64,000 nt of DNA from Candidatus Hinthialibacter antarcticus (lineage in GTDB: Bacteria; Hinthialibacterota; Hinthialibacteria; Hinthialibacterales; Hinthialibacteraceae): positions 1-64,000 of the forward strand of contig JAVCCE010000070.1 of assembly GCA_030765645.1 (NCBI GenBank), given 5' to 3'. The notes beneath the pieces are model-generated. The model was not told the origin of the DNA and ran no database searches. It saw nothing but the letters and a program-made list of their open reading frames with translations. Below are positions 1-64,000 of this stretch, in pieces. How positions within the stretch are numbered: the stretch's first letter is position 1; each line of letters begins with the position of its first letter. The translations under genes and the position numbers were made by a program.

Positions 1-127
1 GCACAGGCGCTCCCAGAGTTACACCCATGCCTGGTTTGGTTTGTCAATTATTGATACGCCGGAATACGTTTTCGGAATCAAAATCATGACCATCCATTAA
101 TGTAGGTACTCAATTACCGGATGAACC
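1..127 (+). repeat. Element A copy 1 (right half, cut by the window edge)
   Basis: This is the 3' half of the dispersed element A. It begins inside the hairpin core (GCACAGGCGCTCCCAGAGTT), passes the right stem arm CCCATGCC at 24-31, and runs through the conserved tail to the terminal repeat TACCGGATGAACC at 115-127. The left half lies outside the window. The following stretch to the first gene at 247 holds only a short palindrome around 160-193 (GGTGGGATT / CATCCCACC). No promoter is recognisable there. Confidence 0.85.
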
Positions 128-246
128 AAAAATGTTCGGTAAAAATTTTAACAAAGTCTAACGGTGGGATTCTTTACATTCATCCCACCCTACATTAGAT
201 TTCAGCGTATTAAAACACGTCATCGAATTATCATTGCGCATTGACG

Positions 247-846
247 ATGAAAAGCCAAACTCCCGTTTCAAGACATTTTCTCGCAGGCGTCCTGACATTC
301 TTTATGTTGGGGCTGGCTATATTCATGCTCACAGACCGTTATCAGTTTCTGAAGACCAAGCGCGATTTGCATATCTTTTTTGAAAATTCTCTCCGGCATA
401 TTTACCAGAATCCTGTCATTCAATTGAGCCAGGGAACAGAGGCGACTCAAGGCGACAAACAACTGCATGAAGAACTAAAAAACCGACCTTTAAGCACTGT
501 TTATATAGTCGATAGCAATAATATAGTGCGCCCGTTTTTAAATTTTAACCAATTATTCGGTCTCAATAATGCTTTGCTCCAAGGCTACGGCCAGGTCACT
601 CATGCTCATGTCCCGGCGAAGCCGAATATTACAGGCGTCACGCGGGCGTGGTTTGTTGTGAGCGCGGGGCCGTCGGGCGTGGATGTGAAGATAGAAGAAC
701 GCGCAGAGCCAGACGGTGTTCACAAATATACTATCGCGAGCCAGCCCTATCACATCACAAACGGAATTCACAGCGTGGGGTATTTATACACGGATACAAA
801 TGGGATGAGAGTCGGCTACACGCCGCTGGTTGGAACTACGAAGTGA
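247..846 (+). CDS. Membrane-anchored protein, possibly pseudopilin-like
   Basis: I do not recognise a named family. The product has about 199 residues, with one hydrophobic segment near residues 10-30 (LAGVLTFFMLGLAIFML) and an extracytoplasmic remainder. The C-terminal part (AWFVVSAGPSGV, then SVGYLYTDTNGMRVGYTP) resembles the C-terminal segment of GspG-like pseudopilins, which in such genomes often carry SSGPDG. The prepilin peptidase motif GFTLIE is absent, so a pilin role is only an inference. ATG at 247 is preferred over the in-frame TTG at 241; neither has a clear ribosome-binding site. The 3' end overlaps the convergent STAS gene by 11 bases. Confidence 0.55.
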   Translation: MKSQTPVSRHFLAGVLTFFMLGLAIFMLTDRYQFLKTKRDLHIFFENSLRHIYQNPVIQLSQGTEATQGDKQLHEELKNRPLSTVYIVDSNNIVRPFLNFNQLFGLNNALLQGYGQVTHAHVPAKPNITGVTRAWFVVSAGPSGVDVKIEERAEPDGVHKYTIASQPYHITNGIHSVGYLYTDTNGMRVGYTPLVGTTK

Positions 847-1258
847 ATTGCTTCGCTGCTTCTTCGATGGTGTCGCAATGATATTCATCAAACAAAGCGT
901 CGAGGCGAGTGATCTCGAACAAGTGCTTCACCTTTTCGCTGAAGGCGCCGGTCAGGATAAACTTGCTTTTTTTTGATTCCGCCAGCTGGACGCCCTCGAC
1001 CAGCGTCGCGATGCCGGAACTGTCCATATAGTCGCAACCGGAAATATCAATAATCATGCTCTTGCCTTGCTCAAATGTTTCTGCGATCAACGTGCGCAGT
1101 TCAGGCGAGTGGGTGGCGATAATTGGCCCGGTAATGCGTACGGCGGTGTAAGCCGCCTCAGCGCTAACGTCGAGTTCCATGGGTTCGCGGTTCATGTTTG
1201 ATGCGCTCGCAGCATATTGAATAAGTTGTTCGAGTTTGTTTTTCACAGGTTTATGCAA
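836..1258 (-). CDS. STAS-domain protein, anti-sigma factor antagonist type
   Basis: Single STAS domain of the SpoIIAA/RsbV type, about residues 30-135. It contains the family motif DYMDSSGIATLVEG, whose serine is phosphorylated by a cognate anti-sigma kinase in characterised members. Such proteins regulate sigma factors or other targets by partner switching in the cytoplasm. No kinase or phosphatase gene adjoins it, so the target is unknown. The longest start is a TTG with a weak ribosome-binding site; ATG at 1195 (22 residues shorter) is an alternative that still keeps the whole domain. The family call is firm but the regulated process is not known. Confidence 0.85.
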   Translation of the reverse strand: MHKPVKNKLEQLIQYAASASNMNREPMELDVSAEAAYTAVRITGPIIATHSPELRTLIAETFEQGKSMIIDISGCDYMDSSGIATLVEGVQLAESKKSKFILTGAFSEKVKHLFEITRLDALFDEYHCDTIEEAAKQFTS

Positions 1259-1332
1259 GTTGATCTTTAAGTTAAAAACAACTGGAAATTACAATCGTAC
1301 TCTGAGGCGGGGTTTGATTCAATCCAAATTGC

Positions 1333-2223
1333 TTATCTTTTTGAATTTGCTTCATTCGTTGTTTGAATGGCCGCCGCATATTCGCCCATCGGGACGCAAC
1401 GATACTGGTCAAACAGTTTGCGCAATTTGCTCTCGACGCTTCGCAGCCCCCAATGGTGAATCCATTGTTGTTTGATCGGCAAATTCAACGGCGGGTGTTT
1501 TTGTAAAAATTCCCACGGGTGCATGTAAATCACAGGCGGGAACCCTTCGCGGATGTAGCGTTTTCGCGCCCAGGTTTGATAGAGCGAGGGCAAGATGCGC
1601 AGCGTCCCGCCGCCGCCGACCGGCCAGCGGCGCCCCAGGCATTCAATGGAAGCAGGCGGCAACTCAAGCAGCCCATGCAGCATGTAGGGATGGCGCGGCG
1701 CCTCTGCGTCGCCGTATAGATAAGTCCCGTGCGGGTTGATCGACGAGTCGTACTGAATGCCGTTTTGTTTGAGCGCCTCAAATTGCCAGGGTTTAGCGCG
1801 TTCCAGTGAAAACGCCGGGGCGCGATGGCCGACGACTGCGTTTTTGCCCGCGATGTCGCGTAAGATACGCAGGCTTTTTTGTAACGATTGCGTGAATTGC
1901 TCTTGCGATAACGTATTGACGAAATGGTGGGTGTAGGTATGGGTGCCGATTTCGTGGCCTTGTTCGAGCGTCCATTCGACGATCTGCGGGTAGCGTTCCG
2001 CCAGCCAGCCGACGAAGAAGAACGTTGCTTTTACGCGATGCTCTTGCAATAATTTCAGGCAGCGCTCCATGCCGGTTTCGATGCGCGATGGAAACGAAGG
2101 CCACGCCTCGAACGGGATGGTTTCGGGGCTCATAAAATAGTCTTCGACGTCGATGGTGAAGACGGCGGCGCCATCAAACCCCGTGGGTGAAAAAACCGTT
2201 ACTTCGTTTTCTGAGTTTGCCAT
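1333..2223 (-). CDS. Polysaccharide deacetylase (NodB fold, DUF3473 type)
   Basis: Removes N-acetyl groups from a polysaccharide, probably during exopolysaccharide or cell-wall glycan assembly. The NodB metal triad is visible: TIDVED (D25, D28) and HTYTHH (H95, H99/100), followed by GHRAPAF. The C-terminal section (GGGGTLRILP and MHPWEF) matches the DUF3473 extension of the deacetylases often found in exosortase/PEP-CTERM and capsule loci. There is no signal peptide, so it is likely cytoplasmic. It starts 71 bases from the divergent ABC exporter, which fits a role in envelope polymer synthesis, although no polymerase lies next to it. The 296-residue length is normal. Confidence 0.88.
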   Translation of the reverse strand: MANSENEVTVFSPTGFDGAAVFTIDVEDYFMSPETIPFEAWPSFPSRIETGMERCLKLLQEHRVKATFFFVGWLAERYPQIVEWTLEQGHEIGTHTYTHHFVNTLSQEQFTQSLQKSLRILRDIAGKNAVVGHRAPAFSLERAKPWQFEALKQNGIQYDSSINPHGTYLYGDAEAPRHPYMLHGLLELPPASIECLGRRWPVGGGGTLRILPSLYQTWARKRYIREGFPPVIYMHPWEFLQKHPPLNLPIKQQWIHHWGLRSVESKLRKLFDQYRCVPMGEYAAAIQTTNEANSKR

Positions 2224-2294
2224 AGTATACTAAATGAAAGTCATAAACTACGCTTCGTTTTTTGAAATAGTCCAAATAGAAACCTGATTACTTT

Positions 2295-4079
2295 ATGCGC
2301 GAAGAAACAATATCCGGTAAAGCGTACGACGCCCGATTGATGCAGCGTCTCTACCCTTACATCGCCCCCTATTGGAAATACATCGTTTGGGCGTTTTTGG
2401 CGCTGACCATTTCGACTTCGATCGAACTGGCGTCTCTCTATTTGTATAAATCCGTCATCGACCAGTTTATTCAGAACGAAGAGACGCGCGGGCTGGCGAT
2501 GTTGTGCGGCATTTATATTTTATTGCTTCTTGCCGGGTTCCTCTTTCAGTATACCCAATTTTATCTGGTCAACCTGATGAGCCAAAAGAGTATGTACGAC
2601 TTGCGGCTGCATCTGTTTCGCCATCTCGAAAGCCGCTCGCTGGCATTCTTCAACAACCGCCCGGTCGGTTATTTGATGACCCGCCTCACCAGCGACATTG
2701 AAGCGATGGACTCAATGTTCGCCAATTGTATTGTATTCACTTTCAGCGACGTGTTGTACATCATTGGGCTTTTGGTGGTGATGTTTTCGCTTAGCCCTTC
2801 GCTGACCTTTGTTGTCTTGCTGGTGATGCCAGTGATTGTGTGGGCCAGTATAAAGTTTAAAAACGAAGTGCGCGACTCCTATCGCGAAGTGCGCCGCGTA
2901 TTGTCTGAGATCAACGGCTTTCTGCAAGAAAATATCTCCGGCATGGAGACCGTACAAATTTTTGGCCGGCAAAAAGAACATCTGGGCTATTACAGCAACC
3001 TGACCGACGAATATCGCAAAGCCAACGTACGCAGTATTTATAATTATGCGGTGTTTTATCCGACGGTCGAATTTCTCGGCGCGGTGACCACGGTGCTGCT
3101 GTTGTGGTTTGGCGGCGGATTTATTTTGATTGAGAATCCCGCGTTTGTCGGGACTTTGGTTGCGTTCATTATTTCATCGCAGAAGTTCTTTCAGCCGATT
3201 CGCGACCTGGCCGACAAGTTTAATATTCTTCAAACCGGGATGACCGCCGCCGAGCGCGTGTTTAAACTGATGGACATCGACGAAGTTGTGTCGGAGCCGG
3301 AACAGCCCGTCCAGCAGGAAATCAAAGGTGAGGTCGAATTTCGCAACGTCAGTTTCGCTTACAAAGAAGGCGAATGGATTCTGAAAAATGTCTCCTTCAA
3401 GGCGCCGATTGGCAAGCGCGTCGCTATCGTGGGGCCGACCGGCTCAGGCAAAAGCACCATCATCAATCTGATTTTCCGTTTTTATGACGTGCAAGAAGGC
3501 GAAGTCTTAATCGACGGCGTCAATGTCAAAGAATACGACCTGTCGTATCTGCGCGAGCAAATCGGGCTGGTGTTACAGGACTTCTTTTTGTTCTCCGGCG
3601 ACATTCAGGGCAACATTAGTTTAGGGCGCCCGGATGTGACCCCGGAGAGAATTGAACACGCCGCCAAAATTGTGCAGGCCGACCGCTTTATTGAAAAAAT
3701 GGCGGACGGTTATGGCAGCGAAGTCAAAGAACGCGGCGCGACGCTATCCGTCGGCCAACGCCAGTTGCTATCGTTCGCGCGCGCGCTGGTGTCGAACCCG
3801 CAGATTCTCATTCTGGATGAAGCCACCTCCAGTGTTGATACCGAGACCGAATTTCTGATTCAGGAAGCCATTGAGCGCCTGATCGAAGGCCGTACCTCGC
3901 TGGTGATCGCGCACCGGCTTTCGACCATTCAACAGGCGGATGAAATACTCGTGCTGCATCGCGGCGAGATCGTCGAACGCGGCGCCCACCAGGAACTGCT
4001 GGCGCGCAAAGGCATGTACTACCGCCTCTACCAGCTGCAATACAAAAACCAGTCGCTTGAGACTGCGGTTAATGAGTAG
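2295..4079 (+). CDS. ABC transporter, fused permease and ATPase (MsbA-like exporter)
   Basis: Half-size type I ABC exporter of 594 residues. It has an N-terminal six-helix transmembrane domain (about residues 20-320) and a C-terminal nucleotide-binding domain. Visible motifs are Walker A GPTGSGKST near residue 379, the Q-loop in LVLQDFFLF, signature LSVGQRQ near 483, Walker B ILILDEATSS near 503, and the switch histidine in IAHRLST. It would act as a homodimer in the inner membrane, exporting lipid, glycolipid or drug. Substrate cannot be deduced. It is divergent from the deacetylase and followed after 29 bases by the CoA-binding gene. Confidence 0.93.
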   Translation: MREETISGKAYDARLMQRLYPYIAPYWKYIVWAFLALTISTSIELASLYLYKSVIDQFIQNEETRGLAMLCGIYILLLLAGFLFQYTQFYLVNLMSQKSMYDLRLHLFRHLESRSLAFFNNRPVGYLMTRLTSDIEAMDSMFANCIVFTFSDVLYIIGLLVVMFSLSPSLTFVVLLVMPVIVWASIKFKNEVRDSYREVRRVLSEINGFLQENISGMETVQIFGRQKEHLGYYSNLTDEYRKANVRSIYNYAVFYPTVEFLGAVTTVLLLWFGGGFILIENPAFVGTLVAFIISSQKFFQPIRDLADKFNILQTGMTAAERVFKLMDIDEVVSEPEQPVQQEIKGEVEFRNVSFAYKEGEWILKNVSFKAPIGKRVAIVGPTGSGKSTIINLIFRFYDVQEGEVLIDGVNVKEYDLSYLREQIGLVLQDFFLFSGDIQGNISLGRPDVTPERIEHAAKIVQADRFIEKMADGYGSEVKERGATLSVGQRQLLSFARALVSNPQILILDEATSSVDTETEFLIQEAIERLIEGRTSLVIAHRLSTIQQADEILVLHRGEIVERGAHQELLARKGMYYRLYQLQYKNQSLETAVNE

Positions 4080-4108
4080 CCGTAAACTTCAATAAAAAGG
4101 AATTCTCT

Positions 4109-4489
4109 TTGTCAACCAATAACACGATCGCAATCATTGGCGCATCAGCAAACCGTACGAAATACGGCAACAAAGCGGTGCGGGCGTATCAGGCGCAGGG
4201 CTACGCCGTGTACCCCGTCAATCCAGGCGCTGACGAGATTGAAGGGCTGAAGGCGTATGCGTCTGTTGGTGAGATTCCCGGCGAAGTAGAGACCGCCAGC
4301 GTGTACCTCCCGCCTCATAAAACGCTGACGGTTTTGGATGACTTAAAAGCGAAGGGCGTCTCGACCATCTTTCTCAACCCGGGCAGCGAAGATGAAACCG
4401 TCGTAGCCCGCGCGGATGAATTAGGGCTGAACATTGTCCAAGCGTGCAGCATCGTCTCGGCTGGGCGCTCGCCGGGCGAGTTTGTTTGA
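4109..4489 (+). CDS. CoA-binding protein (YccU family)
   Basis: Small stand-alone Rossmann-fold CoA-binding domain of 126 residues, related to the N-terminal part of succinyl-CoA synthetase alpha. It starts with IAIIGAS, followed by KAVRAYQAQGYAVYPVNP, and ends with IVQACSIV. In this family the domain binds CoA, but no reaction is established. The start is TTG at 4109 with AAAAAGG nine bases upstream, and no better ATG exists. It is co-directional with the ABC exporter 29 bases upstream, so probably co-transcribed. Its stop lies five bases before an element A hairpin. Confidence 0.88.
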   Translation: MSTNNTIAIIGASANRTKYGNKAVRAYQAQGYAVYPVNPGADEIEGLKAYASVGEIPGEVETASVYLPPHKTLTVLDDLKAKGVSTIFLNPGSEDETVVARADELGLNIVQACSIVSAGRSPGEFV

Positions 4490-4493
4490 GACG

Positions 4494-4584
4494 GGACGAG
4501 GCCTGGGTACGTCTCACTTCGCTTCCGTGCGGGCTGTCAGGCCCTTTGCACAGGCGCTCACAGAGACGCCCCCAGGCCTCGTCC
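4494..4584 (+). repeat. Element A copy 2, hairpin core only
   Basis: Core hairpin with the C-G version of the variable outer pair (GGCCTGGG / CCCAGGCC). The stem continues into the flanks to 14 perfect pairs, 4494-4507 with 4571-4584. The next stem is CGTCTC / GAGACG and the apical stem is GGGC / GCCC. The MITE arms are missing. It follows the stop of the CoA-binding gene by five bases and could cap that transcript, but no U-run follows. Confidence 0.85.
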
Positions 4585-4620
4585 GCTTTGTTGCAATGAA
4601 CGATGTTGCAGTGTAGGGGC

Positions 4621-4794
4621 ACATTGACTTAAGGGGTGGCAAGCCAAGGCGTCGCGAAGTAAGGGCAGCCCTTGATGCAACGAAATCAAAAATATCAGCC
4701 CTGTAGGGGCGCAACGTGTTGCGCCCGAATCCCCCCTGGCGCTTTCAGCGCCGTCCCCCCTTAAAAAGGGGGGCTAAATGTCTTAATTCAATGT
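4621..4794 (+). repeat. Element B copy 1 (composite palindromic repeat)
   Basis: Starts ACATTGACTTAAGGGGTGGC and ends TTAATTCAATGT, so the ends are inverted repeats. The inside carries a C module (CAAGCCAAGGC...CAGCCCTTG) and a B module with two palindromes: GGCGC TTTCA GCGCC and CCCCCCTT AAA AAGGGGGG. Between them (4700-4728) is a third palindrome, GTAGGGGCGCAACGTGTTGCGCC. The C and B modules recur at 22.85, 40.0 and 46.0 kb. Confidence 0.75.
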
Positions 4795-4908
4795 CCGTGA
4801 AAACGGGGGAACTTCAGACATTGGTGTAGGGGGGGCGTGAGTTATTTTAACATTACCGATGTATTGATAATTCTAGTATCCTAACCACTTTTCGCTCAGA
4901 ATGGTTGA

Positions 4909-6588
4909 ATGATATCCAAGCGAAATTCAACTGGGCTCTTATTACTTATACTTGTGTTGGGCGCGTTGTTGCGCGTCCCGGCGGCGCGGTTCGCCTCGCC
5001 CTATTCATACAATTGGGATGAGAGTTCATATATCTATGCTGCACATCGAATGCTGTCGTATCAATCGCTGAAATACACCTGGTTTAATGTCCCGCCGTTT
5101 TTTCTCTATCAACAAATTTCCGCCAACGCCGCCCACTACGCCTGGGCGCTTGGGACCGGGACGATCTCCAGCCTGGATGAGGTTCACATTCAAACCAGTG
5201 GAATCAACCGCAATATATCGCCTTCATCGCTGTTGTTTTTTTGCCGCATGTATACGGTGTTTTTAGGGCTTTGTTCGATTGGATTGGTCTATGCGCTCGG
5301 TGCGCGGATCGCGAACGCATCCGTTGGGCTGATCGCGGCGTTTCTGTTGGCAATCGCGCCTGGGTTCATCGAGCATTCGCTGTTTGTGACCATGGACCTA
5401 CCGCTCGCCTTCATGGCGGCGCTGACAGTCTACGTCAGCCTGTCGATGTCAAAGCATCCAACCTATGCCGCCTATTTTTCGACTTCATTTTTTGCTGGAC
5501 TCACGGCGGCGACCAAGTACAACGGCGCCATGATCTGGCTGCTGCCGTTTGCGCTTCATTGCAAGCATTTCAAATGGCGCTTTTTGAATGTGCGTCTAGT
5601 GTTTTTAATTGTGACCCTTTTTTTCGCATTCAGCCTCGCGTGTCCCTGGTGGAACTCGATGGATGATTTTACGCGGCAAGTCGGAATCGAAATTCAACAT
5701 TATGGACGCGACATTGAATATTTGACTGGCTCTTCCATGTATGGATGGGCGTTTGTGCGTTCATGGGCGCAGGGCGGGTTCGGCGTCTTGCCGCTGCTAT
5801 TTGCCTTCGGCGGTATGCTCGCTTTCGCGTTGTCGTCATCGAAGCACCGGGCCGCGATACTGATGTTTCCGCTCGCTTACTTCGCCATGTTGGCGATACA
5901 AAAAGCCGACTTTATCCGAAACGCTGTCGCGATGCTGCCCTTTTTGGCCTTGTTCGCTGCTTATGGCGTTGAGCGCTTATCGGCTTGGATCGTGAAGTGC
6001 ACGGGATGGAAATTTACGCGAACTCTATTGATTGCGGCGGTCAGCCTGCAACCGCTCATTCAAGGCGGTCAGTTCGCTTGGGACCTCTCGCAATTGACCG
6101 ATACGCGAACTCAGGCGGTCGCATGGTTGAATGCGCATGTCCCGCCGGGCGGCAGGGTCTTGATGGATGAAAACCTGGCGGTGCATCCCGAAGACCTGGC
6201 GCGGGCGCGTTTTGAATATGACATTGCACCTATTAATGAATGGCGCCAGCGGGATACGGCTTCGTATTCGTACTTGGTTTCGGTGGATGAATTTGTCGCG
6301 GAAGACCTGGTGAAGCATTGGCGTTATGAGATCAAAAATTGGAACGCCGCTCCGTATGAATTGCTGCACGAATTCAAGCGAGCGCCCTTGCCCGCGCATC
6401 TTGCCGCATCGCTAGAGAAAATCGAGCAGGTCAATCATTTTTTGTATGAACAACGCAAGGCCCGTCAATTTACGCCGGATATGGCTTTCCCCGCGTGGAG
6501 TTCGCTCTCGCTGTTTGATGCGGGGACATCGTATTTGGGGCGCGCATCGGTGAATCCGCCTGTTGCGGTTTATCGCCCGATTGACTGA
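4909..6588 (+). CDS. GT-C glycosyltransferase of the ArnT/PMT type (family 39-like)
   Basis: Polytopic membrane protein of 559 residues with about nine to eleven hydrophobic helices in the first 390. It has the early luminal acidic motif typical of GT-C enzymes (YNWDESSYIYAAHRM, near residue 36), which supplies the catalytic aspartate. The C-terminal 150 residues are soluble. Such enzymes transfer a sugar from a polyprenyl-phosphate donor to protein, lipid or glycan at the outer face of the inner membrane. The acceptor here is unknown. It stands alone between element B and rplU, with no other glycan genes in the same unit. Confidence 0.8.
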   Translation: MISKRNSTGLLLLILVLGALLRVPAARFASPYSYNWDESSYIYAAHRMLSYQSLKYTWFNVPPFFLYQQISANAAHYAWALGTGTISSLDEVHIQTSGINRNISPSSLLFFCRMYTVFLGLCSIGLVYALGARIANASVGLIAAFLLAIAPGFIEHSLFVTMDLPLAFMAALTVYVSLSMSKHPTYAAYFSTSFFAGLTAATKYNGAMIWLLPFALHCKHFKWRFLNVRLVFLIVTLFFAFSLACPWWNSMDDFTRQVGIEIQHYGRDIEYLTGSSMYGWAFVRSWAQGGFGVLPLLFAFGGMLAFALSSSKHRAAILMFPLAYFAMLAIQKADFIRNAVAMLPFLALFAAYGVERLSAWIVKCTGWKFTRTLLIAAVSLQPLIQGGQFAWDLSQLTDTRTQAVAWLNAHVPPGGRVLMDENLAVHPEDLARARFEYDIAPINEWRQRDTASYSYLVSVDEFVAEDLVKHWRYEIKNWNAAPYELLHEFKRAPLPAHLAASLEKIEQVNHFLYEQRKARQFTPDMAFPAWSSLSLFDAGTSYLGRASVNPPVAVYRPID

Positions 6589-6673
6589 TGGGCGTTTCGT
6601 AAGGATTGTGATTTCGCCCCAATCCGGCTATATTACTCGTTCTGGATATATGAAGAGACCTTGGAGGACAACC

Positions 6674-6988
6674 ATGTACGCAATCATTCAAACTGGCGGC
6701 AAGCAGTTTCAAGTCGCTAAGGGTGATATTCTCGAAATCGAGAAACTCGACGCCGCTGCAGGCGATCAAGTCTCGTTAGATCAAGTGCTTTTGATTCGCG
6801 ACGGCGAAAACTTAGTCATCGGTCAGCCGATGGTGGAAAACGCTTCCGTCAAAGCCAAAGTGTTGGCGCACGACCGGGGCAAGAAAATTGTCGTGTTCAA
6901 GTTTAAAAAGCGCAAACAATACCGCCGCACTCAGGGCCATCGCCAATCATTCACCCGCATCAAGATCGAAGACATCGTCACCAGCTAA
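6674..6988 (+). CDS. rplU: 50S ribosomal protein L21
   Basis: Typical bL21 of 104 residues: starts MYAIIQTGGKQFQV and ends with the basic KKRKQYRRTQGHRQ segment that contacts 23S rRNA. ATG at 6674 is chosen because TTGGAGGA lies just upstream and the N-terminus matches the family; the longer reading frame back to 6563 is not needed. The usual partner rpmA (L27) does not follow. Instead a strong terminator sits 25 bases after the stop. Confidence 0.97.
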   Translation: MYAIIQTGGKQFQVAKGDILEIEKLDAAAGDQVSLDQVLLIRDGENLVIGQPMVENASVKAKVLAHDRGKKIVVFKFKKRKQYRRTQGHRQSFTRIKIEDIVTS

Positions 6989-7013
6989 TCGGCGATTCAT
7001 AACCCGCGTTTCC

Positions 7014-7045
7014 AACAGGCTGACGGCTTTCCGTCAGCCTGTTTT
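7014..7045 (+). terminator. Intrinsic terminator after rplU
   Basis: Thirteen-base-pair stem AACAGGCTGACGG / CCGTCAGCCTGTT with a CTTT loop, followed by a short T-run. It ends the rplU transcript. Confidence 0.9.
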
Positions 7046-7199
7046 GTGTTGATCTTTATTGGTCAGAGGCTGGGAATTTCGCAAAGTCGCTCGCCGGATG
7101 ATCTCAAACGCCCGCCTTTTCATATCGAGTAACATTGATTTCATCATTCTGTAAACGCGCTTTGGACATATCATAAGCAAGTTGCATACGCATGAGGTG

Positions 7200-7391
7200 A
7201 TCGGCTGGGTGGCAAGGGCAAGGCGACGCGAAGCGGCGACAGCCCTTGAAAAGTAATGCCACTGGATTCTCGTGGTGGGCTGCTAACGCGAGCCCACCCT
7301 ACCCTTGGGCAATAAAAAAACGGGGCGCAGCACGCTGCACCCCGTTGGTCATTCAATGATTATACCCGGTGGGTTAAGAACCCACCCTACA
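7200..7391. repeat. Cluster of short palindromic intergenic repeats
   Basis: Three pieces share this gap. At 7203-7256 is a diverged C module (GTGGCAAGGGCAAGGCGACG...CAGCCCTTGAAAAG). At 7269-7304 is the palindrome GTGGGCTGCTAACGCGAGCCCAC with CCTACCC, which is the reverse complement of 21559-21594. At 7368-7391 is GGTGGGTTAAGAACCCACCC, also found at 21663-21690. The pnp terminator lies between the last two. Confidence 0.7.
7314..7346 (-). terminator. Intrinsic terminator after pnp
   Basis: Read on the minus strand, the stem is CGGGGTGCAGC / GCTGCGCCCCG followed by seven T residues. It lies 57 bases after the pnp stop and closes the whole nusA-to-pnp transcription direction. Confidence 0.9.
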
Positions 7392-7402
7392 TCAGACGTT
7401 GT

Positions 7403-9781
7403 TTAGCGTCGACCGCCTCGGTCTCCGCCGCCGCTGGGACGACCACCGCCGCCGCCACTGCGACCACCGCGATCTCCACCGCCGCTACGTCCACCACCAC
7501 CGCTGCGTCCGCCTCGGTCTCCACCACCGCTACGACCGCCGCCGCCGCTGGGGCGACTTCCACGGTCGCCGCCGCTTCCACCACTGGGACGATCTTCACT
7601 GCGGCCTGCATCCTGCGGGATGCGGCCTGCGTCGCGGTCGGCTTCTTTCTTGCTGAGATTGATGCGGCCAAATTCATCAATTTCGACGACTTTGACTTCA
7701 ATCTCCTCGCCTTCCGAAACAACGTCGGTGACTGACTCAACCCGGCGCGGTTCGAGTTCGGAAATATGAACCAAACCTTCCTGACCGGGCAAGACTTCGA
7801 CGAAGCAACCGAAGTTGGTGATGCGGGTGACCTTGCCTTTGTAGACGCGGCCTACTTCGACTTCTTGCGTAAGATAGTCAACCCACTCGCGCGCCTTGCG
7901 CCCGGCTTCTTCGTCGGTCGAGGCGATGATGACCTTGCCGTCGTCGTCGATGTCGATCTTGGCGCCGGTTTCGGCGATGATCTTACGGATCATCTTGCCG
8001 CTTGGCCCAATGACGTCGCGAATCTTATCAATGGCAATCATCATGGTTTGGATGCGCGGCGCAAACGAACGCAGTTCGCCTCGCGGCGCTTCCAGCGCTT
8101 CGGCCATCTTGCCGAGAATGTGCTGGCGGCCTTGCTTGGCTTGTTCAAGCGCTTTCGCCATGATATCGCGAGTGATGCCTTCGATCTTGAGGTCCATCTG
8201 GAAGGCGGTGATGCCGTTGCTGGTTCCCGTGACTTTAAAGTCCATGTCGCCGAGGTGATCTTCGACGCCGAGGATGTCAGACAACACCGCGAAGCGGCTG
8301 CCGTCGGAGATCAAACCCATCGCGATGCCCGCGACGGGCGCTTTGGTCGGGACGCCTGCATCCATCAACGCCAACGAACCGCCGCAGACGCTCGCCATTG
8401 ATGATGAACCGTTTGATTCGAGAATGTCAGAGACAATGCGAATGGTGTACGGGAATACTTCGTGGTCCGGCAGCATCGGCTCTAACGCGCGTTCGGCGAG
8501 TGCGCCGTGACCAATTTCACGACGGCCCGGGCCGCGCATCGGGCGGGTTTCACCCACGCAGAACGGTGGAAAGTTGTAGTGCAAGAAAAATTTCTTGTAG
8601 TATTCTTCCGCCAGGTTATCGACTTTTTGTTCATCTGAGACGGTGCCCAGGGTTGAGATGACTAACGCCTGGGTTTGACCGCGGGTGAACAGCGCCGAAC
8701 CGTGAGCGCGGGGAACGACCCCTGTTTCACAGGAGATGTGGCGAATTTGGTCGAGGCTGCGACCGTCGCTGCGGACGCCTTCATCCAGGATGCGGTTGCG
8801 CATGATTTCTTTTTCGAGATCATGGAAACTGCCGCCGATTTCTTTCGGCGCATTGGAGAGGCGTTCTTTGACGGCGGCCACGGCGGCTGCGTCGCCTGCG
8901 GTTTCTGCGTTTTGCACGTCGGTCGTGAGGCCGTCAATAATCGTGGCTTTGACTTCGTCGAGAATAACGCCCAGCGCGGCTTGGCGCGCGTGTTTGTCGC
9001 CCACCATGCTGGCTTCGCGGATGCGGCCTTCGGCCAATTCACGCAACCAGTTTTTGATGCCTTCGTCAGGCTGAGGCGCTTCAAATACGTATTTCTCTTT
9101 GCCGCATTTGCCGCGCAGTTCGGTAATCATTTCGCATAGGTCGCTAATGATGGATTGCGCGAGTTCAAAGGCGTCAAGCATGACCTCTTCAGGCTCTTCC
9201 TTCGCGCTGCCTTCAACCATCATGATGGCGTTTGACGACCCGGCGATTGTCAGGTTCATCGAACTGTCGGGCAGACGGTCCAGGGTGGGGTTGGCGACCA
9301 ATTCGCCGTTGATGCGTCCGATACGGACGGCGCCCAGCGGCCCCGCGAAGGGTATCTCTGAAATTTCGATCGCAGCAAACGCCGCGACCATGCCGAGAAT
9401 ATCCGGCTCGTTCTCGCCGTCATACGAAAGCACCTTGAGCAATACCTGGACTTCATTTTTGAAGCCGTCAGGAAACAAGGGGCGCATGGGACGGTCGATG
9501 CAACGTGAGGTCAGCGTTTCGCGGTCGGAGGGACGCGCTTCCCGCTTGAAAAATCCACCGGGGAAACGGCCTGCCGCATAATACGGTTCGCGGTAATCAA
9601 CGGTGAGGGGGAAGAAATCTTGACCTTCCCGGGCGTGTTGCGCCATGGTGGCGCAGGCCAATATGACGGTATCGCCATATTGGACGGTAACCGAGCCGCC
9701 AGCCTGTTTGGCCATGCGTCCGGTTTCGATCGTCAGCGTACGGCCGGCGATCTCTCTTGATACTTGTGTGACTTCAGACAT
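7403..9781 (-). CDS. pnp: Polyribonucleotide nucleotidyltransferase (PNPase)
   Basis: Phosphorolytic 3'-5' exoribonuclease, core of the RNA degradosome. Domain order: RNase PH 1, alpha-helical linker, RNase PH 2, KH (IGPSGKMIRKI, near residue 590), then S1 (VGRVYKGKVTRITNFGCFVEV). ATG at 9781 is chosen over the longer frame because AAGGGAGAC lies upstream and the protein then begins MSEVTQVSREIAG as expected. At 792 residues it is about 80 longer than the E. coli enzyme. The excess is a C-terminal tail of about 70 residues made almost only of G, R, S and D in repeated SGGGDRGGR blocks, a low-complexity RGG-type RNA-binding tail. A long structured leader separates it from rpsO. Confidence 0.97.
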   Translation of the reverse strand: MSEVTQVSREIAGRTLTIETGRMAKQAGGSVTVQYGDTVILACATMAQHAREGQDFFPLTVDYREPYYAAGRFPGGFFKREARPSDRETLTSRCIDRPMRPLFPDGFKNEVQVLLKVLSYDGENEPDILGMVAAFAAIEISEIPFAGPLGAVRIGRINGELVANPTLDRLPDSSMNLTIAGSSNAIMMVEGSAKEEPEEVMLDAFELAQSIISDLCEMITELRGKCGKEKYVFEAPQPDEGIKNWLRELAEGRIREASMVGDKHARQAALGVILDEVKATIIDGLTTDVQNAETAGDAAAVAAVKERLSNAPKEIGGSFHDLEKEIMRNRILDEGVRSDGRSLDQIRHISCETGVVPRAHGSALFTRGQTQALVISTLGTVSDEQKVDNLAEEYYKKFFLHYNFPPFCVGETRPMRGPGRREIGHGALAERALEPMLPDHEVFPYTIRIVSDILESNGSSSMASVCGGSLALMDAGVPTKAPVAGIAMGLISDGSRFAVLSDILGVEDHLGDMDFKVTGTSNGITAFQMDLKIEGITRDIMAKALEQAKQGRQHILGKMAEALEAPRGELRSFAPRIQTMMIAIDKIRDVIGPSGKMIRKIIAETGAKIDIDDDGKVIIASTDEEAGRKAREWVDYLTQEVEVGRVYKGKVTRITNFGCFVEVLPGQEGLVHISELEPRRVESVTDVVSEGEEIEVKVVEIDEFGRINLSKKEADRDAGRIPQDAGRSEDRPSGGSGGDRGSRPSGGGGRSGGGDRGGRSGGGGRSGGGDRGGRSGGGGGRPSGGGDRGGRR

Positions 9782-10027
9782 AAAAGTCTCCCTTTTAATA
9801 TCCGCTTGGCGAACGCTAGAGCGTTTGTCAAAAGCATGTGCGGAAAGCGCGCCCGTAGGGCTCAGCGATAGATGCAGTGATGAAAACTCAATCCGCACAA
9901 AATTTTAGCAACCACAATAAAAAGCGTTGAGCGCCAGTGAAAGGAAGAACTGGAATGGAAATGTCTCTGCGTTATACAGACGTGAGCGCAAATCATTGCG
10001 CGCCCCCGAATGAGGCAGGTACGGGTA

Positions 10028-10130
10028 AGACGGATGCCGACCCATCATCACCCTGACTAGGAGGTGGGAGGTTGTCGCCAACCTTCGACCTCCTAATCGG
10101 GGTGTTGAGGATACACTTCGGCCTCCGTCT
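10028..10130 (-). promoter_or_regulatory. Structured RNA region between rpsO and pnp (candidate pnp leader)
   Basis: Five nested helices can be drawn: 10028-10034 with 10124-10130 (AGACGGA/TCCGTCT), 10036-10040 with 10118-10122, 10049-10053 with 10100-10104, 10059-10065 with 10088-10094 (AGGAGGT/ACCTCCT), and 10069-10074 with 10079-10084 (AGGTTG/CAACCT). No T-run follows on either strand, so it is not a simple terminator. In E. coli, pnp is autoregulated through RNase III cleavage of a leader stem-loop; a similar role here is an inference. The rest of the 396-base gap shows no gene. Confidence 0.6.
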
Positions 10131-10177
10131 CATCTCTTCCGTCCCCGAACTCCATTTCGCCCGGCGCTGCGCAGCAA

Positions 10178-10447
10178 TTAGCGGCGTAGGCCTAAGCGGT
10201 CAATCAATTCGCGATAGCGATTCACTTGATTTAGTTTTAAATAGTCCAACAAACGGCGACGACGGCTAACCATTTTGATCAAACCGCGACGCGAGTGGTG
10301 GTCTTTTTTATGCATCTTAAAATGCTCAGTCAGGTTCTTGATTTTTTCAGTCAAAATGGCAATTTGAACTTCGGCTGAGCCTGTGTCGGTGTCATGCACT
10401 TTGTAATCGGTAATCAGTTCTTTCTTTTTGACAATGGTGATAGACAA
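10178..10447 (-). CDS. rpsO: 30S ribosomal protein S15
   Basis: Standard 89-residue uS15: [30 protein letters not shown] and the C-terminal RRRLLDYLK segment that binds the 16S rRNA central domain. The start codon is TTG, supported by the strong ribosome-binding site GGAGGTGAG. It follows truB by 28 bases in the minus-strand cluster, the common truB-rpsO-pnp order. In E. coli S15 represses its own translation; no homologous site was traced here. Confidence 0.97.
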
Positions 10448-10475
10448 AGTCTCACCTCCTCTATGATTCTACACG

Positions 10476-11426
10476 TTAAGCCGTGTGAAAAACTTTCACC
10501 GGTTTAATTACACGTAAATTTCCAGCCAGCGAGTCGAGCTGGTCAGAAGCCATCAAGGCCTCGCCCACGCCAATCAAGGCGCCGTCGCGGCTGGTGACGC
10601 GAATAAACGCGCCGCTGGTAAAATCGCCGATGCGCCGGGTGATGGCGCCTCCCGCCAGAGACCGTCCGCAAAACATTGAGGTTTTGCCTTCCGTCCCGAC
10701 CATGACCGAAGGCATCGAGTCGAGCGCCTGGTTCAGGTCAAACAATTTGGCGGCTACATCATCGGGCGTACGCAGATCGGCCAGATCGACGGATTGGTCA
10801 ATGTGAAAGCGTCCACATCGCACCCGCGACAATCCGGCCATCACGGCCCCGCTATTCATGGCTTCGCCGATATCGTGGCAAAGCGTACGTATATACGTCC
10901 CCTTGCTGCATGTAACCAGAAAGTGGACGTATGGCGGCTGAATATCCGTTAATTCTAATTTATGAATGGTAATCTTACAAGGATCACGCTTGACCTCAAC
11001 CCCTTGACGCGCCAGTTCATAGAGGCGCTTGCCTTTATGGTGTTTGGCTGAAATCATGGGAGGCGTCTGCATGATTTCTCCCGTGAACTGGAGGAGGGTT
11101 TTCTCGACGTTTTCCCGGGAAAGATCAGGCATCGGGCGTTCTTCAATGACTTCGCCGGTGCGGTCTTGGCTGTCGGTGATGAGGCCCAGTTCCATCTTGA
11201 CGTCATATTCTTTATCTTGGGCGATTAAAAATTGTTGAATTTTTGTCGCGCGTCCAACGCAAATCGGCAAAACGCCGGTCGCCATCGGATCGAGCGTCCC
11301 TGTATGTCCAACTTGTTTAATTTTTGCGGCGCGGCGTATGCGGTCGACCACGTCATGCGAGGTCATGCCGCTGGGTTTGTTCACGTTTAATACGCCGACG
11401 ATTGTTGTGTTCTTATTCAATTTCAT
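10476..11426 (-). CDS. truB: tRNA pseudouridine(55) synthase
   Basis: Converts U55 of the tRNA T-loop to pseudouridine. The catalytic motif GHTGTLDPMATGVLP with the active aspartate is present, and the N-terminal GVLNVNKPSGMTSHD is typical. ATG at 11426 fits the family start and has GAGGACG just upstream; the frame extends 28 residues further, but that part is not conserved-looking. The start overlaps the end of rbfA by 14 bases, so translation is probably coupled. The C-terminal part (about residues 245-310) looks like the PUA-type domain, ending RVIKPVKVF. Confidence 0.95.
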   Translation of the reverse strand: MKLNKNTTIVGVLNVNKPSGMTSHDVVDRIRRAAKIKQVGHTGTLDPMATGVLPICVGRATKIQQFLIAQDKEYDVKMELGLITDSQDRTGEVIEERPMPDLSRENVEKTLLQFTGEIMQTPPMISAKHHKGKRLYELARQGVEVKRDPCKITIHKLELTDIQPPYVHFLVTCSKGTYIRTLCHDIGEAMNSGAVMAGLSRVRCGRFHIDQSVDLADLRTPDDVAAKLFDLNQALDSMPSVMVGTEGKTSMFCGRSLAGGAITRRIGDFTSGAFIRVTSRDGALIGVGEALMASDQLDSLAGNLRVIKPVKVFHTA

Positions 11427-11796
11427 CGTCCTCGTTATCATCTTCCGGCGGGATGTCCAGATGATGGAGATGTTGAAAAATTCGCTCGGCTTTGTCGAGC
11501 GAGTCGTCATAGCGGAACGATAAATTTGGAATCGTTCTCAAATGAAGCCGCCCGAAGAGAATGCGGCGAATGTATCCAGAGGCGCGTTGCGCTGATTCGA
11601 GCGCCTGCTCGTGATCGGCGTCGCGGTGCACGGCGATAAATACGACAGCGTTACTCAAATCTCTGGATGCGCGCACTTCGGTGACGGTTAGGCCGCGTAA
11701 AATTTCATCCTGCATCTCAGTGAGAAGAACCGAGGCGATTTCTTCGCGCAATTGGCGGTTGATCTGATGGATGCGGTAAGTCTTTTTTTGGGTCAT
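11413..11796 (-). CDS. rbfA: 30S ribosome-binding factor A
   Basis: Small KH-fold factor of 127 residues needed for late 30S maturation and cold growth. It opens with KTYRIHQINRQLREEIASVL, followed by VTEVRASRDLSNAVVFIAV and SGYIRRILFGRLHLRTIP, all typical for the family. An acidic tail (PPEDDNEDDEIE) extends the C-terminus. It starts 13 bases after the DUF503 gene and overlaps truB, as in many nusA operons. Confidence 0.95.
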   Translation of the reverse strand: MTQKKTYRIHQINRQLREEIASVLLTEMQDEILRGLTVTEVRASRDLSNAVVFIAVHRDADHEQALESAQRASGYIRRILFGRLHLRTIPNLSFRYDDSLDKAERIFQHLHHLDIPPEDDNEDDEIE

Positions 11797-11809
11797 AGTG
11801 GTTTTTATT

Positions 11810-12091
11810 CTAATAATACTCAGTCCAGGATTCGGCGTGAGCGATTTCTGGACGGCTTTCGATCAAGTTGATGATCGTTTCAAAATCTCTTTCGATCACG
11901 GCTTGTTGCGATGCGACTGCGGCAAAAGCCAGCGTACAGGAGCGCCAGGTTTGGTGGCCCTCCGTTTCAGCGACCGAGACGTTATAGCGATTGCGGATTC
12001 GGTCTTTGAGACTGCGCACAACATGGCGCTTGTCTTTGAGAGACCCGGATTCCGGCAGGCGAAAAGAGACTTCGAGCACTCCGATGACCAT
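11810..12091 (-). CDS. DUF503 family protein (YlxP-like)
   Basis: Protein of 93 residues with the family start MVIGVLEVSFRLPESGSLKDKR, followed by SLKDRIRNRYNVSVAETEG. In Gram-positive and many other bacteria this gene sits between infB and rbfA, as here. Its biochemical role is not firmly known; position and size suggest an accessory of ribosome assembly or translation. It lies 33 bases after infB. Confidence 0.93.
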   Translation of the reverse strand: MVIGVLEVSFRLPESGSLKDKRHVVRSLKDRIRNRYNVSVAETEGHQTWRSCTLAFAAVASQQAVIERDFETIINLIESRPEIAHAESWTEYY

Positions 12092-12124
12092 GGCTGGCTT
12101 CGGCCTAACAAGGCCCTGCGTAAT

Positions 12125-14692
12125 TTACAACGTCGCCGCCACCTCTTCGACCTGGTAACATTCTACCACGTCGCCTACGCGAACGTCGTTAAAGCGTTCA
12201 AAGCCGACTCCACACTCCATGCCGAATTTCACTTCGCGGGCGTCTTCTTTAAAGCGCTTGAGCGACGTGAGTTTGCCTTCATGAACAATGACAGAGTCGC
12301 GCAGCAACCGACAGCGGGCGTTGCGTTGCAACAGGCCTTCTTGCACATACGAACCCGCGATTGAAAGGCCTTTCGACAGGCGGAAGACTTCGCGAATTTC
12401 TCCGCGTCCCATGATTTTCTCGACGAAGGTCTTGTCGAGCATACCCGTCATGGCTTTGCGTATATCGTCTACGACTTCGTAAATGACGCGATAGGTGTTG
12501 ATGTCTACGTGTTCTGATTTGGCCAGGTCGCGCACATTGGGGTGCGGCTGAACATTAAAGCCAATAATGATGGCGTTTGACGCTGAGGCCAGCATGATGT
12601 CCGATTCGGATATGGCGCCCACGCCGTTGTGAAGAATTTCGACGCGCACTTTGTCGCTTTCGATCTTCATTAAGCTGTCGCACAGGGCGTCGACGGAACC
12701 GTGCACGTCGCCTTTAACGATGACGCGCAGGTCTTTAACTTCACCGGATTGAATTTGCAGGTGCAGGTCTTCCAGCGTGACTTTATGCTGCTGGCGTAAT
12801 TCGCGCTCGCGCTGAATTTGCATCAAACGGGCGCTGATTTGTTTCGCTTGCGAGTCGTCAGACACGACCTGGAACGGGTCGCCCGCGCTGGGGACTTTCT
12901 CAAGGCCGAGAATTTCAACCGGCATCGAAGGCCCGGCCGATTCAATCGGCTCGCCCTTGTCATTCATCATGGCGCGCACGCGGCCTGAATAGACGCCCGA
13001 AACAAATGGATCGCCTACGCGGATGGTGCCTTGCTGAATCAATAGCGTGGCAACTGCGCCGCGTCCCTGCTCAAGTCGGCCTTCGACGATGGCGCCGCGT
13101 CCACGGCATTCGGGATCGGCTTTGAGTTCCATCATTTCAGATTGCAGAATTATGCTGTCCAGTAAATCATTAACGCCTTCGCCGGTAATGGCTGAGATGG
13201 GCGCTACGATAGCGTCGCCGCCCCAGTCTTCTGCGAGCAGGCCTTTTTCGGATAATTGTTTTTTGACGCGATCCAAGTTGGCGTTTTCAAGATCAATTTT
13301 GTTGATTGCGACAATGATCGGAACGCCCGCCGCCTTGGCGTGGTGAAGCGCTTCGATGGTCTGCGGCATGACGCCTTCCACCGCAGAGACCACCAGGATA
13401 ACGATGTCGGTCACCATGGCGCCGCGGGCGCGCATCGCGGTAAACGCAGCGTGACCGGGGGTGTCGAGAAAGACCACTTCGCCCGCTTTGGTTTGGACAT
13501 GGTATGCGCCGATGTGCTGAGTGATGCCGCCTGCTTCTTGCGAAACCACGTCGGTTTTGCGCACGGCGTCGAGTAATTTCGTCTTGCCGTGGTCAACGTG
13601 GCCCATGATGGTAACGACTGGCGGACGTTTGACGCGCCGTTCTTCGACCACGTCGTTTTCCCACATTTGGCTGAAGACGTCGATGCCGGACAGGTCAACT
13701 TTTTCGACTTCAAAGCCGTATTCTTCGGCGATGATTTGAATCGTGTCTTCATCCAGGCGCTGGTTGATGGCTGCCATCACGCCCAGCGAAATCAGTTTTC
13801 CAATCAGTTCGTTGGCGTCGATGCTGAGTCCGTTGGCGATATCGGCCAGGGTGGTCGCTTCGTGCACTTTGAGGACCGTCAGGTCTCTCTGCCGACGTTG
13901 CTCGTCCGCCGCGATTTGATTTTCAAGGCGTTCGCGTTTTTCACGCTTCCAGGCGCGCTTGCCCCGGCTGGTGCGGCCGGTTGGCTGTTGTTGGCGGCGC
14001 TGAGGGCGCTGAGGGCGACGGCCCCCTTGGTCTTTCTTTGGCTCTGACGCCTCGCTGGCTTTTTTCTGTTTTTGTTTGAGTTTTTGAATTTCCCTACGAA
14101 TGACCTCTTCCGGGTCAGTGGGCGTCTTGGACTCAACGTCAGCGGCAGGCACTGGCGACTTATCTTCGACAATTTCTTCGCCGGTGATTTCGGGCGCTTC
14201 AATAATGATTTCTGGTTCAGCGCCAGGTTTAAGTTTGGGTTCGAGAGCGATTGTTTTCAGTTTTTGTTTTTTCTCAGCGGGGTGTTTTTTCTTCTTGGCT
14301 GATTTTTTATGGTCTTTTTTCGTAAAATCTCTTTGCGGCGTAATCGGCGTCGTTTGCGCTGCTTGTCCGGCCGGCGCAGTTTGAGCGGAACCGGCTTCGA
14401 CAGGAGGCGCTAGTGACGGCTCAATGCCGTCATCCTCGTCCTCTTCCTCAGGCTTTTCATCTTCGGGTTTCCAGCCTTTGGGACGCCGAATGCGCGCAAA
14501 CCGGTTATTGTCTTTTTGCGTTTCTTCTTTTTTGGGCTCTGAGGTTTTCCCGAAATGTTGCAACAAGAGTTCCATGGTCCCATCATCAAGCGAGGAACTA
14601 TGGCTTCGCCCCGGCATCCCGATGGTTTCGAGATATTCCAGGATGTCCTTGTTGTCGATGCCGAATTTCCGGGCGATCTGGTTGATCCTCAT
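12125..14692 (-). CDS. infB: Translation initiation factor IF-2
   Basis: GTPase that brings fMet-tRNA to the 30S subunit and promotes subunit joining. Protein of 855 residues. The N-terminal IF2N helix motif ([21 protein letters not shown]) is followed by a charged low-complexity linker rich in K, E, P and Q up to about residue 265. A second IF2N module follows. The G domain has GHVDHGKT (near 365), DTPGHAAF and NKIDL. EF-Tu-like domain 2 and the C-terminal fMet-tRNA-binding domain ([16 protein letters not shown], then [15 protein letters not shown]) are complete. It starts 41 bases after nusA in the same operon. Confidence 0.97.
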
Positions 14693-14733
14693 AAGCGCTC
14701 CTTCCCCAGAGGGGAGAATTAAATTCGTTCTTG

Positions 14734-16146
14734 CTACGCAACTGGAGTTTCTTCTTCTGCTTCTGCTTGTGCGTCTTTGGCGTCGCTCTCATCTTCGGGC
14801 GTTTCGCCTTCTCCAGATTCGTCTTCGTCTTCATCCGCGTCTTCATCCACAAGATCAGGCGAGGCGTCGCTGTCGTCTTTGTCATCGCTTTTTACTTCGA
14901 TGGGTTTGCCGATCAAGTCGCGGGCTTCTTGCAGTATGGTCTCGGCGAGTTCTTCGTCGATGCCGTCGATGTCAGTCAGTTTTTCTAGCCCGGCGCTGAG
15001 AATGTCGCGACGGCTGATGATGCCTTTAACCAGCAACGCATCAATCAATTTGCTTTGCTCAATCAGCGCTGGAATCGAAGCCAGTTCTTTTTTGGCTTGC
15101 AGTTCACGCGCATTGAGTTGCGACTCGGTAATGATGTCGATTTCGCACTTGGTTAATTGGGAGGCCAATTTTGCGTTCAAACCGTTTTTGCCGATCGACA
15201 GGGCGAGTTCGTCGTCTTGAACGACTAACAATGCGCGGTTGTTTTCATTGTCGAGTTCGACGCTTTCAATATTCGCGGGTTTCATTGCGTTGGCGACGAA
15301 GCGTTGTCTGTCGTCGCTATATTCAATGATATCAATGCGTTCGCCGCGTAGTTCTTGCACCACCATCTGTACGCGGGAGCCTTTCATACCAACGCAGGCG
15401 CCGACCGGGTCGACGTCGCTGTCAGAAGAAAGCACCGCAATTTTGGTGCGCTTGCCTGGTTCGCGCGCAATCAGGCGGATCGAAACGATGCCGTCTTTGA
15501 TCTCGGCGACTTCCTGCTCGAATAGTTTTAGTACCAGTTCAGCCGAATTACGCGACAGGATGATCTGGGCGTCTTTGGATGATTTGCGGATATCGGCAAT
15601 GACGGCTTTGATGCGGTCGCCAAAGCGGTAGCGTTCGCCTTGCGGCTGTTCGCGGTTGGGCAATACGGCTTCCGCGTTGCCAAGATCGACGATCACGTTG
15701 CCTTTTTCGTATCGTTGAACCGTTCCCACCACCAAGTCGCCGGTGCGGTTTTTGTATTTATCAAAGATGATTTCGCGTTCTGCTTCGCGGATGCGTTGTG
15801 TAATGACTTGTTTGGCGCTTTGCGCCGCGATGCGGCCAAAGTCTTCGGGGGTGACGTCGATGACGAGAAATTCGCCTACCGAAACATCGTCAACGTATTT
15901 ACGGGCTTCTTCCAGTAAAATTTCGGTGAATTCGTCTTCGAGTTCTTCGACGACTTCCATGTTGGCGTAAATACGAAACTCGCCGCTTTCGCGGTCGAGT
16001 TCGGCTTCGACGACTTCAACATCGTCAGGAAGCATTTTTTTTGAAGCGGAAATCAGCGCAGCTTCAAGCGCGTCCTGGAGCGTTTGTACGGGGATGTTTC
16101 GCTCTAGGCTAATCCGTGTAATTATGTCCAACACTTCTTTAGACAT
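14734..16146 (-). CDS. nusA: Transcription termination/antitermination factor NusA
   Basis: Binds RNA polymerase and nascent RNA to control pausing, termination and antitermination. Domain order: N-terminal polymerase-binding domain (to about 125), S1 (GDLVVGTVQRYEKGNVIVDLG), KH1 (CVGMKGSRVQMVVQELRGERIDI), KH2 (SIGKNGLNAKLASQLT), then a helix-hairpin-helix segment (LTDIDGIDEELAETILQEA). The protein ends in an acidic tail of about 50 residues. It is the first gene of the cluster; the usual upstream rimP (ylxS) is absent. A consensus-like promoter lies 65 bases upstream. Confidence 0.96.
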   Translation of the reverse strand: MSKEVLDIITRISLERNIPVQTLQDALEAALISASKKMLPDDVEVVEAELDRESGEFRIYANMEVVEELEDEFTEILLEEARKYVDDVSVGEFLVIDVTPEDFGRIAAQSAKQVITQRIREAEREIIFDKYKNRTGDLVVGTVQRYEKGNVIVDLGNAEAVLPNREQPQGERYRFGDRIKAVIADIRKSSKDAQIILSRNSAELVLKLFEQEVAEIKDGIVSIRLIAREPGKRTKIAVLSSDSDVDPVGACVGMKGSRVQMVVQELRGERIDIIEYSDDRQRFVANAMKPANIESVELDNENNRALLVVQDDELALSIGKNGLNAKLASQLTKCEIDIITESQLNARELQAKKELASIPALIEQSKLIDALLVKGIISRRDILSAGLEKLTDIDGIDEELAETILQEARDLIGKPIEVKSDDKDDSDASPDLVDEDADEDEDESGEGETPEDESDAKDAQAEAEEETPVA

Positions 16147-16210
16147 GCGTTCGGCTCCAGAAGGAATCGGCGCGTAACCGTCCTCTACCTTTTCGAAAAT
16201 ACCTCAAACC

Positions 16211-16239
16211 TAAATAGGAGAAATGCTTACGATTGGCAA
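16211..16239 (-). promoter_or_regulatory. Sigma-70 type promoter for the nusA operon
   Basis: On the minus strand, -35 TTGCCA and -10 TATTTA are separated by 17 bases. The expected start is near 16204, giving a leader of about 58 bases before nusA. It lies directly downstream of the pseudopilin terminator, so nusA probably begins a new transcript. Confidence 0.6.
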
Positions 16240-16252
16240 GATCAAGTTACGC

Positions 16253-16283
16253 AAAAAAGGCGGGACAGACGTCCCACCTTTCG
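16253..16283 (-). terminator. Intrinsic terminator upstream of nusA
   Basis: On the minus strand, AAAGG-T-GGGAC pairs with GTCCC-G-CCTTT around a GTCT-centred loop and is followed by T residues. It would end transcripts arriving from the pseudopilin gene at 16829-17467. Confidence 0.8.
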
Positions 16284-16576
16284 AGTTCGTAGTATAGCAG
16301 GCTCGCGTCTGAATACAACTGGCGTCAATCTTATTGCGTCGAATGAATCCGCTTGGCTCCATTTAAAAAACGAAAATGGTCGGTCCTATCCATCTGCAAT
16401 CGAAGATAAAAACCAATGAACGTGGCATGGATTATTGCGCTCAATGGCTAGGTGAATTTATCACTGACACGCCGATTCACTTCATCCCAGCCAATAACCC
16501 CTACTGTGCGCCGTAAAAAATCATGTATCGTAAAGGATAAAAATTATCTCATAATACTAGATATTTCACTTCGTGT

Positions 16577-16754
16577 GGCATGGGTACAACTCTGCTCGCT
16601 TCGGTGCGGGCTTTCAGGCCCTTATGCACAGGCGCTCCCAGAGTTGCACCCATGCCCGCCGGATTGGATTGTCATTTTTTGATATGCCGGAGCCCGTTTC
16701 TGAATCAAAAAAATGGCCATCCATCAAGGTAGGCGCTCACTTACCGGATGAACC
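16577..16754 (+). repeat. Element A copy 3 (hairpin plus right arm)
   Basis: The hairpin 16577-16656 has the A-T outer pair (GGCATGGG/CCCATGCC) and inner stem CAACTCTG/CAGAGTTG. The conserved right arm runs to TACCGGATGAACC at 16742-16754. No left terminal repeat is recognisable. The bases after the right end (TAAAAAACGAAAATGGTCGG) also occur near 16363-16382, forming a diverged direct repeat of about 50 bases. Otherwise the 16284-16828 gap holds nothing I can name. Confidence 0.8.
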
Positions 16755-16828
16755 TAAAAAACGAAAATGGTCGGTCGCCCGCGCCTGAAATCGAGACAGA
16801 AAACCCGGGGCGCGGGCTTGGTTTTCTC

Positions 16829-17467
16829 TCACCTCATGCCCCAGCGGATGATTTCGCCCGCGCTGGTGACGCCGTTGCTGGGATTATATTGCACCGCTTG
16901 CAACTCGACAAACGGCACGTCGATGCTGCAAAGCGAACAGAGTTCTTCCGCCTGGGTCTCGGTTTCAGGGAAATAGCCCAGATATTGGATATATCCGTCC
17001 GGCCCGCTTGAGGTCGCCATCCATTTGTTGGTCCCAAAATAATAATTGCCGTTATGGCCGGAAAAATCGGAACGGAAATAGCCGTATGAATCCGCACCGG
17101 GCGCAATTTTGCGCAGGTCGGCTGTGGTGTCGAATTCAAATTTGCTTTGATGTGGAAACGGGTCTTTGGGAATGTCTGCGATATATGCGGTCGGCGTGGT
17201 CAATACTTTGAGGCGTTCGCTAAAGTTGTACAAGCGCAATCCCGCAAATACTGGCGCCGCAGGATAATCGACCCGCTCCATGCGGTAGAGTTCAACGGCT
17301 GTATAAATCGACTTGAGGTCGGCCTGAACGCGCGCGACTTTTGACCTCGTAATCGCGTTTAAAAAATTTGGAACAGCAATCGCCGCCAGGATTCCAATGA
17401 TCGCCACGACGATCAGTAGTTCGATTAAGGTGAAAGCGCGTCTTCTTGTATATTGTTTCATTTTCAT
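16829..17467 (-). CDS. GspG-like type II secretion pseudopilin
   Basis: Class III prepilin of 212 residues. The short basic leader ends at the prepilin peptidase motif AFTLIELLIVVAIIGILAAIA (cleavage before the F, glutamate at +5), followed by the hydrophobic N-terminal helix. The globular part contains SSGPDGYIQYLGYF, characteristic of GspG-like proteins in Planctomycetes and related candidate phyla. Several cysteines (CSLCSID) follow. No other secretion gene lies nearby, so it is one of the orphan pseudopilin-like genes such genomes carry in numbers. The start at 17467 has a weak ribosome-binding site; ATG at 17461 is equally possible. Confidence 0.9.
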   Translation of the reverse strand: MKMKQYTRRRAFTLIELLIVVAIIGILAAIAVPNFLNAITRSKVARVQADLKSIYTAVELYRMERVDYPAAPVFAGLRLYNFSERLKVLTTPTAYIADIPKDPFPHQSKFEFDTTADLRKIAPGADSYGYFRSDFSGHNGNYYFGTNKWMATSSGPDGYIQYLGYFPETETQAEELCSLCSIDVPFVELQAVQYNPSNGVTSAGEIIRWGMR

Positions 17468-17610
17468 AGAGTTTGCATCGCATTATCTGCCGCCGGGGTT
17501 GGGTTTTGCTTGTCTCCGTCGCGGCTTATTGCCGCTGACTACGAAAGCCGCTCCACCCAATCCCCAGCGACGATTTGTTTTATTTATTGCTGAATGAGCG
17601 AACCCATTCC

Positions 17611-19320
17611 TTATTTCAACAACATCCAATCGCTGACATGCGACGTGATGGATTGCTCCAGCGTATGTTGGGCGTTGATTTCGATTGCGCCGAAGTCTTC
17701 CTCTGCGCCGTCGGGCCAGATGACGCGTACATTCGCCTGGGATGCGTCGCCGAGTCCGATGCTTTGCGCATAAGGCGCCTGTGAACCCCATCCGGTCGAG
17801 CAGAAGCCGACTTCGCGGGATTGCGTTTTTCCAGGCGTTTCGACGATGATCTTCGCTCCAATAGCGCGGGTGTTCATGCCAGATGAGCGCAATTCAATTT
17901 GGAGCCAGTTGGCGCCGGTGGCTGCGGTCGCGTTTTCATAAAAACGCATCGGCCCAAGCCCCATTGCTTCGACGATGACTAAATCGAGGTCGCCGTCGTT
18001 GTCACTGTCGCCGAACGCCGCGCCGCCTTGGTGCCCTAAATCGGTAATGCCGGAAATATAGGGCAGGTCGATCAGATCGGCGTTGACGTTGGTGAATGTC
18101 CCGTCGCCGTTCGCGATATACAACGGATGCGGGATGCGGGTGGGGTTGATGTGGTGGTCGGGGTAGTCGCGCATGTCGGGGTGAATGGCGATGTAGAGGT
18201 CAAGCAAGCCATCGTTATTCACGTCCGCCCAGGCGGCGCCGAAGACGGAAAATTCTTCACTCATACCAGCGAGGTCGGTTACGTCAGTGAAAGTACCGTC
18301 TTGGTTGTTCTGGTAGAGGCGGCTTTGCGCCAGGGTGTTCATGGTGATGGAACCGCGATTGCCCGAGAACAAATCGGGGTAGCCGTCGTTGTTGAAGTCG
18401 CCCCAGACGGCCGTATGCGAACGCGCCGCGTTGGTCTCGTACATGAGGCCCGCCGCAGTGGTTGCATCGGTGAAGGTCCCGTCGCCCTGGTTCTGATAGA
18501 GTTTGTTGGAAGACATCATGCTCATCTGCATGGGCTGAACCGACATCGCAGTCATTTCTGCGTCTGTGCTCATCGGCATTGTCATTGCGACCCCTGCGCT
18601 CAGAAACAAGTCGAGGTCGCCGTCGAGGTCATAATCGGCCCAGACGCCGTGTTCATAACTGTTCGCCATGCCGCCTATGCCGCCGTGCAATCCAGCAGAC
18701 ATGGTGGCGTGTATGAAGGCGCCGTCGCCTTGGTTTTGATAGAGATAGACGCCCAACATGCGGTTGCAATTCAGCAGGTCGATATCGCCGTCATTGTCGT
18801 AATCGGCCCAACTGGCGCTGGTGGTCCCGCCGGTGACGCCTTCGGGGATGCCCGAAACGCCCGCTTGTTCAGCCACGTCGGTGAATTGCCCGCCGTTGTT
18901 TTGATAGAGGCGGTTTTGAGTGACCATCATGCCGCCGCCGTCGCCTGACATCATCGGGCCGAGGTTGCCGACGAATAAATCGAGGTCGCCGTCGCCGTCA
19001 TAGTCGCCCCAAGCGCTGGTCGCCGCTTCCGCCATCGGGTCTTGCAGCTCGAAGGTTTCAGCCACATCGGTGAAGGTGTTGTCGCCGTTGTTTTTGAATA
19101 GACGATTATTGGGCGTGGTTGCAATGAAGACATCCATAAAGCCGTCTTCGTCATAGTCGCTCCATGAGACGCCCAGTTGCCGATATATAAAGTCGTCTTG
19201 CATCCCGCTTTCGACGCTGCGGTCAATAAACATCGTATCCTGGCTATTGGCGTTAAAAGAAAATACGATGGAGCAGCCCAATACGAAGGCAGACCATCGG
19301 TATGCACGAATCAATTTCAT
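17611..19320 (-). CDS. Secreted FG-GAP/VCBS repeat protein with ASPIC/UnbV C-terminus
   Basis: Exported beta-propeller protein of about 569 residues (CRTAC1-like). After a signal peptide (RAYRWSAFVLGCSIVFSFNA) come repeated DYDEDG, DYDGDGDLDLF, DYDNDGDIDLL, DYDLDGDLDLF, DFNNDGYPDLF and DVNNDGLLDLY calcium-binding loops, then DSDNDGDLDLV. The C-terminal 80 residues (WLQIELRSSGMNTRAIGAKI, then SQAPYAQSIGLGDA) match the ASPIC/UnbV domain. A methionine-rich stretch near residue 250 is unusual. ATG at 19320 has AGGAGAT upstream. Members are thought to bind carbohydrate or matrix outside the cell, but the ligand is unknown. Confidence 0.92.
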   Translation of the reverse strand: MKLIRAYRWSAFVLGCSIVFSFNANSQDTMFIDRSVESGMQDDFIYRQLGVSWSDYDEDGFMDVFIATTPNNRLFKNNGDNTFTDVAETFELQDPMAEAATSAWGDYDGDGDLDLFVGNLGPMMSGDGGGMMVTQNRLYQNNGGQFTDVAEQAGVSGIPEGVTGGTTSASWADYDNDGDIDLLNCNRMLGVYLYQNQGDGAFIHATMSAGLHGGIGGMANSYEHGVWADYDLDGDLDLFLSAGVAMTMPMSTDAEMTAMSVQPMQMSMMSSNKLYQNQGDGTFTDATTAAGLMYETNAARSHTAVWGDFNNDGYPDLFSGNRGSITMNTLAQSRLYQNNQDGTFTDVTDLAGMSEEFSVFGAAWADVNNDGLLDLYIAIHPDMRDYPDHHINPTRIPHPLYIANGDGTFTNVNADLIDLPYISGITDLGHQGGAAFGDSDNDGDLDLVIVEAMGLGPMRFYENATAATGANWLQIELRSSGMNTRAIGAKIIVETPGKTQSREVGFCSTGWGSQAPYAQSIGLGDASQANVRVIWPDGAEEDFGAIEINAQHTLEQSITSHVSDWMLLK

Positions 19321-19412
19321 GTTTTGAAATCTCCTGTAAATGAATAGACCTCTCCCCACTGGATATGAGGGAGCGAAAAGTCGAAACGTCTGTTTTGGTG
19401 TTTCAGGAGAAA

Positions 19413-19910
19413 TCAGGCGTCGGGCGGCGGTGTGGGCGGTTCAACCTGACGGGAACACATTGGAATTACATTGCATTCTTGAAATCCAGCGTTCTCGCGC
19501 ACGGGTTCAATTTCGTAAGGGCTTGCTTCAAGCCATTTGATGCTGGTGAAGAAAAACGAATAGTCGTGATGTTGAAATGGGTTCGGTGAACAGGCGTTAT
19601 CTGTGATCTGAATCGGCATGGGGTTCGGCTCGCCAGACTCGTTGGGGACATAGCAGCAGCAGGACGCGCCCATCGGGCAGACGTCGCCGCAGCAGGTGCA
19701 TCCGCAGACAGTTTCTTCGAGTTGCGGTTCGCTGGTATGCCCAATATCAAACGCATTCACGAACATTGCGGCATGATCGAGCGCAAAAACGGCAATCAAG
19801 CAATAGGATATGATAACGCGGGGCGAGTGCTTCACAAATTTCCTGACAGGATCGGGTATGGCTTTATGTAATTTTATATGTTTAGTATATTTTGCCGGAG
19901 CGTAAAACAC
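19413..19910 (-). CDS. Cysteine-rich membrane-anchored protein of unknown function
   Basis: No family recognised. The product has 165 residues from a GTG start (weak ribosome-binding site), with one hydrophobic segment near residues 32-52 (VIISYCLIAVFALDHAAMFV). A compact cysteine cluster follows (CGCTCCGDVCPMGASCCC, about residues 69-86), then a proline-rich end. The cluster could bind metal or form disulfides. It lies 92 bases upstream of the FG-GAP gene on the same strand, so both may be expressed together and act at the cell surface. The C-terminal PPTPPPDA suggests a flexible end. Confidence 0.6.
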   Translation of the reverse strand: MFYAPAKYTKHIKLHKAIPDPVRKFVKHSPRVIISYCLIAVFALDHAAMFVNAFDIGHTSEPQLEETVCGCTCCGDVCPMGASCCCYVPNESGEPNPMPIQITDNACSPNPFQHHDYSFFFTSIKWLEASPYEIEPVRENAGFQECNVIPMCSRQVEPPTPPPDA

Positions 19911-20047
19911 AAATGGTTTCGCTCAATTTGTTTGTTCAGCGCTATTGATCTTGTATATTCATCTATGTGTTTTGTGTGAGTTGAATGTTTAAATCATTTT
20001 TGAATAAATAGTTCATTGACTGAACTGAAGCGGGTACTACTATCTTT

Positions 20048-20076
20048 TTGACTTAAAACTTGTCAGGCTTTATTCT
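20048..20076 (+). promoter_or_regulatory. Candidate promoter of icd
   Basis: TTGACT, a 17-base spacer and TATTCT lie in an AT-rich stretch ending 65 bases before the icd start. The layout fits a housekeeping sigma promoter. Confidence 0.5.
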
Positions 20077-20141
20077 ATTATCGTTAATTAGTCAGCAAAG
20101 AAACAAACTGAACTCTTTATAAAATAGAAGCGGGGTGCGAA

Positions 20142-21467
20142 ATGGCATATCAACCGGCAGTTCCAACCGACGGGCAGAAAATCACATTTCAGAATGGGCA
20201 ACTGACTGTTCCTGACAACCCAATTATTCCTTATGTTGTTGGCGACGGGACCGGGGTTGATATCACGCCCGCGATGGTCAAAGTTCTCGACGGCGCCGTT
20301 GAGAAAGCCTACAGCGGCAAAAAGAAACTCGCCTGGATGGAAGTCTTGGTCGGCGAGAAAGCCTTTAACGAAACAGGCTCCTGGCTGCCGGAAGAAACCC
20401 TGCAAGCCTTTCGCGATTATTTTGTCGGTATCAAAGGCCCGTTGACGACGCCGGTCGGCGGCGGCATCCGCTCGCTGAACGTCGCCCTGCGGCAGGAACT
20501 CGACTTGTTCGTGTGCTTGCGTCCTGTGCGGTATTTCCAGGGCGTTCCCAGCCCGGTTAAGCATCCTGAATTGGTCGATATGGTGATCTTTCGTGAAAAC
20601 ACTGAAGATATTTATGCGGGCATTGAGTTCGCCGCTGGAACGCCCGAAGCGCAAAAAATGATCGACTTCATCATAAAAGAATTTCCTGAACGCGCCGCGA
20701 AAATGCGCTTTGGTACGCAAGAAAAAGTATCCGGCTGGCAAAAAACGCTGGAGAGCGTCGGTATGCCTGCGCGTGAAATGGGTATCGAAACTGGCATCGG
20801 CATCAAGCCCGTCAGTTATCAGGGCACCGAACGCCTGGTGCACAGCGCCATTGCCTACGCCATCAAACACAATCGCAAGAGCGTGACGTTAGTGCACAAA
20901 GGCAACATCATGAAATTCACCGAAGGCGCGTTTCGCGATTGGGGCTACAAAGTCGCGAAAGACTTTTACGGCGCCGAAGAACTCGACGGCGGGCCGTGGA
21001 TGCAGATACCCGAAGGCAAGCCCGGCGCGGGCATCATCATCAAAGACGTGATCGCCGACGCCTTCTTGCAGCAGATCCTCACTCGTCCGGCGGAATACGA
21101 GGTCATCGCTACGCTGAACCTCAACGGCGATTACATCAGCGACGCGTTGGCGGCGGAAGTCGGCGGCATCGGTATTGCGCCCGGCGCGAACATTAATTAC
21201 GTCACTGGACACGCCATCTTCGAGGCGACCCACGGCACCGCGCCGAAATACGCAGGCCAGGACAAAGTGAACCCCGGCTCGCAGATTCTCTCCGGCGTGC
21301 TCATGCTCGAACACCTCGGCTGGCAGGAAGCCGCCGACCTGGTGGTGAAGGGAATCGAAGGCGCGATTTGCCAAAAGCGCGTGACCTATGACTTCGAACG
21401 GCTGATGGAAGGCGCGACGCTGTTGAAATGCTCCGAATTCGGCGACGCGATTATTGAAAATATGTAG
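20142..21467 (+). CDS. icd: Isocitrate dehydrogenase, NADP type
   Basis: Oxidative decarboxylation of isocitrate to 2-oxoglutarate in the TCA cycle. The 441-residue homodimeric type-I enzyme shows [13 protein letters not shown] near the start, [23 protein letters not shown], the substrate loop [33 protein letters not shown], and the cofactor site [20 protein letters not shown]. The lysine-tyrosine pattern at the cofactor site ([13 protein letters not shown]) is like E. coli Icd, which uses NADP. The next gene in the same direction is mdh, 375 bases on, so two TCA enzymes are neighbours but separated by repeats. Confidence 0.96.
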
Positions 21468-21490
21468 TCGCTCATTATATGTACATGATG

Positions 21491-21700
21491 TTGTAGGGGC
21501 GCAGCGCGCTGCGCCCCTATCATCCCGAGGTGACTCAATCAGATAATCTTGCTCAAACCAGGGTAGGGTGGGCTCGCGTTAGCAGCCCACCAATAGCGTT
21601 AATAATTGCGAAAATGCAGCCGCCTTCTTCCATTGGGAGAAGGCGGGGGATGAGGATTAAAAAACGGTGGGTTAAGAACCCACCCTACTCGGCTGGTGAT
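21491..21700. repeat. Cluster of short palindromic repeats between icd and mdh
   Basis: Contains GTAGGGGCGCAGCGCGCTGC with its completing arm at 21491-21519, the GGTAGGGTGGGCTCGCGTTA palindrome at 21559-21594 (identical to the reverse complement of 7269-7304), and GGTGGGTTAAGAACCCACCC at 21663-21690. A fragment CTTCTTCCATTGGGAGAAGG near 21620 resembles the 51.1-kb repeat. The first palindrome may end the icd transcript, but no T-run follows. Confidence 0.7.
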
Positions 21701-21842
21701 TTCAAGGCGAGATTGCTTCGCTTCGCTCGCAATGACACAAAAAGTTAGGATGAGGGCAAGGAATTTATATTTCCTTCTACCTGTAAATCGCAAAATAACA
21801 GCTATGCTGAAATCATAAAAAAAAGGACTTAAGGAGAAAAAT

Positions 21843-22775
21843 ATGCAAAAGAAAATTACTGTTGTCGGCGCGGGTAACGTCGGCGCATCGTGTGCGCTTT
21901 ATCTCGCCGAACAAGAACTAGGCGACGTCGTACTGCTCGACATCATGGAAGGCGTGCCCCAAGGCAAGGCGCTCGACATCTTGCAAGCGGGCGCGGTGCT
22001 GGGTTTTGACACACTGCTGACGGGTACAAACGACTACGCCGACACCGCCGATTCTGACATCATCGTCATCACGGCTGGCTTAGCGCGTAAGCCCGGCATG
22101 GACCGCCTTGACCTGCTCAAAAAGAACGCTGAGATCGTCGGCGGCATCGTTGAGCAAGCGGTCAAATTATCGCCCAACGCCATCATCATCATGGTGACCA
22201 ACCCCATCGACGTGATGGTGTATCTCTCTTACAAAAAATCCGGCTTCCCCAGCCACCGCGTTATCGGTCAGGCGGGCGTTCTCGATTCCGCCCGGTACGC
22301 GACCTTTATTGCGCGTGAACTCAACACCTCGGTCAAGCATGTGCGCGCGATGGTGTTGGGCGGACACGGCGACAGCATGGTGCCGCTGCCCAGTTACAGT
22401 ACCGTGTCGGGCGTTCCCATTACGGAATTGATCCCCCCAAACCGCATCAAAGCGATTGGCGACCGCGCCCGCACTGGTGGCGGCGAAATCGTGAAGTTGT
22501 TGGGTACGGGCAGCGCCTTCTATGCGCCCGCTGCCGCAACGGTGAAGATGGTTGAGTCAATTGTGAACGATGCGAACCAGATTCTGCCCTGCTCGGTGTA
22601 TGCGACCGGACAATACGGCATTTCGGATATCTATGTTGGTTTGCCGGTGAAATTAGGCAAAGACGGCGTGACGGAAATTATCGAAGTGAATCTGGACCCG
22701 ACCGATAAACAAGCGCTGCTTAATTCCGCTGAAATTTATAAGAGCAGCGTGCAAGAAGTCGCTGAATTTTTCTAA
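21843..22775 (+). CDS. mdh: Malate dehydrogenase (LDH-like, NAD)
   Basis: Interconverts malate and oxaloacetate. The 310-residue protein is of the lactate/malate dehydrogenase superfamily type. It has the Rossmann motif [15 protein letters not shown], the acidic residue in LLDIMEG that selects [26 protein letters not shown], and the active-site [16 protein letters not shown]. The arginines in KPGMDR and SARYATF are those used to read the substrate carboxylates in malate rather than lactate enzymes. The ribosome-binding site AAGGAGA lies 6 bases upstream. A terminator follows. Confidence 0.95.
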
Positions 22776-22804
22776 ACCGCGTTGCTGTGACCTGTAATCT
22801 TTCG

Positions 22805-22834
22805 CCCGCCTTTCGATCCAGAGAGGCGGGTTTT
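22805..22834 (+). terminator. Intrinsic terminator after mdh
   Basis: Stem CCCGCCT / AGGCGGG with a 12-base loop, followed by TTTTGTTTTG. It lies 30 bases past the mdh stop. Confidence 0.85.
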
Positions 22835-22851
22835 GTTTTGCGCCTTAGTCG

Positions 22852-23023
22852 CCAATGTCATTGACTTAAGGGGTGGCGAGCCAAGGCTGAATAAAATGAA
22901 GCCAGCCCTTGAAATATTGTTTGAATGTATCGCTTTATTTGTGCTGTTTTGAAATCCCTCCTGGCGCTTTCAGCGCCGTCCCCCCTTAAAAAGGGGGGCT
23001 AAAAGTCTAAAGTCAATGACATT
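22852..23023 (+). repeat. Element B copy 2, with a 10-bp target duplication
   Basis: Runs from AATGTCATTGACTTAAG at 22854 to AAGTCAATGACATT ending at 23023, so the ends are inverted repeats. The C module is followed by the B module (GGCGC TTTCA GCGCC, then CCCCCCTTAAAAAGGGGGG). GCCTTAGTCG occurs directly before the left side (22842-22851) and directly after the right end (23024-23033), as expected for a target-site duplication. No coding capacity. Confidence 0.8.
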
Positions 23024-23117
23024 GCCTTAGTCGTTGGCAAACGGTGAATTCAATGTAAACTGTAAACGCGCATCCCAAGATGGTTTATGCTCAAGTTTTT
23101 GCGCAAGGTTCGGTTGT

Positions 23118-23768
23118 ATGAAAATCAAATATATTGGCCATTCGTGTTTTTTGTTGACTTCCTCTGATGAGGTTTCAATCATTATTGATCCTTACAAGCC
23201 GGGCGCTTACGGCGGCGCGATTTGTTATTCGCCAATCGTTGACCGGGCCGACATTGCGGTGCTCAGCCGCGAACACGAAGACCACGCCAACGTCAAAGAT
23301 TTGATCGACCAGCCGCTGTCGGTTCGCGCCGACAGCCGGGTGCGCGGCGTCGAATTTGACATGGTGGATACCTTTCACGACGACTGTGAAGGCCAAGACC
23401 GCGGGCCGAATCGCGTCATCTGTTTTACTATGGATGAACTGCGGGTGTGCCATTTGGGCGACCTGGGGCATGTGTTGACGCCGGAGCAAATCGAGAAAAT
23501 TGGCCCAGTGGATATTCTGTTCGTCCCGGTGGGCGGGCGCTTCACCATCGGCCCGGCGGAAGCAGACCAAATCGTCGAACAATTACAGCCGAGCATCATC
23601 ACACCCATGCACTTTAAGACCGATAAGTGCCTCTTCCCGATTGAGCCGGTTGAGTCGTTTTTAGATGGGAAAAATGAAGTGCGTCGTTCTAACAGCAGCG
23701 AAGTCGTGGTCCAAAAATCCGACCTGCCCGAAACGCGGACGTATTTATACATTCCTCCCAGCAACTAA
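23118..23768 (+). CDS. Metallo-beta-lactamase fold hydrolase (UlaG/YtkL-like)
   Basis: Cytoplasmic MBL-fold protein of 216 residues. It begins MKIKYIGHSCFLLT and shows the metal ligands in SREHEDHAN (near residue 50), then HLGDLGH and PMHFKT. This matches the UlaG/YtkL L-ascorbate-6-phosphate-lactonase-like group, whose substrates are mostly unknown. ATG at 23118 is preferred to the longer frame because it gives the family start. It lies 29 bases upstream of glnB in the same direction; the two may be co-transcribed, although no functional link is known. Confidence 0.88.
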   Translation: MKIKYIGHSCFLLTSSDEVSIIIDPYKPGAYGGAICYSPIVDRADIAVLSREHEDHANVKDLIDQPLSVRADSRVRGVEFDMVDTFHDDCEGQDRGPNRVICFTMDELRVCHLGDLGHVLTPEQIEKIGPVDILFVPVGGRFTIGPAEADQIVEQLQPSIITPMHFKTDKCLFPIEPVESFLDGKNEVRRSNSSEVVVQKSDLPETRTYLYIPPSN

Positions 23769-23779
23769 TCGAACCATAA

Positions 23780-24998
<1,219 letters not shown>

Positions 24999-25002
<4 letters not shown>

Positions 25003-25799
25003 TTGTTTTCGTGTGCGTTGTTCACGATTTCCGTCAATTCGCTTCGATTGATGGATGGTTGGTCTTGGTTGTATCGCATCCAATAGAGAAATTCAATGTT
25101 GCCGCTTTTTCCGGTAATGGGCGAAACGGCGGCGCCGACAATGCGCCAGCCAGCGGCTGTATACGCATCATAGCAATCTTCGAGCACCTGTTGATGGTCT
25201 TCGCGGCGCCGTACTACGCCCTTCTTGCCGACTTTGCCTTTTCCAATTTCAAACTGCGGTTTGACAAGGACAATCACTGAGCCGCCAGGTTTGAGGATCG
25301 ACTGCATCGCGGGCAGCACTTTCTCGATGCTGATAAACGAGAGGTCGGCGGTAACGAGATCAACGGTTTCGCCCAGGTCGTCTTGGGTCACATAGCGGCA
25401 GTTGGTTTTGTCCATCACCACCACGCGGGGGTCGGTTTGGAGATTATAGGCGAGTTGACCATGACCAACGTCAATGGCGAATACTTTGACTGCGCCGCGC
25501 CGCAGCAGGCAATCGGTGAAGCCGCCATTGGATGCGCCAAAGTCTGCGGTCGTCCAGCCGGAAACATCAATGTCGAATGCGTTGAGCGCTTTTTCAAGTT
25601 TAAGGCCGCCCCGGCTGGCGAAGTCGCACTCTTTGTGGGTGAGGCGAATGACGGCGTCTTCGTCTACCTGGACGCCGGGTTTGTCAAAGACGGTTTCGTC
25701 GACCAAGACCTCGCCTGCGCGGATGTATCGTTGGGCGGTTTCCCGCGAGGGGGCGAGACCGCGCGACGCCAATAGTGCGTCGAGGCGTTGTTTTGCCAT
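24999..25799 (-). CDS. tlyA: TlyA-family rRNA 2'-O-methyltransferase
   Basis: An N-terminal S4 RNA-binding domain (QRLDALLASRGLAPSRETAQ) is followed by an FtsJ-like Rossmann methyltransferase with the SAM motif DFGASNGGFTDCLLRRGA. Characterised TlyA proteins methylate cytidine 2'-O positions in 16S and 23S rRNA; some were earlier described as haemolysins. ATG at 25799 gives the family start MAKQRLDALL. It lies 7 bases after the GT2 stop and overlaps nadK by 4 bases. Confidence 0.93.
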
Positions 25800-25806
25800 G
25801 TTGAAT

Positions 25807-26763
25807 TTAAACCCCCTGTTGTTTGACGGGCGCCAGGCCCTGCGCCGCGCGCCTGGCCCCTTCATACTGCCCCCAATTTGACGCCCAGGCGTGGCGGGGC
25901 GCTTGCATCATATCACGCGCCCATGAACGGTTGAGGGCCGGGTGTCGAAGCAGCCACGCCCAATCCCGCAGCGTCTTGTTCGACCAGCCTTTGAGCGCAG
26001 CCGTCCGAGTTGGCGTGGTGCGTACGCCAAACAACTCATATAAGCGGTAGTGGTCGATGAGGGTTCGCTTATAGGTATATGCCGGGGGGCGGTCGTGTGA
26101 GTGTTCGACCATTGCGTTTGGCTCATAGACGATTGCGTAGCCGTTGCTTATGGTGCGCATCCCCCATTCGATGTCTTCCCCATAAGGCGCATCAGGGATA
26201 GGGATTTTTTCCCACACGTCGCGGCGGATCACGCTGGAGACGTTATCGAATATGCACGACAAATATTGTTTCATCGGCTCCAGTCGGCAGAAGTTGGTCA
26301 TTGAGTCAAAACGGACGACGCGGCGGATTTCAGAGCCTGCGATCCAATTTTTGATATCCCGTTGCACGATTGGAGAGGCTGAGGGGCGCGCGATTTGCCG
26401 GGCGAAGCCTCCGGCGGCGTTTTCGGCAAGCATGGACGAAATCATTCGTTCACAAAAATCATCCTGTAAGGGCTTGGCGTCTTGGGTGAAGAAAAAGAGA
26501 AAGTCGCCCCGGCTTTTTGACGCCGCCAGGTTTCTGGTACGACCGTGATTGAATTCGTTCTGCTTAATCTGGATGACTCTGGCGCCAAATTGTTCGGCTG
26601 TCTTGACCGTATCATCGGTCGAACCCGAGTCAATGACAATTATTTCTAACTGGTCTGCTAGAGTTTGGTTTTTTAATGCGGATAAAAGTTGGAGCAAATC
26701 TTGCTCTGCATTCAATGTTGGTATTATTGCGCTATATTTATGGGAGTTTAGTGTTCGTTTCAT
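25807..26763 (-). CDS. Family 2 glycosyltransferase (rhamnosyltransferase-like)
   Basis: GT-A fold enzyme of 318 residues starting YSAIIPTLNAEQDLLQLLSAL. It has the nucleotide-binding DSGSTDDTV, NHGRTRNLAAS typical of rhamnosyltransferase-like members, and FFFTQDAKP at the DXD position. The acidic EDIEWGMR later acts as candidate base. It probably adds a sugar to a surface polysaccharide or glycolipid from the cytoplasmic side. It is the first gene of a unit with tlyA and nadK. The upstream 290 bases are AT-rich and hold no gene. Confidence 0.88.
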   Translation of the reverse strand: MKRTLNSHKYSAIIPTLNAEQDLLQLLSALKNQTLADQLEIIVIDSGSTDDTVKTAEQFGARVIQIKQNEFNHGRTRNLAASKSRGDFLFFFTQDAKPLQDDFCERMISSMLAENAAGGFARQIARPSASPIVQRDIKNWIAGSEIRRVVRFDSMTNFCRLEPMKQYLSCIFDNVSSVIRRDVWEKIPIPDAPYGEDIEWGMRTISNGYAIVYEPNAMVEHSHDRPPAYTYKRTLIDHYRLYELFGVRTTPTRTAALKGWSNKTLRDWAWLLRHPALNRSWARDMMQAPRHAWASNWGQYEGARRAAQGLAPVKQQGV

Positions 26764-27055
26764 GTTTTTTATGTTGAGTCTTATATTAGAATTCGTAATT
26801 CGTTTGGTCGTGAATTCATACTATCCATTGAACTCAGGCGAAAGGTAAGTTTTAATAGTTCTCAAAAAGATGTTGGCTTTTTGCTGCAAACATGCTAGAT
26901 AGAAAATGACGTTTTGTTCCATCTATTGAAAAATAACACAGAATCACTTAGACAAGAGTAAACCGAATGCGACGTTTTGGGAATGGAATTCATCCCGATT
27001 ACACTGTTTTTTATTGCTGGTTAATACACTCTTGATTTCGCCAAAGGAACTGAGA

Positions 27056-28459
27056 ATGAAAGGCAAACCGAAGGCATCAACGGTCCTAAATGGAGTCCAT
27101 ATCGCTTTTTTAGCGAGGCGTACGAAAGCTGAAAAGCAACTGGTTGAAAACTTAACGCAAGCCGGTTGCAAGGTTTCACATGAAACCGACCTGAAAGACC
27201 TGCTGTTTGTTGTGTCCCAGGCGCCTGCGGATGCATTATTTATTGACCTTTCCTATTGCCAATCTTTTCAAGATGAAAAAGACCGAAAAGTAACGATGAT
27301 TGATTCGCTGGGCGATGAGATGATCGTGATGTCCAACCAAAGCGATATCAGCGACGCCGCTCGATGGGCGCGCGTCTTCAAAGGCTATTGTTTAGCCACG
27401 CCCGCTGATGCGGCGGAAGCGGTGATCCTGCTTGAGCGAGTGATGGATGCAGGGTTGCTGAAGCGCCGGTTGTCACGCTATGAAACCATGGATTCGTCTT
27501 TAGAACAATTCGGTTCGTTTATTGTGAAATCGCCCGAAATGAGAGACGTCATCCGGCTGGCGAGAATCTTAACAGACCGGGACGATTGTATCTTGTTTTC
27601 TGGAGGCGTTGGGGTTGGCAAAGAACGCCTGGCCCGCACCATTCATGAAAACAGTAAGCGCAAGCATGGCCCGTTTTATTCCATCAATTGCCGCTCGTTT
27701 TCGGGTGAAGAACTCGCGCTTGAACTTTTTGGGCAAGCGGATACGGGAAAAGGTTCTACAGACAAAACAGGCAGCCTGCTCGAACAAGCCAGCGGCGGGT
27801 CGTTATTTTTAGATGAAATCAGCATGATTCCGCCTTCTGTTCAGGGCAAATTAGAGCGGTTGGCGTCGAAAGGCTCCTTTACGCCCGCGAACTCCCGCGC
27901 ATCAACCAAATCAGACATCCGGCTGTTTAGCGCAACCAGCCAACCCTTGGATGAACTTGTCGCCAGCGGCGGGTTTTCCGAAGAACTTTATTTTCATCTG
28001 AGCCGCTTTGTATTGCATCTGCCCGCCTTACACCGCCGGGTGGAAGATATCCCTATACTGACCAAGACCATCTTAGAACGCATGGCCAGAGAGCGGGGCG
28101 AGGAGCCTTTGCTCGTGACAGAAGAGACTCTCCGGCTGTTGATGGATTACCAATGGCCCGGCAACTTGCGCGAGTTAGAGAATGTTCTCGATTTTGCTTC
28201 ATTGGTGGCGGGCAAGGGGCCGATTGATCCCAAACATTTGCCCAAGCAGTTCAACGATGATGTGGGGAGTCTGTTTGTTGGGGTCACGTCGGATGAACTG
28301 CCGCCTATGAGCGAAATTGAACGCCGCTACATCTTAAAAGTGATGGATGCGGTCAACGGCAACAAAGTAAAAGCCGCCGTGATTTTAGATATCAACCGCG
28401 CTACGCTCCACCGCAAATTGCAAATTTATGAGAACATGCGCCGCACAGAAATCGCATAA
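27056..28459 (+). CDS. Sigma-54 activator-like AAA+ regulator lacking the GAFTGA loop
   Basis: Protein of 467 residues. It has a receiver-like N-terminal domain (about 1-140, FIDLSYC at the usual aspartate strand, acidic pocket otherwise poor), a central AAA+ domain and a C-terminal Fis-type helix-turn-helix (NKVKAAVILDINRATLHRKL). Walker A reads GGVGVGKE near residue 184 and Walker B GGSLFLDEI. Where activators have GAFTGA, the loop reads QADTGKGSTDKTGS, so contact with sigma-54 is doubtful. NINCRSF and the arginine region RVEDIPIL are normal. ATG at 27056 follows AAAGGAACTGAG. It may regulate a non-sigma-54 promoter, like TyrR-type family members, or be inactive. Confidence 0.85.
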   Translation: MKGKPKASTVLNGVHIAFLARRTKAEKQLVENLTQAGCKVSHETDLKDLLFVVSQAPADALFIDLSYCQSFQDEKDRKVTMIDSLGDEMIVMSNQSDISDAARWARVFKGYCLATPADAAEAVILLERVMDAGLLKRRLSRYETMDSSLEQFGSFIVKSPEMRDVIRLARILTDRDDCILFSGGVGVGKERLARTIHENSKRKHGPFYSINCRSFSGEELALELFGQADTGKGSTDKTGSLLEQASGGSLFLDEISMIPPSVQGKLERLASKGSFTPANSRASTKSDIRLFSATSQPLDELVASGGFSEELYFHLSRFVLHLPALHRRVEDIPILTKTILERMARERGEEPLLVTEETLRLLMDYQWPGNLRELENVLDFASLVAGKGPIDPKHLPKQFNDDVGSLFVGVTSDELPPMSEIERRYILKVMDAVNGNKVKAAVILDINRATLHRKLQIYENMRRTEIA

Positions 28460-28484
28460 CCGCAATCGGCGAAATTGACCTCCA

Positions 28485-28511
28485 AGCCCGGCCCTCAGCG
28501 CCGGGCTTTTT
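28485..28511 (+). terminator. Intrinsic terminator after the AAA+ regulator
   Basis: Stem AGCCCGGC / GCCGGGCT with a short loop, followed by TTTT. It lies 26 bases past the stop. Confidence 0.9.
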
Positions 28512-28575
28512 CGTATGAATTGAGGGTTTACACTGTGCGGGACTAAATCCATTGAACGGTTGCAAGGCGTTCTTG

Positions 28576-30393
28576 ATGAAAATCGTCTTTGTGAATCATA
28601 CCTTCCCGCCGCACAGCATGGCCGGTTCGGAATTGTGCGTACTTCGGCTGGCGCAAGACTTGCAGCGCCGGGGCCATGAAACCGTGGTGTTTTATCGCAT
28701 CGCCGATGAAACGCTCGATGAACTCGCGTTGGTCGAGGGCGAATTTGAAGGCGTTTCGACCTGCGCGATCAACCATACCTACCGCTTTGCGCGTAAGTTT
28801 CAAGACATTTATTTAAACCCGATCTTAGCGGCGCGGTTTGCGCATTGGCTTCGTCAACAAAATGCGGATGTCGTCCATTTTCATCATCTGACCAACCTTT
28901 CACTGTCACTGGTGCAAGAGGCAAAGGCGGTTGGCTTGCCGGTTGTGTTGACGCTGCATGATTATTGGCTGTTGTGTCAGCGCGGACAGTTGCTGCGCCG
29001 TGATTTGAGTTTGTGCGACGGCCCCGGTGATGCGAAATGCCGGGCGTGTTTGTCAACGCAATTATTGCGCGGCCCGGCGCAGCGCTATGCCTCGGCGTTT
29101 ATTGGTCGGGCGCTATCCGGTTCCAATTCCCGGCTTATCGTTGATGGGTTGGATATAAGAAAAGCGCAAATCCATACGCCCAATGCGAATTTTGTTGCGC
29201 GGACTTCATTTCAATTCGACGGTCAACTCGGCGACGCGTTGTTGATGCACCCGCCTGCGGAGGTGCGGTATCGTTTGAAATTAAATTCGCCCGCGCACTT
29301 TGTTTCGTCGATTGCTCTTCATCCAGACGTGTATCAGAAACCCGGCGGCGGGGTATGGTTTTTTGTCGAACGCAATGGCGAAACGCTGTTGAAACAATGG
29401 CTGAATCCAAAAGAGAATGAAGAAGACCAAGGCTGGCATGAGGTTGCGATTGACTTGCCGCCCAGCGAGTCGGCGCATGACGAATTGGTGTTGAAAACTA
29501 TTGCTGAAAATGAAGACGCCCAATTTTGCAGCGCTGGTTGGAAGGCGCCTCGGGTTGAGTCTCTTACGCCCGCGCCAACGAAAGCCCATGCAGTCAGCGG
29601 GTGGAAGAAGCGCTTGTTTACGCTGGCGGCGGACGCGATTGTTCATCTGTCGGCGCAGGCGCGCGAGGGCATATCGCATCGAAAACATTGGGCGCAGCGC
29701 GTGATGAACGGCGCCGATCTTTTGGTCTCTCCCTCGCACTTTTTGGCTGATTTTTTTATTCAACATGGCGCACCGAAATACAAACTGATCGTGTCGGACA
29801 ACGGCTTCCCTGATGCGCCCGCTGCGGCGCCGCGCACAACCGGAACGCCTCTGCGGTTCGGTTATATTGGCACCTGGATTCCATCAAAAGGCGTCCATCT
29901 ACTGTTAGAGGCGTTTCAAACAATTGACCCCGCCGATGCGGTGTTGCATGTCTATGGCTTCTTCCCCGGCTATGCGGGTTATGAACAGTACGAAGACGAA
30001 CTGCGCGCGCTTGCGGGGCCGGCGGTCGAGATGATGGGGCGCTATCAACCCGAAGACGCGTATTCGATTGTGGGTGGCTTTGATTGTTTGGTGGTTCCAT
30101 CTATCTGGTGGGAAAACTCGCCGATGACCATCCATGAGGGCTTGCAGATGCGCGTGCCTGTTTTGACCGCTGATGTTGGCGGCATGGCGGAACAGGTACA
30201 GCAGGGCGGTGGATTGACCTTTCGCCATCGCGATGCGGGCGACTTACGCCGCGTGATCGAAAGCCTCATTCAACGGCCGCAGCGGTTAGACGCCTTGAGA
30301 GAGTCGGCTCCCGCCGTAAAATCAAGCAGTGAACATGCTGATGAACTCGCGCAACGGTATGAACAACTCATTCAACAAAGGAACGCTTCGTGA
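28576..30393 (+). CDS. Family 4 glycosyltransferase with an inserted beta-rich domain
   Basis: GT-B enzyme of 605 residues. The N-terminal half starts KIVFVNHTFPPHSMAGSELC with the glycine-rich acceptor loop and HFHHLTNLS. The C-terminal half (about 415-600) has YIGTWIPSKGVHLLLEAF, the donor-site segment SIWWENSPMTIHEGLQM and DVGGMAEQV. Between them, residues about 200-330 form an inserted segment with alternating hydrophobic strands (VRYRLKLNSPAHFVSSIALH, GVWFFVERNGE, LVLKTIAENED) that looks like a beta-sandwich. Such inserts are unusual in this family. It overlaps the following methyltransferase by 4 bases, so both act in one pathway, probably surface glycan synthesis. Confidence 0.88.
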   Translation: MKIVFVNHTFPPHSMAGSELCVLRLAQDLQRRGHETVVFYRIADETLDELALVEGEFEGVSTCAINHTYRFARKFQDIYLNPILAARFAHWLRQQNADVVHFHHLTNLSLSLVQEAKAVGLPVVLTLHDYWLLCQRGQLLRRDLSLCDGPGDAKCRACLSTQLLRGPAQRYASAFIGRALSGSNSRLIVDGLDIRKAQIHTPNANFVARTSFQFDGQLGDALLMHPPAEVRYRLKLNSPAHFVSSIALHPDVYQKPGGGVWFFVERNGETLLKQWLNPKENEEDQGWHEVAIDLPPSESAHDELVLKTIAENEDAQFCSAGWKAPRVESLTPAPTKAHAVSGWKKRLFTLAADAIVHLSAQAREGISHRKHWAQRVMNGADLLVSPSHFLADFFIQHGAPKYKLIVSDNGFPDAPAAAPRTTGTPLRFGYIGTWIPSKGVHLLLEAFQTIDPADAVLHVYGFFPGYAGYEQYEDELRALAGPAVEMMGRYQPEDAYSIVGGFDCLVVPSIWWENSPMTIHEGLQMRVPVLTADVGGMAEQVQQGGGLTFRHRDAGDLRRVIESLIQRPQRLDALRESAPAVKSSSEHADELAQRYEQLIQQRNAS

Positions 30394-31163
30394 TTTCAAC
30401 TTCAGAAAAAGACATCTATTCCGCCTTTGCTTTGATTTACGATACGGTGATGCGCGATGTTGACTATGATTCCTGGGCGCGGCACATCATGCGCCTCGCG
30501 AAAAAATTCCGTTTGCCTCATTCCAAATTATTGGAGATTGCCTGCGGCACGGGGACGCTGTCTCTTCGCATGAAGCAGTTGGGCTGCGACGTCACCGGAG
30601 TCGATCTGTCGGAAGACATGCTGAAACTGGCGCGGATCAAGTTACGAGAAGAAGGCGTCGACTTGCCTCTCTATCAAGCGTCGATGGACAACTTGTCTGC
30701 GCTCGACCTCGAACCCGTATTTGATCTAGTCACCTGTCTGTATGACAGCTTAAATTATCTGCTTTGCGAAGAGGCCGTCTTGCGCTCGTTTCACGATGTC
30801 TACGAATTGTTGCGCCCCGGCGGCGGATATATTTTTGACGTGACGACTGAATACAACCTGCTGCATAACTTTGCGGGTTACACCTTCGCCGAAAATTTTG
30901 ACGACGTGTCGTACATTTGGGAAAATGAGTACGATATTGAAAAGAGCATCTGTTCGTCAAAGGTAAGCATGTTTCGTCTGGAGAACGCCGTGTATCAAAA
31001 ATACGTCGAAGTGCACCGCCAAAAGGTGTACGAAACCGCGTGGCTAAAACAAAGCCTGAAGGCGGTCGGCTTTGAAGTATTGGGGACATTCTATAATATG
31101 ACCGACAAGCCGGTGAGAGCAAAATGCGAGCGCATCCATTTCGTTTGCAAGAAACCCAAATAA
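30390..31163 (+). CDS. Class I SAM-dependent methyltransferase
   Basis: Methyltransferase of 257 residues with motif I LEIACGTGTLSLRMKQLG near residue 50, followed by DVTGVDLSEDMLKLARIKL and FDLVTCLYDSLNYLL. The GTG start overlaps the glycosyltransferase stop by 4 bases, showing translational coupling. The substrate is not predictable. It resembles the methyltransferase at 42570-43355 in size and motif order, so the two may be distant paralogues. Confidence 0.88.
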   Translation: MISTSEKDIYSAFALIYDTVMRDVDYDSWARHIMRLAKKFRLPHSKLLEIACGTGTLSLRMKQLGCDVTGVDLSEDMLKLARIKLREEGVDLPLYQASMDNLSALDLEPVFDLVTCLYDSLNYLLCEEAVLRSFHDVYELLRPGGGYIFDVTTEYNLLHNFAGYTFAENFDDVSYIWENEYDIEKSICSSKVSMFRLENAVYQKYVEVHRQKVYETAWLKQSLKAVGFEVLGTFYNMTDKPVRAKCERIHFVCKKPK

Positions 31164-31301
31164 GCAGTCTTCGCAAAATGGAGAGAGGCGTTTCGTTCGC
31201 CAGCGTCATCTGGTCCAAATAAGAGGGCGCTACTTGATTTTACGCTATGACCGGTGCATCTTTTTTGCTAGACTAAGCCATCGTTTAAGGGAGAAATATC
31301 A

Positions 31302-32114
31302 ATGACGGAATGGCGCGTGTACGGCTGTGGTTCTGCTTCATCAAGCCAGTTTATGCAAAGCAGCTACGAGTTCACCAGCGGTGATACCCGTTTGCATGTG
31401 GATTTTGGCAATGGCGCTCTCTATCAACGCTGCCGCCTCGAAGGCGACATTTTTAAAGCGCTTGATTCGATTGAGCACTTATTCATTACCCATAGCCATG
31501 CCGACCACATCGTCGATTTAACCCGCCATGTGGTGGCTTGGAAATACACCCCCAACTACAGCCCCGGCAAACCCGTTCATTTATATGCTACTAAACATAC
31601 GCTAGAGCGCGTTGAACACCTGTTGGAGTACGCGACCTTTCCCGGGTTGTTTGACGAGGTTTTTGTTTCGCACCCGGTCGAAGAAAACCGGCCCATGCAG
31701 ATTGGCCCATTGACGGTGAGGCCGTTTCTGGTGAAACACATGCCCGGCGCGGTCGGCTTGCATGTCGAGTCGCCGGACGGCGCCAGCGCGGCGTTCACAG
31801 CGGACACGGCGCCGTTCAATGAACTGCACGCCGAAATTCAAGACGCTAGTTTATTGATATCAGAAGCGAGCTTCTGTGAAAAAGACCACCCCATGCACCT
31901 GACCGTCTCGCAAGCGGCGGAACTGGCGGAAAAAGTCAACGCCAAAACCTTGCTCATGGTCCACGCCTATCCTGAAGTCGAAGAACTCGAACAAACGCAA
32001 TTACAAGACCGCGTGGGTAAGTATTTTTCGGGCGAATATTTTGCGGCGCATGATGGAATGTCGCTGGTTTGGGACCCGAACAGCCAGTCGTGGAACCAAA
32101 GCAAAATGTTTTGA
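31302..32114 (+). CDS. MBL-fold hydrolase, ribonuclease Z-like
   Basis: Metallo-beta-lactamase protein of 270 residues. The metal-binding HSHADHIVDL starts near residue 63, and later ligands are in FTADTAP, MVHAYPE and AAHDGMSL. The fold is close to RNase Z/arylsulfatase-type hydrolases, but the tRNase Z exosite is not visible. Whether it processes RNA or small esters is open. It is preceded by GGGAGAAATATCA before the ATG and stands between the methyltransferase and the SGNH gene, with 138 bases before it. Confidence 0.85.
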   Translation: MTEWRVYGCGSASSSQFMQSSYEFTSGDTRLHVDFGNGALYQRCRLEGDIFKALDSIEHLFITHSHADHIVDLTRHVVAWKYTPNYSPGKPVHLYATKHTLERVEHLLEYATFPGLFDEVFVSHPVEENRPMQIGPLTVRPFLVKHMPGAVGLHVESPDGASAAFTADTAPFNELHAEIQDASLLISEASFCEKDHPMHLTVSQAAELAEKVNAKTLLMVHAYPEVEELEQTQLQDRVGKYFSGEYFAAHDGMSLVWDPNSQSWNQSKMF

Positions 32115-32154
32115 GGTTCGTGTTCGTATTCGCGCCGGAACGATTACCGCTTCC

Positions 32155-33387
32155 ATGAATAGACCCGGAAGAACAAAAAAACGCCTGCTTCGCGCCGCGC
32201 AAAATGCTGCCCTGGTTTTTGCTTCGGTTTTGTTTGCGTTGGTATGCATCGAACTCGGGGTGCGGCTGGTTGGCGTTTCATATCACAATGTTGTTCTTAA
32301 TCAGGCTATGATGCTTGATCCTGTCTGCGGCTTTCGTCTTAAACCCAATGCGAAGTTGGCGCTCGCTCCAGGCGTTTTCCCTGAAGTGAAGATCAATACA
32401 TTCGGCCATCGCGATCAAGAATATCCAAAACAGAATGACCATTCGTTGCGCATCCTCGCCTTGGGTGATTCGTTTGCGTATGGGCGGGTGGCGTATGAAT
32501 ATAACTTTCTTACATTGCTAGAAGAGCGGCTGGATGAGGCGTTTGCTGATGAAACAATAGAAATACTCAATTCAGGCGTTCCCGCGTATCAACCGGTCAA
32601 TGAATTCGCTTACTTGAAAGCCTACGGGTTTCGGTTTGAACCAGATGCGGTGATTTTTTGTCTGTATGTGGGCAACGATCTCCGCAACAATGATCTCGCG
32701 CCGACAGACATTCATCCCGAAACGCCAGTGAGCGATTTGAAAACCGCAGCGCCGGTAATTTCGTTTGAATATTGGCTGTCTCATTCAGAAGTCTACTGGA
32801 TGGTGCGCAATATTTTGATGCGCCGGGCGATGATGGGCGAAATCGAGTCGCGCCTGCCAGAATTTTCATCGCGCGCGCTCGATGAGCCAAACCGAATTGA
32901 GCCGGATTTTTGGATGATGAGCGAAGACCAATACAAGCACAATATAGAAAACCAAATGCGCAGTTACATCCTGCCGCAATTTTGGAGCGATTGGGACCGC
33001 AAGAATATTGAAGCGACAATCGCAGTTACGCTGAAAATGAATGAGGCGTGCAAAGAAAAAGGCATTGATTTCGCGGTGGTGTTGGTCCCGTCGGAAGTTC
33101 AAGTTGATGATGACGTCAGCCAGGTATTGTATGAAGTGATCGAGGGCAAGATTGATCGCAATGCGATATCGCTGATGGAACCGCAAGCGGCTTTGTTTAC
33201 GCGCTTGGCGCAACAGGGCGTCAATGTGATTGATTTATTGCCCGCGTTTCAAGAAAAAGGAAAAGATCAACGATTGTATCTATTGCGCGACACTCATTGG
33301 AACGAAGACGGCAACGCCCTCGCAGCGGAGGTTTTATTCGAGCCGCTCGAAGCCTGGGCGGCGGCGAAATTGGCTCAAGACAATTAG
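32155..33387 (+). CDS. SGNH/GDSL-family hydrolase, membrane-anchored
   Basis: Protein of 410 residues with an N-terminal membrane anchor (AALVFASVLFALVCIELGVRL, about 19-39). The SGNH blocks are visible: LGDSFAYG near residue 102 with the nucleophile serine, GND near 172, and DTHWNEDG near 378 with the Asp-His pair. This layout matches periplasmic AlgX/AlgJ-type acyltransferases and GDSL esterases that modify polysaccharides. ATG at 32155 is chosen because the longer frame overlaps the MBL gene. Nearby glycosyltransferase and methyltransferase genes fit a role in surface glycan modification. Confidence 0.82.
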   Translation: MNRPGRTKKRLLRAAQNAALVFASVLFALVCIELGVRLVGVSYHNVVLNQAMMLDPVCGFRLKPNAKLALAPGVFPEVKINTFGHRDQEYPKQNDHSLRILALGDSFAYGRVAYEYNFLTLLEERLDEAFADETIEILNSGVPAYQPVNEFAYLKAYGFRFEPDAVIFCLYVGNDLRNNDLAPTDIHPETPVSDLKTAAPVISFEYWLSHSEVYWMVRNILMRRAMMGEIESRLPEFSSRALDEPNRIEPDFWMMSEDQYKHNIENQMRSYILPQFWSDWDRKNIEATIAVTLKMNEACKEKGIDFAVVLVPSEVQVDDDVSQVLYEVIEGKIDRNAISLMEPQAALFTRLAQQGVNVIDLLPAFQEKGKDQRLYLLRDTHWNEDGNALAAEVLFEPLEAWAAAKLAQDN

Positions 33388-33415
33388 ATCGGGCGATGAG
33401 CAATTCGATAAAAAA

Positions 33416-33901
33416 GGTTCTTCCGGTATTTGGATGCTTTTTCCCAAATAGAATTGAGATTTATAGAAGCCTCTTCATCAATACTTGAACTTTCGCTGTG
33501 TGTGGCATGGGTACAACTCTGCTCGCTTCAGTGCGGGCTTTCAGGCCCTTATGCACAGGCGCTCCCAGAGTTGCACCCATGCCTGATTGGTTCGTCAATT
33601 TTTAATATGTCCGAATATGTTTTCTCAAACAAAATTATGGTTCTTCCGGTATTTGGATACTTCATCACAAATTGAATTGCGTTTTTTTGACGCTTTTTCG
33701 TAAATACTTGATCTTTCGCTGTGTATGGCATGGGTACAACTCTGCTCGCTTCAGTGCGGGCTTTCAGGCCCTTATGCACAGGCGCTCCCAGAGTTGAACC
33801 CATGCCTGATTGGTTCGTCAATTTTTAATATGCCCGAATATGTTTTCTCAAACAAAATTTTGGCCATCCATCAATGTAAGGACTCACTTACCGGATGGAC
33901 C
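33416..33901 (+). mobile_element. Element A copies 4 and 5: tandem MITE-like unit
   Basis: The first unit begins GGTTCTTCCGG at 33416 and carries a hairpin at 33504-33583. It breaks off at CAAAATTATGG and is joined at 33639 to a second, complete 263-bp unit with hairpin 33727-33806, ending CCGGATGGACC at 33901. The two hairpins are nearly identical. The flanks are A-rich (ATAAAAAA before, TAAAAAAA after), so the 8-bp duplication is only approximate here. No transposase is present. Short frames inside are artefacts of the repeat. Confidence 0.88.
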
Positions 33902-33902
33902 T

Positions 33903-33941
33903 AAAAAAAGCCGCCTTTCAAATGGAAGGCGGCTTTTCTGT
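33903..33941 (-). terminator. Intrinsic terminator after accD
   Basis: On the minus strand, AAAAGCCGCCTT pairs with AAGGCGGCTTTT across a short loop and is followed by seven T residues. It lies 21 bases after the accD stop. Element A ends next to its T-run. Confidence 0.92.
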
Positions 33942-33961
33942 TTTCTTATTTTAAACTTGCT

Positions 33962-34873
33962 TTACGCAGTTTTGCCTTGGATCGACAACGCGCCTTCGCT
34001 GTAGGATTGACCGCGCTTGGCGGCTTGGCTTTGCCAGGTGTGGCGCAACAGCGTTCCGAGGTTTTCGCGGATTTTGGGGCGTTCGATGATGAGATCAATC
34101 ATGCCCTTTTCCTGTAAAAACTCCGAGCGCTGGAAGCCCTTCGGCAGTTGCTGACCGATGGTTTGTTCAATGACGCGCGGCCCCGCGAAGCCAATCAGCG
34201 CGAACGGTTCGGCAATAATGATATCGCCTAGCGCGGCGAAACTGGCGGCTACGCCTCCCATGGTCGGGTGGGCGATGATCGAGATATAGGGGATGCCGTT
34301 TTGGCGCAAGCGGCCAATGGCGGCGCTGGTCTTCGCCATTTGCATCAGCGACAACACGCCTTCGTGCATACGGGCGCCGCCGCCGCCGGTCGAGACGATA
34401 ATCAGCGGCATTTCATCATTGAGGGCGCGTTCTGCGGCGCGGGCGATTTTTTCGCCGACCACGGAACCCATGCTGCCGCCCATGAACGAAAAGTCTAACG
34501 CGACAAAGACGACGGACTGGTCATAGACTTTTCCAAGGCCAGTGACGCAGCCTTCCTGGCGTCCGGTTTTCTTTTGTGCGCTTTGCAGTTTTTTGTCGTA
34601 TCCGTCAAAATCCAGTGGATTTTTTGAGGCGAGGTTAGAGTCAAATTCTTCAAACGAACTCGCGTCTAACAGGTTTTGGATGCGGTCTTCAACCGGGAAC
34701 ACCGAATAGTGGTCGCACTTCGGGCAGCGGTACAAATTGCGTTTTATTTCTTCGTTGGTGATATATTCAAGACATTCAGGACACTTGGTCCAAACGCCCT
34801 CAGGCAAATCGGTTTTTTTGTCTCCGCCGATGCGGGTAAATTCTTTTTTCTTACGAAACCAAGACACTAACAT
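33962..34873 (-). CDS. accD: Acetyl-CoA carboxylase carboxyltransferase subunit beta
   Basis: Transfers the carboxyl group from biotin carrier to acetyl-CoA in fatty acid synthesis, in complex with AccA. The N-terminal zinc ribbon has C31, C34, C50 and C53 (KCPECLEY, RCPKCDHY). The crotonase-like body follows with MGGSMGSVVGEKIARAAE, STGGGGARMHEG and IGFAGPRVIEQT. The 303-residue length is normal. It lies 75 bases after trpA on the same strand; trpB-trpA-accD is a recurrent gene order in bacteria. Confidence 0.96.
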   Translation of the reverse strand: MLVSWFRKKKEFTRIGGDKKTDLPEGVWTKCPECLEYITNEEIKRNLYRCPKCDHYSVFPVEDRIQNLLDASSFEEFDSNLASKNPLDFDGYDKKLQSAQKKTGRQEGCVTGLGKVYDQSVVFVALDFSFMGGSMGSVVGEKIARAAERALNDEMPLIIVSTGGGGARMHEGVLSLMQMAKTSAAIGRLRQNGIPYISIIAHPTMGGVAASFAALGDIIIAEPFALIGFAGPRVIEQTIGQQLPKGFQRSEFLQEKGMIDLIIERPKIRENLGTLLRHTWQSQAAKRGQSYSEGALSIQGKTA

Positions 34874-34948
34874 TCTCCTTCAATCACAGATGATTCACAG
34901 GTGGTGGAATAGCCGCAGATATACATTTTTGTAAGTATACTAGTTTTC

Positions 34949-35791
34949 CTAACAATTTGAAGCCGTTTTTTCATGCAAAGCCTCGATGTAGGGTTTGATG
35001 AATTTGGCGGCTTCTCTTTCGTGCAGCGCCTTCGTATCTGCAATTAAACGTACGATCGCACTTCCGATAACGACGCCGTCGGCGTGGGTTGCGATGGTTT
35101 GGGCTTGTTCCGGGCTGGAAACGCCAAACCCGACCGCAATTGGTAAGTTTGTAAGTCCTTGAATTCGCTGGACATTCTCAGCCAAGTCCTCAGCGATGCT
35201 TTTTTGCTCGCCGGTGACGCCAGTACGCGAGACATAGTAAATAAAGCCGCGCGCTTTGTTAGAAATCTTCTGGATGCGCTCGCTGGTGCTGGTGGGCGCG
35301 ATCAGATAAATATACGCAAGCCCTTGTTTTTCAAGGAGTTCGTTGAATTCGCCTGATTCTTCCAGCGGTAAATCCGGCACAATAACGCCGTCGACGCCTG
35401 CTTGAGCGGCCCGTTGGGCGAATTTTTCTAAGCCGAATTTATAGAACAGGTTAAAGTATGTCATTATAACAATTGGCGTGTCGATATGCAGCCGCAATTC
35501 TTCGACCCGTTGCAGCGTTTTTTCCAGGGATACGTGTTGACGCAACGAGCGCTGGCCTGCGGCTTGAATGACGGGGCCGTCGGCGATGGGGTCAGAAAAG
35601 GGTACGCCCAACTCGATGACGTCGACGTCGATGCCGGAAAAGGCTTGGACGATTTTTTCGGTGGTCCCTAAATCGGGATCGCCCGCCATGATGTAGGTGA
35701 CGAGCGCTTTGCCGCCTGCGTCATTGCGTCGGCGAAAGGCGTGTTCCAGCGCTGCGGCGCCGCGTTGGATGGTTTGACTGGTTTCGCTCAT
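34949..35791 (-). CDS. trpA: Tryptophan synthase alpha chain
   Basis: Cleaves indole-glycerol phosphate to indole and glyceraldehyde 3-phosphate in the alpha2beta2 complex. A TIM barrel of 280 residues with the catalytic ELGVPFSDPIADGPVIQ (E and D) and GVDGVIVPDLPLEE. Phosphate site residues are in SRTGVTG and GFGVSSPEQ. The start overlaps the trpB stop by one base (TAATG), giving tight coupling. Confidence 0.96.
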   Translation of the reverse strand: MSETSQTIQRGAAALEHAFRRRNDAGGKALVTYIMAGDPDLGTTEKIVQAFSGIDVDVIELGVPFSDPIADGPVIQAAGQRSLRQHVSLEKTLQRVEELRLHIDTPIVIMTYFNLFYKFGLEKFAQRAAQAGVDGVIVPDLPLEESGEFNELLEKQGLAYIYLIAPTSTSERIQKISNKARGFIYYVSRTGVTGEQKSIAEDLAENVQRIQGLTNLPIAVGFGVSSPEQAQTIATHADGVVIGSAIVRLIADTKALHEREAAKFIKPYIEALHEKTASNC

Positions 35792-37017
35792 TAAAATGTT
35801 CCTTTGAGGTGCTTGACCGCTGCTTCTACATCTTTGTCGCCGCGTCCTGACAGGCAGACCAAAATCACTTGGTCTTTTTTCATGGTCGGCGCTAATTTTT
35901 TCAGATAAGCGATGGCGTGGGCGGTTTCTAACGCGGGCAGGATGCCTTCGCTATGCGCCAGCAGGGTGAACCCTTCTAACGCTTCATCGTCGGTGATGGC
36001 GACGTATTCGGCGCGCCCGATGTCTTTGAGCCAACAGTGTTCGGGGCCGACGCCGGGGTAATCCAGTCCGGCGGAAATCGAATGCACTGGCGCGATCTGG
36101 CCTTCAGGGGTCTGGATCAGGTAGGTCATTTGTCCGTGTAACACGCCGCGGTCGCCCAAGGTTAGCGAGGCGCAATGTTCGTTGGTGTCGAGGCCCTTGC
36201 CGGCGGCTTCGACGCCGATGAGTCGTACGCTCTCCTCTTTTATAAAGTCATAAAACAGCCCCAGCGCATTACTGCCGCCGCCCACGCAGGCGACGCATAC
36301 GTCAGGCAGTTTGCCTTCGCGTTCGAGTATCTGTTGTTTGGATTCACGCCCGATCACCGCTTGGAATTCGCGCACCAACTTGGGGAACGGATGCGGGCCG
36401 GCGACGGTGCCGATGATGTAATGGGTGTCGCGCACGTTGGTTACCCAGTCGCGCATGGCTTCGTTGAGCGCGTCTTTCAGCGTCTTGGTTCCACTGGAAA
36501 CAGGAACGATCTTGGCGCCCAGCAACTTCATACGGTAGACGTTGAGCCGCTGGCGTTCGGTGTCTTCCTCGCCCATGTAGATGATGCACTCCATCCCCAG
36601 CCAGGCGCAGGCGGTCGCGGTGGCGACGCCGTGTTGTCCCGCGCCGGTTTCGGCGACGATGCGCTGTTTGCCCATGCGTTTGGCGAGCAGCGCTTGTCCG
36701 ATGGTGTTGTTGATTTTGTGGGCGCCGGTGTGGGCCAGGTCTTCGCGCTTGAAATAGATTTTCGCCCCGCCCAGTTTTTCGGTAAGCCGGGGGGCGTAAT
36801 ACAGCGCGGTCGGGCGTCCGACAAAATCGCGTAAAGCGTTGTCGAGTTCATTATGAAACGCCGGGTCCGCCAATGCGCTTTTCATGGCGGATTCGAGTTC
36901 TTCAATGGCAGGCATGAGCGTCTCTGGGACGTAGCGCCCGCCGTATAAGCCAAACCGTCCCACTTCGTTGGGGACAGTGGCGTTAAGGTCTGGAGAAAGA
37001 GTCGGTTGCGTAACCAT
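35791..37017 (-). CDS. trpB: Tryptophan synthase beta chain
   Basis: PLP enzyme joining indole and serine. The 408-residue protein is of the standard TrpB1 type: [20 protein letters not shown], the PLP lysine in [10 protein letters not shown]-like [27 protein letters not shown], and [13 protein letters not shown] for phosphate binding. It is the first gene of trpB-trpA-accD; other trp genes are not in the window. A conserved-looking hairpin leader lies 22-79 bases upstream. Confidence 0.96.
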
Positions 37018-37039
37018 TCAGGTATCTCTCCTAAAGCGT

Positions 37040-37096
37040 ATGTTCGGCAGGCGTACTCTGCGTTCCGTTTCCGGTTGCGTTTGCTGCGCCGAACAT
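37040..37096 (-). promoter_or_regulatory. Hairpin leader upstream of trpB
   Basis: Perfect 9-bp inverted repeat ATGTTCGGC (37040-37048) / GCCGAACAT (37088-37096) enclosing about 39 bases. On the trpB strand the stem ends 11 bases before the ribosome-binding site AGGAGAG. No T-run follows, so it is not a plain terminator. An operator for a dimeric repressor or an RNA stem acting on translation are both possible. Confidence 0.5.
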
Positions 37097-37195
37097 TTAT
37101 CTGAAAAACAACGACAAAATACAAAGCGCCCCGAAAGGCGGTGGATAGAGTGTAGTTGTCAAAGAATTAAATGAAAAGTGAATACAATGAATTCG

Positions 37196-37319
37196 GGTTC
37201 TTCCGTAAATTTGGATACTTTTTTTATATCGCTGCATGCGGCATGGGTACAGCTCTGCTCGCTTTAGTGCGGGCTTTCAGGCCCTGATGCATAGGCGCTC
37301 CCCGAGTCGCACCCATGCC
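37196..37319 (+). mobile_element. Element A copy 6, short form with 8-bp flanking repeats
   Basis: Starts with the usual left end GGTTCTTCCG and ends exactly at the right foot of the hairpin (CCCATGCC at 37312-37319). TGAATTCG stands immediately before (37188-37195) and immediately after (37320-37327). The right arm found in longer copies is missing. The rest of the gap up to the gene at 37474 shows nothing recognisable. Confidence 0.75.
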
Positions 37320-37473
37320 TGAATTCGGACTTATGATTGACGAATGTTATCATTTATCGTTATAGTATTGAGAGTGTCTTTTTTTTAGGATGTTACATTT
37401 TCGTTGTTATTTTTGAAATTGAATTGCAGACCGGGTTGCTTCTAAGGTCATTCACACAACACAAGGGGTCATC

Positions 37474-38646
37474 ATGCAATCTCGCCAATGTTGTTCACGC
37501 CGTACGTTTTTAAAGTCTACCGCTGTCAGCATGTTCGCCGCAGCCAATGAAAGCGTGCTGGCTGCCGCGCCGACCCAAGGCGCCTTGCCGCCCACCGCTC
37601 CGGTTGCGCTGCACCGGTGCAATACCTACCAGTTTGAATTGGTCAAATCGCGCTTGTCGGAAATGTTCGACTGGCTGGGCACGGTGCGCGATTTAGTCAA
37701 AAACAAGACCGTTACCATTAAAGTCAATCTGACAGGACACCTGGCGAAGGGGTTGTTTTCGCTCAATCGGGTTGAAACCGTATACACTCACCCGATGGTG
37801 ACGCTGGCCGCCTGTAAGTTGTTTGAAGAATACGGCGCCACCCGCTGCGTCGTGGTTGAGAGCATCTATTCTACTTCACAGGAAGAAGGATTTATTGAAG
37901 ACGGCTACGATGTCAGCCTCTTCCAGTCGATGTGCCCGATTGTTGAGTTTGAAAATACGCGCAACAAAGGACGCGGAGGAAAATACCACACCCTGCAAGT
38001 GGGCGACGATGGTTATCTGTTTAACTCGTTTGACTTCAATCATCGTTACGTCGAGACCGACGTCATGGTTTCAATCGCGAAGATGAAAAACCACGACATT
38101 GCGGGCATCACGCTGTCGATGAAAAATATGTTTGGAATTACGCCTAACGCGTTATACGGCAGTGACGCCCAATCGAGAGGCGAAGGCGCTGTGCAGGCGC
38201 GCGGAGACGTCTTACACAGCGGCCAGCGCTCGCCCGAAACCGACGGAATGATTTCACCGGTGGTTTCACATAATCCAGGTTTCCGTGTTCCGCGCATTGT
38301 GACGGACATTAACCGCGCGCGCCCGATTGATCTCGCGATCGTTGACGCCGTCGTCACCCAGTCCGGCGGCGAAGGCGCCTGGAACGGCGACCAACTCGGA
38401 TTGTGCGTACCAGGCGTATTGATTGCGGGGACCAACTGCGTGAATGTTGATGCGGTCGGTTCCTCGGTGATGAACGCCGACCCGCAGGCGCTGGGTTGGA
38501 CGAAGCCGTTTTATAACGGTGAAAACACTTTCCAACTGGCTGCTGACAAATATCTGGGAACCAACAACCTGAGCGACATCGACGTTGTTGGTACGAGTAT
38601 CGCGGAAGCGCGTTACGCTTTTCTACCCGGCGCGGATAAGGAATAA
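37474..38646 (+). CDS. Tat-exported DUF362 domain protein
   Basis: Protein of 390 residues with an N-terminal twin-arginine-like signal (CSRRTFLKS, R9-R10), then the DUF362 domain. Visible parts are VKNKTVTIKVNLTG near residue 75, HPMVTLAACKLFEEYGATRCVVVES, and SIAKMKNHDIAGITLSMKNMFG. DUF362 proteins often bind iron-sulfur clusters, but the usual ferredoxin cysteines are not seen here. The reaction is unknown. The gene is followed after 11 bases by the propeller gene, so they probably form an operon at the cell surface or periplasm. Confidence 0.88.
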   Translation: MQSRQCCSRRTFLKSTAVSMFAAANESVLAAAPTQGALPPTAPVALHRCNTYQFELVKSRLSEMFDWLGTVRDLVKNKTVTIKVNLTGHLAKGLFSLNRVETVYTHPMVTLAACKLFEEYGATRCVVVESIYSTSQEEGFIEDGYDVSLFQSMCPIVEFENTRNKGRGGKYHTLQVGDDGYLFNSFDFNHRYVETDVMVSIAKMKNHDIAGITLSMKNMFGITPNALYGSDAQSRGEGAVQARGDVLHSGQRSPETDGMISPVVSHNPGFRVPRIVTDINRARPIDLAIVDAVVTQSGGEGAWNGDQLGLCVPGVLIAGTNCVNVDAVGSSVMNADPQALGWTKPFYNGENTFQLAADKYLGTNNLSDIDVVGTSIAEARYAFLPGADKE

Positions 38647-38657
38647 GGAGACCAACC

Positions 38658-39878
38658 ATGAAACGTACATACATGACATACTTCTTCGTGATCTGCTTCG
38701 GGTTGACCTCCTGGAGCCAGGCGACGCCGACTTTTCACGGCAATAACCAACGCACCGGACTCAGCCCCTACGCTGGGCCTGCCAAGCCGGAATTAAAATG
38801 GATGTTTTATGCGGATTCTTCATTTTACAGTTCGCCTGCTGTCGGTGAAGACGGCAGCATCTACGCCGCATCGACCGACAATTTTTTATATGCGCTCAAC
38901 AGCGACGGCGAATTGCAGTGGAGCTATGAAGCGCAAGATTCGCTCTTCTCGGCGCCCGCAATTTCTCCCAGCGGAGAAATTATCTTTTCCGACCACGAAG
39001 GCAATGTGTATTCGGTTGATTCGGAAGGGCTGGAAAACTGGAACTACCAAGCTAGCCGAGGCGAAGAAAACCGCATCGTCGCTCCAATGCTGGTTTCCGA
39101 AAGCGGGCAAACCTACGCGGTGTCATGGAACAACTATATGTATTCCATTCGCCCCAACGGCGCTTTGCTTTGGAGTACGGACATCGGCGGAAAATTATCG
39201 TCTTCGCCAGTGTTAGATACAGACGGCAACATCTATGTCTGCACCAACGACGGCAGCAAACTCGTCGTCGAAAAATATCAACCGAGTTCTAAACGCCAAG
39301 TAACCGAGTTTTCAGAGACGATTGAAAGCAACCATAACCGCGTTGTGTCTTCGCCTGCGATTGATACTGAACGCAACGCATTATACGTTGGCGTATCGCG
39401 CACCAACGACGGCGCCTTGTATGCGGTTGATCTGGGCGGAATGCGCCGCAAATTTCGGGTGACGCTGCCCAAAGCGGTGTACTCATCGCCTGCCATCGGG
39501 CCGGACGGGACCGTGTATGTTGGTTGCCTCGACGGTTCGTTATACGCCATTGACGGTGATGCGCGCAGCATCAAATGGAACTACTCTGTCCGCCCGGCTG
39601 AACTAGCGGATGATCCCGATTATTACGGCCCTCCGTATGTGATGGGATCGCCAACCGTTGACGCCAACGGGACCGTCTACTTCGGCGACACCAACGGCGT
39701 GTTATATGCCGTCAGTTCTGAAGGCGAAGAAATCTGGCAGATGAAACTGGCGAATTCAAATATTACGGCGGCGCCAGTGATTACTTCTGACGGCGTAATT
39801 CTGGTTGCAGCCTATGACAGCACGCTCTACGCCGTTGGCGAAGCCACCCCGATTAAAGATTGGGCGTCATACGAATAA
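38658..39878 (+). CDS. Secreted PQQ-type beta-propeller protein
   Basis: Exported protein of 406 residues with a signal peptide (MTYFFVICFGLTSWSQA) and at least seven blade repeats of the form SSPAVGEDGSIYAASTDNFLYAL, each ending in a tryptophan-containing strand. Such propellers resemble BamB and PQQ-dependent dehydrogenase folds, but cofactor ligands are not visible, so a scaffold or binding role is more likely. It follows the DUF362 gene by 11 bases, with AAGGAGACCAACC before the ATG. Confidence 0.88.
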   Translation: MKRTYMTYFFVICFGLTSWSQATPTFHGNNQRTGLSPYAGPAKPELKWMFYADSSFYSSPAVGEDGSIYAASTDNFLYALNSDGELQWSYEAQDSLFSAPAISPSGEIIFSDHEGNVYSVDSEGLENWNYQASRGEENRIVAPMLVSESGQTYAVSWNNYMYSIRPNGALLWSTDIGGKLSSSPVLDTDGNIYVCTNDGSKLVVEKYQPSSKRQVTEFSETIESNHNRVVSSPAIDTERNALYVGVSRTNDGALYAVDLGGMRRKFRVTLPKAVYSSPAIGPDGTVYVGCLDGSLYAIDGDARSIKWNYSVRPAELADDPDYYGPPYVMGSPTVDANGTVYFGDTNGVLYAVSSEGEEIWQMKLANSNITAAPVITSDGVILVAAYDSTLYAVGEATPIKDWASYE

Positions 39879-39950
39879 AAGGTGACCTTTAAATTTTTTT
39901 GGGGAGGGCGAACCTAAATGCCATTCAATTGCGGGAAAAGTTCTTCAGTT

Positions 39951-40070
39951 ATCCCCCCGGCGCTTGTAGCGCCCCCCCCTTATTAAGGGGGGCTAGGGGG
40001 GATCCGAAAACGCGACCCGCCATCGTTCACCTCATGGGCTGGCTTTATTTCATTCAGCCTTGACTCGCTC
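39951..40070. repeat. Element B-type palindromes (B module plus inverted C module)
   Basis: ATCCCCCCGGCGCTTGTAGC with its completing arms forms nested palindromes: GGCGCT/AGCGCC, CCCCCCTTATTAAGGGGGG and outer ATCCCCCC/GGGGGGAT. At 40034-40065 the C module appears in the opposite orientation (GGGCTGGCTTTATTTCATTC). This copy is therefore rearranged relative to those at 22.85 and 46.0 kb. The start of the gap (39898-39910) has the GGGGAGGGCGAACCT fragment seen at 50.9 and 59.4 kb. Confidence 0.65.
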
Positions 40071-40107
40071 CAAGAGTGGCGGCGAATTTTCTTAAATCCA
40101 AAACCAA

Positions 40108-41079
40108 ATGAAATCGATATGGTTCCTTATGCCTGATATCTACACGATAACCCTAAACCCCGTCGTCGATTTGATCTATTGCGTCAGCTCGTTTGAAAAA
40201 GGCGATACAGTACGCAGCCGCGCCTTTGAATGCGTCCCCGCTGGAAAAGGATTAAACGTCACGACTGTCTTGGCTGCGCTGGGCGTCCCATCCACGGCCT
40301 ACATGCTGCTGGGTGGAAATGATGAAGACATGTACCGTCGCTATTGCGACAAGCGCGGGGTGGAGATGAAGGCGGTGACGGGCGGCTTTTCCGTGCGCCG
40401 CCATTGCACCATCCTGGAAGACGGCGGCGGCGTGACTCATGTGCAAACCCGCGGCTGCGACGTCCAAAAAAAATGGGCTGACGAGTTGGTCGAACAATTG
40501 CTCTCGTCCCTCGGAACAGACGACTACGTTGTCATTTCGGGTAGTTTGCCTCCTGGGTTGCCGGACGATTATTATTACAACTTGATCGAGCAATGCCGCA
40601 TGTGCGGCGCCTTGACCATTCTCGACGCCAGCGGCCCGGCCTTGATGCGCGGCGCGAAGTCTCACCCCTACGCGGTCAAAATCAATCAAGAAGAAGCCGA
40701 AGAATTGTCTGGGCGCAACATGAACGGCGCCCAGCAGGAGTTCGCCGCGTTGCAGGCGGTACACCAGATTTCCAACATCCCGTTTTCGGTGATTACCTTG
40801 GGTTCTCGTGGCTTGATCGCCGGGTGCGAAGACGGCGTCTGGCGGATGAACGTCGAGATGAATCCCGGTGAAATTCATGACTCGGTTGGGTGCGGCGACG
40901 CGCTGGCGGCGGGGCTGGTTGTGGGCATGATTCAAGACCTGCCCCCGGAGGACATGTTTAAAACCGCGATTGCGGCGGCCTCGGCGGCGGTGAAGCACGT
41001 CGGCCCCGGTTGGCTCGACCGCAAGCAACTTGAGGCCATGAAGGCGCGGGTCAAATCGCGCAAAATCGGCGAACTGTAG
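40108..41079 (+). CDS. PfkB-family sugar kinase (1-phosphofructokinase/LacC-like)
   Basis: Ribokinase-fold enzyme of up to 323 residues: ITLNPVVDLIYCV near the start, PAGKGLNVTTVLAALG, and the C-terminal anion-hole motif GCGDALAAGLVVG with the catalytic aspartate. The N-terminal TLNPxxD pattern is that of 1-phosphofructokinase and tagatose-6-phosphate kinase. The true substrate is not fixed by sequence. ATG at 40129 (MPDIYTITLNP) is an equally good start; neither has a clear ribosome-binding site. It lies 46 bases upstream of the tandem DUF1080 gene in the same direction. Confidence 0.85.
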   Translation: MKSIWFLMPDIYTITLNPVVDLIYCVSSFEKGDTVRSRAFECVPAGKGLNVTTVLAALGVPSTAYMLLGGNDEDMYRRYCDKRGVEMKAVTGGFSVRRHCTILEDGGGVTHVQTRGCDVQKKWADELVEQLLSSLGTDDYVVISGSLPPGLPDDYYYNLIEQCRMCGALTILDASGPALMRGAKSHPYAVKINQEEAEELSGRNMNGAQQEFAALQAVHQISNIPFSVITLGSRGLIAGCEDGVWRMNVEMNPGEIHDSVGCGDALAAGLVVGMIQDLPPEDMFKTAIAAASAAVKHVGPGWLDRKQLEAMKARVKSRKIGEL

Positions 41080-41125
41080 ATCAGAGCCAATCCTATGTTG
41101 TTTGCTTGCATGAAAGGGTAATGAA

Positions 41126-42241
41126 ATGAAAATACGATTTTTCGCGTTGTTGTTACTCGTCTGTCTTTGTTTGTTCACCGTTCGCGCGGAGGAAAACTTC
41201 ACGCCGTTGTTTAATGGAAAAGACCTGAGCGGGTGGACGCCGATTGGCGAGCCGGGCGCTTTTGCCGTGAAAAAGAACGCGATCTTCACAACTGGCGCCG
41301 GGCCGTATCCGACCTGGCTGCGTACAGAAAAAGAATACGAAAACTTCGTGCTGCGTTTTGAATTTCAAACCGAAGGCTGGTATGAAGGCGGCGTCTTGAT
41401 TCATGCGCCCGCTGACGGCCCGGCTTCAAAATTGGGATTGAAACTCCATCTTCGCCACGATCAGAAAAAATACGGCGCGCGCTCGCCGGGCGCCATCTAT
41501 GACGCCGCCGCGCCAATGGCGATTGCGAACAAGCCGTCGGGCCAATGGAACCAATGCGAAATCGTCTGCGATTGGCCTACGTTAAAAGTGACACTCAATG
41601 GCGAACTCATTCATAATATAAATATGGAAAATGATGACGCCTTTCGCCATCGCTTGCGCAGCGGTTTTGTCGGAATTCAAAACATCGGCTGCAAGGGGTA
41701 TTTCAAAAATATCGAAATCAAGACGCTGCCCGGCAAAGAGCAATGGACAGACCTCTTCAAAGACGGACTGGACGGTTTTCACCTTCATGAAAAAACCGAA
41801 TGGAGCCTTGCGGACGGCGTCCTCACGGGTAAAGGACAAAATGGGTTTGCCAGCAGCAAAGAAGAATTTGACGGCCCGATGGAATTTCAGGCCTGGTGTA
41901 AAACGATTGTGAACGGTAACGGCGGCGTCCATTTTAACTGGGCCGGAGACGGGCACGGCATCGAAGTGCAATGCTTCAACTCGCCCGACAGCACCAATCC
42001 CACAGGAAGTTTATATGGCATCGCGCCCGCGCAACGCATCGTTAGTTATGACGAAGAATGGTTTCTGTTACAAGTTTTCAGCGACGGCCCGCACGCTATG
42101 GTTCGAGTTAATGGCGAGAACGTGTGCGAGTCCAGCGAGATTGCCGAGCCGCATCGTGGAAGCGTCGCATTCCAACAGCATACGCCTGGAACCGTTATTC
42201 AATACCGCGACGCGAAGATTATCAAACGAAACTGGCGGTAA
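41126..42241 (+). CDS. Secreted protein with two DUF1080 (3-keto-disaccharide hydrolase) domains
   Basis: Exported protein of 371 residues. A signal peptide (FFALLLLVCLCLFTVRAEE) is followed by two concanavalin-like DUF1080 domains: residues 25-205 (LFNGKDLSGWTPI) and 208-370 (LFKDGLDGFHLHEKTEWSLADGVLTGKG). Some DUF1080 members hydrolyse 3-keto-glycosides formed by Gfo/Idh/MocA oxidoreductases, and such a gene exists at 49488 in this window. A carbohydrate-active role is therefore likely, substrate unknown. A terminator follows. Confidence 0.88.
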   Translation: MKIRFFALLLLVCLCLFTVRAEENFTPLFNGKDLSGWTPIGEPGAFAVKKNAIFTTGAGPYPTWLRTEKEYENFVLRFEFQTEGWYEGGVLIHAPADGPASKLGLKLHLRHDQKKYGARSPGAIYDAAAPMAIANKPSGQWNQCEIVCDWPTLKVTLNGELIHNINMENDDAFRHRLRSGFVGIQNIGCKGYFKNIEIKTLPGKEQWTDLFKDGLDGFHLHEKTEWSLADGVLTGKGQNGFASSKEEFDGPMEFQAWCKTIVNGNGGVHFNWAGDGHGIEVQCFNSPDSTNPTGSLYGIAPAQRIVSYDEEWFLLQVFSDGPHAMVRVNGENVCESSEIAEPHRGSVAFQQHTPGTVIQYRDAKIIKRNWR

Positions 42242-42312
42242 GAATTTGAAGTTCAAGGTCAGCGTCATTGCGAGGTGGGTTAACCCACCAGATACAACCA
42301 GTTGAATGACCG

Positions 42313-42343
42313 AAGGGGCGAGTTTATATCTCGCCCCTTTTTT
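42313..42343 (+). terminator. Intrinsic terminator after the tandem DUF1080 gene
   Basis: Stem AAGGGGCGAG / CTCGCCCCTT with a TTTATAT loop, followed by a T-run. It sits 71 bases after the stop. Confidence 0.92.
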
Positions 42344-42390
42344 ATATGAACGCTCACAATCCTATTTTTTGAGAATTCAATATTACAACC

Positions 42391-42470
42391 GGCTTGGGTA
42401 CATCTCCATTCGCTTCGGTGCGGGCTTTCAGGCCCTTTTGCACAGGCGCTCACAGAGACGCCCCCAAGCC
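42391..42470 (+). repeat. Element A copy 7, hairpin core only
   Basis: Outer stem with the T-A pair (GGCTTGGG/CCCAAGCC), apical stem GGGC/GCCC and the GTGC/GCAC pair. The left inner arm CATCTCC faces GAGACG. No MITE arms flank it. The rest of the 42344-42569 gap holds a GGTGGGTT...AACCCATCC palindrome at 42520-42552. Confidence 0.85.
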
Positions 42471-42569
42471 TGTTTTGCTTAGCATTGTCCCGCTTGGCGG
42501 ATTAATAACCAGCAGGGCAGGGTGGGTTAAGTATAAAGAACCCATCCTACAAAAACAACATTATGCCCG

Positions 42570-43355
42570 CTATTTATAATCGCCTTCGGCGTATTCGGTT
42601 TCGCCGGTTTCGCAGACGAGAATTAAATCGTTGCTTTCCGTATCCACAAACTTACTGAAGTCATAGCCGCCGTATTGCATGACCTGGGTGAAGCCCGCTT
42701 GCTTGGCGAGGCTGACCAGTTCGTCGCGGCGCCAGGGGTGGTGCATCAGCTGATGGCTGTGCGAGCGCCAGTCGCCGTTTTCTTTCACCGCCGTGACGAA
42801 ATGAAACGTCAGATTGGGCGTTCCAAATTCATAATAGCGGCAAAAGACGTATTCCTTATCGTCGAGGATGCGCGACTTGACCGGCATGTCGCGTTTTTTA
42901 ACGTCGAGAATGCGCTGGTAATTCAGGCAATGAAAAATCGCGGAGCCGCTGGGTTTGAGCGAGGCGATGGTTTCGTTGAAGCATTTCAAAACATCTTCTT
43001 CTGTGAGTAAGTGCGATAAAGTGTTGCCCACGCAAACCACGGAGTCAAATTGTTGCTGAATGCGTTTGGAAAAATCGGTAATCGGCAGGCAATGAAACTC
43101 GATGTCCAGTTCTTTTTCATCGGCGAGATGTTGCGCGCGTTGAATCATGGCGGCGGCGCTGTCGATTCCGACCACGTTCATGCCCATGTCGCCCCAATAC
43201 AGCGAGTGGCCGCCCGAGCCGCAGCCCAAGTCGAGGATAGAGGTCGCCAGGCATTCACGGAATATGTGTTGAAAGAAAGGGTTTTCGCGTTTGAGGCGCT
43301 CTTCCCAGTCGATGAATGCGTCGTAGTCGGAAGCCAATTGGTCATAAAATTTCAT
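42570..43355 (-). CDS. Class I SAM-dependent methyltransferase
   Basis: Methyltransferase of 261 residues. It starts MKFYDQLASDYDAFIDWEER and has motif I ILDLGCGSGGHSLYW near residue 40, VVGIDSAAAMIQRA, and FDSVVCVGNTLSHLL. The fold resembles glycine/sarcosine N-methyltransferases and similar small-molecule enzymes. Substrate unknown. It is divergent from trmJ, with 216 bases between their starts. It stands alone on its strand. Confidence 0.88.
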   Translation of the reverse strand: MKFYDQLASDYDAFIDWEERLKRENPFFQHIFRECLATSILDLGCGSGGHSLYWGDMGMNVVGIDSAAAMIQRAQHLADEKELDIEFHCLPITDFSKRIQQQFDSVVCVGNTLSHLLTEEDVLKCFNETIASLKPSGSAIFHCLNYQRILDVKKRDMPVKSRILDDKEYVFCRYYEFGTPNLTFHFVTAVKENGDWRSHSHQLMHHPWRRDELVSLAKQAGFTQVMQYGGYDFSKFVDTESNDLILVCETGETEYAEGDYK

Positions 43356-43571
43356 TACAGAAACCTCGATCCAGGGTAGTCGTGGGTTGTTGGATTCGCC
43401 GCTGAAGTTTCAACGGCCCGCTGGGCGGAAAAGCGTAGAATCCAACGGAATGATTATACCCGATGTTGTCGCTTGCGAAGGGGAGCGGCGCTTGTCTCTT
43501 GAACGATTCGCCGGGTGGAGTACGCTCATAAAAATTGTGAATGCGCGCGGGGTTTTGTTTGAGTAGATGAA

Positions 43572-44279
43572 ATGAAGACAACAGATATTGCCGTGATTTT
43601 AGTCCGGCCTCAGATTCCCGAAAACGTCGGCTTTGTTGCGCGTTCGATGAAGGCGTTTGGCTTTGACGATTTGCGTTTGGTGAGCGATCCCGCCCGTTGG
43701 AGCCTCAATTCGCCCGCTTACCGCACCGCCAGCGGCGCCGAAGACCGCCTGCTCAACATGGCGCTGTTTGAATCCCTGGACGACGCCGTCGCCGACTGCC
43801 ATCGCGTGTACGCCTTTTCACGGCGCGAACATGGGTTTCATCGTCCGGGTTTGGAGCTGGTCGAGTGGAGCCAAGGCGATTGGCGCGCGCAGTCTGGAAC
43901 CCGCGTCGGGTTGCTGTTCGGCCCCGAAGATGCGGGGCTGACCAACGAAGACAAGCATGTCTGCGACGCGGTGGTTGAAATCCCGTTGCAAGCGGAGACG
44001 CTGAGCCTGAATCTCGCTCATGCGGTGGCGATTGCCTTGTATGAATTAACCCGCAACCCTGCGCCTGCGCCCGTCGAGCGTCCCGCCCCGGCGTCGCGGG
44101 AGAACCTGGCGCGTATTGGCGACGAACTGCTCGCGGTGTTAGACCATGGCGGATTTTTTAAAGCGGGGCGCCGCGAACAACAGTTTGAAGTGGTGCGCGA
44201 CTTGTTGTATCGCCTGCAACTGACGCAAGACGAATACCCGGTGTTGATGGGCGCGTTGAAGTCGATCCAGAAAAAATGA
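43572..44279 (+). CDS. trmJ: tRNA (Cm32/Um32) 2'-O-methyltransferase, TrmJ type
   Basis: SPOUT-class enzyme of 235 residues: IAVILVRPQIPENVGFVARS at the N-terminus, LLFGPEDAGLTNED for the trefoil-knot SAM site, and IPLQAETLSLNLAHAVAIALYE. These match TrmJ, which methylates position 32 of tRNA, rather than TrmL or TrmH. The C-terminal extension (about 165-235) is helical as in TrmJ. A GC-rich hairpin (CCCCGGGC/GCCCGGGG, 44281-44308) follows the stop, without a T-run. Confidence 0.9.
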   Translation: MKTTDIAVILVRPQIPENVGFVARSMKAFGFDDLRLVSDPARWSLNSPAYRTASGAEDRLLNMALFESLDDAVADCHRVYAFSRREHGFHRPGLELVEWSQGDWRAQSGTRVGLLFGPEDAGLTNEDKHVCDAVVEIPLQAETLSLNLAHAVAIALYELTRNPAPAPVERPAPASRENLARIGDELLAVLDHGGFFKAGRREQQFEVVRDLLYRLQLTQDEYPVLMGALKSIQKK

Positions 44280-44340
44280 CCCCCGGGCGGCCGCAATGAC
44301 TGCCCGGGGTGATGCAACATTCAAACAAAACATTATTTGT

Positions 44341-44602
44341 CGTTCTTCCGGTATTTGGGTACTTTATCACAAATTGAATTGCGTTTTTTTGACGCTTTTT
44401 CGTGAATTTTTGATCTTTCGCTGTATCAGGCATGGGTGGGACTCTGCTCGCTTCAGTGCGGGCTTTCAGGCCCTTATGCACAGGCGCTCCCAGAGTTCCA
44501 TTCATGCCTGATTGGGTTGTCAATTTGTGAAATGCCGGAGCCTATTTCTGAATAAAAATCATGGCCATCCATCAATGTAGGAACTCAATTACCGGATGAA
44601 CC
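44341..44602 (+). mobile_element. Element A copy 8: complete 262-bp MITE-like unit with target duplication
   Basis: Left end CGTTCTTCCGGTATTTGG, right end TACCGGATGAACC, hairpin at 44429-44508. TTATTTGT (44333-44340) and TTATTTAT (44603-44610) flank it, an 8-bp duplication with one mismatch. The right arm of the hairpin is TTCATGCC, which still pairs with GGCATGGG through two G-T wobbles. The element ends immediately against the stop codon of the gene at 44603. Confidence 0.9.
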
Positions 44603-45721
44603 TTATTTATATACATCATATTCCACGCTGGACATTGTTTGCCAGGGAATCCAGAACACTTTGGAGCCGTCTTTGGTGAGAATTGCGCCAGGAGAGGCGT
44701 CAACGCCGTCAGGATTAACCTTTTGCTGTTTCCATTCTCCATCGTCTTGCTTGATGAACAGAAAGAGATCAATGTAATCGATAATGCCGTCTTCCTCTCT
44801 AAGTGATTCGATTAGAACGACGTTGCCGTCTTCTGAAATCGAATAACGATTCGAAAAAGGCAACTGCCATTGGAAATCTAAGAATTCAGGAAGTCCCCAT
44901 TCATTATTCTTGCCGTTTACGACTGCCAGCCCACGGCTTTCTGCTCGAATTAACAGGGTGTCGCCGTCATTGGCCACATCACGAATCTTAAACTCCAACT
45001 CGTTTAGATCATGGTCATATAGACTAAAAAACGATGGCTCAGACCAGCCATCCGCCGATCTCTCAATCAACGCATGGCGTCTTGACTCATCCTCAAACTC
45101 AATCTCGGTGAAAACACGATCACCGGATGAGGATATTATTGGGTTGCCTTTGGTATTAGGAACTAAATCAGTTTGGAATTCACTCCCCTTGCGAGTGACG
45201 AGAGAACGGCTTGATTTTGAAATATGGGCAAATGTATTCGCATCGGAGCTAAAGGCAGTTTCACCAAAAGCCCCTTCAAGTTCGAATGTATACATAATCT
45301 GTTTAGTAACGAAATCAATATACTGCATTTCTGATTGATCTAATTCTGTATTATACAGAATTCGTATCAACCAATTTCCATTATTGCTTACATAATACCC
45401 AACATTTAAATTGGGTTCCGAGACATTGAGTGAAGTGTCCAATCGCGCATTGGTCATAGAGCGGTCTAAAAAACGGCCATCACCATTTGATATGATGATA
45501 TTCCCATCTCCACTTGCCCGAAATGATGTGAGGTAGCCTGGGGTGCCTACCACATTGATTTTTTGTTGCGGCAAAGCAATTTTGCTAACTGCGCTGATTG
45601 GAGTAATAAGCAAATCTCTAAATCGGTCAGGTTGTCCGGGCGTTAGTTCGATTTTAGACTGCGCGAAGGTTGAAGAAACACAACACAGACAAACTGTGGT
45701 TATAATCAGAATCGTTTTCAT
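44603..45721 (-). CDS. Secreted protein of unknown function, probable beta-propeller
   Basis: Exported protein of 372 residues with a signal peptide (ILIITTVCLCCVSSTFAQ). The body is built of repeated strands such as YYVSNNGNWLIRIL, TAFSSDANTFAHIS, NPIISSSGDRVFTEIEF and NRYSISEDGNVVLIES, a pattern like TolB-type WD40 propellers. No catalytic motif is evident. AAGGAGAT precedes the ATG. Its stop codon lies within the target duplication of the adjacent element A unit, so the insertion did not change the protein. It uses A/T-rich codons more than its neighbours. Confidence 0.7.
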   Translation of the reverse strand: MKTILIITTVCLCCVSSTFAQSKIELTPGQPDRFRDLLITPISAVSKIALPQQKINVVGTPGYLTSFRASGDGNIIISNGDGRFLDRSMTNARLDTSLNVSEPNLNVGYYVSNNGNWLIRILYNTELDQSEMQYIDFVTKQIMYTFELEGAFGETAFSSDANTFAHISKSSRSLVTRKGSEFQTDLVPNTKGNPIISSSGDRVFTEIEFEDESRRHALIERSADGWSEPSFFSLYDHDLNELEFKIRDVANDGDTLLIRAESRGLAVVNGKNNEWGLPEFLDFQWQLPFSNRYSISEDGNVVLIESLREEDGIIDYIDLFLFIKQDDGEWKQQKVNPDGVDASPGAILTKDGSKVFWIPWQTMSSVEYDVYK

Positions 45722-45752
45722 AATTAAATCTCCTTTGGCGTTACACCGTTAG

Positions 45753-45784
45753 TATGGTAGGGTGGGCTCGCGGCAGCAGCCCAC
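45753..45784 (+). repeat. Short palindrome GTAGGGTGGGCTCGC...GCAGCCCACC
   Basis: Another copy of the palindrome at 7269-7304 and 21559-21594, with GGCAGCA replacing the GTTAGCA centre. It lies upstream of the propeller gene start. Confidence 0.65.
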
Positions 45785-45904
45785 CAGGAGAACTTCAGAA
45801 GAAAACAATATCGCGCCTCGTAACGAATGTCTGGATCAAAAGAGAATAATTTGAGCAATACTATAGGCGGGCGCGGCGAGGGCAGGGCCGCAAAGCGATG
45901 CGCC

Positions 45905-46183
45905 CGAATCCCCCCTGGCGCTTTCAGCGCCGTCCCCCCTTAAAAAGGGGGGCGAAAAGACCGGGCTTCGAGTCTAAAGTCAATGATATTCATAAAAACA
46001 ATGTCATTGACTTAAGGGGTGGCGAGCCAAGGCTGAATCAAATGAAGCCAGCCCTTGAAATATTGTTTGAATGTATCGCTTTGTTTGTGCTGTTTTGTGA
46101 TCCCCCCTGGCGCTTTCAGCGCCGTCCCCCCTTAAAAAAGGGGGGCGAAAAGACCGGGCTTCGAGCCTAAAGTCAATGAAATT
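45905..46183 (+). repeat. Element B copies 4 and 5 in tandem
   Basis: A B module with right end (45905-45994, GGCGC TTTCA GCGCC, then CCCCCCTTAAAAAGGGGGG) lies directly before a complete composite at 46000-46183. The composite starts AATGTCATTGACTTAAG, has C and B modules, and ends AAGTCAATGAAATT. Both B modules here carry an extra GACCGGGCTTCGAG segment. It fills most of the gap between 45722 and 46193. Confidence 0.8.
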
Positions 46184-46192
46184 CGGATTGGT

Positions 46193-46741
46193 TTAGGTTT
46201 CATTGGTCAGCGCAAAATCGACCGCGTGGAACAACTTGCGGGCGTTGTCGAGTATGCGTTTGGCCAGGCGCTGTAGCGATTTGAATTCCTTGTCGGTGAT
46301 TTCGACCTCGATGCCGACGAAGCGCTTGTCGGACCAACTGCGCTTTCCGCTGTGGGCGGGCTGGGTGTAGACCACCATCTCCGGCTTGGGTTCATCAAAG
46401 TGCATGAAGGCGTATTCGCGCATGTATTCCACCACGGCGGTCGAATCTTTGCGGGTGACTTCATCGGTGATTTCAATGTCGAGAGAAATGCGAAAACGGT
46501 CGGCTAACTCGGCGCGTTGAATGACAAAGCCGAAGCCCGCCCGCTGTACGTCGCGGCGGCGGCAGACCTTGGTGATATAATATTGGGCTTGCGGGCTTGT
46601 GCCGATGTATTTGAAAATGCCGTTATCGTTGTCGGGCGGCGATAGGATTTCCATTTCATCGCATAAGACGTCGTAGATGTCTGTGATGACTTCGCTGAGT
46701 TGTTTGCTCTCTAATTCTCGTGAAAATTCCGGGCCTTCCAT
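46193..46741 (-). CDS. Conserved-looking protein of unknown function
   Basis: No family recognised. Cytoplasmic protein of 182 residues from ATG at 46741, chosen because GGAGAT lies upstream; the longer frame has none. It is acidic, with no signal or membrane segment. It alternates strands and helices: LSEVITDIYDVLCDEMEIL, KVCRRRDVQRAGFGFVIQRA, ISLDIEITDEVTRKDS, and a C-terminal helix FKSLQRLAKRILDNARKLF. It is upstream of no gene on its strand within 400 bases and follows the DUF1080 gene with 111 bases between. Confidence 0.65.
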   Translation of the reverse strand: MEGPEFSRELESKQLSEVITDIYDVLCDEMEILSPPDNDNGIFKYIGTSPQAQYYITKVCRRRDVQRAGFGFVIQRAELADRFRISLDIEITDEVTRKDSTAVVEYMREYAFMHFDEPKPEMVVYTQPAHSGKRSWSDKRFVGIEVEITDKEFKSLQRLAKRILDNARKLFHAVDFALTNET

Positions 46742-46852
46742 TAAAAAAATCTCCAATTCGATGCGAGTAGAATGCAAATGAGGCGGCTATTGCGCCGCCC
46801 CATGTATATCATAGCCGCTGGGTTCTCAAGTCGGAACGTTCAATCTCCAGGC

Positions 46853-47602
46853 TTATTTCAATTTCAACGGGGTCATGCGAATATTGCGGTAGGCCACCGG
46901 GCCGTGGTCGCCTTGCAACATCAGCGGGCCGAGCGGGGCTTCGTCGCGGTCCATGTGGGCGCGGGTGCCGCCGGTGACTTCGACGTTTTCATGGACGGTA
47001 ACGCCGTTGTGCGCCACTTGAATGAATTTGGCGTTCTCGGTTTTTTTGCCGCTGGCGTCAAAGCGCGGCGCACGGAACACGATATCATAACTTTGCCAGA
47101 CGCCGGGGGCGTTGCTGGCGTTGACGCGGGGCGGGTGGCCTTCATAGCCTCGGCCTTCGCCTTCAACGTAGCGTTGATAAATGCCGCCGCAGTCGGAATG
47201 TTCTACGACGCCCTTGCCGTAGCTGTCAAACACTTGAATTTCGTACAGCCCCTGAAAATACACGCCGGAGTTTGAGCCGTTGGGCACAACGAACTCGATG
47301 TGAAGGCGGCAGTCGCCGTGTTGATCGTCAGTGAACAGGTTGACGGTGCGGCCTTGCAGCGAGTTGGTCATGATGCCCTCGCCGCGTTCCATGGCGAATG
47401 CGCTTTTGTCTTTGCTGCCGAGCTGCACGTCGCCGACGACCAGCCATTGGTTATTCTGGCCTTGGCCTTCCCAGCCGGTGAGGTCTTTGCCGTTAAACAA
47501 TTCGATTGGCTTGTCTGCTTGCGCGTTGCTTGTTATTGGCGTCGCGATGCAAAGCGATGCAAGCGCAATCAAACTGAGGCTCATGGTAAACCACTGTTTC
47601 AT
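46853..47602 (-). CDS. Secreted DUF1080 (3-keto-disaccharide hydrolase) protein
   Basis: Single DUF1080 protein of 249 residues with a signal peptide (LSLIALASLCIATPITSNAQA). It has IELFNGKDLTGWEGQ, FVVPNGSNSGVYFQGLYEIQVFDSYG, CGGIYQ, and the C-terminal GPLMLQGDHGPVAYRNIRM that is typical of the family. It is expected to act on oxidised glycosides outside the cytoplasm. GGGAGAGAGAAAG precedes the start. It is 15 bases after the mutarotase-like gene on the same strand, so the two are probably one operon. Confidence 0.92.
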   Translation of the reverse strand: MKQWFTMSLSLIALASLCIATPITSNAQADKPIELFNGKDLTGWEGQGQNNQWLVVGDVQLGSKDKSAFAMERGEGIMTNSLQGRTVNLFTDDQHGDCRLHIEFVVPNGSNSGVYFQGLYEIQVFDSYGKGVVEHSDCGGIYQRYVEGEGRGYEGHPPRVNASNAPGVWQSYDIVFRAPRFDASGKKTENAKFIQVAHNGVTVHENVEVTGGTRAHMDRDEAPLGPLMLQGDHGPVAYRNIRMTPLKLK

Positions 47603-47617
47603 CTTTCTCTCTCCCTG

Positions 47618-48613
47618 TTATTTATATTGTGTCTGATTGATGCCGTTTTCGGCGATCAGTTCATACTCGTCCGTCCATTCGATTGACTCGCCGGGTTCGA
47701 TGTCGATTTTTAGAAACGGTTCCGGGCAGGTCGCCAGCGTCGTCGACCAATAGTGAAATTCATAGGCGCCGTAGTCGCCGTTGATTTTGATTCCGGCCTT
47801 GCGGTCTTGGTTGTAAATGGTCACGCCGGTGTTTTCGGGCGCGACCTCATAGCCTTCGAACTCAGCGTAGATGCTGGTGTTTTTGAGCGGCTTGAGAAAT
47901 TGCACTGTTTTTCCCTCTGCTTTGGCGTAGCCGTTTAGCGACTGGGGAAACTGCAATTCAAAGGGGAACTCCAGCGTATACGCCGGGCCGATGGGGTCGT
48001 CGTCGATGATGGTGAAATTGTGGCAATAATAGTCGGTGTTGATTGGGTTGGAGCCTGTGTTGACGATCTTGTGGTAGATGCTGAAGCGCGGCGCGGCGCC
48101 TTCTGCCAGTTGAATGCGCTTTTCGAAGTGATATTTCCAACCCTTAAAGCCGGGCGACTCTTGTATGAATTCGATGCTGTTGGACGTGCTGTTGATGGTC
48201 CAATCGTACGCAGTGGCAACCTCGTAGTTTGTGTGAAACTGATAGCCGCTGGTGTTGATGCGCTGTAATTCGCCGATGCCGATCTTGACGAAGGTCTCTC
48301 CCCGTTTCGCGTCGTCATAGCCCAGCGGCGTGAACATGCCGAACTCGCTGGCGGTCCCGGCCAGGTCGTCATGGTTTTCTGGGTCGTGGGTGGATTTCCA
48401 ATCGCCGAAATAGGTGTGTCCGGCGTATTTGATTTGCTGAATCAGTCCCGACCATTCAAAGCGCGAGCCGCGATAGTAGCCGTTTTCTGCATCGGGCAGA
48501 TAGATCAACATTTCCATCGCGTCGTTTGACAAGGTCGTCTGCGGATAATCGGCGGCAATCGGCGTGAAGGTGATCGAACAGACGATTACGATGCAAGCAA
48601 GCAGCGTCTTCAT
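47618..48613 (-). CDS. Secreted protein, galactose-mutarotase-like fold
   Basis: Exported protein of 331 residues from ATG at 48613 (GGGAGGAAACC upstream) with a signal peptide (LLACIVIVCSITFTPIAA). The body has long amphipathic strands and motifs such as RGSRFEWSGLIQQIKYAGHTYFGDW and DYYCHNFTIIDD, as seen in aldose-epimerase-like proteins. Catalytic histidine and glutamate cannot be assigned with certainty. Its operon partner DUF1080 suggests it binds or epimerises a sugar released in the periplasm. Confidence 0.7.
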   Translation of the reverse strand: MKTLLACIVIVCSITFTPIAADYPQTTLSNDAMEMLIYLPDAENGYYRGSRFEWSGLIQQIKYAGHTYFGDWKSTHDPENHDDLAGTASEFGMFTPLGYDDAKRGETFVKIGIGELQRINTSGYQFHTNYEVATAYDWTINSTSNSIEFIQESPGFKGWKYHFEKRIQLAEGAAPRFSIYHKIVNTGSNPINTDYYCHNFTIIDDDPIGPAYTLEFPFELQFPQSLNGYAKAEGKTVQFLKPLKNTSIYAEFEGYEVAPENTGVTIYNQDRKAGIKINGDYGAYEFHYWSTTLATCPEPFLKIDIEPGESIEWTDEYELIAENGINQTQYK

Positions 48614-48712
48614 GTTGGTTTCCTCCCACGGAATGAACACGATCAAGCGATATCGAAGAGCAATGATAGAAGCATATCAAAAATGCTTCGGCGCTGCAAA
48701 TGGCGCTTTGTG

Positions 48713-49114
48713 TTATCCCTCGATTATCGAAACAATTAGTTTACGGGTGCGCGGGCCGTCAAATTCAGCGAAGAATATTTCTTCCCATTGGCCTAACAGC
48801 AAGCGCCCGCTTTCGACTAGCACCTGCTGGCTGTTTCCCGTGAGGATGGCTTTGATGTGGGCGGCGGCGTTGCCTTCGGCGTGGGCGTAGCCTGCGCGCC
48901 AGGGGACCTGCCGCTCAAGCGAGGCCTCTACGTCGCGCATTACGTCGGGGTCGTATCCCTCATTGATAAACACGCCCGCCGTGGTATGGGGGACGTATAG
49001 CGTACAGACGCCGTCGCTGGAGGTGAGTTCCGTTAGCGCTTTTTGCACCGCTTGCGATACGGCGGTGAATTCGGTGCGGCTGTGAGTTTGTATTGTGATG
49101 GTTTTTCGTTTCAT
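48713..49114 (-). CDS. YjbQ-family protein (secondary thiamine-phosphate synthase)
   Basis: Small protein of 133 residues of the UPF0047/YjbQ family. Conserved segments are VPHTTAGVFINEGYDPDVMRD, HAEGNAAAHIKA and LLLGQWEEIFFAEFDGPRTR. Some members show weak thiamine-phosphate synthase activity in vitro, but the physiological role is uncertain. It starts with ATG at 49114 and is followed after 99 bases by the mutarotase-like gene. Confidence 0.92.
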   Translation of the reverse strand: MKRKTITIQTHSRTEFTAVSQAVQKALTELTSSDGVCTLYVPHTTAGVFINEGYDPDVMRDVEASLERQVPWRAGYAHAEGNAAAHIKAILTGNSQQVLVESGRLLLGQWEEIFFAEFDGPRTRKLIVSIIEG

Positions 49115-49194
49115 CGGGCGGCCCCCATTCTTAACAATATTTTATCAAACGTTCTAGAATCCATCTTAACATACATTGTACTTTCGTTGCGAAA

Positions 49195-49274
49195 GGCGTG
49201 GGTACATCTCTCTTCGCTTCCGCGCGGGCTTTCAGGCCCTTTTGCACAGGCGCTCACAGAGATGCACCCACGCC
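49195..49274 (+). repeat. Element A copy 9, hairpin core only
   Basis: Outer stem with the G-C pair (GGCGTGGG/CCCACGCC). The next stem is CATCTCT/AGAGATG, fully complementary, and the apical stem is GGGC/GCCC. The sequence just before (CTTTCGTTGCGAAA) resembles the CTTTCGCTGTATCA of long copies. Otherwise the gap 49115-49487 holds nothing recognisable. Confidence 0.87.
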
Positions 49275-49487
49275 AGAATTGGCAGTCCGTATTCCCACCC
49301 CAAACAAAATGGGTTTTAGATGGATTCTCAATACCCGATTTGATCCCCCGCTGCTTGCGTCGGGGTTATTCATTTTTTAAGCGAATGATTTTTTCGTTGA
49401 TTATCCATATTCAAGACGAGTGAAATGGTTTACTTTATTGGCATCCGATTGAATTCGATATTTGCGGTTTTTTGAGGAGGAACCAGG

Positions 49488-50771
49488 ATGAATACAGTAA
49501 CACGACGTGGATTTGTTGGCGCGGCTGCGGTTGGCGCTTCAACGCTGGCAAACTTTAGCGCTCTGGCGCAATCAGACGGGCCATTGCGCGTGGGCGTGAT
49601 TGGCTGCGGATGGTTCGGTAATGAACTGATCAAAAACGCGCATCAAGTCGGCGGCGTTCAGGTGATCGCCGTGTGCGACGTGGATTCTGAACAAAGCAAA
49701 AAAACGATGGATAACGTCGAGCGCTTGTCCGGCTCGCGTCCGAAGGCGTTTAAGCATTACGAAGAATTGTTAGACCTTTCTGATTTGCAAGCGGTCTTTA
49801 TCGCGACGCCGCCGCATTGGCATGCGCTGCCGTTTATCGCCGCTTGCGAAAAGGGATTGCCGATCTATTGCGAGAAACCGCTGGCGTATGATCTGCGCGA
49901 AGGCCGCGCCATGGTGAACGCGCACAAGAAGGCGGGCAACATTGTGCAGATGGGTTTCCAACGGCGGCAGGTTGCGCCGTTTCACGTGGTCAAAGAACGC
50001 TTGCAGCAAGGCGCGCCCGGCAAGGTCGTGCAAGTCGACGCCAACATCCACTACAAAGCGGGCGTACAGGATACCACGCCGCAAGACCCGCCCAAGACGC
50101 TCGATTGGGATCTGTGGTGCGGGCCTGCGCCCAAGTTGCCTTACAGCCCCGCCATCGGGCATTTCAACTGGCGGCTTGAGAAAACCACCGGACACGGGCA
50201 CCTGGTCGATTGGGGCATCCACTACATCGACGCCACCCGCATGATGCTCGATTTGGGAATGCCAAAGTCAATTCACGCAGCAGGCGGGTTGTATCAACTC
50301 GACGGGAAAATCACCACGCCGGATACGCTCTGTGTCCACTTTGAATTTGATGAATGCCCGGTTGTCTGGCGGCACCGTCTCTGGGGCGCGGCGGAGTACA
50401 CCCCCGAAACCAACATCGGCGTAACGCTGTTCTGCGAAAACGAAACCATTTTTGTGGATGATAAGAAAGTCGTGATTGTCCCCAACCAACGCAACGCCGA
50501 GCGCCAAACCATCACGCCGGAGCAGGGCAGTTCGGGCGTCGCCCACATGGCGGAATTTCTCACAAGCCTTAAGGCGAACAAGCCTGCGCCGTGCTCGCCG
50601 GAAGTGGCTTATCAATCAACCGGGACGGTGCAACTCGGTATGATTGCCTATGAAACCAACAACCGCGTTGATTGGGACGCAAAATCAGAAAACATCACCA
50701 ATCGCGAAGCCGCCCAGGCGCTGCTCAAACGCGAATACCGCGCACCGTATAAACATCCGTATACGGGGTGA
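49488..50771 (+). CDS. Tat-exported Gfo/Idh/MocA family oxidoreductase
   Basis: NAD(P)-dependent sugar oxidoreductase of 427 residues. An N-terminal twin-arginine signal (VTRRGFVGAAAVGA) precedes the Rossmann motif VGVIGCGWFG near residue 36, AVFIATPPHWHA and the catalytic EKPLAYD. The C-terminal domain has HLVDWGIHYIDATRMML. Secreted members of this kind are abundant in Planctomycetes. With DUF1080 hydrolases they may carry out the oxidise-then-cleave route of glycoside breakdown. GAGGAGGAACCAGG lies before the ATG. Confidence 0.93.
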   Translation: MNTVTRRGFVGAAAVGASTLANFSALAQSDGPLRVGVIGCGWFGNELIKNAHQVGGVQVIAVCDVDSEQSKKTMDNVERLSGSRPKAFKHYEELLDLSDLQAVFIATPPHWHALPFIAACEKGLPIYCEKPLAYDLREGRAMVNAHKKAGNIVQMGFQRRQVAPFHVVKERLQQGAPGKVVQVDANIHYKAGVQDTTPQDPPKTLDWDLWCGPAPKLPYSPAIGHFNWRLEKTTGHGHLVDWGIHYIDATRMMLDLGMPKSIHAAGGLYQLDGKITTPDTLCVHFEFDECPVVWRHRLWGAAEYTPETNIGVTLFCENETIFVDDKKVVIVPNQRNAERQTITPEQGSSGVAHMAEFLTSLKANKPAPCSPEVAYQSTGTVQLGMIAYETNNRVDWDAKSENITNREAAQALLKREYRAPYKHPYTG

Positions 50772-50791
50772 GAATCGTATGCTCGTGACCC

Positions 50792-50875
50792 CGGGCTTGG
50801 GTACGTCTCTCTTCGCTTCAGTGCGGTCTTAATGACTTCCTTGCACAGGCGCTCACAGAGCCGCCCCCAAGCCCG
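50792..50875 (+). repeat. Element A copy 10, core with a rewritten apical loop
   Basis: The outer stem CGGGCTTGGG/CCCAAGCCCG is perfect over 10 pairs. The apical part reads GGTCTTAATGACTTCC instead of GGGCTTTCAGGCCC, yet GTC/GAC can still pair. The inner right arm GAGCCG has one mismatch to CGTCTC. Confidence 0.82.
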
Positions 50876-50903
50876 AAGCGTTTGTCGGGTGGATGAATGA
50901 AGT

Positions 50904-50977
50904 GGGGAGGGCGAACCTCCTGGTGAGCCGCGTGTAAGCGAGAACATTTCTTTTGATCGCGGCTCGGCAGGGGCTGG
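50904..50977 (+). repeat. Imperfect inverted repeat (GGGGAGGGCGAACCTCCTGG family)
   Basis: GGGGAGGGCGAACC, TGGTGAGCCGCG and a distal GCGGCTCGGCAGG form an imperfect hairpin. A more regular copy lies at 59425-59507. Confidence 0.6.
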
Positions 50978-51090
50978 GGTGAGGGGCGGCCTCGCCGCCT
51001 TTTATTTTGCAACTAATTTTGTTTCAAATCTTCACCTGCATTAAGAATAAATCGCGGAACCGTTCCGTCGCGCTGGAATTGCATCATTTT

Positions 51091-51356
51091 AAAACCCTCA
51101 TCCTCACCTTCTCCCAAAGGGAGAAGGGACTACGTTTTCGCTCATTCATGAAAGTATCGTTTCGCTATGCGGTAGCAAGTAGGGTGGCGTTGAGCGAAGC
51201 GAAACCCACCAATAAGAACCTAACAATTTCCGATGGTGGGATTCACTTTTTAAACAGAACAATCACTGGGAATGCGATTCATGCCATGCTCATATTTTTT
51301 CTTATAAAACCCTCATCCTCACCTTCTCCCAGAGGGAGAAGGGATTACGTTTTCGC
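51091..51356 (+). repeat. Two direct copies of a 50-base repeat
   Basis: AAAACCCTCATCCTCACCTT through TACGTTTTCGC occurs at 51091-51141 and again at 51306-51356 with two or three differences. Each contains the small hairpin CTTCTCCC/GGGAGAAG. Between them is GTAGGGTGGCGTTGAGCGAA with AACCCACC, a variant of the hairpins at 7.3 and 21.6 kb. No gene is seen in the gap 50772-51373. Confidence 0.75.
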
Positions 51357-51373
51357 ACTGTCTAAGCGATGCC

Positions 51374-52699
51374 CTAAATCGTCATAAAGAAATAGCGGAA
51401 GACGAAGATCACAGACAAAATCGCCATCAGTGGATGAATGTCTTTGAATTTTCCCGTCACGGATTTCAGCAACGTATAACTGATAAAGCCGAATGCGATT
51501 CCCTCTGTAATCGAAAAACTAAACGCGATCATCACGATGGTGAGAAACGCGGGCATCGCTTCGGTGATATCGTCCCAGGGGACCATCTTCACTGAGCGCA
51601 TCATCAGAAAGCCGACGATAATCAGTGCGGGCGCAATGGCGGGATACACGGTCGCGCCGGTGGTGGATTCAACCCCGCTGCCCAGCATCTTCACTAGCGG
51701 CGAGAAAAACAGCGCAGCGATAAACAGCGCCGCCGTCACTACGCTGGCGAGTCCGGTGCGCGCGCCGGAACTGATGCCGGCGGATGATTCGACGTAACTG
51801 GTGACGGTCGATGTTCCCAACATGGCGCCGATGGTGGTGCCTGCTGCGTCGGCGAATAACGCTTGATTGGCGCGGGGCAGTTCGCCGTCTTTCATAAATC
51901 CGCCCAGTTCAGCAACGCCGACCAGCGTACCAATGGTGTCGAATAAATCCACAATAAAGAAGACGAAAATAATGCTGAGAAAGCCCAAATTAAGCGCCGC
52001 CATGACGTCCATTTGCATGAGCGTCGGCATGATGGAGGGCGGCGCATCCAAGAACCCCTGATAGGTGAACATGCCGAAGTAGAGGCCGACGCCGGTCGAG
52101 ACGATCATGCCGACCAGGATGGCGCTGCGGACTTCCAGCGCAAGCAATACGATGGCAGTTAACAGCCCTGCGCCGGACACAAGCACGCTGGGTGAAGTCA
52201 GGCGTCCAATGCCGATCAAGACCGCTTGGTCGTCGACTACGACGCCGCCCCATTGAAACCCCAGCAGGCAGATCATCAGGCCGATTCCCGCGCCGATGGC
52301 GATTTTCATGGATTGCGGAATGATGTTCATTATCATGCGGCGCAGTCCGCACGCCGTCAGCGCCAGAAAAAGAAGGCCGCTGATGAATACGGCGCCGAGC
52401 GCGGTTTGCCAGGGGATGCTCATCCCCATACAGACGGTGATGGCGAAGAATACGTTCGGCCCGACGCCGGGCGCGAGCGCGATGGGATAGTTGGCGTACA
52501 GCCCCATGATGAGGCAAGCGATGGCGGAGGAGATGCACGTCGCCGCCATGACCGCGCCCATGTCCATCCCCGCGAGCGAGAGCAGGGCCGGTTGCATGAA
52601 GATGATGTATGACAGAGTAAAAAAGGTTGTTAGTCCGCCTAAGACTTCACGCTGAATGGTGGTTTGGTTGTCTGCAAGATGAAACCAGCGCTCGAACAT
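51374..52699 (-). CDS. NCS2-family permease, adenine/guanine/hypoxanthine type (AzgA-like)
   Basis: Inner-membrane proton symporter of 441 residues with about 13-14 hydrophobic segments. The start MFERWFHLADNQTTIQREVLGGLTTFFTLSYII and the motif PIALAPGVGPNVFFA are characteristic of the AzgA/PbuG branch. ESSAGISSGARTGLASVV marks the second conserved repeat. It imports purine bases for salvage. No purine gene adjoins. Its start is only 15 bases after the terminator of the lipoprotein gene, so it needs its own promoter there, which I cannot resolve. Confidence 0.92.
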   Translation of the reverse strand: MFERWFHLADNQTTIQREVLGGLTTFFTLSYIIFMQPALLSLAGMDMGAVMAATCISSAIACLIMGLYANYPIALAPGVGPNVFFAITVCMGMSIPWQTALGAVFISGLLFLALTACGLRRMIMNIIPQSMKIAIGAGIGLMICLLGFQWGGVVVDDQAVLIGIGRLTSPSVLVSGAGLLTAIVLLALEVRSAILVGMIVSTGVGLYFGMFTYQGFLDAPPSIMPTLMQMDVMAALNLGFLSIIFVFFIVDLFDTIGTLVGVAELGGFMKDGELPRANQALFADAAGTTIGAMLGTSTVTSYVESSAGISSGARTGLASVVTAALFIAALFFSPLVKMLGSGVESTTGATVYPAIAPALIIVGFLMMRSVKMVPWDDITEAMPAFLTIVMIAFSFSITEGIAFGFISYTLLKSVTGKFKDIHPLMAILSVIFVFRYFFMTI

Positions 52700-52714
52700 G
52701 ATTTATCTCCTGTC

Positions 52715-52746
52715 ATAAAAACGGGCCGACAAAAATATCGGCCCGT
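52715..52746 (-). terminator. Intrinsic terminator after the lipoprotein gene
   Basis: On the minus strand, ACGGGCCGA pairs with TCGGCCCGT around TATTTTTG and is followed by TTTTATG. It separates the lipoprotein gene from the purine permease downstream. Confidence 0.92.
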
Positions 52747-52776
52747 TGCGCGTTACTTCACATAATCGGTGGTGAA

Positions 52777-53523
52777 CTACATTCCGGGGTAAGACACCAC
52801 GACTTTTTGAATCACGAGATCACCAAGGCCGAGGCTGCTCGTGATGGGGCTTTTGCCGATCACTAAACGCAGTGCGCTTGAGTTGAAGGTCAGCGGCGCA
52901 TAGTTATGTTCGATGACGACTTTGCCGTCGACCGCCAGCCGCGCTTTGCCGTTCATCCAGGTTAAGGTGATCGTTTGGGTGTCATCTGGATACAACGCCA
53001 CTTCGCCGCTGGGCAATGTCTGTTGATACGAAAGTTCCGGCGTCTGGTCGCTGTAACGAACGTCGTTCGGCGCATCAGGCGGGAAATTTTTGATGGTCCA
53101 TTGCAGGTCAAAGGTTGAATGAGGGTGCGCCAAATAATTTTTAGCCGCAAGCGTCACCAAGTAGGGATTTTTTGTGACGAATGGCTCGGCGTATTGGCTA
53201 TCGACGGCTTCAAAGAGGGTTAAAAAGACGCCGCCGTCTTCTAAACGGCTCAAGCCGGATGCTTGAATGGTGATTTGCCCTTGGGGCATCCCCGGTAGAT
53301 CATAACTGATCTGTCCGTCGGCGCCGGGGCTCCAGCCCACTTTGCAGAAACTACCGCCGTCTTGATGGCCCAGCGTCATGCCGTGGTTTAATTTATCAAT
53401 AATGTAGGGGTTTTTGGAAACCAATTCTTTGTATGGCGCCTGAATACATCCCATTGCGGCGAACAGAATGACTCCAGCGAGAAATACGGAAACGGCTTTC
53501 CCCATGTCGATGCCTCGATTCAT
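52777..53523 (-). CDS. Putative lipoprotein of unknown function
   Basis: Protein of 248 residues with a lipoprotein signal: hydrophobic AVSVFLAGVILFAAMGC with the lipidated cysteine near residue 26. The rest is predicted beta-rich. A concanavalin-like feel comes from TQTITLTWMNGKARLAVDGKVVIEH and SSALRLVIGKSP. That pattern is seen in glycan-binding jelly-roll domains, but the assignment is weak. AGGAGAG lies upstream of ATG 53523. It is divergent from the STAS pair. Confidence 0.72.
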   Translation of the reverse strand: MNRGIDMGKAVSVFLAGVILFAAMGCIQAPYKELVSKNPYIIDKLNHGMTLGHQDGGSFCKVGWSPGADGQISYDLPGMPQGQITIQASGLSRLEDGGVFLTLFEAVDSQYAEPFVTKNPYLVTLAAKNYLAHPHSTFDLQWTIKNFPPDAPNDVRYSDQTPELSYQQTLPSGEVALYPDDTQTITLTWMNGKARLAVDGKVVIEHNYAPLTFNSSALRLVIGKSPITSSLGLGDLVIQKVVVSYPGM

Positions 53524-53658
53524 GGACGGTTACTCTCCTTTTGGCGAATTCGATTGCGTGGACGAACAGCATAGCGTCCCGGTAACAAATCGTATCATAA
53601 TTAGCATAAAACGTCTGAAAAGCCTACCGCTGGAGTGCATCTCGGTTCAATATAGTCT

Positions 53659-54162
53659 ATGGTCAAGATTACCTGTACTCAATTTGGGAATGCGGATATG
53701 ATGAAAATCGACGGTGAATTGGACGCTGAAGCCATCACTGAAGTCGAACGAACCATCTCTCTTATCCGCAGCCAGGGCAGCGTCGATTTGTTATGGATTG
53801 GCGAAGGTTTAGGGCATGTCCAGACCCAAGAACTAAACCGCTTGACCCGGACCTTCAGAATTTACCGTCAAATGGGCGGGCGCATTGTGCTCGCCGCGTT
53901 TCCCGAGCCTGCGTTGCGCGCCATTGAACGAACAACCTGGAAGCGTTTTATCAATGTGTTCAAAACGGTTGAAGACGCCAAAATATTTTTGCGAATTCCG
54001 CCAGAACGCGAACAACCGCTTGATCCAGTTGGTGAAGCGCTGGAAGCCCCCGCGCCCCAATTGGATGAAACGCATTCTGTAACCGACGAAAATGGAGCGG
54101 CGGACGGGGCCATCCCGAAACCGCAGGACGAAGACCCGGAGGGAAAAGATACAAATGATTGA
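53659..54162 (+). CDS. STAS-domain protein with acidic C-terminal tail
   Basis: Protein of 167 residues. The STAS fold occupies about residues 1-110: MMKIDGELDAEAITEVERTI, LLWIGEGLGHVQTQELNRL. At the position of the phosphorylated serine of anti-sigma antagonists stands VQTQE, so classical control may be lost or use threonine. The last 45 residues are acidic and proline-rich. It overlaps the next STAS gene by 8 bases, so both are translated together and may form a pair. Confidence 0.8.
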   Translation: MVKITCTQFGNADMMKIDGELDAEAITEVERTISLIRSQGSVDLLWIGEGLGHVQTQELNRLTRTFRIYRQMGGRIVLAAFPEPALRAIERTTWKRFINVFKTVEDAKIFLRIPPEREQPLDPVGEALEAPAPQLDETHSVTDENGAADGAIPKPQDEDPEGKDTND

Positions 54163-54496
54163 TGCGCGTAAACGTGATGTGGACGGAGTTACTGTGCTTG
54201 ATATTTCAGGCACTCTCGATATGGACGGGTTTAATTTGCTGAAAGAAAAATTACAAGAAGTCCGGCAATCCGGCTCTGTTAAAATTGTGTTGAACCTGGA
54301 ACGACTCCATTCAGTGCAAAGCACCGTTTTGGACGGCATGTTGACGCCCATTCGCGCATTGACCATGATGAAGGGAAAAATTGCGCTTACAACAATGAAT
54401 GAGTCCGTCCATCGCGTAATGAAAACGTCCCGCTTTTATGAACACGTGATCGTGGCGGATTCTGTCGAAGAGGCTGTTGCTGACTTGAACGTGTAG
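54155..54496 (+). CDS. STAS-domain protein, anti-sigma factor antagonist type
   Basis: Single STAS domain of 113 residues: VDGVTVLDISGTLDMDGFNLL, KIVLNLERLHSVQSTVLDGML, and RFYEHVIVADSVEEAVADL. The serine of VQST is at the usual phosphosite. ATG at 54155 lies inside the end of the preceding STAS gene and has GGAGGG upstream. It converges on the hybrid histidine kinase, with 21 bases between the two stops. Together these three genes suggest one signalling module, though no phosphatase or anti-sigma kinase is seen. Confidence 0.85.
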   Translation: MIDARKRDVDGVTVLDISGTLDMDGFNLLKEKLQEVRQSGSVKIVLNLERLHSVQSTVLDGMLTPIRALTMMKGKIALTTMNESVHRVMKTSRFYEHVIVADSVEEAVADLNV

Positions 54497-54517
54497 CGCC
54501 GCGTTCGGCAAACACGA

Positions 54518-57028
54518 TTAAACCGGTTCCTCTTTTCCCAACGCGCTGTTGATGCTTTTGATGAGGTCGTTTCGAGTAAACGGTTTCTGTATAAACAAAA
54601 CGCTTTCATCGAGCACGCCGTGGTGAACGATCACGTTTGACGTGTAGCCTGACATAAAAAGGACTTTCATGTCAGGACGAATGATTTTCACTTTCTCCCA
54701 AAGGTCTGTCCCGTTCATTTGAGGCATGACGACGTCGCTAATCATCAAATCGATCGCGATATCCGGCTCCGAACAAATTTCAATGGCGTTTGCTGGGTCA
54801 TTGGCGACAATGACGATATAGCCCGCTGATTCAAGCATTTTTTGCGTCATTTTGCGAACGAGGTCGTTGTCTTCGACCATTAGGATGGTTTCGCGACCGC
54901 TATCTTCTTCTTCAATCTTTAACGGTTTTCGTTCGTCTACCGCTTCGGCAGCGTGAGGGAGATACATTTTAAATGTCGTTCCCTGTCCGGGTTCGCTATA
55001 AACATTAATAAACCCATTATTTTGTTTGATGATTCCGTATACGGTCGCAAGGCCAAGCCCGGTGCCTTCGCCAACGCCTTTCGTGGTAAAGAACGGCTCA
55101 AATATTTTAGACAGCACGTCTTTGTCGATGCCTGTGCCGCTGTCGCTTACCCCGATGAGGATATATTGTCCTGGTGAAAAATAGACATGTTGGCGGCAAT
55201 ATTCTTCGTCAATGGAGACGTTATCGGTTTCAATGGTTAGTTTGCCGCCTTTGGGCATGGCGTCGCGCGCATTCACTGAGAGGTTAATCAGCAACTGGTC
55301 GAGTTGCGACGGATCAAATTTAATACTCCAAAGGCCTTTTTTGGGATAAAAGTTCATCTCGATATGCTCGCCGATGAGATGGACGAGAGACTTGATGGAC
55401 GTTTGTATACATTGATTGGCATTGATCAATTTGGGCGAAATCATTTGTTTGCGAGAGAAGGCCAATAGTTGTTTTGTGATATCCCTCGCGCGGCAACCTG
55501 CTCTGCTAATTTCACGAATGTCAGAACGAATTGGGTTATTTTCATCCAATTGTCCTTCAATTAATTCCGCATAGCCGAGTATGACATTGAGCATATTGTT
55601 GAAATCGTGGGCAACGCCGCCGGCAAGCCGTCCAACCGACTCTAACTTTTGCGACTGGCGAAGTTGAAGGGAGAGTTTTTCTTGTTCTTTTTCCGCGTTT
55701 TTTCGCTCCGTGATGTCTTGGATTGTGCCAAACATGCTGATGGGCGCACCGTTTTGATCATATTCAAATTCTCCGACGCCATACATCCAGCAAGTTTCGT
55801 TGTCTGTTTGCCGGATAATTCGATATTCTTTATCGAATTTAAACTTTCTAGCCATGATATTGGTTAGGTACTGTGTCATCATGTCCTGGTCATCGGGATG
55901 AATTAAATCAACCCAGGTTTGTAGGGTTTTGTGCACATCAGGAGAAATTCCCAAGATGCGGTTCATTTCCTGAGAGCATGTCCAATAATCGTCGGTAATA
56001 TTGAAGTGGTAGGAGCCAATCTGGGCGACTTCTTGTGATTTTCGTAAGTAATATTCGCTATTGCGCAAGGCGTCTTCTGCTTGTTTGCTTTCGGTAATGT
56101 CCTGAACCGTTCCAGTCATTTTGATGGGAGCGCCGTTTTCGTCGTGCTCCAACTCGCCCAGGCCATGGATCCACCGTTCATTCATGTCCGTCTGACGAAT
56201 GACCCGGTAGGTTTTATCAAAGCGGGTTTTGTTTTTGATGCTGTCTTCAAAATCGTGTTCGAGTGAATCCCGGTCATCAGGATGAACCACTAGCAGCCAG
56301 CCTGCTTTTGTTTTGGGATGGTCTGGTTGAATTCCAAAAATTCGGTCTAATTCTGGAGAGCATTGAAACTGGTCATTTAACAGATCAAAACTATAGGAGC
56401 CGATATGAGCGATTTCTTGTGATTTGTGTAAGAAAAACTCGTATTCGAGTAATTTGTTTTCTGCTTGTTTGCTTTCGCTGATGTCACGAATTATTCCCCA
56501 CATTGCTTCGGGTTGCCCGTCTTCGCTACGCAATAAAAATACCCGAATCTCAACAGGAATGATCGTTCCGTCTTTTCGTCGGTACTCTTTTTCATATACA
56601 TCAGAATACCCTCTGGAGAGTAGCTGCTCTGTAGCGGTTGCTCGTTCAAATTCATGCCACTTCTCGGGAGTCAGGTCAAAGTAGTTTAATTGGCTTAGTT
56701 CTTCTGCGGTGTAACCGAGCAAGGCTTGATAGGAGGGGTTTGATTCAATAATTCGCCCCTCCATATCAGTACAAGCGAATGCGTCCTTCATTGAATCATG
56801 AAGACGATGATACTTGGCTTCGCTTTTATTCAGCGCTTTAGCGACGGAAAGTTTTGTTGTGAGGGTGTCTCGCGTTTTCGTAATCAGGTTGTTGACGGCG
56901 CGGGCGAGTTGGTTGTAATCCTCATTCCCTTTGATTTCATCAACTTGGACGGCGTAGTCGCCATCAGCGGCCCGTTTCATTGCATCAACAAGGTGGTTCA
57001 GATCAGATGGCCCAAGTTGTTCTGACAT
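54518..57028 (-). CDS. Hybrid PAS-domain histidine kinase with receiver domain
   Basis: Soluble hybrid sensor of 836 residues with no transmembrane segment. A HAMP-like N-terminal segment (DLNHLVDAMKRAADGDYAVQ) is followed by three PAS/PAC modules (about residues 75-190, 200-315 and 325-440). Next come a HisKA domain (GGVAHDFNNMLNVILGYAEL, histidine near 475) and an HATPase (NLSVNARDAMPKGGKL, GTGLGLATVYGI). The C-terminal receiver has the phosphoacceptor in MISDVVMPQMNG (about 765). It is convergent with the STAS pair. Input and output partners are unknown; no separate regulator gene lies nearby. Confidence 0.93.
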   Translation of the reverse strand: MSEQLGPSDLNHLVDAMKRAADGDYAVQVDEIKGNEDYNQLARAVNNLITKTRDTLTTKLSVAKALNKSEAKYHRLHDSMKDAFACTDMEGRIIESNPSYQALLGYTAEELSQLNYFDLTPEKWHEFERATATEQLLSRGYSDVYEKEYRRKDGTIIPVEIRVFLLRSEDGQPEAMWGIIRDISESKQAENKLLEYEFFLHKSQEIAHIGSYSFDLLNDQFQCSPELDRIFGIQPDHPKTKAGWLLVVHPDDRDSLEHDFEDSIKNKTRFDKTYRVIRQTDMNERWIHGLGELEHDENGAPIKMTGTVQDITESKQAEDALRNSEYYLRKSQEVAQIGSYHFNITDDYWTCSQEMNRILGISPDVHKTLQTWVDLIHPDDQDMMTQYLTNIMARKFKFDKEYRIIRQTDNETCWMYGVGEFEYDQNGAPISMFGTIQDITERKNAEKEQEKLSLQLRQSQKLESVGRLAGGVAHDFNNMLNVILGYAELIEGQLDENNPIRSDIREISRAGCRARDITKQLLAFSRKQMISPKLINANQCIQTSIKSLVHLIGEHIEMNFYPKKGLWSIKFDPSQLDQLLINLSVNARDAMPKGGKLTIETDNVSIDEEYCRQHVYFSPGQYILIGVSDSGTGIDKDVLSKIFEPFFTTKGVGEGTGLGLATVYGIIKQNNGFINVYSEPGQGTTFKMYLPHAAEAVDERKPLKIEEEDSGRETILMVEDNDLVRKMTQKMLESAGYIVIVANDPANAIEICSEPDIAIDLMISDVVMPQMNGTDLWEKVKIIRPDMKVLFMSGYTSNVIVHHGVLDESVLFIQKPFTRNDLIKSINSALGKEEPV

Positions 57029-57262
57029 ATTCCCGATTCATTCTATCTTCAAAGATGTTTGAGTCTTAAATGGCGCAAAATGAATACCAGTATTGGATTT
57101 ATCATAAAGAAAAATGAACGGGTTTTCAATAAGAGATACGATTAAATGCTCAATCTTGGTCTAAATATTATATCTTAATAACAGAATGTAGTATTTAAAT
57201 CGTTTGGTTTCTCGAAGGAAGACATGTTTTTGAATGAATCGTTGCATTATTGAGAAAAAAAT

Positions 57263-57525
57263 GGTTCTTCCGGTATTTGGATACTTTATCACAAATTGCA
57301 TTGCGTTTTTTTTGACGCTTTTTCGTGAATTTTTGATCTTTCGCTGTATCAGGCATGGGTACAACTCTGCTCGCTTCAGTGCGGGCATTCAGGCCCTTGT
57401 GCACAGGCGCTCCCGGAGGCGCACCCATGCCTGATTGGGTTGTTAATTTTTGAAATACCGGAGCCTGTTTCTGAATCAATATTATGGCCATCCATCAATG
57501 TAAGTACTCACTTACCGGATGAACA
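57263..57525 (+). mobile_element. Element A copy 11: complete 263-bp MITE-like unit with perfect target duplication
   Basis: Left end GGTTCTTCCGGTATTTGG, hairpin at 57352-57431, right end TACCGGATGAACA. AAAAAAAT stands directly before (57255-57262) and after (57526-57533), a perfect 8-bp duplication. The right inner arm of the hairpin has mismatches (CCGGAGGCGC). The surrounding 57029-57593 gap is AT-rich and holds no gene. Confidence 0.9.
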
Positions 57526-57593
57526 AAAAAAATATACATGATTTGGAACCCGGCGACCGATAATCACGTAAGTTATTAGCGAAAGGAAAATTC

Positions 57594-58010
57594 ATGGAGG
57601 CGGCTGTGCTTGAGGAATGGGTGGAACAATGCCAGAAGGGCCACACGCGGGCGTTTGCCCGTATTGTTCAAGCCATGCAGCAGCGCATCCTGGGGTTTCT
57701 CTTTCGTATGACCCAAAACCGTGAATGGGCGGAAGAAATCGGGCAAGAAGCTTTCTTACGCGCATTCCAAAAGATTCACGATTATGACCGCTCAAAAGGG
57801 ACGTTTTCAACCTGGTTGTTTCGGATCGCCCGCAACTTGTGCATCGACCAAATGCGCAAGCGCAAAGGGCGCTACTCTTCGCTCGACGACGTATTGGTAT
57901 ATAAATTAGTCTCGAAATTCCCTCAGAAACTAAATTGTATCAGAAAAATCAAGTTCCATCCTTCCAAGAGAAGACGTGAAGACAGATTGTCTTTCCAACT
58001 CTTGTATTGA
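57594..58010 (+). pseudogene. Truncated ECF-type sigma factor (region 2 only)
   Basis: The first 100 residues are a good ECF sigma region 2: FLFRMTQNREWAEEIGQEAF and GTFSTWLFRIARNLCIDQMRKRKG. After YSSLDDVLVY (about 57905) the frame enters AT-rich sequence with no resemblance to sigma region 4, and ends in unrelated residues. The -35-recognising half is missing. The downstream sequence is the 3' end of an unrelated lipoprotein gene on the other strand. An insertion or deletion joined them, so this gene is probably inactive. The start ATG 57594 has GAAAGGAAA upstream. Confidence 0.8.
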
Positions 58011-58556
58011 TATTTTCATATTTGCATAATCTCTTAAAGCTTGTTTAGGTATAAATGCAGTAATACCTTCTTGAGAGGAACGCAATTTGTATGGGTCATC
58101 TAGAAAGTTTGTTGCCTTCCACTCCAGTATAATTAAACAACCATTTATATTTTGATCGTCTAGCAAACCCGGATTAAATGCAATGTTTTTTGATAGAGAA
58201 AAAAGATTTCTAGCGTATGAACTTGCCGCTCTTGATTGATACGTTGTTTTTAAGGTGTTATAGACTACGCCATGGTATAAATGCAACATGATTTGATATT
58301 CTTCCACTGAATTTTCATTTGAAACGACCGATATTCCATCTTCTACAAAGTTTAATGATGCAGTCTCTGGCGAGTCTTCAGTTTTTCTTATTATGTAATA
58401 GAACTCATTTAAATGCTTTTGCTTAAAACTCTCCCCAAATTCAGTTCTAGGATTCCAGATAATCTGATCTGTAGTTAGTCTTGGTACTTGATTCGTTACG
58501 CACCCATTCATTAATAAAACCAGAGAAAAATAAACGATACAATTCAATATCTTCAT
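57930..58556 (-). CDS. Putative lipoprotein, AT-rich, probably acquired
   Basis: Protein of 208 residues with a lipoprotein signal (ILNCIVYFSLVLLMNGC, cysteine near residue 19). No family recognised. The mature part is mixed: FYYIIRKTEDSPETASLNFV, EEYQIMLHLYHGVVYNTL, and KATNFLDDPYKLRSSQEGI. The base composition is clearly more AT-rich than neighbouring genes, a sign of transfer. Its 3' end overlaps the broken sigma frame in antisense. Confidence 0.7.
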   Translation of the reverse strand: MKILNCIVYFSLVLLMNGCVTNQVPRLTTDQIIWNPRTEFGESFKQKHLNEFYYIIRKTEDSPETASLNFVEDGISVVSNENSVEEYQIMLHLYHGVVYNTLKTTYQSRAASSYARNLFSLSKNIAFNPGLLDDQNINGCLIILEWKATNFLDDPYKLRSSQEGITAFIPKQALRDYANMKISIQELERQSVFTSSLGRMELDFSDTI

Positions 58557-58662
58557 TGTTGTGTCTCCAAACGCAATTTCTGATATTTATTGTCTAGAAT
58601 TATCACAATGTTTTCTGCATGTATAGTAGCAGAGGGATGGTGAGCAGACCTTGAGAGTGTTA

Positions 58663-59085
58663 TTACTCCGGCTTCCAGGGGTTAATGACTTTAATGCCGC
58701 AGCCGTCAAAGTCCTTCGTATTTCTCGTTGCGATGGATGCGTTTTGCGCTTTAACGATTGCGGCGATCATTAAGTCTACGGCATCAGTATTGAATCCTTC
58801 TTTCTCGCGCTTTGCCGCGATGCTTCCATAAATAAAAGCGGCTTCTTCATCAAATGAATAAATACGCCCGCGAAACGCTTCATTGATAAAAGCCGAAAAG
58901 CTGCGCTCGAGTGCGCTACGACGCTTGCCTTTGGGGAGACGCGCCAGCCCTCTTTGAATTTCCGCAACGGTTATCGTGGTTAATGACAAATCCGTTGGTT
59001 TGTGCGCCGCGACCCATGCTTTCACATTTTCATGCGGCTTTTCGCGCATGAGTTCCGAAATCACATTTGTATCAAGAATAATCAT
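58663..59085 (-). CDS. PIN-domain toxin ribonuclease (FitB/VapC type)
   Basis: Toxin of a type II toxin-antitoxin pair, 140 residues. The PIN acidic residues are visible: MIILDTNVISEL (D5), TTITVAEIQRG (E42), TDAVDLMIAA (D101/D104) and ATRNTKDFDG (D125). It would cleave RNA, often initiator tRNA or rRNA in known VapC members; the target here is unknown. FitB-like features are SLTTITVAEIQRGL and the RNTKDF end. Its ATG overlaps the antitoxin stop by one base (TGATG), so they are co-translated. Confidence 0.92.
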   Translation of the reverse strand: MIILDTNVISELMREKPHENVKAWVAAHKPTDLSLTTITVAEIQRGLARLPKGKRRSALERSFSAFINEAFRGRIYSFDEEAAFIYGSIAAKREKEGFNTDAVDLMIAAIVKAQNASIATRNTKDFDGCGIKVINPWKPE

Positions 59086-59330
59086 CAGTCAAAATCGACA
59101 GGCTTACGTTGAGATTTTCGCTTCGGCAGTTCGACGTTAACGCCGCGCTTTGCGCCAAAATGCTTTTCAGCCAAATCGAGGATGCTAACCGGTTTTAAGC
59201 GATTGGCTTGGGACGCTTCTCTCAGGACTTGGCGGACATAAGACTCAAGAGAAAGCCCCGATTGGGCCGCATGGACGCGCAGCGCTTCTTTTGTTTGATC
59301 GGGCAAATCACGAATGGTGATGCTGGCCAT
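59085..59330 (-). CDS. Ribbon-helix-helix antitoxin (FitA type)
   Basis: Antitoxin of 81 residues. The N-terminal ribbon-helix-helix DNA-binding domain (ITIRDLPDQTKEALRVHAAQ, then SLESYVRQVLREA) is followed by a basic C-terminal tail (ELPKRKSQRKP) that probably blocks the PIN active site. It would also repress the operon promoter. AGGAGAT precedes the ATG. It lies first in the pair and overlaps the toxin gene by one base. Confidence 0.92.
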   Translation of the reverse strand: MASITIRDLPDQTKEALRVHAAQSGLSLESYVRQVLREASQANRLKPVSILDLAEKHFGAKRGVNVELPKRKSQRKPVDFD

Positions 59331-59424
59331 AGAAATCTCCTTTTGATATCATTGTAATCAACGCAATCAATGATGTCAAATGATTGTTTATTGTCATTTT
59401 TAGGGATTGAAACGACCGAAACGA

Positions 59425-59507
59425 GGGGAGGGCGAGTCTCCTGACGAGCCGCGAAGCAGCGAAACGCATTTTTTCAATTGCGGCTCACCAGGAGGTTCGC
59501 TCTCCCC
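59425..59507. repeat. Long inverted repeat downstream of rpoN
   Basis: GGGGAGGGCGAGTCTCCTGA with GAGCCGC (59425-59452) is nearly complementary to GCGGCTCACCAGGAGG with CTCTCCCC (59480-59507). The arms are about 27 bases with a few mismatches. A related imperfect copy lies at 50904. It could close the rpoN transcript, but no T-run follows. Confidence 0.7.
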
Positions 59508-59540
59508 AAAATTTGAATTGGACTTCTAACAATTCGCAAA

Positions 59541-61025
59541 CTAAACGCGTTTGCGTTTGGAGGTGGGGAGGATGCTCATCTTCTCGCGGTATTTGGCGAC
59601 GGTGCGCCGCGCGATGTTGAGGTCATAGTCGCGGTGAAGAATTTCGGTAATCTTTTGGTCAGAGAGCGGCTTTTTGATGTCTTCGTCTTCGATCAGGTTG
59701 CGGATGATTTCCATCACGCTTTTGGCTGACATATCGTCGCCGCCAGTCGAGTCTAACCCCGTCGAGAAAAAGTATTTCAACTCAAACAACCCGCGCGGCG
59801 TCTGAACGTATTTCTTGTTGACCACCCGGCACACGGTGGCTTCGTGAATGCCGAGCTCATCGGCGATGTCGCGCAGTTTCAGCGGCTTCATTGAGGTGAG
59901 GCCTTCATCTAAGAAACTTTCCTGCTTGTCCATGATGGCGCGGGTGACGCGGTATAGCGTGCGTTTGCGCTGCTCAATGTTGCGGATCAACCAGATAGCC
60001 GATTGAAATTTCTTCTTGATGAAATCGAGGTCTTCGCTGGAAACGCCGTCGGGGTTCTGCAGCATCTCTTTATAGCGGCGGCTGATGCGCAGCGGCGGCG
60101 CGGAGTCGTCGCTGACGCGCACCTGCCATTCATGGTCTATCTTTTCGACGAACACGTCAGGGCTGATGTATTCATTGCTCATCGCCTGATAGCGCATCCC
60201 CGGGCGTGGATCGAGTTGAGAGATGATGTCGGCGATTTCCTGCACATGCTTCTCGGTGACGCCCAGCGCCCGCGCAATTTCTTTCAGGCGTCGGCGTTCG
60301 AGCTCTTCCATGTGGTTGCGAATGACTTGCAGGATGTCGTCGTCGTCAATTTCTAACTGGCGGCATTGAATCTCCAGGCATTCTTCCAACGTCCGGGCGG
60401 CGATGCCCGGCGGTTCGAAGCGATGGAAGATTTTCAAAATTCGTTCAATTTCAGGAACTGGTTTATCAAAGGTGAGGGCGATATCTTCCAGCGGGATGTT
60501 CAGATACCCGTTTTCATCTAACTGGTCGATGATATATTCGCCGATGGTATATTCGTCTGAATCGTTGGTTGAAATGCCCAGTTGCCAGAGCAGGTGGTCT
60601 TTGAGCGAAACTTCCTGGGCGATTTGCATGTTGGAGTCGTCGTCTTCTGATTCGGAATACGACGAGGCGCCATGCGTAACGGAGCCGATATCGCTGCTGT
60701 CGGCGAAATAGTCGGCCCAGTTTTCGTCTAACTCGATGCGTCCGGTATCGGTTAAACTGTCAGACGAGTCGTCTGAACTGTCGCTCGGGGGGGCTTCTTT
60801 TTCTTCGGGGGTCGAGTCGGCTGAAAACTCTTCGCGGTTGCTGGCGTCATCATTGATATCGTTGACCTCCCCATCTTCTAGCAGGGGGTTTTCGACCATT
60901 TCTTCTTGCAGCAGTTCGTTTAGCTCCAACGTAGACAGTTGCAGCAGTTGGATAGACTGCTGCATCTGCGGCGTCATAATCAGCCGCTGCGACATCTTTT
61001 GTTGAAGTTGTAATCTCTGATCCAT
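59541..61025 (-). CDS. rpoN: RNA polymerase sigma-54 factor
   Basis: Alternative sigma factor for -24/-12 promoters, needing an AAA+ activator. Protein of 494 residues: region I glutamine-leucine-rich start (MSQRLIMTPQMQQSIQLLQL), an acidic region II (about 60-120), the core-binding domain, the helix-turn-helix LGIHEATVCRVVNKKY, and the RpoN box ARRTVAKYRE near the C-terminus. ATG at 61025 is preferred, two codons before the conserved start region. A consensus promoter lies 37-65 bases upstream. The hybrid kinase is 2.5 kb away; no activator gene adjoins. Confidence 0.97.
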   Translation of the reverse strand: MDQRLQLQQKMSQRLIMTPQMQQSIQLLQLSTLELNELLQEEMVENPLLEDGEVNDINDDASNREEFSADSTPEEKEAPPSDSSDDSSDSLTDTGRIELDENWADYFADSSDIGSVTHGASSYSESEDDDSNMQIAQEVSLKDHLLWQLGISTNDSDEYTIGEYIIDQLDENGYLNIPLEDIALTFDKPVPEIERILKIFHRFEPPGIAARTLEECLEIQCRQLEIDDDDILQVIRNHMEELERRRLKEIARALGVTEKHVQEIADIISQLDPRPGMRYQAMSNEYISPDVFVEKIDHEWQVRVSDDSAPPLRISRRYKEMLQNPDGVSSEDLDFIKKKFQSAIWLIRNIEQRKRTLYRVTRAIMDKQESFLDEGLTSMKPLKLRDIADELGIHEATVCRVVNKKYVQTPRGLFELKYFFSTGLDSTGGDDMSAKSVMEIIRNLIEDEDIKKPLSDQKITEILHRDYDLNIARRTVAKYREKMSILPTSKRKRV

Positions 61026-61061
61026 AATTGGAACCAAAATTTATGTATAAATTTCCATGCC

Positions 61062-61090
61062 AATTTACTCTTTTTAGAGGGCTGTGTCAA
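61062..61090 (-). promoter_or_regulatory. Sigma-70 type promoter for rpoN
   Basis: On the minus strand, TTGACA, a 17-base spacer and TAAATT end 37 bases before the rpoN ATG. Confidence 0.65.
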
Positions 61091-61224
61091 TGGCGTGTGG
61101 GCGGTTCGGGTTTTTTATCTAATTGAATTGTTTTAATTTACGGCACGGCTTGGCTGTGCGCTGGACGGGGAAAATAATTCTAAATACTACTGTAGCAGCA
61201 GATTTTGATTAGACAAGTCTTAAA

Positions 61225-63150
61225 TTATCTTTCTAAAAATTCGATCTTTTGTAACAAGAGCGTTTGTAAATAATCGGACTGCGCGACAAAAGCGTCGAGT
61301 ACGCGTACGGCGGAGCGCAGGCTTTCTTCGGCGCCCTGGGTCTCAGGCAATACCATCAGGCGCCAACGGTTTTCTTCATGATCGAAATGCGCTTCCTGCA
61401 GCAACTCATTGAGCAGTTCCATTGCGAGAGGGTGTTCTTTCGCGCAATCCTGAATGAGGCGTTCCAGGCCTTGTGCGCGCGCAATTTTTTCGCGGCTGGT
61501 TTCGCTGGGCGACTCTTCGGGAGGAATGGTGTTGATGCCTGCGCGCGCTTGCGCCGCGAACCCGCGCAGTTCCTGCACGGCGGAGCGCATTTGTTCGCGT
61601 AACACTTTGCGGTTTGTGTGCGGTTGGTATTGGCTGAGCAGGGTACGCAAGGCTTGGGGGGCGGCGGTTTCATTTTCAGCAAAGGCGCTACCTATCTTCG
61701 CGGGGTCCGCAGGCGGCGCGCCGGTGATGTCTGCGCCCAAACTGAGATTAAACACGGGGACGCCAAACCGTTTGATCTCATGTTCCAATAATAAACGATA
61801 GAGGTTGAGCGTGTCGCTGGTTGCGATCTTGTCTCCGGTGACGCTTGTTACATGGTGGCTGACTTGTTCGTCGCGGGGCAGCGATTTGTCGTCAAATATG
61901 GTTCCGTCGGCGTAGGCTTTATCGCCGCTGAAGGCGAGGTCTTGCCCCATTAAGAGAATCGGGCGGCAGCCCATACGCGCCAAAATATGGAAGCCCGCCA
62001 CTGTGACGCTGCCGGAGCCGAACACGTCGCCCTTATCGCCGGTCAGGGTTTGCAGCCATGTTGAAATGGAATTCCCGCTGCGATCCGGCGTGGGGATTTG
62101 CCCGACGGGCGCGGGCGCGCCAGTGGTTTCGAGGGTGGTGCGCCAGCTGGCCATCATCACATTCGCCCCAAAATGGCGAATGATGCGCGAGTGAATGCGC
62201 GGGTCGGCGACCAGGACGGTTTCATCAGAAGGCGCGGCTTCATCAAACGAGCGGGCGTTGCGCTCGTTGTGGTCCATGGTGAAGACGATATGCGGCGCGA
62301 TCCCGTGTTTGCGTAGAATGGGGTAGGCCGAGTTCACGCAGGTAATCAGGGCGCGGCCTTGCATGGCTTTGAGCGCGTCGATGCGTTGTTCGAGCGAGGG
62401 GCCGGGCGCCGCCAGCACGGCGGGGGTTTCGTTGAATTGCTCCCAAAGATGATTAACGCCGGGAAAGCGCATCAGCGCGTCTGCGTTGGCGATGGTGTTT
62501 TTAACGACCTCAACGCCGTGATTGACCCGTGAACGACGGTACATGGTTTCGCGTTGCAGCGCGTCGCGCCAGGCTTGGGCGAAGCGCGCAGGGTAATCGG
62601 GATTGGCGCGAGCCAGCAGCGGCGTTGCGGCGACTTGGTGCGAGAGTACCAAAAAGCGCGGCCATTCTAACTCGGCGCCGATGCTGTCGATGGTTTTGTT
62701 AAGCGGTTGTCCGACGAACAAATGTAAGCGGCGGTCCGCCAGCATTCGTGACAGATCGACATGGACGAACGCGGTGAGAAATAACAACGCGTCCGGTTCG
62801 ACCATCGCCAATACGCCGTTTTGCGGCAGGTGTTGCAACACCGCCATAGGGTGATAGCCCAGCCCCATGCCCAATAAAATGACGGCGTGGTCGCGGTTTT
62901 GTTCAATCTCCAGCGAGGCGGTCCATTGCTCGACTTCTTGTTTGGGCGGGAGCCCGCTGGTAAACACGCGTTGGGTGGAGCCGTCGAATTGGGTGGGGAC
63001 ATAGGTTTCCACCCAACCGTCTTCGAGCCGCTTGCAGGGATAGGTCCGTTCGATCAGTTTTGTGGCGGCGGCGGCGACGCTCTCAGCCTGCGCCTCGTTA
63101 ATGGTGCGAAGAACGGTTAGGTTTTTCTGAAAGTATTGACTGCCGGACAT
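61225..63150 (-). CDS. DUF115 family protein (Maf/motility-associated glycosyltransferase-like)
   Basis: Large cytoplasmic protein of 641 residues. The central DUF115 domain (about 230-420) has AAPGPSLEQRIDALKAMQG, TCVNSAYPILRKHGIAPHIV and FTMDHNER, the pattern of Maf flagellin glycosyltransferases and MptE-like enzymes. N-terminal residues 80-150 (VILLGMGLGYHPMAVLQHLP) form a second Rossmann-like part. The C-terminus is helical. In flagellated bacteria Maf proteins add pseudaminic or legionaminic acid to flagellin. No flagellar gene is in the window, so the acceptor here is unknown. Confidence 0.85.
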   Translation of the reverse strand: MSGSQYFQKNLTVLRTINEAQAESVAAAATKLIERTYPCKRLEDGWVETYVPTQFDGSTQRVFTSGLPPKQEVEQWTASLEIEQNRDHAVILLGMGLGYHPMAVLQHLPQNGVLAMVEPDALLFLTAFVHVDLSRMLADRRLHLFVGQPLNKTIDSIGAELEWPRFLVLSHQVAATPLLARANPDYPARFAQAWRDALQRETMYRRSRVNHGVEVVKNTIANADALMRFPGVNHLWEQFNETPAVLAAPGPSLEQRIDALKAMQGRALITCVNSAYPILRKHGIAPHIVFTMDHNERNARSFDEAAPSDETVLVADPRIHSRIIRHFGANVMMASWRTTLETTGAPAPVGQIPTPDRSGNSISTWLQTLTGDKGDVFGSGSVTVAGFHILARMGCRPILLMGQDLAFSGDKAYADGTIFDDKSLPRDEQVSHHVTSVTGDKIATSDTLNLYRLLLEHEIKRFGVPVFNLSLGADITGAPPADPAKIGSAFAENETAAPQALRTLLSQYQPHTNRKVLREQMRSAVQELRGFAAQARAGINTIPPEESPSETSREKIARAQGLERLIQDCAKEHPLAMELLNELLQEAHFDHEENRWRLMVLPETQGAEESLRSAVRVLDAFVAQSDYLQTLLLQKIEFLER

Positions 63151-63283
63151 CCCGGCCCGCCTTTCCTGTGCAAGTTGGCTTCTATTGTAACGGGTTTAAT
63201 ACGATGTCCAGACGCAAAACGCCCCCTGCGGCGTATTTTTTCAGCGAACAATCAAACAAAACACGACGTCGCATCTGTACTCA

Positions 63284-64000
63284 CTACGCATAAGCGCGAA
63301 TTTCAAACACGTTTGCGGTTGAATCGCCATTGGTCGCCAACACGCGCAGTTTAATCCCGTCGCCTAATTCTGGCGTGAATTTATGGACGCGCTTGCGCTG
63401 GTAATTGCCCTCTACTTTGGCGATGACGCGCTCTTGATTGCCGTGGGTGACGATCAGTTCATAGTCGCGCACGGTTTCGGGCTGCGGGCCGCGTACGACA
63501 TGGCTGTTGTGGTGGTCGCTATGCGTAAGGAACAACTGGCGGTTGAGCCGCGTATCGAATGTCAGATGGACCTCGCGAAACCGGTGCGGCTGGTTGAAAT
63601 GCAAATGCAACCATTGCGGCATTTTCATCTGCGGGTTTGACGACCACTTGTTTCTTTTGCCGTACACGCCGCGAGCGACGCCATTGGCTACGTTGTCTGC
63701 GCTATAGCCCGGCTTCATGCTGGAGGCCCACACGGTCGCGTCGCGGGCGAGATCATCGGAATCGCTGTTGGCGGCGTCAATGATATAGGCGTCGTCTTTG
63801 AGTAGGGTCTGTTGGAGTTCCTGGATGTTGTCTTTGTGCAACTCATTCGGCAGGCAATCATGTTTCACGCAAAGCGCCGCCGCTGTCCCGGCGGCTTGTC
63901 CCATCACGGCGCAAGTCGCCATCACGCGGGTGCTGCCAAAGGCGACGTGGCTGGCGCTGATGTTGCGTCCGGCGAACAATAAATTTGATATGTTGCGTGA
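63284..64000 (-). CDS. FAD-dependent oxidoreductase, C-terminal part (partial)
   Basis: Only the 3' part is in the window; the frame stays open to base 64000. The first visible residues NLLFAGRNISASHVAFGSTR and ATCAVMGQAAGTAAAL are the C-terminal FAD-binding signature of the FAD-dependent oxidoreductase family common in Planctomycetes. It is followed by a segment of about 130 residues resembling a discoidin/F5-8 type C sugar-binding domain (NKWSSNPQMKMPQWLHLHFN, then RVLATNGDSTANVFEIRAY). Function is probably oxidation of a sugar or sugar-containing compound. The N-terminal GxGxxG lies beyond the window. Confidence 0.85.
   Translation of the reverse strand, partial: SRNISNLLFAGRNISASHVAFGSTRVMATCAVMGQAAGTAAALCVKHDCLPNELHKDNIQELQQTLLKDDAYIIDAANSDSDDLARDATVWASSMKPGYSADNVANGVARGVYGKRNKWSSNPQMKMPQWLHLHFNQPHRFREVHLTFDTRLNRQLFLTHSDHHNSHVVRGPQPETVRDYELIVTHGNQERVIAKVEGNYQRKRVHKFTPELGDGIKLRVLATNGDSTANVFEIRAYA

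Follow-up and report, generated by a model that had tools for sequence, protein, structure and literature searches.

The window, which is the whole 64,000-nucleotide stretch of the Candidatus Hinthialibacter antarcticus genome that was analyzed, carries infB, truB, rpsO and pnp on its minus strand, all four confirmed with NCBIfam models, and further minus-strand genes that we take to be a DUF503-type gene and rbfA. The gene for ribosomal protein S15, rpsO, has a TTG start (10178–10447, minus; TIGR00952, 132.7 bits) and is followed by pnp, which encodes polynucleotide phosphorylase, PNPase (7403–9781, minus; TIGR03591, 1006 bits), and begins with the ATG at 9781 (minus; protein start MSEVTQ). 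Between the stop codon of rpsO and the ATG of pnp there are 396 bases, and within this gap, on the strand that codes for both genes as in other pnp leader hairpins, lies a 103-nt hairpin of the intergenic mRNA (10028–10130, minus), one edge of which is 47 bases past the rpsO stop codon while the other (10028) is 247 bases before the pnp ATG. The initial annotation had this position, the gene neighbors, the 247-base distance and the arms AGGAGGT/ACCTCCT and AGACGGA/TCCGTCT right, and what it described as a structured region of five helices is one long imperfect hairpin that has an asymmetric loop besides its single mismatches. The PNPase encoded here also has a long Gly/Arg/Ser-rich C-terminal tail past the S1 domain, with repeats like RSGGGDRGG (7403–7600, minus).

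The fold of the hairpin is exceptionally stable on either strand. Its minimum free energy is −65.7 kcal/mol on the plus and −62.2 kcal/mol on the minus strand, with z-scores of −7.96 and −7.73, respectively, and none of 200 shuffled sequences folded equally low. When the whole 64 kb was scanned on both strands in 103-nt windows at 25-base steps (5112 folds), the fold starting at 10026 ranked first on the plus strand and third on the minus strand. Read in the mRNA sense, the structure begins with an outer stem that gives way to an asymmetric 5′ loop and then to a stem with single mismatches and a small apical loop, and the outermost helix is formed by AGACGGA as the 5′ half (10124–10130, minus) and TCCGTCT as the 3′ half (10028–10034, minus). 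The bases just after the stem are UACCCGUACC, so that the stem followed by a U-run of an intrinsic terminator is not present, and a search for terminator-like sites on the minus strand gave none.

A separate palindromic repeat, with arms like GGCATGGGTACAACTCTGCTCGCTTCAGTGC / GCACAGGCGCTCCCAGAGTTGCACCCATGCC, is dispersed through the same genome and has eight copies in the window (4494–4584, 33504–33583, 33727–33806, 37240–37319, 44425–44512, 49195–49274, 50792–50875 and 57348–57435). Genome-wide, a strict pattern for its center has 159 matches (78 forward, 81 reverse) and the reversed-pattern control none, and this repeat is a REP-like or mobile hairpin family.

Conservation and pairing of the hairpin

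A DNA search of 41 genomes revealed one copy of the element in each of the family's five other genomes, always between rpsO and pnp, in organisms whose aligned PNPase parts are 57–72% identical. A covariance model built from the six family sequences (R1) also detected it in three genomes of the order's second family, giving nine of the nine genomes of the order in the collection. It is flanked by rpsO and pnp on one contig in eight of these, while in the ninth (G007) the contig stops shortly past the element and rpsO lies at the edge of another contig. The initial annotation had named loss of the helices among relatives sharing this gene arrangement as the observation that would speak against the structure, and the nine genomes instead retain it. 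The R1 search did not find the core in the class's other five genomes. The rpsO–pnp gap of G009 was outside the comparison, no rpsO being found there and a partial pnp standing at a contig end.

Matches farther afield were rejected as members. In 372 genomes outside the phylum, R1 gave three matches at E up to 0.01 (G183, G140 and G200), which have no rpsO or pnp nearby and are terminator-like or other hairpins, and its weak matches at L018, L028 and L029 likewise lack rpsO and pnp. At the class-level loci, the best R1 match (21.1 bits, L057 1190–1259) precedes that locus's rpsO and so does not lie in the rpsO–pnp gap. A pattern scan of a collection of 84,980 species returned eight stretches, from six Candidatus Omnitrophota deposits, one "bacterium isolate RI_285" and one Antrihabitans; the last of these (Antrihabitans sp. 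YC2-6, L047 1190–1330) is a very long near-perfect hairpin with no rpsO or pnp within 8 kb. According to a paper on Omnitrophota, the OLB16/SURF_12 lineage was formerly misclassified as Omnitrophica (PMC10066038), and the window most likely belongs to this lineage and not to Omnitrophota.

What is conserved in all nine genomes of the order is a core of 55–57 nt (10049–10104, minus). Its mean identity is 79% (21 pairs among seven of the nine, the loci L037 and L015 being omitted as same-genus copies), while the parts of the gap upstream and downstream show 49%, compared to 47% for shuffled sequence. The core comprises, in turn, CACCC, a C·A/U mismatch, the GAUUAGGA helix with an invariant U·G, an apical stem and loop, and GGGUG. 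Its 5′ arm contains a run of 14 bases in the mRNA sense, CCCCGAUUAGGAGG (10089–10102, minus), that is identical in all nine genomes and is preserved even where it is unpaired: the G before its last G is unpaired in four of the eight distinct cores, and the G that follows GAUUAGGA never changes although the base opposite varies between C, G and A. The 3′-arm run, CCUAGUC(A/U)GGGUG (10049–10061, minus, mRNA sense), is likewise identical in the nine except for the A/U at the mismatch. The C opposite A or U and the U·G pair of the middle helix are fixed as well. The alignment of these sequences (A3) omits L037, the core of which is identical to that of L036.

Compensatory changes, which the initial annotation had proposed should be looked for in the rpsO–pnp gaps of relatives, were found in both the core and the outer stem. 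In the core, 97.2% of cells are paired, compared to 31–51% in slid controls, and double changes occupy 13 cells where shuffles give 4.6 (none of 500 shuffles reached 13); they involve five core pairs, a number reached by 48 of the 500 shuffles, and the thirteen core pairs that never vary are uninformative on pairing. The outer stem is unrecognizable in sequence between relatives, and yet it still pairs with its own partner and the true assignment of 5′ to 3′ flanks pairs best of all 5040 permutations (seven of the nine loci, again without the same-genus copies L037 and L015). Counter-evidence comes from individual loci, since the outer stem of L036 pairs no better than shuffles (72/300), that of L001 pairs modestly better (14/300), and the 5′ flank of L001 has a slightly better partner in the non-cognate 3′ flank of L002 (−39.7) than in its own (−37.7). 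As in the pnp leader hairpins known elsewhere, a long double-stranded stem is under selection.

The same cells indicate which strand is functional. In the mRNA reading, G-U cells number 15 and mismatches five in the core, and for the opposite strand these numbers are five and 15, which favors the minus strand, that of the rpsO–pnp mRNA. Energy alone has no such preference for the mRNA, the opposite strand being more stable in five of the nine cores and over the window's 103 bases. An RNA from the opposite strand was thus set aside, because the energies are ambiguous but the G-U and mismatch counts point to the mRNA, and the minus strand is most likely the functional one. Two other uses of the sequence were also considered. 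Mimicry of an anti-Shine-Dalgarno target, raised in the initial annotation, did not survive the comparison because the 3′-arm ACCUCCU varies in relatives (ACGUCCU, UCCUCCU, GCGUCCU, ACCCCCU and UCAUCCU), unlike the Shine-Dalgarno-like AGGAGG of the 5′ arm, which is invariant in them. A coding function was rejected since core lengths of 55, 56 and 57 together with stops leave no shared reading frame, and relatives do not share the UUG that L001 has seven bases past AGGAGG.

Other hairpins at the rpsO–pnp junction

A different conserved hairpin occupies the same gap in a sister family (f4; L041, L038 and L039 from G012, G010 and G013, respectively). Its arms are GUAGGRCA...UGUCCUAC, in fuller form GUAGGRCAARUACCUUCCAUC / GUGARUGUCCUAC, and it is 66–82% identical between the three genomes compared to 41–54% in the flanks. 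The word CAGGGTGA is common to three of six f1 cores and two of three f4 hairpins, and the word CAGGGUGA, shared by the f4 hairpin with three of the six f1 cores, is weakly significant. Because CAGGGTGA also turned up in 6 to 16 of 300 shuffled sets, it is no more than suggestive of homology between f1/f2 and f4, and the f4 hairpin is possibly a distant homolog of the f1/f2 core. In one further genome of the class (L042), the fold in the gap is stable without standing out (z −2.4).

The comparison outside the phylum covered 17 of the 32 genomes with an rpsO match, and in these 17 pnp comes after rpsO. Gap lengths are approximate because they rest on an extrapolated pnp start; 11 gaps measure some 60 nt or less and six exceed 100 nt. 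Strong hairpins (z −4.6 to −7.0) are present in three of these six long gaps. A long hairpin at the rpsO–pnp junction is therefore recurrent and not universal. The gap of one such genome (L080, G042) holds a long hairpin with single mismatches (z −7.0), which is a candidate pnp leader hairpin.

Control by PNPase of its own synthesis through a leader hairpin is known in Escherichia coli and, in part, in Streptomyces. Reviews describe cleavage of the rpsO–pnp intergenic hairpin by RNase III in both E. coli and S. coelicolor (PMC10126417; PMC5872136). The E. coli gap is described as containing a terminator and a promoter besides the hairpin for RNase III, with RNase III processing being important for pnp expression (PMC5872136), and in a further account pnp regulation is attributed to its own product and RNase III (PMC7509114). 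In S. coelicolor, an RNase III null mutant has two- to four-fold more PNPase activity (PMC10126417). The initial annotation suggested that the present structure may be analogous to the E. coli leader but unrelated to it, and this description is apt: both are long imperfect stems with single mismatches in the same gap, but no sequence similarity is seen (R1 gives chance-level scores at the E. coli locus), the E. coli gap is 246 nt with its hairpin closer to pnp, and cleavage is known in E. coli and predicted here. The Streptomyces hairpin occupies the same place and its cutting by RNase III lowers PNPase; it is cut at a 4/4 internal loop (PMC10126417), unlike the element here, which has 1×1 mismatches and one asymmetric loop.

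Two Rfam families are also associated with this junction. Actino-pnp RNA (RF01688), listed as a conserved cis-regulatory RNA that precedes pnp within a single bacterial lineage (PMC2864571, Table 1; PMC8079986), resembles the element in these respects, and none of 14 genomes reached its gathering score of 47.7 bits or had a match in any rpsO–pnp gap. A sub-threshold Actino-pnp match in G012 (C8:75975–76039; 22.8 bits, cut-off 47.7), about 470 bases past a csrA match (75335–75508), is probably due to chance. SraG (RF00082) is an E. coli annotation within the rpsO–pnp gap, on the strand opposite to the genes, and none of the 14 genomes reached its gathering score of 50 bits, with none at rpsO–pnp. 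Across Rfam, the window had no match at gathering scores and the gap no notable match at E up to 10, the microRNA matches in the gap (E 0.02–8.5) being far under the cut-offs and attributable to chance similarity of hairpins. Literature searches found no pnp-associated RNA for this lineage among the papers listed. The element is placed with the pnp leader hairpins by functional class and not by homology.

Function of the element

The element is probably a cis-acting structured RNA, namely a lineage-specific pnp leader hairpin that is cut by RNase III and through which PNPase keeps its own synthesis in check. If the E. coli and Streptomyces cases are a guide, RNase III would cut the stem and separate the rpsO and pnp messages, leaving the 5′ end of the pnp message in a short duplex, from which PNPase would then strip the upstream strand, so that the pnp leader would be open to decay or translational repression and PNPase would restrain its own production. 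All 14 genomes of the phylum have an RNase III gene over the TIGR02191 cut-off, as is expected for this class of leader, all 14 have an RNase E/G gene, and 13 have a CsrA gene. These are common genes, the presence of which proves little; taken with the known cases, they make the same feedback the simplest account.

This feedback leaves the fixed sequence of the core to be explained. RNase III is not known to require a fixed sequence of this kind and does not usually need 13 invariant base pairs, and cleavage by it does not account for the conservation of the core. Given that fixed sequence, there seems to be a reader of the stem other than RNase III, and the invariant core is a putative binding site for a specific protein, with PNPase as the first candidate. 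A more specific and tentative proposal is that the fixed stem, CACCC-C-GAUUAGGAGG / UCCUAGUC-W-GGGUG, could be a sequence-specific double-stranded RNA operator read by PNPase (through KH/S1) or by an unknown dsRNA reader, and that lineages could have independently evolved pnp leader hairpins with clade-specific recognition codes, a proposal for which the separate conserved core of the f4 family is cited.

The regulator might also be a protein other than the RNase III/PNPase pair, such as S15, CsrA or an unknown dsRNA reader, that binds the core and controls the translation or stability of pnp or rpsO, with RNase III cleavage being secondary or absent. We consider this rather unlikely. It would explain why CCCCGAUUAGGAGG is invariant in all nine genomes, including the G that stands opposite C, G or A, and the core contains a GGA, which we take to be a CsrA-type motif, although that GGA is in the stem and not in a loop. 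The csrA genes in 13 of the 14 genomes also count toward it, but CsrA is found in genomes without this core as well, and its presence therefore does not discriminate. A review of CsrA cites direct control of E. coli pnp by this protein (PMC7652899), which would support a role for CsrA here. The location of the element after rpsO would make feedback by S15 on its own message unusual.

A simpler function, as a processing or stability barrier that shields the rpsO 3′ end or gives each message its own lifetime, feedback playing no part, is improbable. The location of the hairpin 47 bases past the rpsO stop codon, on a strand that lacks any terminator-like site, suits such a barrier, but it would require stability and not fixed sequence, and the identity of the core (79%) exceeds its background (49%). 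Much less probable again is a riboswitch-like sensor of a small molecule: invariant bases at mismatches (C·A/U and G·N) within a conserved stem might be taken to suggest one, but the element is a single straight hairpin with no junction, its core is 169–270 nt from the pnp start, and the minus strand has no terminator-like site. A chance structure, mobile palindrome or DNA-level element can be dismissed almost entirely, for although a different dispersed palindrome is abundant in this genome, the hairpin has a single copy there besides short chance matches (the next are just 14–21 bases, E 0.25 or worse, by which a REP-like dispersed repeat was also rejected), occupies the same place in nine species, and shows compensatory changes and a G-U bias for the mRNA strand.

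A leader hairpin through which PNPase restrains its own synthesis remains the preferred reading. The occurrence of a strongly conserved version, unrelated in sequence to those known, in a phylum without cultured members suggests repeated origins of this feedback at one and the same gene junction. The fixed core allows testing of whether PNPase or another protein reads double-stranded sequence, and the alignment could serve as a new RNA family entry, one diagnostic of this lineage.
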